Positions 1-31,513 of a DNA stretch of 31,513 bases are shown piece by piece. The notes beneath the pieces were generated by a model that made no database searches, was not told the DNA's origin, and was given only the letters and a program-made list of their open reading frames with translations. Made by a program: the position numbers and the translations under genes. Each line of letters starts with the position of its first letter. The first letter of the stretch is position 1. The DNA comes from Flavobacterium psychrophilum (GTDB taxonomy: Bacteria > Bacteroidota > Bacteroidia > Flavobacteriales > Flavobacteriaceae): positions 1 to 31,513 of the forward strand of contig DZCQ01000028.1 in the NCBI GenBank assembly GCA_022730285.1, given 5' to 3'.

Positions 1-11
1 CAAATTATTTG

Positions 12-19
12 TAATTTTG
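12..19 (+). promoter_or_regulatory. -7 promoter element for the GSCFA gene
   Basis: TAATTTTG is an exact match to the Bacteroidota -7 consensus TAnnTTTG and lies 14 bases before the ATG of the first gene. The -33 element would fall outside the window or on its edge, so only half of the promoter can be judged. Confidence 0.5.
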
Positions 20-33
20 TAAAAAAATACATA

Positions 34-990
34 ATGATTTTTAGAACCCAAATACCTATTTTAAAAAATAATAATCCTATAGATTATAATTCAAAAGTAG
101 TGTCTTTGGGTTCTTGCTTTTCAGAAAATATTTCTAAAAAACTTACCTTTTTTAAATTTGAAAATACAGTTAATCCATTTGGAATTATTTTTAACCCTGT
201 TTCTTTACAAAAAATAATTTCTCGCTCCATTCATAAAAATTTCTTCACAATCGAGGATGTTTTTATTCATAACGAGCTATGGAGTGCTTATGAGGTGCAT
301 TCCAAATTGAGCCTTCCTTCTAAAAAAACATATGTTGATAATTTAAATAAAATTGTTTTACAATTTAATCAAGAATTACTCCAAGCTACACATTGCATTA
401 TAACACTTGGAACTGCCTGGGTTTATAAAGATATAAAAACCAACACTATTGTTGCTAATTGCCATCGAAAGCCAAATTTTAATTTTGAAAAAAATGTGCT
501 AACCAGCTCAGAGATTACAAATGCAATTACAGAAATAATTTCTTTGCTAAAACATATAAATCCTACTTGTAATATTATATTCACAATTTCACCAGTTAGA
601 CATTCTAAAGATGGTTTTGTGGAAAATAATGTTAGTAAAGCACTTTTATTGACCTCACTTTTTCAAATTATATCTAACCAGAAAAATTCTTCCAATATTT
701 ATTATTTTCCAAGTTACGAAATCTTGTTAGATGAGTTAAGAGATTATCGGTTTTATGATAATGACATGTTGCATCCAAATCAACTTGCTATTGATTATAT
801 TTGGGAAAAATTTACCCAAAGTTCCATCAATCCATCTTGTCTTGAAACCATGAAAGAAGTAGAAACAATTCAAAGAATGCTTCTGCATAAGCCATTTTCT
901 GAAAACACTAAGAATTTTGAAGATTTTAAAAAAAATATAAGCGATAAGATTTTTAAAATAAATCTAAAAAACCCAACAATTACTTTTTAG
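34..990 (+). CDS. GSCFA domain protein (SGNH-hydrolase-like)
   Basis: A 318-residue protein with the family-defining GSCFS motif at residues 26-30 (the Ser/Gly block of an SGNH-type fold) and a DxxHPN motif (DMLHPN) near residue 245, where SGNH enzymes carry their Asp/His pair. The family is widespread in Bacteroidota and is thought to contain esterase or acyltransferase-like enzymes; no substrate is known to me and none can be read from the sequence. There is no signal peptide, so a cytoplasmic location is likely. It has its own -7 element (12-19) and a strong hairpin terminator directly after the stop codon, so it is a single-gene transcription unit. The start at 34 is the only sensible ATG. 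Confidence 0.88.
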   Translation: MIFRTQIPILKNNNPIDYNSKVVSLGSCFSENISKKLTFFKFENTVNPFGIIFNPVSLQKIISRSIHKNFFTIEDVFIHNELWSAYEVHSKLSLPSKKTYVDNLNKIVLQFNQELLQATHCIITLGTAWVYKDIKTNTIVANCHRKPNFNFEKNVLTSSEITNAITEIISLLKHINPTCNIIFTISPVRHSKDGFVENNVSKALLLTSLFQIISNQKNSSNIYYFPSYEILLDELRDYRFYDNDMLHPNQLAIDYIWEKFTQSSINPSCLETMKEVETIQRMLLHKPFSENTKNFEDFKKNISDKIFKINLKNPTITF

Positions 991-999
991 TTTTTTTAT

Positions 1000-1029
1000 C
1001 AAAAAATACGTATTTATACGTATTTTTTG
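1000..1029 (+). terminator. Hairpin terminator after the GSCFA gene
   Basis: A perfect 13-base-pair inverted repeat (1000-1012 pairs with 1017-1029) with a four-base loop, starting 10 bases after the stop codon. The 3' arm ends in a run of six T before GG, so the U-tract is partly inside the stem. Preceded by another T-run (991-997). Confidence 0.65.
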
Positions 1030-1064
1030 GTATTTATATTTCATTTAATTTTACCAAAAAAATT

Positions 1065-1340
1065 ATGATATATATAGCACTTTTATTAATAGCATTAATG
1101 TGTTTTGCAATTATAGGACTAATTGTGGATTATAATAATTGCAAAGACTCTTATCAAGAAAGAATTGAATTGCTTGAAAACGTTATTCTAGAACTTTCTT
1201 CTACTTTAGAAAAACAAAATCATTCTGTGAAAATTTCGTATGAATTGCAAGAGAAATTAAAAATTGCAAATCGTAAAATTAGCAATTCTATCGTAGAATT
1301 AAACACAGAAATGCTAGCATTGCTTTATGAAAAATTATAA
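1065..1340 (+). CDS. Small membrane protein with coiled coil
   Basis: I do not recognise a family. The 91-residue protein begins with one hydrophobic segment (residues 2-21) that would anchor it in the inner membrane, followed by a charged, Leu/Ile/Glu/Lys-rich stretch (about 27-90) with heptad-like spacing that should form a coiled coil. This layout is seen in many small envelope or cell-division accessory proteins, but nothing specific identifies it. A variant -7 element (TAATTTTA, 1046-1053) lies 11 bases before the ATG, with TTTG at 1026-1029 as a possible -33 partner, so it is probably transcribed alone. Confidence 0.6.
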   Translation: MIYIALLLIALMCFAIIGLIVDYNNCKDSYQERIELLENVILELSSTLEKQNHSVKISYELQEKLKIANRKISNSIVELNTEMLALLYEKL

Positions 1341-1394
1341 GCACTAAATTATAAGTACATAATTTTTGGAAAGAAATTCATCTTTTTATTTAGA

Positions 1395-1426
1395 TTTGTT
1401 TCGCACTACTTTTTTTATTAAATTTG
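1395..1426 (+). promoter_or_regulatory. Promoter of the glycosyltransferase-gcvT-yebC unit
   Basis: TTTG at 1395-1398, a 20-base spacer, then TAAATTTG at 1419-1426: an exact match to the Bacteroidota promoter pattern with good spacing, 30 bases before the ATG at 1457. Confidence 0.7.
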
Positions 1427-1456
1427 CTTACTTTTTAGATATACAAGCTAGGCAAT

Positions 1457-2455
1457 ATGACATTTTCCTTTATTATTCCAGTTTTTAATCGTCCAGACGA
1501 AATAGATGAATTGTTGGCAAGTTTAGTAAAGCAAACTGCTACTAATTTTGATGTAATTGTAATAGAAGATGGTTCTACTATTTCTTGTGATAAAGTTGTA
1601 GAAAAATATGTTAAACAGCTAGTTATTACGTATTATTTAAAATATAATTCAGGTCCTGGCGATTCCAGAAATTTTGGAATGATGCAGTCTAAATCCAACT
1701 ATTTCATTATTTTAGACTCAGATTGCATCTTGCCTCCCAATTATTTCCTAGCAATAACTAAGAGCTTAGAAGCTGATTATGTTGATTGTTTTGGAGGTTT
1801 CGACACACTATTACCTAGCTTTTCTCCCATTCAAAAGGCAATAAATTTTTCCATGACCTCTGTGCTAACCACCGGTGGAATAAGAGGGAAATCTGAAAAA
1901 ATGCAAAAATTCCAGCCTCGAAGCTATAATATGGGATTATCTAAAAAAGCATTTTTAGCTACTTCTGGATTCTCTAATATACATCCTGGCGAAGACCCTG
2001 AATTAGTAATGCGTTTGTGGAAGCTTGGTTTTGATACCAAATTAATTCCAGAAGCTTTTGTATATCATAAACGGCGAATAGATTGGGAAAAATTTTATAT
2101 ACAAGTAACTAAATTTGGAAAAGTAAGACCTATTTTAAATTTAAGATTTCCAGAATATGCCAAATTCACTTTTTGGTTGCCCTCTATATTTGTTGTCGGA
2201 ATTCCCATTGGTATTATTGCAAGTTTATTTAATATTGATTGGATTCTACAAATTTATTTTCTGTTCACAGTACTGATATTCTTGGTTTCTAGTGTGCAAA
2301 ATAAAAATATTTATGTTGGATATTTATCTATAAAAGCTGTTTGGAAACAATTCTTTGGATACGGAATAGGCTTTTTGAAATCTTATTTTAAAATAAATAT
2401 TCTAAAAATAAAACCAGAAGTTGCTTTTCCAGAACTATTTTTTAAAATAAAATAA
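1457..2455 (+). CDS. Family 2 glycosyltransferase, membrane-attached
   Basis: A 332-residue GT-A fold glycosyltransferase. The N-terminus has the family 2 pattern: a beta strand with IIPVFNRP (6-13), the nucleotide-binding IEDGS (36-40) and the metal-binding DSD (87-89). A later HPGEDPEL block (about 176-183) matches the acceptor-side ED motif of this family. Two hydrophobic segments (roughly 235-285) follow, which would hold the enzyme in the inner membrane with its active site in the cytoplasm. The sugar donor and acceptor cannot be deduced; cell-surface polysaccharide or glycolipid synthesis is the usual role. It has its own promoter (1395-1426) and lies 14 bases before gcvT, so the two are probably co-transcribed although their jobs look unrelated. 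Confidence 0.85.
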
Positions 2456-2469
2456 ATAACAATATTATA

Positions 2470-3552
2470 ATGAAAAACATCACGTTAGTAAATATTCACG
2501 AAGCTCTTGGAGCTAAAATGGTTCCTTTTGCAGGCTACAATATGCCGGTTCAGTACGAAGGAGTAAATTCAGAACATGAAACAGTAAGGAATATGGTAGG
2601 TGTTTTTGACGTTTCTCACATGGGAGAATTTTTCTTAGAAGGAGAAAATGCCTTGCAACTTATCCAAAAAGTTACTTCTAATGATGCTTCTAAACTAACT
2701 GTTGGAAAAGCACAATATTCTTGTTTACCTAATAACGAAGGAGGAATAGTAGATGATTTAATTATTTACAAAATGGAAGAAAACAAATATATGTTAGTAG
2801 TAAACGCGTCTAATATTCAAAAAGATTGGGATTGGATTTCTTCCCAAAATAACTTAGGAGTTGTCATGAAAAATCTCTCGGACGATTATTCTTTATTAGC
2901 AATTCAAGGGCCAAAAGCTGTCGAAGCAATGCAAAGTTTAACAACCATCAATTTAGCAGAAATTCCTTACTATTCTTTTGAAATAGGAACATTTGCAGGC
3001 ATTGAAAATGTAATAATCTCTGCTACAGGTTACACAGGTTCTGGTGGCTTTGAGATTTATTTTAAAAATGAAAATGCTATTAGCATTTGGGAGCAAATAT
3101 TCATAGCTGGGAAGCCATTTGGGATAAAACCAATTGGTCTCGCCGCAAGAGATACTCTAAGATTAGAGATGGGATATTGCTTATATGGAAACGATATAAA
3201 TGACAATACTTCTCCATTAGAAGCAGGACTTGGCTGGATTACAAAATTTGACAAAGAATTTACCAATTCAGAGAATTTAAAAATACAAAAAGAAAATGGA
3301 GTAACTAGAAAATTAGTCGCTTTCGAAATGCTAGAAAGAGCAGTTCCAAGACATGATTATATTATTGTAGATAAAAATGGCTTAGAAATTGGCATTGTTA
3401 CCTCAGGAACCATGTCTCCAACCCTAAATGTAGGAATTGGTTTAGGATATGTTCCTACCGGTTTTTCTTCTTTAGATTCGGAAATTTTTATCCGAATACG
3501 TAAAAATGATGTTCCTGCAAAAGTGGTAAAATTACCTTTTTATAAAAAATAG
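2470..3552 (+). CDS. gcvT: Aminomethyltransferase, glycine cleavage T protein
   Basis: GcvT takes the aminomethyl group from the lipoylated H protein and, with tetrahydrofolate, makes 5,10-methylene-THF and ammonia. The 360-residue length is that of bacterial GcvT. Recognisable blocks are the N-terminal [25 protein letters not shown] (the Asp/His-containing loop near residue 50), [14 protein letters not shown] (about 184-197), and the C-terminal [13 protein letters not shown] region that lines the folate pocket. The other glycine cleavage genes (gcvH, gcvP) are not in the window, as is common in Bacteroidota, where gcvT is often unlinked. It starts 14 bases after the glycosyltransferase and is followed 30 bases later by yebC. 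Confidence 0.96.
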
Positions 3553-3582
3553 GAGAACTAAAATATATACAAAAAAATAGAA

Positions 3583-4293
3583 ATGGGAAGAGCATTTGAG
3601 TTTAGAAAAGGTAGAAAAATGAAACGTTGGTCAGCAATGGCTAAAGCATTTACCAGAATTGGGAAAGATATTGTAATGGCCGTAAAAGAGGGTGGACCTA
3701 ACCCAGATGCCAATTCCAGATTAAGAGCTGTCATTCAAAATGCGAAGGCAGCAAACATGCCAAAAGAAAATGTTGAAAGAGCTATCAAAAAAGCAACAGA
3801 TAAAGATACTGCCAACTACAAAGAAGTTCTTTTTGAGGGATATGCACCACACGGAATAGCACTACTTATCGAAACTGCTACTGATAATAATAATAGAACA
3901 GTTGCTAATATTAGGAGCTATTTTAATAAATGTAACGGAACTATGGGAACGCAAGGTTCGGTAGAATTTATGTTTGATCATACCTGTAATTTTCGTATTC
4001 CAAAAGGAAATCTAGATCCGGAGGAATTAGAATTAGAATTAATCGATTTTGGTGCTGAAGAAGTATTTGAAGACGAAGATGGGATCTTGATATATGCACC
4101 ATTTGGAAGTTTTGGTACTATTCAAAAAGAATTAGAGTCTCGAAATCTGGAAATATTATCTTCTGGATTTGAAAGAATCCCACAAATTACAAAAGAGCTT
4201 AACGAATCTCAAATTGCTGATGTGGAAAAATTGATTGAAAAAATAGAAGAAGATGACGATGTGATGAACGTGTATCATACAATGCAAGAATAA
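3583..4293 (+). CDS. yebC: YebC/PmpR family protein
   Basis: A 236-residue YebC/PmpR family protein. The N-terminal MGRAFEFRKGRKMKRW is the form found in Bacteroidota; it is followed by the helical domain (KEGGPNPDANSRLRAVIQNAKAANMP, in two pieces, near residues 36-61) and the acidic alpha/beta domains ending in IEEDDDVMNVYHTM. Members have been described as DNA-binding transcriptional regulators, and more recent work links some of them to relief of ribosome stalling at proline runs; which role applies here cannot be told. Cytoplasmic. It lies 30 bases after gcvT and is probably the last gene of the unit starting at 1457. Confidence 0.93.
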   Translation: MGRAFEFRKGRKMKRWSAMAKAFTRIGKDIVMAVKEGGPNPDANSRLRAVIQNAKAANMPKENVERAIKKATDKDTANYKEVLFEGYAPHGIALLIETATDNNNRTVANIRSYFNKCNGTMGTQGSVEFMFDHTCNFRIPKGNLDPEELELELIDFGAEEVFEDEDGILIYAPFGSFGTIQKELESRNLEILSSGFERIPQITKELNESQIADVEKLIEKIEEDDDVMNVYHTMQE

Positions 4294-4337
4294 TTTTTGT
4301 TCACTAGCACAAAAGATATTTTTATGACATATACTGC

Positions 4338-4365
4338 TTTTGACTTTACGACATTAAAACTTTTG
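4338..4365 (+). repeat. 28-base dispersed repeat, copy 1
   Basis: This element, with the core ACGACATTAAAACTTTTG, recurs at 5840-5867 with 27 of 28 bases identical. Copy 1 lies 45 bases after the yebC stop and 36 bases before the carbonic anhydrase start. It begins with TTTTGA and ends with AACTTTTG, so it loosely resembles a promoter, but the spacing (15 bases) is short for one. See the finding. Confidence 0.6.
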
Positions 4366-4400
4366 GCTTGCTTAATTTTATAACTTAAACAAAATTTATT

Positions 4401-5036
4401 ATGAGTGATTTTTATAATTCTATACTGATAAAAAATAGAAAATGGGTAGAAGATCAATTAGAATTAGATCCTCATTATTTTGATAATTTATCCGAAGGTC
4501 AAAATCCAGATTTACTTTGGATAGGCTGTTCTGATAGTAGAGTTCCTGCTAATGAAATTATAGGAGCAAAACCAGGTGAAGTTTTTGTGCATAGAAATAT
4601 TGCTAATATGGTAATTCATACCGATATGAATATGCTTAGTGTATTAGATTATGCTGTAAATGTGCTAAAAGTGAAGCACATTTTAGTTTGTGGACATTAT
4701 GGTTGTGGTGGTGTAAAGGCAGCAATGTCTAACGAATCGGTTGGTATTATTGATAACTGGATACGACACATAAAAGATATATATAGATTGCATAAATCTG
4801 AATTAGATGCTATGAAAAACGAAAAAGAGCGTTTTAATCGGTTTGTGGAAGTAAATATTATCGAGCAAGTATCAGATTTGGCAAAAACTTCAATTGTACA
4901 AACTGCTTGGCAAAATGGACAGAAATTAACATTACACGGTTGGGTTTATGGCTTAAATTCAGGATTTGTAACAGATTTGGGAGTTAATTATTCTTCTAAC
5001 GATGATTTAGATGATATGTATCAGCTAAATATTTAA
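4401..5036 (+). CDS. Beta-class carbonic anhydrase
   Basis: Zinc enzyme interconverting CO2 and bicarbonate. The 211-residue protein has the full beta-class metal site: Cys43, Asp45 and Arg47 in CSDSRV, then His99 and Cys102 in CGHYGCGG. The Asp-Arg dyad next to the first Cys is intact, so it should be active. The N-terminus (YNSILIKNRKWVEDQL) is like that of the E. coli Can/YadF group, and the length fits. No signal peptide, so cytoplasmic. It stands alone between yebC and the DedA gene; one copy of a 28-base repeat sits in its upstream region and a variant -7 element (TAATTTTA, 4373-4380) lies 20 bases before the ATG. Confidence 0.95.
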   Translation: MSDFYNSILIKNRKWVEDQLELDPHYFDNLSEGQNPDLLWIGCSDSRVPANEIIGAKPGEVFVHRNIANMVIHTDMNMLSVLDYAVNVLKVKHILVCGHYGCGGVKAAMSNESVGIIDNWIRHIKDIYRLHKSELDAMKNEKERFNRFVEVNIIEQVSDLAKTSIVQTAWQNGQKLTLHGWVYGLNSGFVTDLGVNYSSNDDLDDMYQLNI

Positions 5037-5079
5037 TTTTAATTTAACCACAAATAGACAATTTGGAGTAAAGTTTTAG

Positions 5080-5087
5080 TAACTTTG
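5080..5087 (+). promoter_or_regulatory. -7 promoter element for the DedA gene
   Basis: TAACTTTG matches TAnnTTTG exactly, 25 bases before the DedA ATG. A TTTG at 5062-5065 is the best -33 candidate but the 14-base spacer is short. Confidence 0.5.
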
Positions 5088-5112
5088 CATGATATTACCC
5101 TAAAAATATGTC

Positions 5113-5784
5113 ATGAACAATTTTGATTGGAAACAACTTTTTAACCCAGAATTTTATATTTTATTACAATTTAGCGGAATAAAAATAGGACTTTTTGTCG
5201 TTTTATTTATCGTTTTTGCAGAGACAGGATTGTTAGCAGGATTTTTCTTACCAGGAGATAGTTTGCTATTTTTAGCAGGAATATATAGCGAATCTTTAAT
5301 GCAACAAATTTCTTTTAACAATGATTTTTTAAATGTTACGGTGCTTGCAAGTCTGGTTTCTTTAATGGGAATTATTGGAAATATGGTTGGTTATTGGTTT
5401 GGTTCTAAAAGTGGTACTTACCTTTATAACAGAGAAGATAATTTTTTATACAAGAAAAAATACTTATTTCAATCCAAAGACTTCTTCGATAAATACGGCT
5501 CAAAAGCAATTGTATTTGCACGTTTCTTACCGATTTTTAGAACTTTTGCACCTGTAATAGCGGGGATTGTATCTATGGATAAAAAGAAGTTTATGGTTTT
5601 TAATATACTGGGTTCTGTTTTATGGTCTTTTACGATGATATTTTCTGGACATTATTTGCATCAATTATTTCTAGAGAAATTTCAAATAGATTTAAAACAT
5701 TATATCGAGTATATTGTAATTATCATTATTCTAATAACTACATTGCCAGTTTTGATTAAATTATTAAAAAAGAATTTGCGATAG
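5113..5784 (+). CDS. DedA (VTT/SNARE-associated) family membrane protein
   Basis: A 223-residue polytopic inner membrane protein of the DedA family, whose members act as lipid scramblases or flippases (for example of undecaprenyl phosphate or phosphatidylethanolamine) and support proton-motive force and drug tolerance. The family signatures are present: ETGLLAGFFLPGDSLLF (about 37-53), the GNMVGYWFG re-entrant segment (89-97), and FARFLPIFRTFAPVIAG (135-151) with the paired arginines Arg137 and Arg143. The last 25 residues form another membrane helix. Which lipid this one moves cannot be read from the sequence. It has its own -7 element at 5080-5087. Confidence 0.9.
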   Translation: MNNFDWKQLFNPEFYILLQFSGIKIGLFVVLFIVFAETGLLAGFFLPGDSLLFLAGIYSESLMQQISFNNDFLNVTVLASLVSLMGIIGNMVGYWFGSKSGTYLYNREDNFLYKKKYLFQSKDFFDKYGSKAIVFARFLPIFRTFAPVIAGIVSMDKKKFMVFNILGSVLWSFTMIFSGHYLHQLFLEKFQIDLKHYIEYIVIIIILITTLPVLIKLLKKNLR

Positions 5785-5839
5785 TTCTTTTGATTATTAG
5801 ATAAACTTCTCGTTAAAAATATTTTTTACCACTTATAAT

Positions 5840-5867
5840 TTTTGATTTTACGACATTAAAACTTTTG
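5840..5867 (+). repeat. 28-base dispersed repeat, copy 2
   Basis: Second copy of the element at 4338-4365, differing at one base (a T for a C near its start). It lies 55 bases after the DedA stop and runs up to four bases before the end of the minus-strand CarboxypepD_reg gene, so it has no gene downstream on its own strand. Confidence 0.6.
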
Positions 5868-5871
5868 TTGT

Positions 5872-6624
5872 TTATTTTTTTAATATTTTATATTCTTCAT
5901 AACACCCATTAATTGCATCAAGAATTTGTAAGTCGTTTGCTGTTTGTGCAAAAGTTTCAGAGTAGCTACATCTCTCTAATATTTCTGATAGTTCTTTTTT
6001 ATCAATACCTAATAGCAGATATATAGTTTGTCTGTCGTATTTTGTTTGTAGTAAATTTCTTAAATTTTCATCTTTTTTTAATTCTTTTAAGCGTTTTAAC
6101 TCTTTTGGTTTTTTGCCAAAAAAATTGTAAAGCATATCAGCTGGATTAAATAAAGAGCCTAAAACACGAGAAAAAGCGCCTGGAGAACTTTCACCAGCCT
6201 CATATCTTTGCGTCAGTCCTGAAATGTTGTACCAATAATTTTCTTTCTCTGGAATTAGTTTCGAATCTACTTCTAAGTAGCCAGTTAAATCATACGGTGG
6301 AATTACCACTTCTTCTAAGGCGTATGCTTTTTCAGTAAGCTTAATTCTAGAAGTTTTGTTTTTAATCCAGTCATTAGTAACTTTCACTTCAATAGATTGA
6401 AATCCTAAACTCGAAATTAGTAGTATATCGTTTACATTTGCTTCAATTTCAAAATTTCCTTTTGCATCTGTAATAGCACCTTTTACTAAATTAATATTAA
6501 CTACATTAATATTCCATAATGGCAAAAATGTATTGTCATTAATAATTGTTCCACTTATTTTAGTTTCTTGAGAAAAACTAAGCGTAGAAATTAAGAAAAT
6601 AGAAAAAACTACAAAATACTTCAT
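5872..6624 (-). CDS. Exported CarboxypepD_reg-like domain protein
   Basis: A 250-residue protein with an N-terminal signal peptide (MKYFVVFSIFLISTLSFSQ, cleavage likely after Ser18 or Gln19). Residues about 23-105 look like the carboxypeptidase-regulatory-like beta-sandwich common in Bacteroidota: ISGTIINDNTFLPLWNINV, AITDAKGNFEIEA, LLISSLGFQSIEVKV. In TonB-dependent receptors this domain precedes the plug; here there is no barrel, and the remaining 140 residues are helical and charged with no family I recognise. Periplasmic or outer-membrane associated. The function is unknown. A -7 element, TACATTTG, sits on the minus strand at 6648-6641, 17 bases before the ATG. Confidence 0.75.
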   Translation of the reverse strand: MKYFVVFSIFLISTLSFSQETKISGTIINDNTFLPLWNINVVNINLVKGAITDAKGNFEIEANVNDILLISSLGFQSIEVKVTNDWIKNKTSRIKLTEKAYALEEVVIPPYDLTGYLEVDSKLIPEKENYWYNISGLTQRYEAGESSPGAFSRVLGSLFNPADMLYNFFGKKPKELKRLKELKKDENLRNLLQTKYDRQTIYLLLGIDKKELSEILERCSYSETFAQTANDLQILDAINGCYEEYKILKK

Positions 6625-6640
6625 AATACAATTTAAAACT

Positions 6641-6648
6641 CAAATGTA
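6641..6648 (-). promoter_or_regulatory. -7 element for the CarboxypepD_reg gene
   Basis: Read on the minus strand this is TACATTTG, an exact TAnnTTTG match placed 17 bases before the ATG at 6624. I see no well-placed -33 element. Confidence 0.4.
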
Positions 6649-6710
6649 ATAAATTGCCCGCAAGTATCTTGTAGTTTTCAGTATAATTATAAGAAAATTA
6701 ACAATTAGTG

Positions 6711-8609
6711 TTAACTTCTTCTAGGTCTTCTAGGTCTAGATTCCGAATTACCTTCGGAGCTTCTTGTTGAAAAATCGTTGCGCCTTTCATTTCTAGGAGC
6801 TCTTTCTGAAGATTCGCTGCTTCTAGAAAAACCATTTTCTCTGGAAGAATTATTTCTAGAACTAAATCCGCCACCATTAGATGATGTTCTTGGGCTAAAT
6901 CCACGGTCATTTCTATCTCCTCTAAATCCACCACTGCTTCTTCCTCCAGAACTTCTTCCGTTATGGTCTCTTCTGGAACTACCACCACCGTCATTTTTAG
7001 AAATTTCAACATTAATTCTACGCCCTTCTAAGGTTGTATTGTTTAATATATCCATTACTTTATCGGTGTATTCTGGATTTGTATTAAAAAAAGAGAAACC
7101 TTCTTTAACATCTACTTTAAATACATCATCTCTTCCTAAATCTAATGTCTCTTTTAGATAATCTTTTAGCTGCATCCAATCAAAGTTGTCTCTTGAACCA
7201 ATATTAACAAAATACCTTGTTGCCCCATTGTTAAACTCTCTTGGTTCTCTATCATTATCTGAGGTACGACTATCTCTGCCAACAGATTGTGAAGATATAT
7301 CTCTATTTTTTTTGTAATAATTGATAAATCTGTTAAATTCTACAGAAACCATTTTTTTAATTAACTCTTCTTTTGACAAACCTTCTAAAACACTATTTAT
7401 AGCAGGTAGATAGTTATCAATTTCATGATCTACTTCGGTATCTTTTATCTTATTTGCAAGGTGTAAAAGCTGAATCTCACAAATTTCTATACCAGATGGT
7501 ATTGCTTTTTCTTCAAATTTTTGTTTGATAATTCTTTCAATAGAAGAAATCTTGCGAATTTCACTTTTGGTAACAATAACTATAGATGTTCCTAATTTTC
7601 CAGCACGACCAGTTCTTCCAGATCGATGGTTGTATGTTTCAATTTCGTCTGGTAGTTGGTAATTTACAACATGTGTAACATTGTCCACATCAATTCCTCG
7701 TGCTGCAACATCTGTGGCAACAAGCATTTGTATTTGACGACCTCTAAAAGATTTCATTACACCATCTCGCTGTGCTTGTGATAAATCTCCATGTAAAGCA
7801 GCTGCACTATAACCGTCTTCTATTAGCTTTTCTGCTACTGCTTGGGTGTCTCTTTTTGTTCTACAAAATACTACGGAAAAAATGTCTGGATTTGCATCTG
7901 CTAATCTTTTCAAAGCTTCATAGCGATCTCTTGCATTAACTAGATAAAATTCATGGGATACTGTTGCAGAACCAGAATTTTTAGTTCCTACAGTAATTTC
8001 TATTGGATCTGTCATAAACTGTTTTCCAATTCTTGCAACTTCTGCTGGCATTGTTGCGGAAAACAGCCACGTGTTTTTTTCGTCAGGTGTTGTAGAAAGT
8101 ATGCTAACTATGTCTTCATAAAAACCCATGTTTAGCATTTCATCAGCTTCGTCAAGCACGCAATAATTAATTTGACTTATATCTACAAGTCTTCTGTTAA
8201 TCATGTCTTGCATACGTCCTGGAGTAGCTACAATAATTTGTGCACCCCTTTTAATATCTCTTGCTTGCTCCGTAATGCTTGCCCCTCCATATATTGCAAC
8301 AACATTTATCCCTTTTTCGTATTTAGAATAGTTTTTAATCTCATTGGTAATTTGCAAACACAATTCTCTGGTAGGAGAAAGTATTAAAGCTTGTGTATTG
8401 CGATTAGTAGGGTCAATTTTTTGGATAAGTGGAAAACCAAAAGCTGCTGTTTTTCCAGTTCCTGTTTGTGCTAATGCCACTAAGTCCGTTTCTTTTTCCA
8501 ATAGTATTGGAATCGCCTTTTCTTGTACTTCGGTCGGATTTTCAAATCCTAGATCGATAATCGCACGTTGTAGCGATTCGGTCAATCCTAATTGTTCAAA
8601 TTTGTTCAT
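6711..8609 (-). CDS. DEAD-box RNA helicase with DbpA-like RNA-binding domain
   Basis: A 632-residue ATP-dependent RNA helicase of the DeaD/CsdA group, acting in ribosome assembly, RNA turnover and cold growth. Helicase motifs in order: Q motif (FENPTEVQ, 22-29), Walker A QTGTGKT (48-54), PTRELCLQI (79-87), TPGR (129-132), DEAD (153-156), SAT (184-186), VATDVAARGIDV and HRSGRTGRAG in the second RecA domain. Residues about 470-545 match the DbpA-type RNA-binding fold seen in this group (YFVNIGSRDNFDWMQLKDYL and so on). The last 85 residues are an Arg/Gly/Ser/Asn-rich disordered tail typical of RNA helicases, ending RRPRRS. The start at 8609 fits the family start MNKFEQLGL. A minus-strand -7 element (TACTTTTG, 8637-8630) lies 20 bases upstream. 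Confidence 0.95.
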   Translation of the reverse strand: MNKFEQLGLTESLQRAIIDLGFENPTEVQEKAIPILLEKETDLVALAQTGTGKTAAFGFPLIQKIDPTNRNTQALILSPTRELCLQITNEIKNYSKYEKGINVVAIYGGASITEQARDIKRGAQIIVATPGRMQDMINRRLVDISQINYCVLDEADEMLNMGFYEDIVSILSTTPDEKNTWLFSATMPAEVARIGKQFMTDPIEITVGTKNSGSATVSHEFYLVNARDRYEALKRLADANPDIFSVVFCRTKRDTQAVAEKLIEDGYSAAALHGDLSQAQRDGVMKSFRGRQIQMLVATDVAARGIDVDNVTHVVNYQLPDEIETYNHRSGRTGRAGKLGTSIVIVTKSEIRKISSIERIIKQKFEEKAIPSGIEICEIQLLHLANKIKDTEVDHEIDNYLPAINSVLEGLSKEELIKKMVSVEFNRFINYYKKNRDISSQSVGRDSRTSDNDREPREFNNGATRYFVNIGSRDNFDWMQLKDYLKETLDLGRDDVFKVDVKEGFSFFNTNPEYTDKVMDILNNTTLEGRRINVEISKNDGGGSSRRDHNGRSSGGRSSGGFRGDRNDRGFSPRTSSNGGGFSSRNNSSRENGFSRSSESSERAPRNERRNDFSTRSSEGNSESRPRRPRRS

Positions 8610-8918
8610 TATGTAATTTTAATTTGGTGCAAAAGTACTATTTATAATTCATATAAACTAATCGAAAAACAAGATTTAATTTTATATTAATATTTGTAAA
8701 TCAATATTTTATAAAACAAGATGTGAATTTTGATTTTTATTTTGCTGTAAAAAAGGGTGTAAGTTTATATAATCACACAAAAAAAAATTGTTTTTTAAAT
8801 GTATTCTTTATATGATTTCAATACAATCGGTTGCTTACAAAAACAAAATGATATAAAAAAGGTATTTTTCATATAAAATATGACATTAATCATTTTTTAA
8901 CGCTTAAAAAGTTATATA

Positions 8919-8958
8919 ATTTTAATTATATGTGACTTTTGTTACATATAATTAAAAT
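8919..8958 (+). promoter_or_regulatory. Crp/Fnr-type operator upstream of the sulfur locus
   Basis: An inverted repeat with 18-base arms (8919-8936 and 8941-8958, 17 of 18 pairs matched) around a four-base centre. Its core, 8931-8946, is TGTGA-N6-TTACA, the shape of a Crp/Fnr-family binding site. The same core recurs at 16769-16784. The centre (8938.5) is 36.5 bases from the end of the -7 element, so with a start site a few bases further on it would sit near -41, where class II activators bind. Function is inferred. Confidence 0.6.
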
Positions 8959-8967
8959 AAATTGAAC

Positions 8968-8975
8968 AACCTTTG
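8968..8975 (+). promoter_or_regulatory. -7 element of the sulfur locus promoter
   Basis: AACCTTTG differs from TAnnTTTG at one base and lies 27 bases before the first ATG of the locus. There is no TTTG at the right distance for a -33 element; the operator at 8919-8958 occupies that place, which is what an activator-dependent promoter would look like. Confidence 0.5.
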
Positions 8976-9002
8976 CCTCATAATACTTAAACTAACATAA
9001 TT

Positions 9003-9572
9003 ATGGAAATTTTAGAATTAATTAAACAACCTTGGGCATGGTATGTTGCAGGTCCTTTAGTTGGGTTAACTGTCCCAGCTTTGCTAATACTTGGAAACAA
9101 ATCTTTTGGTATTAGTGGTACGCTTCGTCATGCATGTGCTATTGTAGCTCCTGCAAATATTCCTTTCTTTAAATATGATTGGAAAAAAGAGATTTGGAAC
9201 TTGGTTTTTGTTTTGGGGATTTTAATAGGTGGTTTTATTGCTTTTCATCTTCTTTCAGATCCAAATCCAATTGTGATTAATGAAAATTTAAAAACAAGTT
9301 TGGCAACTTATGGAGTAACAGATATCAATGGAATGTTGCCAGAGCAAATATTCTCTTGGGGTGAATTATTTACTGTTCGTGGTATTATAATGCTGGCTTT
9401 GGGGGGATTTTTAGTAGGATTTGGCTCTAGATATGCAGGTGGATGTACTAGTGGTCATGCCATTTCTGGTATCTCTAATCTTCAAATGGCTTCGGTTATT
9501 GCGACTTGTTGTTTTTTTATAGGTGGCTTAATCATGGCAAACTTAATTTTACCATATATACTTTCACTTTAA
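9003..9572 (+). CDS. YeeE/YedE family transporter, first half
   Basis: A 189-residue membrane protein of the YeeE/YedE (DUF395) family, whose best-known member, TsuA, imports thiosulfate. It has the family's conserved motif GSRYAGGCTSGHAISG (141-156) with Cys148, and a second cysteine in RHACAIV (Cys45); such cysteines pass the sulfur compound through the membrane in TsuA. Four to five hydrophobic segments are visible (about 15-35, 65-83, 126-145, 160-186). Full-length YeeE/YedE proteins are about twice as long; here the other half is the next gene, 12 bases on. With TsdA and a SoxB-like enzyme downstream, movement of thiosulfate or another reduced sulfur species is the likely job. First gene of the block. 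Confidence 0.88.
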   Translation: MEILELIKQPWAWYVAGPLVGLTVPALLILGNKSFGISGTLRHACAIVAPANIPFFKYDWKKEIWNLVFVLGILIGGFIAFHLLSDPNPIVINENLKTSLATYGVTDINGMLPEQIFSWGELFTVRGIIMLALGGFLVGFGSRYAGGCTSGHAISGISNLQMASVIATCCFFIGGLIMANLILPYILSL

Positions 9573-9584
9573 ATAATAAATTTT

Positions 9585-10079
9585 ATGAGTATTCAAAATA
9601 ATAATGATATAGATAAACGTCTGCTAGATACTGGTTGCGTAAATGAGAGCCATTTGCAACACAAATGGTATTCTAACTTTAAGTATCTTTTAGTAGGGCT
9701 TGTTTTTGGTGTGGTGTTTGTTAAAGCTGAAATAGTTAGCTGGTATAGAATACAAGAAATGTTTCGTTTTGAGTCTTTCCATATGTATGGTGTAATTGGA
9801 AGCGCTGTTGCGGTAGGTATTGTTTCTGTTTTATTGATTAAGAAATATAATATTAAAACAATTTATGGCGAAAAAATAGAATTTCATGATAAAACTTTTA
9901 ATAAAGGTCAAATTTATGGAGGACTTTTATTTGGTTTTGGTTGGGCAATTACGGGAGCATGTCCAGGCCCTATATATGCTCAAATTGGTACAGGAGCTAC
10001 GGTAATGATTGTTGCTTTGTTTTTTGCGCTTCTTGGTACTTGGATTTATGGATATTTTAGAGACAAATTACCTCATTAA
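9585..10079 (+). CDS. YeeE/YedE family transporter, second half
   Basis: A 164-residue membrane protein that pairs with the preceding gene. The motif GFGWAITGACPGPIYAQIGTG (117-137, in pieces) carries Cys126 in GACPGP, the counterpart of the GGCTSGH cysteine of the first half. It matches the group often labelled DUF6691, which nearly always follows a YeeE/YedE gene. About four membrane segments (34-48, 66-85, 111-132, 138-157) and a 30-residue hydrophilic N-terminus that contains a further Cys18. Split two-gene forms of this transporter are common in bacteria and often sit beside sulfur-processing genes. It ends five bases before the cytochrome gene, which implies co-transcription. Confidence 0.86.
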   Translation: MSIQNNNDIDKRLLDTGCVNESHLQHKWYSNFKYLLVGLVFGVVFVKAEIVSWYRIQEMFRFESFHMYGVIGSAVAVGIVSVLLIKKYNIKTIYGEKIEFHDKTFNKGQIYGGLLFGFGWAITGACPGPIYAQIGTGATVMIVALFFALLGTWIYGYFRDKLPH

Positions 10080-10084
10080 TATTT

Positions 10085-11179
10085 ATGAAAAATAATTCTA
10101 ATAAAATAAATGCTGCTATCAAAAAGGTTTTCTACATTTTTGTAGCAGCTGCTTTTCTTCTTGTAGCTATGTTTTTTGTTCTTGTTTTTGGTGCTGATAT
10201 TGATACATGGTACAATAATAAAAATATAGTAAATAAAGAAGTGGATTCTGTGTATGCTGTTGCAGCTAAAAAAGCGGAATTGCAAAAAGAGATGAAAAAC
10301 TTCTGGAAACCTGTGAGTATTGAGGACGAAAAAAATCCAAAATTAAAGGCTCAATTAGAGTATGGTAAAGAATTAATTGCACATACTTCTGTTTATCTAG
10401 GACCTAAAGGAAGTGTTAAGTCAATTTCTAATGGAATGAATTGTCAAAATTGCCATTTAGATGCAGGTACGAAACCATGGGGTAATAATTATGGCTCTGT
10501 TTATTCTACCTACCCAAAGATGCGTGCAAGAAGTGGAAAAGTGGAGGATTTATTTAAACGTATAAACGATTGTTTTGAGCGTAGTTTAAATGGTGTTGCA
10601 CTCAAACAGGAGGATAAAGAAATGCAAGCAATGATAGCTTATATTAATTATATTGGAAAAAATGTGCCTAAAGGAGAAGATGCATTGGCTTCTGGGGTTT
10701 TTGATTTAAAACTTTTAGATAGAGCAGCCTCTCCCGAAAAAGGGAAGCCTCTATATGACCAAAAATGTGCTAGTTGCCATAAAGTAGATGGTCTAGGCGT
10801 TATGGCTGCAGATGGTAAGGAATATACTTATCCACCACTTTGGGGGAAAAACTCTTACAACAGTGGAGCAGGTTTATTTAGAATTAGTCGTTTTGCTGGA
10901 TATATTAAATATAATATGCCATTAGGAGCGTCTTATGACAGTTCGCAGCTTACAGATGAGGAGTCTTGGGATATTGCGGCGTATGTAGAAAGTTTGCCTA
11001 GACCTGGTAAAGATTTAAGTCAAGATTGGCCTAATATTTCTAAAAAACCTTTTGATCATCCATTTGGACCTTTTGCGGATAAATTTTCTGAATTGCAGCA
11101 TAAATACGGACCTTTTGGACCTATAAAAAAAGCCAAAAAGAAAATGAAAGAGGCTGAGAAAAAAGCAAAAAAAGTATAA
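10085..11179 (+). CDS. tsdA: Dihaem cytochrome c, TsdA-type thiosulfate dehydrogenase
   Basis: TsdA couples two thiosulfates to tetrathionate, or the reverse, in the periplasm. The 364-residue protein has an N-terminal signal anchor (about 15-37), then two haem c domains: CQNCH (Cys120, Cys123, His124) and CASCH (Cys228, Cys231, His232). The diagnostic TsdA block YPKMRARSGKVEDLFKRIND-CFERSLNG supplies Cys163 as the distal ligand of haem 1, 39 residues after His124; Met278 in YNMPLG is placed to be the distal ligand of haem 2, 46 residues after His232. This His/Cys plus His/Met arrangement is that of characterised TsdA enzymes. The C-terminus is a Lys/Ala-rich tail (348-364) that I do not expect in the family. 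No partner cytochrome TsdB is beside it. Direction of catalysis cannot be told. Confidence 0.85.
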   Translation: MKNNSNKINAAIKKVFYIFVAAAFLLVAMFFVLVFGADIDTWYNNKNIVNKEVDSVYAVAAKKAELQKEMKNFWKPVSIEDEKNPKLKAQLEYGKELIAHTSVYLGPKGSVKSISNGMNCQNCHLDAGTKPWGNNYGSVYSTYPKMRARSGKVEDLFKRINDCFERSLNGVALKQEDKEMQAMIAYINYIGKNVPKGEDALASGVFDLKLLDRAASPEKGKPLYDQKCASCHKVDGLGVMAADGKEYTYPPLWGKNSYNSGAGLFRISRFAGYIKYNMPLGASYDSSQLTDEESWDIAAYVESLPRPGKDLSQDWPNISKKPFDHPFGPFADKFSELQHKYGPFGPIKKAKKKMKEAEKKAKKV

Positions 11180-11265
11180 TTATAAAAATAAAAATAAGTT
11201 ATTTTAATTTAGTTTATATAAAAATTACTAACTTGCATAACTTAATACTTAAAATAAAATAAAAA

Positions 11266-11697
11266 ATGAAACAATTCAGAATCTTTGTATTAGTTTTAAT
11301 TGGGTTATTTTCTATCACTTCTTTTGCACAAAAGAAAGCAAAAACACATAAAATTGTGTTTCAATTTACGAATGCGAATGATAGTTTACAATCCAAAGCA
11401 TTTGTGAAGCAATTAGAGAATTTGACTGATTACTGGCCAAAAGCTACATATGAGGTTGTTTTATATAATCAAGGTTTAGAATTAGTGATGAAAAAAAATC
11501 CTAAATTTTATTCTAAACTAAAGAACTTAAAAGAAAACAGAGGTGTGAAATTTGTAGTTTGTGAAAATACTTTGAAAAATCGTAAAATAGAAAAAAGCAC
11601 TCTTTTAGAAGATTTATTAGAATATGTTCCTGCTGGGATAGCTGAAATTGTTGAAAAGCAAGAAGCTGGTTGGAATTATATTAAAGGAGGGTTTTAA
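11266..11697 (+). CDS. Exported DsrE-like protein
   Basis: A 143-residue protein with a clear signal peptide (residues 1-21, cleavage after SFA). The mature part looks like the DsrE/DsrF-like fold: KIVFQFTNANDS at the start, VVLYNQGLELV (64-74) in the middle, and GVKFVVCENTL (93-103) holding the single cysteine, Cys99, where DsrE-type sulfur carriers bear their persulfide; the end YVPAGIAEIVEKQEAGWNYI is also typical of exported members. In dissimilatory sulfur metabolism, DsrE-like proteins relay sulfane sulfur, mostly in the cytoplasm; an exported form next to TsdA would work in the periplasm. It lies 86 bases after tsdA. Assignment to the family is by motif reading only. Confidence 0.75.
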   Translation: MKQFRIFVLVLIGLFSITSFAQKKAKTHKIVFQFTNANDSLQSKAFVKQLENLTDYWPKATYEVVLYNQGLELVMKKNPKFYSKLKNLKENRGVKFVVCENTLKNRKIEKSTLLEDLLEYVPAGIAEIVEKQEAGWNYIKGGF

Positions 11698-11712
11698 TTT
11701 TTTTAGTTACAT

Positions 11713-11751
11713 AATAATAACTCACAACTTTTTATGTTGGGAGTTATTATT
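11713..11751 (+). other. RNA hairpin between the DsrE-like gene and the next gene
   Basis: An 11-base perfect stem (11713-11723 with 11741-11751) extended by CAAC/GTTG, closing on a seven-base T-rich loop. It starts 16 bases after the stop codon. No T-run follows, so it is more likely to be an attenuator or an mRNA-stabilising hairpin within the block than a full terminator. Confidence 0.45.
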
Positions 11752-11770
11752 CATAATATAATAAATATAA

Positions 11771-12619
11771 TTGATAAAATTTATAGCTAATACGTTTGAT
11801 TATTGCGAAAATTATTGGGAAAGTAAACAAAATTCTAGAAATTTAAGTTATATTTTAGTTATTGTTTTTTTGCTTACAATAATTATTGGAGGACTTAATA
11901 ATTTTAACTTACTGCCTAAGTTTTTCTTAATTGCAGATGTGAAATTTACAGATTCCATTATGTTTAGTTTTAATTTTTTGTTGTTTTTTGAAATGATTGG
12001 TCTAGTTTTTGCTATTCCACAATCTATATCCAATTCAATCGCAAAACAATTTCAAATTATGAGTCTTATTTTTTTAAGGACATCTTTTGAAGAATTATCT
12101 CACATCTCTATAGATGTTCCATTTGTTAAACAGTTCGAAATTATTACTGAAATGGCTGTTGATGCTGTTGCGTCTTTAATTATATTTTTTCTAATTTATT
12201 TATTTTATAAGATGCAAAAACATCGAAAAATAAACGATGAAACGGAACTTCTAAAATTTAATCAACTTAAAAAAGTTATTGCTGTAGCAGTTTTATTTTG
12301 CTTATTGTTTTATGTTTTTGTAGATGTTTCTAATTTTCTAGAAACAGGGCTATATAAACCTTCTTATCATTTGTTTTTCCTTATTTTAATCTTTGCGGAT
12401 ATGCTTTTAATGCTTGCTGCTTTCCGTTATGTTATAGAATATGCTAATATATTTAGATATTCTAGTTTTGTACTTATCACTATATTTATTAGAATTGCAC
12501 TTATGGCTCCCATTTATTACAATGTTATTATTGGAATTGCAACTGTATTATTCGGTATTGGAGTAACTTACACACACAATTTGTTTTTTTATAAAAAGCA
12601 AAATACAATTAAATATTAA
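11771..12619 (+). CDS. Uncharacterised polytopic membrane protein
   Basis: I do not recognise a family. The 282-residue protein is hydrophobic throughout, with six to eight likely membrane helices (about 25-43, 62-83, 94-105, 128-147, 168-188, 199-219, 231-248, 251-268). The N-terminus is hydrophilic (YCENYWESKQNSRN) and there is a charged cytoplasmic-type loop at 147-168. It has only two cysteines (12 and 177) and no haem, Fe-S or nucleotide-binding motif. The start must be the TTG at 11771, because an in-frame stop (TAA) lies immediately before it and the next ATG would cut off the first helix. It sits in the middle of the sulfur block, 73 bases after the DsrE-like gene, behind a hairpin. 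Confidence 0.7.
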   Translation: MIKFIANTFDYCENYWESKQNSRNLSYILVIVFLLTIIIGGLNNFNLLPKFFLIADVKFTDSIMFSFNFLLFFEMIGLVFAIPQSISNSIAKQFQIMSLIFLRTSFEELSHISIDVPFVKQFEIITEMAVDAVASLIIFFLIYLFYKMQKHRKINDETELLKFNQLKKVIAVAVLFCLLFYVFVDVSNFLETGLYKPSYHLFFLILIFADMLLMLAAFRYVIEYANIFRYSSFVLITIFIRIALMAPIYYNVIIGIATVLFGIGVTYTHNLFFYKKQNTIKY

Positions 12620-12703
12620 TATTTTTTTAATCACAAAATGGCATTATTTACCTTAAATAAAAACATACATACTTTAAATTAACAAACCTAAAAATTATTA
12701 ATC

Positions 12704-13600
12704 ATGAAAATTTTACAAATTATAATCTTCTTTTTATTCCTTAATACAGGATATTCTCAAAACATATCTCCCTATATATTAGGAGTAGAATCTACCGAAT
12801 CTCCAGAAAGTTTAATTAAAACTGTTCGGATGAATTTAGAAAAGAATGCAATTAATGTGGTTGGAGAATATAGCCCTGCAAATGATAAAAATAGAACTGT
12901 ACTAGTAATTAGTTCCACTGAACTTGATAATTCAGTAAAAAAGATTGGAGGGTTAGCGGCTTTCGCTTCTGTTTTAAAAGTTGCTTTAACAACCGATGGC
13001 ACTATTACAAAAGTTAGTTATACAAATCCAACTTACTGGGGATATGCTTATTACAGATTTGACTTTGATAAAGTTAGTGCTAATTTTATGCAACTAAAAA
13101 AACATCTTGAAAACGCTATGAAAGAATCAGGGACTTTTATCGGAAAAAGTTTTGGTTCTAAAAAAGGTTTATCAACGAAAGATTTACAAAAATACCACTA
13201 TATGATTGGAATGCCTTATTTTGATGATACAGTAGAACTTGGAAGTTTTAGTAATCATGCTACAGCAGTGTCGAAAATAGATGCAAATATTAAAAAAGGA
13301 ATTCCAGGTGTCAAATTAGTTTTCAAAAAAACAATACCAGGTAAAAATGCTACTTTGTATGGTTTTGCACTTTCTAGTACAAATGGAGAATCTAAATTTT
13401 TACCTATAATTGATACATCATTACCAAAGCATACTGCTTTCTTACCTTATGAAGTTTTAGTTGATGGCGATAAAGTAGTCATGTTGCATGGTAGATTTCG
13501 TTTCGCAATTTCTTTTCCAGATTTAACGATGGGTAAATTTTCTAAAATTATGTCCACACCTGGTGATGTCGAAAAATTATTGCAACAGGTAGTCAAATAA
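12704..13600 (+). CDS. Exported protein of unknown function in the sulfur block
   Basis: A 298-residue protein with a signal peptide (1-19, cleavage near GYSQ) and no lipobox. The mature part seems to have two similar-sized halves: 25-165 and 166-298. The ends TFLPYEVLVDGDKVVMLHGRFRFAISFPDL (in part, 244-273) and the N-terminal pattern SPESLIKTVRMNLEKNAINVVGE are reminiscent of DUF302-type domains, but this is a weak impression and I would not annotate it so without a profile search. No cysteine at all in the mature protein, so it is not a sulfur carrier of the persulfide type and does not bind haem covalently. It lies between the membrane protein and the FadL-type channel. Confidence 0.7.
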   Translation: MKILQIIIFFLFLNTGYSQNISPYILGVESTESPESLIKTVRMNLEKNAINVVGEYSPANDKNRTVLVISSTELDNSVKKIGGLAAFASVLKVALTTDGTITKVSYTNPTYWGYAYYRFDFDKVSANFMQLKKHLENAMKESGTFIGKSFGSKKGLSTKDLQKYHYMIGMPYFDDTVELGSFSNHATAVSKIDANIKKGIPGVKLVFKKTIPGKNATLYGFALSSTNGESKFLPIIDTSLPKHTAFLPYEVLVDGDKVVMLHGRFRFAISFPDLTMGKFSKIMSTPGDVEKLLQQVVK

Positions 13601-13695
13601 ATAAAAAATTCAATTTAAAAATATATCAGTAGAAATAGTGGACTTGATTTACTGGTTATTAACAAAAAGTCCAAAAAATAAATTAACAATCAAAT

Positions 13696-14976
13696 ATGAA
13701 AAAGAAATTAACAATTTTCGTAGCATTAGTGACAATAAATGTTACTTTTGCACAATCAGGTCATCTTATGCAAGGAGTGGGTGCCGTAAACATGTCAATG
13801 GGTGGTGCATCAACTGCACAGCCATTAGATATTAGTGGAGCACTTGCCTGGAATCCAGCAGCTATTTCTGTTTTTGAAGATAAAATAATATCTGTAAATG
13901 CAGGTTTATTTATGGCAAATCCAGAACTTTCTTCTAAGGTGCCTTTTGGTGGTGGTATTAGTGGTACTTCTACCGATGTTAAAAAAAATTCAATTATGCC
14001 AGCAATTGCTTTTGTTTACGGAAAAAAAGATAGCAAACATACTTTTGGTATTTCAGCATTTGGAGTAAGTGGTTTTGGGGTAGATTTCCCTGAGAGTACT
14101 ACAAATCCTATTAATTTTCCTCAAGCAATGGGTGGTTTTGGAAATCTAACTTCTAATTATATTATGTTGCAAACGGGAATATCGTATGCTTACAAAGTTT
14201 CTAAAACAGTTTCTATTGGTCTTTCGCCAAACTTTAATTTTGCAACATTAGAGTTAAAACCAAACCCAACTGCAAACCCAACTATGGCTGGTTATCCTTC
14301 TACAAACAATGCTACAGCAACTGGTTTTGGAGGTCAAATAGGTATCTTTTTTCAAAACGAGCAAGGCTTTAAATTAGGTGCTAGTTATAAAACAGAACAA
14401 AAATTTTCTGATTTTAAATTTCAAAATACTTACTTAGATAATACAACATCTGAAAATTCTTTCAAAATGAATTTTCCAGCAATTTTCTCTGCGGGTATTG
14501 GTTATTCAACTAGTAAATTCGATTTAGCTTTTGATTTTAGAAATGTAGAGTATTCTGGAACAGAAGGATTTAATGAGTATGGATGGAACCCTACTGGATC
14601 TGTAAAAGGATTTGGTTGGAAAGATATGCAAATTTTATCTATGGGTATTCAGTACAAAGGGGTTAAAAAATTACCAATTCGTTTAGGATATACATTTAAT
14701 ACAAATCCAATTAAAGACGAACTTGCATTTTTCTCTACATCAGCAACTGCAGTAATTCAAAATGCCTACCAATTAGGTTTAGGATATGAATTTTCTGACA
14801 AAATTACTATTAATGGAGTTTATCATATGGCTAAAAGTGACGGAAGTACTGAAGGTCCATTGTATAACCCAATGTTGGCTAGTGGTTCAAATCCTTTAGG
14901 AGCTATACCTGGTAGCCAAGTTTCTTACAAAATGGACACTAGCATGGTTATGCTAGGTATATCATATAAACTATAA
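13696..14976 (+). CDS. FadL/OmpP1/TodX-type outer membrane channel
   Basis: A 426-residue outer membrane beta-barrel of the FadL family, which moves hydrophobic substrates through a lateral opening in the barrel wall. Signal peptide 1-19 (cleavage after TFA). The mature N-terminus SGHLMQGVGAVNMSMGGAST and the NPAA motif near residue 53 are the plug (hatch) signatures of the family, followed by alternating amphipathic strands and a C-terminal strand ending MVMLGISYKL. The usual substrates are long-chain fatty acids or aromatics; in this setting a sulfur compound such as polysulfide or S8 is conceivable but unproven. Starts at the ATG at 13696; a 65-residue reading frame overlapping its start in another frame is a shadow. 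Only 19 bases separate it from the SoxB-like gene. Confidence 0.9.
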   Translation: MKKKLTIFVALVTINVTFAQSGHLMQGVGAVNMSMGGASTAQPLDISGALAWNPAAISVFEDKIISVNAGLFMANPELSSKVPFGGGISGTSTDVKKNSIMPAIAFVYGKKDSKHTFGISAFGVSGFGVDFPESTTNPINFPQAMGGFGNLTSNYIMLQTGISYAYKVSKTVSIGLSPNFNFATLELKPNPTANPTMAGYPSTNNATATGFGGQIGIFFQNEQGFKLGASYKTEQKFSDFKFQNTYLDNTTSENSFKMNFPAIFSAGIGYSTSKFDLAFDFRNVEYSGTEGFNEYGWNPTGSVKGFGWKDMQILSMGIQYKGVKKLPIRLGYTFNTNPIKDELAFFSTSATAVIQNAYQLGLGYEFSDKITINGVYHMAKSDGSTEGPLYNPMLASGSNPLGAIPGSQVSYKMDTSMVMLGISYKL

Positions 14977-14995
14977 CACAAATAATTAATTAAAA

Positions 14996-16708
14996 ATGGA
15001 ATCTAGTAAAAACCGTAGAAATTTTATCAAATCAATTGGTACATTAGGTATAGGTGCTACTGTATTAGCTCCTTTATCTGGATTAGCAAACAACAATAAT
15101 TCTTTTGATGAAAATGAAAAAATAACAGATAATGCTGTCCAAGATTTAAGCTTACCTGTTACAATCTCCATCCTTCAAACAACCGATGTGCATTGCCAAA
15201 TTTATCCTCACGATGAATTATTTTGGGAAAATGATAAAGCTGTTTTTCGTAAGGCAGGAGGATATGCTCACATGGCTACGATGCTTAAAGATTTGAAAAA
15301 GAAAAACCCAAACACTTATGTTATTGATACTGGAGACATGTTTCAAGGGAGTGAATTGAGTGTTAAAACTACTGGTGAAGCTTTTGTTCCAATTTTAGAT
15401 TCTTTAAACTATGATTTGTATTTGCCTGGTAACTGGGAGGTTATTTATGGTAAAAAGAAAATGCAAACTCTTTTGGGTGCTTTAGACGCTCCAAAAATTT
15501 GTACCAATATGTACCATGATTTAGGTGATGGAAAGCGTGGAGAACTTATTTTTCAACCCTATCAGGTTTGGAATGTGGCAGGTACAAAAATTGGTTTCTT
15601 AGGATATACAGATCCTTTAGTGCCAATCAGACAAAGTCCTGTTTATAGCAAAGGGATTCTTTATACAAAACCTGAAGAAAACTTAGCTCATTATGTAGAT
15701 GTTTTAAGAAATCAGGAGCAATGTAGTTATGTACTTCTTACTGCTCACCTTGGTTTATCGCAACAAATTGCATTGGCTAATATGCCAGAGTGTGAAGGAG
15801 TTGATTATATCTTAGGTGGCGATACGCACGAAAGAGTTCGTAAACCTATTGTTTGTAAATATTCTAAAGTAGTAGAACCTGGTGCATTTGGTTCTTTTAT
15901 CGGAAAATTAGATTTAACGGTTCAAAACGGAAAAGTTATTGCGGATAAATATGAATTATTAGAAGTTAATTCCCCTCAAATAAAACCAGATTTGGCTGTA
16001 CAAAAATTACTAAACGAAAAAGAAGCTGTATATCAAAAAAATATAAACGAAATTGTAGGATATAGTACTATTCCATTGTATCGTTATTTTGTGGTAGAAA
16101 ACCCTATTGATACCATGATTCTTAATGCTTTAAACTGGAAATTTCCAGAGGTAGATATTAACTTATCAAACGGATTTAGATTCTGTCCGCCACTAGCTAC
16201 AAAAGATAAAACGGGAAATATTGCAATAACTAACGGTTTTATTTATGATATGTTACCTGTAGATAGCACTGTAAGAACCGCAAAAGTTACTGGAAAGCAA
16301 CTTAAAAATTGGTTAGAAAAAGAACTCAACAATGTTTTTGCTAAAGATGCTTCAAAAAGATTTGGAGGTTGGGTTGTAAAATTTAAAGGAATGAAAGTTA
16401 AATTTAAAGCTTTTGCCCCAGATGGAGAAAGAGTACAAGAAGTAACTGTGAAAGGTGTACCAATGCAAGATGATACTCTATATAGCGTAATGGCATGCGA
16501 GCGTGATGGAGATCCTGTGGATATGCTTTGTAGAATGAAAGGTGTTGTAGATGCAAAAAACACAACAGCTACACTACATAGTGTAATGAAAGAGTATTTA
16601 AAACAAAATTCTCCTGTTACACCAACACCACAAAAAAATGCAATTATTTTAGATGCTCCAGAAACACTATTAACACAAGTTACAGGTGTAGATTATACAT
16701 TTAGATAA
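14996..16708 (+). CDS. SoxB-like thiosulfohydrolase / metallophosphoesterase family, Tat-exported
   Basis: A 570-residue exported dimetal hydrolase of the 5'-nucleotidase/SoxB superfamily. The N-terminus NRRNFIKS followed by a hydrophobic stretch (14-30) is a twin-arginine signal, as in SoxB. Metal-site motifs: TDVH (Asp64, His66), GD (Asp114), GNWEVIYG (Asn146, Trp147), TAHLG (His251), GGDTHER (Asp276, His278). In 5'-nucleotidases the third motif reads GNHE, with a catalytic His; SoxB proteins carry Trp there (GHWEFTYG as I recall), and so does this one. The length equals that of SoxB (about 565), and the C-terminal RFGGWVVKFKGMKVKF resembles the SoxB GG-M-V-GL segment. SoxB releases sulfate from SoxY-bound thiosulfate, yet no soxYZ or soxXA is nearby. 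Commonly it would be labelled bifunctional metallophosphatase/5'-nucleotidase. It is the last gene before a terminator. Confidence 0.75.
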   Translation: MESSKNRRNFIKSIGTLGIGATVLAPLSGLANNNNSFDENEKITDNAVQDLSLPVTISILQTTDVHCQIYPHDELFWENDKAVFRKAGGYAHMATMLKDLKKKNPNTYVIDTGDMFQGSELSVKTTGEAFVPILDSLNYDLYLPGNWEVIYGKKKMQTLLGALDAPKICTNMYHDLGDGKRGELIFQPYQVWNVAGTKIGFLGYTDPLVPIRQSPVYSKGILYTKPEENLAHYVDVLRNQEQCSYVLLTAHLGLSQQIALANMPECEGVDYILGGDTHERVRKPIVCKYSKVVEPGAFGSFIGKLDLTVQNGKVIADKYELLEVNSPQIKPDLAVQKLLNEKEAVYQKNINEIVGYSTIPLYRYFVVENPIDTMILNALNWKFPEVDINLSNGFRFCPPLATKDKTGNIAITNGFIYDMLPVDSTVRTAKVTGKQLKNWLEKELNNVFAKDASKRFGGWVVKFKGMKVKFKAFAPDGERVQEVTVKGVPMQDDTLYSVMACERDGDPVDMLCRMKGVVDAKNTTATLHSVMKEYLKQNSPVTPTPQKNAIILDAPETLLTQVTGVDYTFR

Positions 16709-16727
16709 TCTTTTTTTATAGAATTTT

Positions 16728-16757
16728 AAAGGCGAATGTTTAACATTCGCCTTTTTT
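16728..16757 (+). terminator. Intrinsic terminator after the SoxB-like gene
   Basis: A perfect inverted repeat with GC-containing arms (16728-16740 pairs with 16742-16754; core GGCGAATG/CATTCGCC) followed by a run of six T (16752-16757). It starts 19 bases after the stop codon and cleanly separates the eight-gene block from the porin unit. Confidence 0.9.
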
Positions 16758-16768
16758 GTACCATCAAG

Positions 16769-16784
16769 TGTGATAAAAGTTACA
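16769..16784 (+). promoter_or_regulatory. Crp/Fnr-type operator upstream of the porin unit
   Basis: TGTGA-N6-TTACA, the same half-sites and the same spacing as in the operator at 8931-8946; identity continues to the right as TTACATATAnTTA in both. The centre (16776.5) is 36.5 bases before the end of the -7 element at 16806-16813, exactly as in the other promoter. It begins 11 bases after the terminator. Function is inferred. Confidence 0.6.
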
Positions 16785-16805
16785 TATACTTATTTTACAA
16801 AAATA

Positions 16806-16813
16806 TAAATTTG
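16806..16813 (+). promoter_or_regulatory. -7 element of the porin unit
   Basis: TAAATTTG, an exact TAnnTTTG match, 14 bases before the ATG at 16828. The -33 position is taken by the Crp/Fnr-type operator. Confidence 0.6.
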
Positions 16814-16827
16814 CAAAAAATATATCG

Positions 16828-18252
16828 ATGAAAAATTATATATATCTAATTGTTTCTCTTGTTTTAAATTCTATCGCTGTTTTTTCTCAGCATCAAGAAA
16901 TTTCCGAAAATCCAACTATATGGAAAGAAAAGAATAAAGAAATAATTGATTCAACTTCAATCTTGAATGCCTTTGAGAAAGGTACATTTAATGGGCATTT
17001 TAGATATTTTAATATGCATACTATTAATCAAGGCGATTTAAAAGATTATTATGCGAATGCTATTGGTGGTGGAGTAAGATTTGAAACTGCTCCGTTTCAT
17101 CATTTTCAATTTGGAGTTAGTGGTTATTATGTTTATAATATTGGATCTTCTAACTTTTTAGAAAAAGACCCAATTACAAATCAATCTAACAGATATGAAG
17201 TTGCCTTATTTGATATTCAAAACCCAGCCGAAAAAACTAATTTAAGTAGATTAGAGGAACTTTACCTGAAATATAATTATAAAAAATCTTCCATAATAAT
17301 TGGAAAACAATTGCTAAACAACTCCTTCCTTAACCTCCAAGATGGTAGAATGAGACCATCTGAAGTAGAGGGTGTTTGGATCAATTTTAAAGAAATAAAA
17401 AACACTAAAGTAGATTTAGGCTACTTATATGCAATGTCTCCGAGAAGCACAATTAGATATTATCGAGTGGAAGAGTCTATTGGTATAAATCCTATGGGAG
17501 TTAATACTGATGGAACAAAATCAGATTATTTAAATAATTTAAAAAGTTCTGGAATATTTGTGTTTGGTGTTGAGAATGAGTCTTTAAAAAATCTTAAAAT
17601 TCTACTTTGGAATCAGTTTGTAGAAAACATTTTCAACACATTTTTGACTCAATTAGATTATAAATTACCGGTATCCAAAGAGTCAAATTTATTATTTGGT
17701 TTTCAAACAATATATCAATCTCCACTAAATAATGGTGGAAATATAGATCCACACAAAACCTATTTTGATAAAAATGCTACTGCCGAAACCTTTGGTGGTA
17801 AACTAGCATGGAAAAATAAACAGCTAGAAATAAGTACAAACTTTAATAGAATTACTGCCAAAGGACGTTACTTAATGCCTCGAGAGTGGGGGAGAGAACC
17901 TTTTTATACCTTTTTACCAAGAGAACGCAATGAAGGATATGGAGATGTTACTGCGTTTATGACAAAATTTAGTTACAATAATAAGAAAAAAACATTCAAA
18001 TCTTATCTTGGAGCTGGCTATTACAAAATGCCTGATGTAAAAGACTTTCGATTAAATAAGTACGGAATGCCATCTTACTACCAAACAAATTTTGATTTAA
18101 GCTATACTTTTTCAGGATTTTTAAGAGGATTTGATGCCCATTTTTTATATGTACATAAATTTCTTGATGGAGAAGTTTATAATAACAAAAGTTATATTTT
18201 CAATAAAGTAAATTTAAGTAATATTAACTTTATAATTAACTTTAATTTTTAA
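16828..18252 (+). CDS. OprD-like outer membrane porin
   Basis: A 474-residue outer membrane protein with a signal peptide (1-20, cleavage near VFSQ). The pattern FEKGTFNGHFRYFNM, then YANAIGGGVRFETAPFHHFQFGVSGYY (in pieces, residues about 50-105), RLEELYLKYNYKKSSIIIGKQ and the NLQDGRMRPSEVEGVWI stretch are those of the OprD/outer-membrane porin family, in which a GR(Q)-x-L and D-x-R-M-x-P-x-x-x-E-G constriction region is conserved. Such porins take up small anions, basic amino acids or other specific solutes. The C-terminal strand ends in NFNF, as expected for BAM recognition. It has its own promoter with the same operator as the sulfur block, and is followed five bases later by a DUF2490-type gene. 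Passage of thiosulfate or a related anion is plausible from context. Confidence 0.75.
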   Translation: MKNYIYLIVSLVLNSIAVFSQHQEISENPTIWKEKNKEIIDSTSILNAFEKGTFNGHFRYFNMHTINQGDLKDYYANAIGGGVRFETAPFHHFQFGVSGYYVYNIGSSNFLEKDPITNQSNRYEVALFDIQNPAEKTNLSRLEELYLKYNYKKSSIIIGKQLLNNSFLNLQDGRMRPSEVEGVWINFKEIKNTKVDLGYLYAMSPRSTIRYYRVEESIGINPMGVNTDGTKSDYLNNLKSSGIFVFGVENESLKNLKILLWNQFVENIFNTFLTQLDYKLPVSKESNLLFGFQTIYQSPLNNGGNIDPHKTYFDKNATAETFGGKLAWKNKQLEISTNFNRITAKGRYLMPREWGREPFYTFLPRERNEGYGDVTAFMTKFSYNNKKKTFKSYLGAGYYKMPDVKDFRLNKYGMPSYYQTNFDLSYTFSGFLRGFDAHFLYVHKFLDGEVYNNKSYIFNKVNLSNINFIINFNF

Positions 18253-18257
18253 TTTTT

Positions 18258-18953
18258 TTGAAAACCTATTTTCTGTTATTTTTTAGTTTTTCAGTAATTT
18301 CCCTTGTAAGTGCTCAAGAAACTCATAATAATGCATGGTTTAGATTAACTATAAATGCCTATTCTAAAAATAATATTGTAGCTGATGTGGAGCTTAATCA
18401 TAGAAGACAAAATGATTTTAACAAAAATAATCCGTTCGATAAAAATTTGATCATTGCAATAAGACCTTGGTTCTATTTAACTAAAAAAGAAAATTTCGCC
18501 ATTATTTTTTCGCCAATAGCTTATTTTTCTAATTACAAGATTATTCAAAAAGCAAGTGATTCTGGTATTTCTAGCAATGAATATAGGATAACATTTGGAG
18601 AAGAATATCAAAATAAATTAACAAAAAATGTTTCTATTTCAAGCCGAGCATTATTAGAGTATCGCTTATATGAAACAGTACCAAACGGATTGCGATTTCG
18701 AACAAGGATTGGTGCAAAATATGATTTTAATAAAAATATTAATACCACTATTGGAAATGAAATATTTTTAAATACAATTAATATTCCAAGTAATAAATAT
18801 ATTTTTGATCACAATAGAGTTTTTATAAATTTATCCTTACAAGGAGTAAAAAAGTTAAAAATTGATGTAGGCTATATTTATGCAAACAAATTGCCCAGAA
18901 ATGCCATTGATCATATAAACGAAAATAATTTTTATCTTAATTTTAAAATTTAA
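18258..18953 (+). CDS. DUF2490-type outer membrane protein
   Basis: A 231-residue protein with a signal peptide (1-19, cleavage after VSA) and alternating amphipathic strands throughout, ending NNFYLNFKI as an outer membrane barrel would. The blocks AWFRLTINAYSKNNIVADVELNHRRQ, YRITFGEEYQNKLTKNVSISSRALLEYRL (each in part) and LRFRTRIGAKYDF match the DUF2490 family, small barrels widespread in Bacteroidota with no known function. The start is the TTG at 18258, five bases after the porin stop; the signal peptide begins right there and no ATG precedes it. Almost certainly co-transcribed with the porin. It converges with purB across 24 bases, with no obvious terminator. Confidence 0.75.
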   Translation: MKTYFLLFFSFSVISLVSAQETHNNAWFRLTINAYSKNNIVADVELNHRRQNDFNKNNPFDKNLIIAIRPWFYLTKKENFAIIFSPIAYFSNYKIIQKASDSGISSNEYRITFGEEYQNKLTKNVSISSRALLEYRLYETVPNGLRFRTRIGAKYDFNKNINTTIGNEIFLNTINIPSNKYIFDHNRVFINLSLQGVKKLKIDVGYIYANKLPRNAIDHINENNFYLNFKI

Positions 18954-18977
18954 GTACAAAATTGCAAGAAATATTAC

Positions 18978-20321
18978 CTAAACTCCAAGGTAGTTAAATG
19001 GAGAAATTTGCAACAATTCTTCTTTTATTTTTTCAGATACAGCAAGATTGTTTATAAAATGATGAATTGCTTCTTTGTTTATAAAAGTATTTGTTCTTGT
19101 TAGTTCTTTTAAAGCTTCATAAGGATTAGGATAAGCTTCTCTACGTAAAATGGTCTGAATTGCCTCGGCTACTACTACCCAGTTTTTTTCTAAATCTTCT
19201 TCTATTTTGGAAGAATGCAAAACTAATTTGTCAAGTCCTTTAAGAGTAGCTTCAAATGCAAGTATTGTATGTGCTATTGGAACACCAATGTTTCTTAAAA
19301 CAGTACTGTCTGTTAAGTCTCGTTGCAGTCTCGAAATTGGGAGTTTGGCTGAAAAATGTTCAAAAAGAGCATTAGCAATTCCAAGATTTCCTTCAGAATT
19401 TTCAAAATCTATCGGATTTACCTTATGTGGCATTGCCGATGAACCTATTTCTCCTACTTTTATTTTTTGTTTAAAATAATCCATTGAGACATACGTCCAA
19501 AAATCTCTATCTAAGTCAATTATAATGGTATTAATTCTTTTTAGCGTGTCAAAAAAAGCTCCAAAATGGTCGTAATGTTCAATTTGGGTAGTTGGGAATG
19601 AATGTTGTAATCCTAGTGTTGTTTCTACAAATTTTGCACCAAATTTTTTCCAATCTATACCTGGATATGCTATAAAATGTGCATTAAAATTACCAGTTGC
19701 TCCACCAAATTTTGCGGCAAATGGCACCATAAACAATAATCGCATTTGTTCTTCAAGACGCTCTACAAAAACGTTTATCTCTTTTCCTAATCGTGTTGGA
19801 GATGCTGGTTGTCCATGTGTTCTTGCTAGCATTGGCACTTCTTTCCATTCTGTTGCTAAGTCTTTTAATTTAGAAATTAAAGCTATTAAACTGGGAAGAT
19901 ATACATTTTCAAAAGCTTGTTTTGTGGACAATGGAATTGCTGTATTATTTATGTCTTGCGAGGTTAATCCGAAGTGAATAAACTCTTTATATTCGGATAG
20001 ATTTAAATTTTCAAATACATTTTTGACAAAGTATTCTACGGCTTTTACATCATGATTGGTTGTTTTTTCTGTGTTTTTTATCCACAAAGCATTATTAGTA
20101 TCAAAATCCTGATAAATTTTTCGCAATTTTTCAAAAACAGAATTATTGATAGTTGCCAGCTGTGGAAGTGGAATTTCGCAAAGTGCAATAAAGTATTCAA
20201 TTTCTACAAATACTCTGTATTTTATTAAGGCTTCTTCTGAAAAATAAGGTGCTAATTGCTTCGTTTTTTGTCGGTATCTCCCATCAATTGGCGAAATAGC
20301 TGTAAGTTCTGTAAGTGGCAT
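18978..20321 (-). CDS. purB: Adenylosuccinate lyase
   Basis: PurB splits SAICAR and adenylosuccinate, releasing fumarate, in two steps of purine synthesis. The 447-residue length is standard. The superfamily signature in the mobile catalytic loop is GSSAMPHKVNP, and the substrate-binding stretches TTNHDVKAVEYFVK, HFGLTSQDINNT and LARTHGQPASPTRLGKE are all present, with the catalytic His of the RTHGQP motif. The pattern DVKAVEY and the size point to the E. coli-type PurB group. Cytoplasmic homotetramer in the family. The start MPLTELTAISPIDGRY is the typical one. It diverges from the trmH-type gene. Confidence 0.96.
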   Translation of the reverse strand: MPLTELTAISPIDGRYRQKTKQLAPYFSEEALIKYRVFVEIEYFIALCEIPLPQLATINNSVFEKLRKIYQDFDTNNALWIKNTEKTTNHDVKAVEYFVKNVFENLNLSEYKEFIHFGLTSQDINNTAIPLSTKQAFENVYLPSLIALISKLKDLATEWKEVPMLARTHGQPASPTRLGKEINVFVERLEEQMRLLFMVPFAAKFGGATGNFNAHFIAYPGIDWKKFGAKFVETTLGLQHSFPTTQIEHYDHFGAFFDTLKRINTIIIDLDRDFWTYVSMDYFKQKIKVGEIGSSAMPHKVNPIDFENSEGNLGIANALFEHFSAKLPISRLQRDLTDSTVLRNIGVPIAHTILAFEATLKGLDKLVLHSSKIEEDLEKNWVVVAEAIQTILRREAYPNPYEALKELTRTNTFINKEAIHHFINNLAVSEKIKEELLQISPFNYLGV

Positions 20322-20437
20322 TTTGTGTGTGTTTATAAAGTGCTAAAATAAGTATTATTTGGTAGTATTATCCTTTTTTACTGAAAAATATATCCACAAA
20401 AAAGGCGTTTGGTTTTAGATAATCATTCTATTTTTTG

Positions 20438-20445
20438 TAAATTTA
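20438..20445 (+). promoter_or_regulatory. Variant -7 element for the tRNA methyltransferase gene
   Basis: TAAATTTA followed by CC, the TAnnTTTA variant also seen before the small membrane protein, idi and cphB, 17 bases before the ATG. The nearest TTTG (20408-20411) is 26 bases away, too far for a good -33. Confidence 0.35.
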
Positions 20446-20462
20446 CCTAGAATTTAAAAAAA

Positions 20463-21119
20463 ATGGTTGATTTAGATTATTTATCGTATCTCGAAAACAT
20501 AATTACACCACAACGACAGACTAATTTTTTGAATGTTTTAAAAGATAGAACCAAGCATTTTACAGTGGTTGTAGAAGATGTTTTTCAAATGCATAATACT
20601 AGTGCTGTGATGCGAAGTTGTGAAGTTTTTGGTATTCAGGAACTTCACATTATTGAACAAAAATTTGGAAAAAAAATAGATAAGGAAATTGCAATGGGTT
20701 CCCAAAAATGGGTAGATATTGCTACTTTTGAATCTACAAAAAAATGTGTAGAAACTTTAAAAAATAAGGGTTATCAAATTATTGCAACCACTCCTCATGA
20801 AAATGATTGCTTGCTAGACGATTTTGATATTTCTAAGCCAAGTGCCTTGTTTTTTGGAACAGAAAGAGATGGTGTTTCGGACGAAATCATAAAAAATGCA
20901 GATGGATTTTTAAAAATTCCAATGGTTGGATTCACTGAAAGTTTGAATATTTCGGTATCTGCAGCAATAATTATTCAGAACTTAACCCAACGCCTCAGAA
21001 ATTCAGAAGTTAAATGGCAGTTGTCCGAGTTAGAAATACTTGAAAAAAGATTGCAATGGGCTAAAAATTCTATTAAAGATATTGTAAGAATAGAAGAAAG
21101 ATACTACAATTCAAAATAG
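20463..21119 (+). CDS. trmH: TrmH-type tRNA (guanosine-2'-O-)-methyltransferase
   Basis: A 218-residue SPOUT-class methyltransferase. Motif 1 (HNTSAVMRSCEVFGIQELH, with Asn45 and Arg51) and the knotted SAM-binding region FFGTERDGVSDEII followed by IPMVGFTESLNISVSAAIII are intact. Within the family, the short N-terminus with VVVEDVFQMHNTSAVMRS matches TrmH, which methylates the 2'-O of G18 in the tRNA D-loop, rather than the longer RlmB-type rRNA enzymes. Cytoplasmic. Monocistronic as far as can be seen; it diverges from purB, and 184 bases without genes follow it. Confidence 0.85.
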   Translation: MVDLDYLSYLENIITPQRQTNFLNVLKDRTKHFTVVVEDVFQMHNTSAVMRSCEVFGIQELHIIEQKFGKKIDKEIAMGSQKWVDIATFESTKKCVETLKNKGYQIIATTPHENDCLLDDFDISKPSALFFGTERDGVSDEIIKNADGFLKIPMVGFTESLNISVSAAIIIQNLTQRLRNSEVKWQLSELEILEKRLQWAKNSIKDIVRIEERYYNSK

Positions 21120-21287
21120 TTTTTTTAATCAAATTTCTTGTTCATTTTTTTTCTTCTGATTCATGATACTGGTGTATTCCAAATTCTTAAACATACTTTT
21201 TCATGGTTTTATAATTTGCATGTAGATGAACATTCGTTAAATATATCTTAGATTTTTCAATGTCTTAAAAAGTATCTTTTTTTTTAG

Positions 21288-21295
21288 TAATTTTA
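21288..21295 (+). promoter_or_regulatory. Variant -7 element for idi
   Basis: TAATTTTA followed by C. The first ATG (21304) lies only eight bases beyond it, so transcription would begin about at that ATG; this favours the second ATG (21313) as the true start of idi. Confidence 0.35.
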
Positions 21296-21303
21296 CAGCT
21301 CAA

Positions 21304-21840
21304 ATGTATTTTATGCAAGAAGAACATGTAATTTTGGTTAACACAGATGATGAGATAGTTGGCTTTATGCCAAAGCTGGAGGCTCATGAAAAAGGTATTT
21401 TACATCGTGCATTTTCTGTTTTTATTCTTAATGATAAAAAAGAAATAATGTTACAGCAGCGAGCTGGTCATAAATACCATTCTCCATTGCTTTGGACAAA
21501 TACTTGTTGTAGTCATCAGCGAAAAGGAGAAACCACCATAGATGCAAGTATTAGAAGGTTACAAGAAGAAATGGGTTTTGCAACACCATTAACAGAAATA
21601 TTTAATTTTATTTATAAAGCACCTTTTGATAATGGATTGACAGAGCACGAATTAGACCATGTGCTGATTGGCTATTACAATGATAGTCCTATTATTAACA
21701 CCGAAGAAGTAGAAAGTTGGAAGTGGCTTTCAGTTGCTGAAGTTAAAAATGATATTTCTCTAAATCCAGAGTTATACACTATATGGTTTAAAATTATTTT
21801 TGAGCATTTTAATCACTTTATTGAAGACCATATTATTTAG
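21304..21840 (+). CDS. idi: Isopentenyl-diphosphate delta-isomerase, type I
   Basis: Nudix-fold enzyme that interconverts IPP and DMAPP for isoprenoid synthesis (menaquinone, carotenoids, undecaprenol). Key residues by comparison with E. coli Idi: Cys69 and His71 in NTCCSH, and Glu114/Glu116 in the TEHELDH motif, together with the Nudix-like SIRRLQEEMGF (82-92). The 178-residue length from the first ATG is slightly long; the second ATG, three codons in (21313), gives the usual start MQEEHVILV and fits the -7 element at 21288-21295 better. Type I isomerase is the metal-dependent, non-flavin form. The next gene follows after 40 bases. Confidence 0.93.
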   Translation: MYFMQEEHVILVNTDDEIVGFMPKLEAHEKGILHRAFSVFILNDKKEIMLQQRAGHKYHSPLLWTNTCCSHQRKGETTIDASIRRLQEEMGFATPLTEIFNFIYKAPFDNGLTEHELDHVLIGYYNDSPIINTEEVESWKWLSVAEVKNDISLNPELYTIWFKIIFEHFNHFIEDHII

Positions 21841-21880
21841 TTAAATACTATTTTACATCGTTAAAAAAATAATCTAATAT

Positions 21881-22291
21881 ATGAAAGTTACTGTTAGTAG
21901 AAAAGCACATTTTAATGCTGCACACAGACTGTATAGAGCAGATTGGACTGAATCTGAAAATGATAAAGTGTATGGTAAATGCAATAATTACAATTTTCAT
22001 GGTCACAATTACGAACTTATTGTTAGTGTAACAGGCAATATTGACCCAATTACTGGTTATGTAATCGATATTAAAATCCTCGCTGATATTATTTATGAAG
22101 AAGTTGAAGTGTCCTTTGATCACAAAAACCTCAATTTAGATGTAATAGAATTTCAAAATTTAATTCCAACTGCCGAAAATATAGTGGTAGTTATTTGGAA
22201 TAAAATTAGAAAACGAATTGCTAATGACAAAAGCATAGAGGTGATATTATACGAAACACCACGTAATTTTGTAAGCTATTCAGGAAAATAA
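21881..22291 (+). CDS. queD: 6-pyruvoyl-tetrahydropterin synthase / QueD family
   Basis: A 136-residue T-fold enzyme that binds zinc through His15, His40 and His42, with catalytic Cys34. In bacteria most members are QueD (6-carboxytetrahydropterin synthase), the second step to queuosine and other 7-deazaguanines. The motif here, KCNNYNFHGHNY, is closer to that of eukaryotic PTPS (KCNNPNGHGHNY) than to E. coli QueD (KCGRLHGHSF), so the substrate outcome is less certain; both activities use dihydroneopterin triphosphate. Its stop overlaps the start of the peroxiredoxin gene by one base (TAATG), so the two are translated from one mRNA. Confidence 0.88.
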   Translation: MKVTVSRKAHFNAAHRLYRADWTESENDKVYGKCNNYNFHGHNYELIVSVTGNIDPITGYVIDIKILADIIYEEVEVSFDHKNLNLDVIEFQNLIPTAENIVVVIWNKIRKRIANDKSIEVILYETPRNFVSYSGK

Positions 22292-22749
22292 TGAAAGAAA
22301 TAAAAGTAGGAGATGCCTTGCCACTATTTGGTGGGAAAGATCAAAATGGGAACGATTTTTATGTGCAATCTGTATTGTATAAAAAAGTGTTGGTAATATA
22401 TTTTTACCCAAAAGACGAAACGCCAGGTTGTACAAAGCAAGCATGTTTTTTTAGAGATAAAAATGAAGATTTTAAAGAGATGGGTGTAGAAGTGATAGGT
22501 ATTAGTGGGGATAGTGTTTGGTCTCATAAAAAATTCACCCAAAATCATCAGTTGCCTTATATTTTATTATCTGATGAAGACAAATCATTACGAAATCTTT
22601 TTGGCGTTCCTAGTAGTTTATTGGGCTTATTACCAGGCAGAGTTACTTATGTTGTGGATAAAAAAGGAATTGTACAAATGGTATTCAATAGTTTAGATGC
22701 ATCGGCACATTTTGAAAAAACAATGAATGCCGTTAAAAAATTAGTCTAA
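22291..22749 (+). CDS. bcp: Thioredoxin-dependent peroxiredoxin, BCP/PrxQ type
   Basis: Reduces hydrogen peroxide and organic hydroperoxides. The peroxidatic Cys47 is in DETPGCTKQAC, with the resolving Cys52 five residues later in the same helix: the atypical two-cysteine, E. coli BCP-like arrangement. The 152-residue length, FYPKDETPGCT and GVEVIGISGDSVWSHKKF are family hallmarks. Cytoplasmic. It starts on the last base of the queD stop codon, so the genes are translationally coupled. It converges with rpe across 90 bases; two weak hairpins there are too short to call a terminator. Confidence 0.95.
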   Translation: MKEIKVGDALPLFGGKDQNGNDFYVQSVLYKKVLVIYFYPKDETPGCTKQACFFRDKNEDFKEMGVEVIGISGDSVWSHKKFTQNHQLPYILLSDEDKSLRNLFGVPSSLLGLLPGRVTYVVDKKGIVQMVFNSLDASAHFEKTMNAVKKLV

Positions 22750-22839
22750 AATTTTCCTAAAAAAATAGGATAGACATTATTGAACTCACTTGTTACTCCA
22801 TTTTTTATCACAGCAAAAATCTTTAAAAAAGATAAAGAG

Positions 22840-23505
22840 TTAATCTATTTGGTGTAATTCATGAATGGTTTGTTTCGGATTGACTGAATTGAAAACAAAA
22901 CTTCCAGCAACAAGAACATCTGCCCCTGCATTCACTAATTGCTTGTAATTTTTATTGGTTACACCACCATCAACTTCAATTAAAGTATTCGAGTTTTTGG
23001 ATGTAATTAGTTTTTTTAATGCTTCTACCTTTTTGTATGTGTTTTCTATAAAAGATTGACCTCCAAAACCTGGATTGACACTCATTATACAAACCAAGTC
23101 AATATCTTTTATTATATCTTCCAATAAATGTATTGGTGTGTGAGGGTTTAAGGCAACTCCTGCTTGCATTCCAGTAGCTTTTATTTCTTGCAATGTTCTA
23201 TGTAAATGTGTGCAAGCTTCGTAATGAACGGTTAGTATATTTGCTCCTAAATTCGCGAAATTTTTGATGTATTGATCGGGATTTACAATCATTAAATGCA
23301 CATCAATAGTTTTTTTTGCATGCTTTGAAATTGCTTCAAGTACTGGCATTCCGAAAGAAATATTAGGTACAAAAACGCCGTCCATAATGTCTATATGAAA
23401 CCAATCTGCTTCCGACTGATTAATCATTTCTACATCTCTTTGCAAATTTGCGAAATCTGCTGCGAGTATTGATGGGGCTATTAAAATGTTTTTCATCAAT
23501 AACAT
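22840..23505 (-). CDS. rpe: Ribulose-phosphate 3-epimerase
   Basis: Interconverts ribulose-5-phosphate and xylulose-5-phosphate in the pentose phosphate pathway. TIM-barrel of about 220 residues with the expected metal and catalytic residues: HIDIMDG (His37, Asp39, Asp42), DVHLM (Asp68, His70), MSVNPGFGGQSF and the VDGGV motif with the second catalytic Asp, followed by GADVLVAGSFVF for phosphate binding. The reading frame opens on the last base of the stop codon of the upstream peptidase gene (TAATG); the ATG three codons in (23496) gives the more usual start MKNILIAPSIL, and either could be used. Confidence 0.96.
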   Translation of the reverse strand: MLLMKNILIAPSILAADFANLQRDVEMINQSEADWFHIDIMDGVFVPNISFGMPVLEAISKHAKKTIDVHLMIVNPDQYIKNFANLGANILTVHYEACTHLHRTLQEIKATGMQAGVALNPHTPIHLLEDIIKDIDLVCIMSVNPGFGGQSFIENTYKKVEALKKLITSKNSNTLIEVDGGVTNKNYKQLVNAGADVLVAGSFVFNSVNPKQTIHELHQID

Positions 23506-25643
23506 TATTTATTATTGTTAATAATATAGTCTAATACTTTTGTCATTAAATGCACTCTATCTTTTCCTGTTACATTATGTTTGTGCATTGGATATGCAAA
23601 AAAATCTACTTGCACACCTTCCTCTATAAATTTTTTAATAAGAGCCATATTGTTTTGCATAACTACTACATCATCGCTAGTTCCATGTATTAGCAACAAT
23701 TTTCCTTGTAGATTTTTAACATAGTTTAAAGTGCTATTATCTTCAAATCCTTTTTTATTTTCGGTTGGAGTGTCCATATAGCGTTCTCCGTACATAATTT
23801 CGTAGTATTTCCAATCAGTTACAGGGCCACCAGCTACACCAACTTTAAAAACATCTGGTTTACGAAGCATCATGGAAACGGTCATAAATCCTCCAAAACT
23901 CCAGCCATGTATTGCTAGTCTATTTGAATCAACATAAGGAAGTGTTTTTAAATAATCTACCCCTTTTATTTGATCTTCCATTTCATTTTCACCTAATTTT
24001 TGATGAATTACACTTTCGAAGGCAAACCCTCTATTATCAGAACCTCTATTATCTATTGTATAGACTAAATATCCTTGTTCTGCCAGCCAAAACATCCATA
24101 AGTTTGCTCCATCTAAGTAGGAATTTGTAATTAGTTGTGCGTGTGGACCACCATAAACATATACTAAAACTGGATATTTTTTAGTAGAATCAAAATTGCT
24201 TGGTTTGATTAAACGGGTGTATAAATCTGTTGTGCCATCTGCTGCTTTGATAGTTTTTATTTCCGAAGTTCCTATCTCGTATCCTTCAAATTTGTTTTTA
24301 CTTTCTAGAAGAACACTCTGCACCAATAATTTTTTGTTTAGTAAAATAGATTTTGAAGGAACGGAATGGTTAGAATATTCGTCAAAAAAGAAATTTCCAT
24401 CGGAAGAAGCAACAAGGTTATGTACTCCATTATCTGGTGTTATTACTTTTTGTTTTCCATTTAAATCTACTTTATAAGCAAGCATATTGGTTGGGTTATT
24501 ACCAGTTGCAGAAAAATATATTTCGGTGCCAGAATTATTTGTGCCAATTATTTCTCGAGCTGGAAAGCTATTATTGGTTAGTTGTTTAATTAATTTTCCA
24601 TCGATGGAGTAGTAGTATAGGTTTTGAAAACCATTTTTCTCACTAAACCAAACAAAATTATTTTTATTTTTATTTGGAAAAAATGCTGCGTGCTCTGGCT
24701 CTACCCATTTAGAATTTTTTTCGGTTAAAATGGTTTTTATAAATGCTCCGGAATTTGCATCGTAAACATTTAAACTCATCTCATTTTGTTCTCTATTTAA
24801 TTCGGCTATTATTACTAATTTAGAATCTGGAGTCCAAGAAAGATTAGTCATATAATCCTCTAATTTTCCACTTTTCGGGGAAATAAATATGGTTTTTCTA
24901 GTGCTTATGTTATATATTCCTACTCTCACGTGTTCAGACGGCTGTCCAATCATTGGATATTTGATAGAAACTAATTTTCCTGGTGTTTCGTTACTATCTA
25001 GCAAAGGATAATCTGCTACATTGGTTTCGTCTTTTTGATAATAAGCAATTAAGTTGCAATTTGGAGACCAGAATATTCCACCAGAAATTCCAAATTCACT
25101 TCTGGAAATAGTTTGCCCGGATACAATATTTTTGTCCTTATTTTCTGTAACAGCAATTAATTTGTTTGTGCTATTTGTATAAAAAAGATTGTTTTCTTGT
25201 GTAAATGCAATTTCTTTATTAGAAGGACTTAAGGTAGTATTTTCGACATTTTCAGGAACTTCTAAGAGTAATTTCCCTGTTTTACTGGTTGTATTAAAGG
25301 TATAAAATTTTGCACCATCATTCACAATTATGGTATTATCATTTTCCCATTTTGTGCCAAATAAATGTCTTAATTTTGTACCAAGTACATTGTTTATTTG
25401 ATTGACAGAGGTTAATTCTTCTACTTTGTTGTTGCTAGTATTAGCAGTCATCATTCGAGACCAACCATCTGTATAATAAACGTATTTGTTAGTATTTGGC
25501 ATCCACTGAAAACCAGAGAGTCTGTCTGCTCCAAATTTACGACCTTGTTGCATTACAGATTCTTCTAGCGATATTTTTTTAGATTGTGCAACGCTTGTAA
25601 GAGTGAAGGCAAGCATTGTTAAAAGCATTATTTTCTTATACAT
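23505..25643 (-). CDS. Exported S9 family prolyl oligopeptidase, DPP IV-like
   Basis: A 712-residue exported serine peptidase. Signal peptide 1-19 (cleavage after SVA). Residues about 40-460 form the beta-propeller (DPP IV N-terminal domain) and 470-712 the alpha/beta hydrolase domain with the catalytic triad Ser582 (HGWSFGGF), Asp658 (GTSDD) and His689 (YPMHKHNV). DPP IV releases X-Pro dipeptides from the N-terminus of peptides; its double-Glu amine-binding motif is here represented by a single Glu in RSEFGI (181-186), so dipeptidyl specificity is likely but not certain. Periplasmic; helps the cell feed on protein. The -7 element TATATTTG lies on the minus strand at 25669-25662. Confidence 0.9.
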   Translation of the reverse strand: MYKKIMLLTMLAFTLTSVAQSKKISLEESVMQQGRKFGADRLSGFQWMPNTNKYVYYTDGWSRMMTANTSNNKVEELTSVNQINNVLGTKLRHLFGTKWENDNTIIVNDGAKFYTFNTTSKTGKLLLEVPENVENTTLSPSNKEIAFTQENNLFYTNSTNKLIAVTENKDKNIVSGQTISRSEFGISGGIFWSPNCNLIAYYQKDETNVADYPLLDSNETPGKLVSIKYPMIGQPSEHVRVGIYNISTRKTIFISPKSGKLEDYMTNLSWTPDSKLVIIAELNREQNEMSLNVYDANSGAFIKTILTEKNSKWVEPEHAAFFPNKNKNNFVWFSEKNGFQNLYYYSIDGKLIKQLTNNSFPAREIIGTNNSGTEIYFSATGNNPTNMLAYKVDLNGKQKVITPDNGVHNLVASSDGNFFFDEYSNHSVPSKSILLNKKLLVQSVLLESKNKFEGYEIGTSEIKTIKAADGTTDLYTRLIKPSNFDSTKKYPVLVYVYGGPHAQLITNSYLDGANLWMFWLAEQGYLVYTIDNRGSDNRGFAFESVIHQKLGENEMEDQIKGVDYLKTLPYVDSNRLAIHGWSFGGFMTVSMMLRKPDVFKVGVAGGPVTDWKYYEIMYGERYMDTPTENKKGFEDNSTLNYVKNLQGKLLLIHGTSDDVVVMQNNMALIKKFIEEGVQVDFFAYPMHKHNVTGKDRVHLMTKVLDYIINNNK

Positions 25644-25661
25644 GAGAGATAATTATTTACG

Positions 25662-25669
25662 CAAATATA
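25662..25669 (-). promoter_or_regulatory. -7 element for the DPP IV-like gene
   Basis: On the minus strand TATATTTG, an exact TAnnTTTG match, 18 bases before the ATG at 25643. It begins one base after the hairpin that ends the cphA transcript, so the -33 region overlaps that hairpin; TTG at 25696-25694 is a possible -33. Confidence 0.5.
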
Positions 25670-25670
25670 T

Positions 25671-25706
25671 AACAAAAGAGTTGTTTTTGCATGCAACTCT
25701 TTTGTT
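25671..25706 (-). terminator. Hairpin terminator after cphA
   Basis: A perfect 13-base-pair inverted repeat (25671-25683 with 25694-25706, core AAAGAGTTG/CAACTCTTT) with a ten-base loop, starting nine bases after the cphA stop codon. The 3' arm on the minus strand ends in CTTTTGTT and AT-rich sequence follows, rather than a long pure U-tract. Confidence 0.7.
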
Positions 25707-25715
25707 AATTTTTAT

Positions 25716-28334
25716 TTAAACTTGTTCGTTTTCTTTATCTAAATAATCTTGGACTATGGTTATTGCATTGGTTACTACATCGCTTAAAGCCGTTATAAAA
25801 CTTCCATTTTCAGCGTTTGAAATGGCATGTTTTATTGCTTCGGTTTCTTTAGGAATAATTTCATATTTTACCTCTTTGTTAGCTTCTTCTATTCCTGAGG
25901 TAATTAAATTAATTATTTCTTCTTCTGTTCTTCCTCTCAAATATTTTTCCTGGCGGATGATAATATGGTCAAACATTCGTCCTGCAATAAGCCCACATTC
26001 TTTAATATCTTCGTCTCTACGATCGCCTACACCAGAAATTATTCCAATTTTTTTAGTTGCTTCTACACTGCTTAAATATTCTTCTATACCACGATATCCA
26101 GCAGGATTATGAGCAAAATCTATTAGAACTTTAAATTTTTTAAATTCAAAAATATTCATTCTCCCTGGAGTTTGTGCTGCACTAGGAATAAATGTTTGTA
26201 ATGAGAGGCTGATGTCATCGGTTTTAAATCCTTGTAAATAAGCTGCTAGTGTGGCTGCTAAAACATTTGCAATCATAAATTTAGCTTTTCCTCCAAGTGT
26301 CAGAGGAACGTGTGTTACTCTTTCTATTCTAATTTTCCATTCTCCTTTTTTGATGGTTATAAAGCCGTTTTCATATACAGCGACAATTTTTCCTTCTTTT
26401 GCGAATTTTTGAACTATTGTATTGTCTTCGGTCATGCTAAAATAGGCCACATTGCATTTTAAGTCGTTTGCCATTTTAATACATTGAGAATCTTCAGCAT
26501 TTAAAATTGCCCAACCATCTTTTTTGATACTGCGTATTACGGTTGCTTTTACTCTGGCAAGATCCTCTAATGTATGGATGTCTGCTAAGCCTAAGTGGTC
26601 TTCTTGGATATTTGTAACAATACCTATGTCGCATTGGCTAAAGCCCAGTCCAGCCCTGAGTATGCCTCCTCTTGCAGTTTCTAAAATGGCAAACTCTACT
26701 GTTGGATCTTTTAAAACATATTCAGCAGATATTGGACCTGTGGTATCTCCTTTTTCCATCATGTGGTTTTGTATGTATATTCCATCGGAGGTGGTAAAAC
26801 CAACTTTGTAGCCATTATTTTTTACAATATGTGCAATTAGTCTAGTGGTCGTGGTTTTTCCGTTAGTTCCAGTTACTGCTATTATTGGAATTCGACTTGG
26901 TTTCCCTGGTGGATAGAGCATATCTATTACTGGTGCAGCAACGTTTCGAGGTAATCCTTCAGATGGAGCTAGGTGCATTCTAAATCCAGGTGCTGCGTTT
27001 ACTTCTAATATGCAACCTCCATTTTCTTTTAATGGTTGTGTTAAGTTTTCGGCCATTATATCTACCCCACAAATGTCTAGCCCAATAACGCGTGATATAC
27101 GTTCACAAAGAAATATATTTTCGGGGTGCATTAAGTCTGTTACATCTACAGAAGTGCCACCTGTGCTTAAATTCGCGGTAGATTTTAAATATACAACTTC
27201 TCCTTTGTTAGGTATAGTTTGTAGTGTATATTGTAGTTTTTCCAATAAGTCCGTAGTGTCTCTATCGATGTCTATTTGTGTTAGAACGTTTTCATGTCCA
27301 TAGCCTCTTTTTGGGTCTTTGTTTGTTTCGATGATTAGCTGTTCAATAGTTTGTTTCCCATCTCCTTTTATATGAGCAGGTTCTCTTTTTGCGGCAGCAA
27401 CTAACTTATTGTCTATTAATAAGACTCTAAAATCGAAGCCTGTTATAAATTTTTCTACAATAACACGTCTGCTGTAACTTTTAGCAAATTCTAAGCCTTG
27501 ACAGGCATCTTCCCATGTTTTTACATTGATAGAAGCACCTTTTCCGTGGTTCCCGTCTAAGGGTTTGAGTACAATGGGATATCCAATTTTTTTAATTACT
27601 GCTTCTAGATCTTCTTCATCTACACATATTCCGCCACTTGCAACGGGGATAGATGCTTGTTCTAGCATTTTTTTTGTTTGTTCTTTATTGCAAGCAATAT
27701 CAACTGCTATATTGCTGGTTTTACAAGTAATTGTTGCTTGAAAGCGCATTTGGTTAATTCCGTATCCAAGTTGTACTAAAGAGTTTGTGCCAAGCCTAAT
27801 CCAAGGAATATCTCTAGCAACTGCTTCCTCAACAATACTCCCGGTAGATGGTCCGAGTCTTACTCGTTCCCTAATCTCTTTCATTTTTTGGATATCATTT
27901 TCTAAATTGTAGGGAGTTCCACTAATTAATGCTTCGGCAATTGCAACGGCACTTTCGGCAGCAAATAACCCCACGGTTTCTTCTATGTAGCTAAAAACGA
28001 CATTGTAGGTACCTAATGTTTTAGTTTCGCGAGTACGTCCAAATCCGGTTTCCATTCCAGCTAGTGTCTGTATTTCTAGTGCAATATGCTCTATTACGTG
28101 TCCCATCCAAGTACCTCTTTCTATTCTGGAAAAAAAGCCACCTCTGCAACCCTCAGAGCAACGATGCTCTATCATAGACGGAAACATTTCTTCTATTCGC
28201 TCTCGAAAGCCATCTATTTTATTCGTTGGAAATTGCTCCATTTCTTCTAAATCCAATCGCATTTGAATTAGCTTTTTGCGTTGTACGCTCCATATATTCG
28301 GTCCTCTTAGGGCTTGTATTTTAAGAATTTTCAT
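25716..28334 (-). CDS. cphA: Cyanophycin synthetase
   Basis: Builds cyanophycin, a poly-aspartate backbone with arginine on each side chain, without a ribosome and at the cost of two ATP per unit. The 872-residue length and three-part layout are those of CphA: an N-terminal domain (1-165), an ATP-grasp domain that adds Arg (about 215-475; IVLKPLDGNHGKGASINV near 254-271, EVNAAPGFRMH at 444-454), and a Mur-ligase-like domain that adds Asp (478-872), with its P-loop GTNGKTTT at 489-496 and the TARGGILRAGLGF and DFAHNPAGYRGI stretches. The N-domain carries HVIEHIALE (79-87), a HxxEH motif. The cyanophycinase gene lies on the opposite strand across 340 bases. It ends in a hairpin terminator. Confidence 0.95.
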   Translation of the reverse strand: MKILKIQALRGPNIWSVQRKKLIQMRLDLEEMEQFPTNKIDGFRERIEEMFPSMIEHRCSEGCRGGFFSRIERGTWMGHVIEHIALEIQTLAGMETGFGRTRETKTLGTYNVVFSYIEETVGLFAAESAVAIAEALISGTPYNLENDIQKMKEIRERVRLGPSTGSIVEEAVARDIPWIRLGTNSLVQLGYGINQMRFQATITCKTSNIAVDIACNKEQTKKMLEQASIPVASGGICVDEEDLEAVIKKIGYPIVLKPLDGNHGKGASINVKTWEDACQGLEFAKSYSRRVIVEKFITGFDFRVLLIDNKLVAAAKREPAHIKGDGKQTIEQLIIETNKDPKRGYGHENVLTQIDIDRDTTDLLEKLQYTLQTIPNKGEVVYLKSTANLSTGGTSVDVTDLMHPENIFLCERISRVIGLDICGVDIMAENLTQPLKENGGCILEVNAAPGFRMHLAPSEGLPRNVAAPVIDMLYPPGKPSRIPIIAVTGTNGKTTTTRLIAHIVKNNGYKVGFTTSDGIYIQNHMMEKGDTTGPISAEYVLKDPTVEFAILETARGGILRAGLGFSQCDIGIVTNIQEDHLGLADIHTLEDLARVKATVIRSIKKDGWAILNAEDSQCIKMANDLKCNVAYFSMTEDNTIVQKFAKEGKIVAVYENGFITIKKGEWKIRIERVTHVPLTLGGKAKFMIANVLAATLAAYLQGFKTDDISLSLQTFIPSAAQTPGRMNIFEFKKFKVLIDFAHNPAGYRGIEEYLSSVEATKKIGIISGVGDRRDEDIKECGLIAGRMFDHIIIRQEKYLRGRTEEEIINLITSGIEEANKEVKYEIIPKETEAIKHAISNAENGSFITALSDVVTNAITIVQDYLDKENEQV

Positions 28335-28674
28335 GTAATGTAGGGTTTTTATTTTATTTTGATAAACCTATAGTTGTTTGTTAATTAGAAATTAATAATG
28401 TTTGTATTAAATTTGTTAATTATCTTTTTTTTATGCAACTAAAATAGTTTTTTTTAATTACTTATCCAATTTTTTCTTTCTTTTTTTGTTTAAAAGTTTA
28501 AAAATGGAAATATTTTTGATTCTAGCCCTGATAGTAGTGAAAATCTTTTTCTTGCTTTTTTAAGAAAGAAAAAATTGTAACGAATAGCAGGTGCAATTTT
28601 TATAAAATTACACAATGATTGGCTTCAAAAAAAATACTTTTTGATATGTTTTAAAAATTATTTATTTTTACCGA
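28335..28674. other. Divergent intergenic region, cphA / cphB
   Basis: 340 bases without a credible gene, containing the promoters of both cyanophycin genes. For cphA the best -7 is TAGGTTTA on the minus strand (28370-28363), one base off consensus, 29 bases before its ATG. An 11-base direct repeat TTTGTTAATTA occurs at 28377-28387 and 28412-28422, in the region where a regulator of cphA would bind. The right part holds the cphB promoter (listed separately). Confidence 0.4.
28640..28670 (+). promoter_or_regulatory. Promoter of the cyanophycinase unit
   Basis: TTTG at 28640-28643, a 19-base spacer and TATTTTTA at 28663-28670 (the TAnnTTTA variant). The ATG follows only four bases after the -7 element, so the mRNA would have almost no leader. 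Confidence 0.55.
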
Positions 28675-29547
28675 ATGAATATACATGGAAAATTAATAAT
28701 TATTGGTGGAGCAGTTGATAAAGGTAGTTTTACAGAAACGGATTTAGATAAAAATGTTGCTCAAAATTTGAATTTTTTTGAAACAGGGATTTTAAAAAGA
28801 ATTATTGATGAATCTAGATATAAATTAGATTCAAGGATTGAAATAATTACCACAGCATCTAAAATTCCAAACGAAATAGGTCCAGAATATGTAAAAGCTT
28901 TAAATTATTTAGGAGCTGTTAATGTTTCTGTTTTAAATATTGAAAAAAGAGAGCAGGCAAGCGATCCAAATGTTTTAGAAAGATTAGAACTTGCCGATGT
29001 GGTAATGTTTACAGGTGGGGATCAATTGCGTTTGACCTCTATTTTAGGAGGAACTCCTTTTCATGAGATTTTATTACAAAAATATAAAAACGAGAATTTT
29101 ATTTACGCAGGTACTTCTGCTGGTGCGGCTGCGGCTTCTAATAATATGATTTACCAAGGGAGTAGTAGTGAGGCATTGTTAAAAGGAGAGGTTAAAATAA
29201 CTTCAGGTTTGGGACTAATAGATGATGTAATCATAGATACTCATTTTGTGCAACGTGGTAGGATAGGAAGACTTTTTCAGGCAGTAGTGGGAAATCCAAA
29301 AGTACTTGGAATAGGTTTAGGAGAAGATACTGGTTTGCTTATCAAAAAAGGGCGTGAAATGGAGGCAATAGGCTCAGGACTTGTTATCCTAGTAGATGGT
29401 AGGGAAATTAAGGATACTAATTTAACTCAAATTGAAATGGGGCAACCTATTTCCATTTCTCATCTTGTAACACATGTAATGAGTAAATATGATACTTTTA
29501 GTTTAGATTCCTTCAAAATGACTATTCATGATTCACAATATGTGTAA
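28675..29547 (+). CDS. cphB: Cyanophycinase
   Basis: Serine exopeptidase of family S51 that cuts cyanophycin into beta-Asp-Arg dipeptides. The 290-residue protein has the nucleophile elbow AGTSAGAAA with Ser148, the FTGGDQLRL motif (112-120) that lines the pocket, and IDTHFVQRGRIGRL (about 188-201) carrying the family's conserved His/Arg. No signal peptide is present, so it is the intracellular form that mobilises stored polymer, not a secreted scavenging enzyme. The start is set by the MNIHGKLIIIGG N-terminus, as in other cyanophycinases. It is followed 35 bases later by the isoaspartyl peptidase that would split its product. Confidence 0.94.
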   Translation: MNIHGKLIIIGGAVDKGSFTETDLDKNVAQNLNFFETGILKRIIDESRYKLDSRIEIITTASKIPNEIGPEYVKALNYLGAVNVSVLNIEKREQASDPNVLERLELADVVMFTGGDQLRLTSILGGTPFHEILLQKYKNENFIYAGTSAGAAAASNNMIYQGSSSEALLKGEVKITSGLGLIDDVIIDTHFVQRGRIGRLFQAVVGNPKVLGIGLGEDTGLLIKKGREMEAIGSGLVILVDGREIKDTNLTQIEMGQPISISHLVTHVMSKYDTFSLDSFKMTIHDSQYV

Positions 29548-29582
29548 TACTACCTTTTTTATCTTTAGCTTATTTACTTTAA

Positions 29583-30422
29583 ATGAAAATAATAATACAC
29601 GGTGGTTTTTTTTCGGAATCTGCTACCAACTTAGAAACTAAAATTGCAAAACAAGAAGCCTTAAAGAATATTGTTACAAATTCTTTTACTTTTTTACAAA
29701 CACATTCTGCTCTCGAAACAGTTGCATTTGCGGTTAGTTTGTTAGAAGACAATCCTTTATTTAATGCTGGAATTGGTTCTCAGATTCAAAGTGATGGTGT
29801 AATTCGTATGAGTGCAGCTCTGATGGACGGAAAGTCTAAAAAAATGAGTGGGGTTATTAATATACAAGATGTTAAAAACCCTATTTTAGTAGCTACAGAA
29901 TTAATGCAGTTTGAGGATAGAATTTTAGGAGGTAGTGGAGCAACTAATTTTGCAAGAGAACATGGTTTTGAAAAATTTTCTACTAAAATTCCCCAAAGAA
30001 TTATGGAGTATGAAGCCAAACTAGAATCGACAAGAAAAGGAACTGTTGGTTGTGTTGCACTAGATAAAAACGGGAATGTTGCTGCAGCTACTTCAACGGG
30101 TGGCAAGGGTTTTGAAATGCCAGGACGCATATCAGATTCGGCAACTGTTGCAGGGAATTATGCAAACGAGTATTGTGGGGTTAGCTTAACAGGAGTTGGA
30201 GAAGATATTGTAAGCAATGCAACTGCCACTAAAATTGTAACAAGAGTAACCGATGGATTTTCTTTACCTGATGCCTTTGCTAAAACATTTGCCGAATTAA
30301 AAGAGTATGATGGTTTTGCTGGAGCAATAGCAATAGATTCTGAAGGAAATATGTATCATTTAGATTCGCACCCTACAATGGTATTTGCTAGTTTTGATGG
30401 ACAAGAACTTACTGTATTTTAA
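29583..30422 (+). CDS. iaaA: Isoaspartyl peptidase / L-asparaginase, Ntn-hydrolase type
   Basis: A 279-residue N-terminal-nucleophile hydrolase (family T2). The precursor cleaves itself before Thr154 in RKGTVGCVAL, freeing Thr154 as nucleophile. Other family blocks: GIGSQIQSDGVIRMSAALMDG (in part, 63-83), AATSTGG (167-173) and the PGRISDSATVAGNYA stretch with its substrate-binding Arg and Asp. In cyanophycin users this enzyme splits beta-Asp-Arg to aspartate and arginine, and its position right after cphB makes that the probable role; it may also act on isoaspartyl peptides from damaged protein and on asparagine. Cytoplasmic. Its stop is one base before the ATG of tsaB, so the three genes from 28675 to 31089 may form one operon. 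Confidence 0.93.
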   Translation: MKIIIHGGFFSESATNLETKIAKQEALKNIVTNSFTFLQTHSALETVAFAVSLLEDNPLFNAGIGSQIQSDGVIRMSAALMDGKSKKMSGVINIQDVKNPILVATELMQFEDRILGGSGATNFAREHGFEKFSTKIPQRIMEYEAKLESTRKGTVGCVALDKNGNVAAATSTGGKGFEMPGRISDSATVAGNYANEYCGVSLTGVGEDIVSNATATKIVTRVTDGFSLPDAFAKTFAELKEYDGFAGAIAIDSEGNMYHLDSHPTMVFASFDGQELTVF

Positions 30423-30423
30423 G

Positions 30424-31089
30424 ATGGCTTCTATTTTAAGTATTGAAACTTCTACTAAAAATTGCTCTGTAGCATTATCTGTAAACGGAATTACCATCGA
30501 TTGCTTAGAAATTTCGGAATTAGGATATTCTCATGCAGAAAAATTGCACATTTTTATTCAAGAAATTTTACAAAAAAACAACTTGAATTTTTCTGATTTA
30601 CACGCAATTGCTGTTGGGCAAGGTCCAGGTTCTTATACAGGTTTGCGTATTGGGGTTTCTGCGGCAAAAGGATTGTGTTTTGCATTGAATATTCCTTTAA
30701 TTGCTATAGATAGCTTACTTATTTTAGCCAAAAAATTAAACATTGAAAACGGAGTTTTAGTACCAATGCTCGATGCAAGACGTATGGAATGTTATACTGG
30801 GATTTATGACAATAAGTGGCAGAATATTCAAGCTGTAAGTGCTTTGATTATTGATGAGAACTCATTTTTAAGCATTAAGAAACAAATTCATGTTTTTGGA
30901 GATGGGGCTTTAAAATGTAAAAATGTTTTAACGGATAAAAAGTTTATTTACCACGAAAATATTTTGTATCCATCTGCATCTGAAATGAGTGAAATAGCAT
31001 TTGATAGGTTCAAAAAAAGCGACTTTAAAAGTGTCGCTTATTTTGAACCATTTTATCTAAAAGATTTTATGCTTACTACCTCTAAGTAA
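30424..31089 (+). CDS. tsaB: tRNA threonylcarbamoyladenosine biosynthesis protein TsaB
   Basis: TsaB is the partner of TsaD (with TsaE) in making the universal t6A37 base of ANN-reading tRNAs. The N-terminal half has the ASKHA-fold blocks ILSIETSTKNCSVAL, SELGYSHAEKLHIFIQEIL and GQGPGSYTGLRIGVSAAKGL typical of the family; the C-terminal half is degenerate, as usual in TsaB, which has no catalytic site of its own. I chose the ATG at 30424 (221 residues, start MASILSIETS): the longer reading frame from 30385 only adds 13 residues that overlap the end of the isoaspartyl peptidase in another frame. Confidence 0.94.
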   Translation: MASILSIETSTKNCSVALSVNGITIDCLEISELGYSHAEKLHIFIQEILQKNNLNFSDLHAIAVGQGPGSYTGLRIGVSAAKGLCFALNIPLIAIDSLLILAKKLNIENGVLVPMLDARRMECYTGIYDNKWQNIQAVSALIIDENSFLSIKKQIHVFGDGALKCKNVLTDKKFIYHENILYPSASEMSEIAFDRFKKSDFKSVAYFEPFYLKDFMLTTSK

Positions 31090-31092
31090 ATT

Positions 31093-31506
31093 TCATTGCT
31101 CTAAATCTAACTCTTCTTTCTCTTCTGCAATAACTTCTGGACTATCGGATACTAAATCGGAAGTCTTTTTCTTTACAGTTTCAACTACATTAATAGCCAT
31201 TTCCTCCGCTTTGTCTAATAAGGTTTCTGTTTTTTCTGTAACACTATCCACCACATTATGGATAGTTTCTTTTGCTTGTGGCACGTATTCTGCGGCCATT
31301 TCTTCTGCTTTATCTATAATTGGTGCAGCGGTTTCTTTTACTTTTGCAATTGCATCGTCTGCAAAATCGCTTACTTGATCCATTATAGGTGTTGCGGTTT
31401 CCTTTGCTTTTGCAATTGTATCATCTGCAAAATCACTTACTTGATTTACTATTTGATCTACTTTTTTAGATCCAAATAAATTACTAAAAAAACTACCTAC
31501 TCCCAT
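31093..31506 (-). CDS. Small protein of 22-residue amphipathic repeats
   Basis: A 137-residue, highly charged, helical protein with no cysteine. After a 19-residue glycine/phenylalanine start (MGVGSFFSNLFGSKK) it consists of tandem 22-residue units: 20-41, 42-63, 64-85, 86-107 and a partial 108-126, each built on the pattern V-D-x-V-(11-13 residues)-AKET/AEEM. Units 1 and 2 are almost identical in protein and in DNA (31384-31449 and 31318-31383). The periodicity is that of apolipoprotein-like or YtxH/LEA-like amphipathic helices that lie on membranes or protect proteins under stress. No signal peptide. I cannot name a function. The end is acidic (EEKEELDLEQ). It converges with tsaB over three bases. 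Confidence 0.65.
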   Translation of the reverse strand: MGVGSFFSNLFGSKKVDQIVNQVSDFADDTIAKAKETATPIMDQVSDFADDAIAKVKETAAPIIDKAEEMAAEYVPQAKETIHNVVDSVTEKTETLLDKAEEMAINVVETVKKKTSDLVSDSPEVIAEEKEELDLEQ

Positions 31507-31513
31507 TTTATTT

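Follow-up and report, generated by a model that had tools for sequence, protein, structure and literature searches.

A probable SoxYZ-independent thiosulfate/tetrathionate oxidation gene set around a SoxB-like hydrolase in Bacteroidota

The window, a stretch of 31,513 nucleotides from Flavobacterium psychrophilum, holds a set of genes that most likely encodes a thiosulfate/tetrathionate oxidation system independent of SoxYZ. The gene content, a number of invariant residues, a linkage that recurs among related loci and the absence of SoxY and SoxZ from relatives were all observed. The features concerned are the following.

9003..9572, plus strand: C-terminal half of a YeeE/YedE transporter (PmpA-like), membrane protein; end of the PF04143 profile
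9585..10079, plus strand: N-terminal half of a YeeE/YedE transporter (PmpB-like, DUF6691), membrane protein; PF04143 and PF20398
10085..11179, plus strand: TsdA-type dihaem cytochrome c (thiosulfate dehydrogenase/tetrathionate reductase family); PF21342, PF13442 and structure 4wqc
11266..11697, plus strand: exported DsrE-family protein with a single, invariant Cys (Cys99); PF02635
11771..12619, plus strand: accessory membrane protein without a Pfam family; tblastn in the loci of relatives
12704..13600, plus strand: accessory exported protein with a predicted DUF302-type fold; structure model
13696..14976, plus strand: accessory FadL/OmpP1-type outer-membrane channel; PF03349
14996..16708, plus strand: SoxB-like hydrolase from a Bacteroidota clade of its own, with a twin-arginine motif at its start; metallophosphatase and 5'-nucleotidase C-terminal domains
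16729..16758, plus strand: intrinsic terminator hairpin with a T-run; pattern and fold
16828..18252, plus strand: outer-membrane porin of the OprD family, one of the core members; PF03573
18258..18953, plus strand: DUF2490 protein after the porin, of doubtful membership; PF10677

Based on profile and structure matches, the eight plus-strand genes at 9003-16708 are real open reading frames of the families that an earlier note had assigned to them, and the terminator placed 3' of the SoxB-like gene was recovered as well (pattern at 16729-16758; hairpin of -15.8 kcal/mol in the fold of 16721-16765). This terminator is absent from the list of a consensus scan. What had been called one block stands as eight neighboring genes on one strand, which may or may not form a single transcript. 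Gaps of 86, 73, 84 and 95 bp follow one another from the TsdA gene through those for DsrE and the membrane and exported proteins to FadL, and the gap between the DsrE and membrane protein genes contains a strong predicted hairpin without a T-run. The promoter scan of the window was uninformative (59 seen versus 57.6 expected). The edge of the set had also been drawn too early, at the terminator, as the OprD porin beyond it (16828-18252) is part of the conserved set. In an empty-site test, the 1.5 kb flanking purB at 30 genus-level loci contained no DEAD helicase, and therefore nothing can be inferred about an insertion between the DEAD helicase and purB.

A single scan confirmed 350 loci, and the best 80 of these were taken as the related loci; they are not independent (three species have two loci each), and the partner counts refer to the 62 with more than 5 kb on both sides, the 18 with less than 5 kb on one side being left out. 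Near the SoxB-like gene, TsdA was found at 55 of these 62 loci (L004 and L006 show remnants), YeeE at 49, YedE at 47, OprD at 45 and DsrE at 42. All five core partners are present at 29 loci and at least four at 43. An MBL-rhodanese protein (putative persulfide dioxygenase) was found at 41-42 of the 62, with 41 matches covering at least 70% of the representative and 33 of these having at least 50% identity, alongside a rhodanese (40), TauE (37), a Crp-type regulator (30) and an SQR-like protein (10); within the 31 kb of the window, no MBL-rhodanese, rhodanese or TauE was found. FadL occurs at 6 of the 80 loci (5 of them Flavobacterium), the membrane protein at 2-3, the DUF302-like protein at none and the DUF2490 protein at 4 by blastp (2 of 84 by tblastn). 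The OprD porin, left out of the note, is a core partner, whereas FadL, like the membrane and DUF302-like proteins, is a rare addition. The earlier proposal of one pathway from linkage is partly supported: the linkage recurs across Bacteroidota. A search for the fixed gene order that the note had suggested showed that the order shuffles among relatives and that it is membership which recurs. In a sample of 296 Bacteroidota genomes, the SoxB-like protein (more than 500 bits) is present in 14, and this TsdA type in 11 of those 14 versus 34 of the 296 overall (Fisher p 2.6e-9); when the four genomes of Flavobacterium that the set contained beforehand are left out, the count is 8 of 10 (p 2.6e-7). 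Two Runella plasmids carry the whole set, one of them being the 44.8-kb pRUNSL04; Runella slithyformis DSM 19594 and Flavobacterium petrolei are examples of cultured carriers. On a Hymenobacter plasmid, these partners surround a SoxB-like protein that is more distant (32%) and falls in another clade.

The reported lack of SoxYZ and SoxA beside the SoxB-like gene holds at the genome level in the 40 relatives searched. Forty of the 80 loci supplied the genomes in which SoxY, SoxZ, SoxA and TatC were sought, all of them cluster-bearing relatives and Flavobacterium among them. SoxY was found in 0 of the 40, while the same model finds it in 34 of the 296 Bacteroidota genomes; SoxZ was likewise found in 0 of 40, with four of four control genomes positive. 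For SoxA, no relative exceeded the curated cut-off (0/40; controls 4/4), the weak matches in 34 of the 40 reaching at most 39.7 bits versus 231.8-247.3 in the four controls. TatC, which the note had also wanted checked, is present in 40 of 40.

For the SoxB-like protein, SoxB is the best match both by fold (SoxB/5'-nucleotidase fold) and among the NCBIfam models (TIGR04486), where its 252 bits lie below the cut-off of 550; two relatives score 252.6 and 255.2, and Ruegeria SoxB 842.8. In the residue alignment, where some rows are one gene fetched twice (e.g., L093-L096), Trp147 is aligned with the Trp of 2wdc and the Cys of 4uwq, and its position holds Trp in all 98 clade rows and His in the nucleotidase-like rows, of which there are only four. 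The protein further has Asn146 in place of an active-site His, and Asp276 at the His of the G-H-T-H metal motif, with Asp in 97 of the 98 clade rows and His in the other 18. This His binds metal and, with Asp in its place, the activity cannot be transferred from SoxB. Judged by a tree built without the E. flavus SoxB, these proteins are a clade of their own in Bacteroidota. In comparison with the classical Sox system (SoxXA, SoxYZ, SoxB, SoxCD), the SoxB fold and the active-site Trp are shared, and TsdA is a cytochrome of the SoxA family; the differences lie in the absence of SoxY, SoxZ and any above-cut-off SoxA from all 40 relatives, the far lower score against the SoxB model, and the replacement of His by both Asp276 and Asn146.

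The product of 10085..11179 has TsdA/SoxA cytochrome domains and matches the solved thiosulfate dehydrogenase 4wqc (E 1.9e-43), and its two CxxCH motifs (Cys120/123 and 228/231) and the axial haem-1 ligand Cys163 are invariant across the 68-69 rows that have letters there. In the split transporter, Cys126 of the N-terminal half (58 of 58 rows) is aligned with residue 91 of TsuA and Cys148 of the C-terminal half (60 of 60) with residue 293 (6leo), and the C-terminal half has a third invariant Cys, Cys45 (61 of 61). The two proteins resemble PmpAB and SoxT/TsuA (PMC11582611) in that one corresponds to the N half and the other to the C half of TsuA, complete with equivalents of Cys91 and Cys293; they differ in length (189 and 164 aa versus about 130), in Cys45 and in their location within a TsdA-SoxB cluster.

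A precedent exists in Erythrobacter flavus 21-3 (genome CP032228) which, according to its report (PMC7608252), oxidizes thiosulfate by TsdA-SoxB-SdoA/SdoB with no Sox complex in its genome. Deletion of tsdA or soxB nearly abolishes zero-valent sulfur, although the soxB mutant still forms a little of it on plates, and tetrathionate rises without soxB. The likeness to our case is the combination of TsdA and a SoxB-domain hydrolase without a Sox complex (here, in relatives without SoxY and SoxZ). However, an MBL-fold sulfur dioxygenase follows in E. flavus, whereas none is near the set in the window, the MBL-rhodanese being a feature of the related loci. The E. flavus cluster is thiosulfate-induced. 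E. flavus is an Alphaproteobacterium, and OprD, an exported DsrE and a split YeeE/YedE are not named in that part of the paper. Its authors also report genomes with tsdA and soxB in Bacteroidetes. The arrangement had been presumed under-described, which appears to apply to the Bacteroidota cluster but not to a TsdA and SoxB route without a Sox complex, as this is published (PMC7608252).

Every reaction of the system, and its direction, is inferred. The OprD porin, in the window also FadL, would pass sulfur compounds across the outer membrane, and TsdA would couple two thiosulfates to tetrathionate and hand the electrons on. The Tat-exported SoxB-like protein, as a di-metal hydrolase, could then cleave the terminal sulfonate to sulfate, leaving sulfane sulfur that the exported DsrE-type protein would accept via its single invariant Cys, and the split YeeE/YedE pair would move sulfane sulfur (or thiosulfate) inward. 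In most relatives, the rhodanese and MBL-rhodanese may oxidize the sulfane sulfur to sulfite, which TauE may export. Arguing for this reading are the SoxB-type Trp and fold match, the recurring linkage with TsdA, YeeE, YedE, OprD and DsrE together with the Fisher test, the lack of SoxY, SoxZ and an above-cut-off SoxA in the 40 relatives, the E. flavus mutants, the Runella and Hymenobacter plasmids and a reported activity of SoxB on trithionate, a small analogue of its substrate (PMC5336275). Against it stand the Asp in the metal site, the MBL-rhodanese module missing from the window and, from the best 80 of 350, the 7 of 62 loci without TsdA, the 20 without DsrE and the two (L016 and L019) whose stretch lacks all five core partners. 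In addition, two further SoxB-domain proteins of E. flavus could be deleted without effect (PMC7608252), and purified classical SoxB on its own shows no turnover of the substrates that SoxYZ carries (PMC5336275).

Rather unlikely, yet the best of the alternatives, is that DsrE replaces SoxYZ, with TsdA as a SoxA-family protein loading thiosulfate on Cys99 and the SoxB-like enzyme hydrolyzing the bound thiosulfonate. The window protein has no Cys other than Cys99, which is invariant (55 of 55 rows), a crude N-terminal hydrophobicity test was passed by 53 of 53 DsrE hits, and SoxYZ is absent from the relatives. From the best 80 of 350, DsrE and the SoxB-like gene are no more than 400 bp apart at 32 of 62 loci versus 27 for TsdA, and L044, L050 and L056 (Flavobacterium) and L065 (Flavobacteriaceae) have DsrE adjoining the SoxB-like gene with TsdA missing. 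However, the loci without DsrE mean that it is not obligatory unless encoded elsewhere, and the DsrE family is chiefly known for sulfur transfer at later steps. That Bacteroidota have a carrier-swapped Sox system, in which DsrE stands in for SoxYZ, TsdA loads it, the SoxB-like enzyme with its altered metal site releases sulfate and the whole moves from species to species on plasmids, we consider unlikely.

The haem-2 ligands of TsdA count against the preferred oxidative system and for tetrathionate reduction or detoxification, where TsdA would be a reductase and the other genes would handle the thiosulfate and sulfane sulfur formed. PMC5146829 gives Lys252, Asn254 and Met255 for the Campylobacter jejuni tetrathionate reductase, and for the thiosulfate oxidizer of A. 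vinosum a Lys, instead of that Asn, before the haem-2 Met. Here, the Lys/Asn/Met pattern is found in 64 of 70 rows and the Asn before Met in 69 of 70, as in C. jejuni and unlike A. vinosum, so that the reaction may run either way. Reduction nevertheless seems improbable, since the MBL-rhodanese, which would use oxygen as a persulfide dioxygenase, fits oxidation, as do TauE and the SQR-like protein at some loci, and the E. flavus precedent is oxidative.

It is also improbable that the SoxB-like protein acts on other S-sulfonates, small organic thiosulfonates or nucleotides, the linkage then reflecting a general management of sulfane sulfur. With the 5'-nucleotidase/UshA family it shares the two-domain fold, most active-site residues and Asn146, but Trp147 in place of the nucleotidase-type His and the frequent proximity of TsdA speak against this, and Asp276 is a further difference. 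Finally, an ordinary split Sox system with soxXAYZ elsewhere in the genome of the window is highly improbable, being unsupported in the cluster-bearing relatives, Flavobacterium included (SoxY and SoxZ 0/40 each, SoxA over its cut-off 0/40), and SoxY (34 genomes) and the SoxB-like protein (14) never coincide among the 296 Bacteroidota genomes, weak on its own as about 1.6 overlaps are expected by chance.

If the oxidative system is real, some Bacteroidota oxidize thiosulfate/tetrathionate in a way that would be overlooked by surveys relying on soxXAYZ or on the NCBI SoxB model, and the set provides a SoxB-type enzyme possibly independent of SoxYZ, with pRUNSL04 as a plasmid that could be cured. 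The annotation of relatives is mixed, with 27 nucleotidase-type and 10 SoxB-type names among 120 listed. A search of the open-access literature found no paper on the cluster in Bacteroidota, and within that literature neither the cluster nor its SoxB clade nor its presence on plasmids appears to have been described.

Regarding the accessory proteins, the membrane protein (11771..12619) has no Pfam family over the cut-off, and none of the 120 relatives listed for it carries a functional name; by tblastn, it was found only at L015 and L022, adjoining the SoxB-like gene. The exported protein, previously called unknown, indeed has no Pfam match over the cut-off, but a fold could be predicted: its model, of middling confidence (pLDDT 75.4), matches 1q9u (DUF302) and 1j3m (prob 1.00, TMt 0.75), suggesting a DUF302-type fold. 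Some of its relatives are named DUF302 by a source.

Eight ORFs, all on the plus strand, occupy positions 9003-16708, and the families named for them in the earlier note were upheld by Pfam and NCBIfam profiles, i.e., a split YeeE/YedE pair, a cytochrome of the TsdA type, DsrE, FadL and the SoxB-like hydrolase. A Pfam search assigned no family to the 282-aa membrane protein or the 298-aa exported protein; the predicted fold of the latter (model pLDDT 75.4) resembles the DUF302 proteins 1q9u and 1j3m. As an observation the block stands, while its boundaries need shifting.

Layout of the block and its surroundings
9003-16708, plus strand: eight-gene block with intergenic gaps of, in order, 12, 5, 86, 73, 84, 95 and 19 bp
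119 bp after the SoxB-like gene: OprD-type porin gene, the next gene
5 bp after the OprD-type porin gene: DUF2490 gene
16729-16758: terminator hairpin with T-run, -15.8 kcal/mol
11698-11770: strong inverted repeat (hairpin, -15.1 kcal/mol) without T-run, between the DsrE and membrane-protein genes

The block could be one single transcript, and the inverted repeat at 11698-11770 is possibly an attenuator or regulator site. The window resembles Flavobacterium in sequence: PurB shares 74-82% identity with 96 near-full-length PurB matches (101 genomes, genus of F. petrolei), and the SoxB-like protein clusters with Flavobacterium in the tree. A carbonic-anhydrase-like gene lies near the cluster in several Flavobacterium (loci L003, L004, L008 and L010), with 33-37% identity to its counterpart at window positions 4401-5036.

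Species genomes were scanned with the SoxB-like protein and the best 80 of 350 relatives were kept as loci, all titled Bacteroidota except for one MAG titled Streptomyces griseus, which is probably mislabelled. Partners were counted by clustering of neighbouring ORFs and by searches with window proteins and profiles in the 62 of these best 80 (of 350) loci having more than 5 kb on each side. Here, TsdA was found in 55/62, YeeE in 49, YedE in 47, OprD in 45 and DsrE in 42; searching within the fetched stretch, TsdA was not found in 7 and DsrE in 20. All five core genes were present in 29 of the 62 loci, four in 14, three in 7, two in 6, one in 4 and none in 2 (L016, L019). The putative persulfide dioxygenase (MBL-rhodanese) occurs in 42 of them, 41 with at least 70% coverage and 33 also with at least 50% identity, along with rhodanese (40), TauE (37), a Crp-type regulator (30) and an SQR-like protein (10). 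Gene order differs among loci, so that the search for a fixed order proposed in the earlier note bore out the linkage of the partners and not the order, which shuffles. As for the accessory genes, within the best 80 of 350 loci FadL was found in 6, the 282-aa membrane protein in 2 by tblastn and 3 by blastp (one blastp match at 38%), and the 298-aa protein in none. The 55 TsdA loci include remnants, namely a 130-residue piece (L006) and the tail of a 695-residue ORF also containing YeeE sequence (L004). These lie upstream of a full SoxB-like gene (L004:7767-9854, Flavobacterium sinopsychrotolerans; L006:9462-9854, F. limicola) and both copies look degraded from their sequence; the F. sinopsychrotolerans genome had no TsdA match at 1e-30. 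Two copies each occur in Flavobacterium petrolei, psychrolimnae and caseinilyticum: within the stretches examined, MBL-rhodanese and rhodanese genes accompany one copy of each species but not its second copy, which in this respect resembles the window, where ten representatives of this downstream module gave no match (tblastn, E 0.01).

At the genome level, SoxY and SoxZ were found in 0/40 cluster-bearing genomes, and SoxA above cut-off likewise in 0/40; the same SoxY model exceeded its cut-off in 34/296 genomes across a phylum sample, and 4/4 SoxY-positive controls were positive for SoxZ and likewise for SoxA. SoxA matches below cut-off (at most 39.7 bits) occur in 34/40 cluster-bearing genomes, and TatC in 40/40. 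In the 296-genome sample, 14 have a SoxB-like protein above 500 bits and 34 match the cluster's TsdA alignment at 1e-30, with both in 11 (Fisher p 2.6e-9); without the four Flavobacterium genomes of the first scan, TsdA is present in 8/10 SoxB-like genomes (p 2.6e-7). SoxY and SoxB-like genomes showed zero overlap in this sample, which is weak alone because only ~1.6 overlaps were expected. The distribution of the cluster is patchy: of 299 genomes sampled from the family to which F. petrolei belongs, 16 have a match to the SoxB-like protein at 1e-100, the cluster type being confined to the centre genome (1251 bits) and the other 15 having a related subfamily (518-597 bits). This subfamily lies near TlpA-like genes in two short loci (L105 of genome G306, L106 of G142); neither genome had a TsdA match at 1e-30.

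A precedent is Erythrobacter flavus 21-3, for which Zhang et al. (PMC7608252) report that the Sox complex was not found, that deletion of tsdA or soxB nearly abolished zero-valent sulfur, that tetrathionate rises without soxB and that two further SoxB-domain genes are dispensable. The route proposed there leads from TsdA to SoxB acting on tetrathionate and then to the MBL-type SdoA/SdoB, and Bacteroidetes genomes with tsdA and soxB are noted. In two further articles, the same TsdA/SoxB logic is applied to sediment genomes (PMC12345210), and SoxB is reported to have trithionate activity and, alone, no turnover of SoxYZ-bound substrates (PMC5336275). Given these studies, the most likely reading, which we hold with some reserve, is that the SoxB-like enzyme would hydrolyse tetrathionate. 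The most novel alternative is that DsrE would serve as carrier; its Cys99 is conserved in 55/55 rows and a hydrophobic N-terminal stretch is present in 53/53 matches. The direction of TsdA, the substrate of the SoxB-like enzyme and the cargo of YeeE/YedE are inferred. In TsdA, Cys163 and both CxxCH sites are invariant (alignment rows with letters), and Asn precedes the haem-2 Met in 69/70 rows, as in the C. jejuni enzyme, which favors tetrathionate reduction, and unlike that of A. vinosum, with Lys (both as given in PMC5146829). Cys148 and Cys126 of the YeeE/YedE halves align to TsuA residues 293 and 91, respectively, the layout described for PmpAB in PMC11582611, and Cys45 is a third invariant Cys. 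The idea of one under-described pathway has gained support from linkage, and some of its novelty is taken away by the work on Erythrobacter. The apparently new element is a Bacteroidota cluster that recurs, in part on plasmids, and whose SoxB-like protein forms a separate clade with a changed metal site; no prior description of it was found in the open literature searched on the cluster, the pathway, TsdA and YeeE.

Plasmid carriage is seen in Runella slithyformis, where pRUNSL04 (L113) holds TauE, two MBL proteins, thioredoxin, TsdA-type cytochrome, DsrE, SoxB-like, OprD, YeeE and DUF6691 (the YedE half) in one stretch, and a nearly identical set is found on a Runella rosea plasmid (L123), both plasmids being 45-48 kb. 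A Pontibacter plasmid carries a variant set (SoxB-like protein 46%). The plasmid of Hymenobacter sp. NBH84 (L121) encodes TauE, rhodaneses, YeeE, DUF6691, cytochrome, OprD and DsrE with a SoxB-like protein of another clade (32%), which looks like an exchange of the hydrolase; two SoxB-like types share the same partners. Conjugative or mobilizable alphaproteobacterial plasmids (L114, L115, L122) have distant SoxB-like proteins (about 27-28%) together with genes for rhodanese, TauE, DUF302, YeeE/YedE halves or sulfite oxidase; in contrast, Ruegeria soxB lies beside soxX, soxY, soxZ and soxA. A Sporosarcina psychrophila plasmid (L120) carries a Bacillota SoxB-like protein with an Asn-Trp active site and TauE and CcdA genes nearby.
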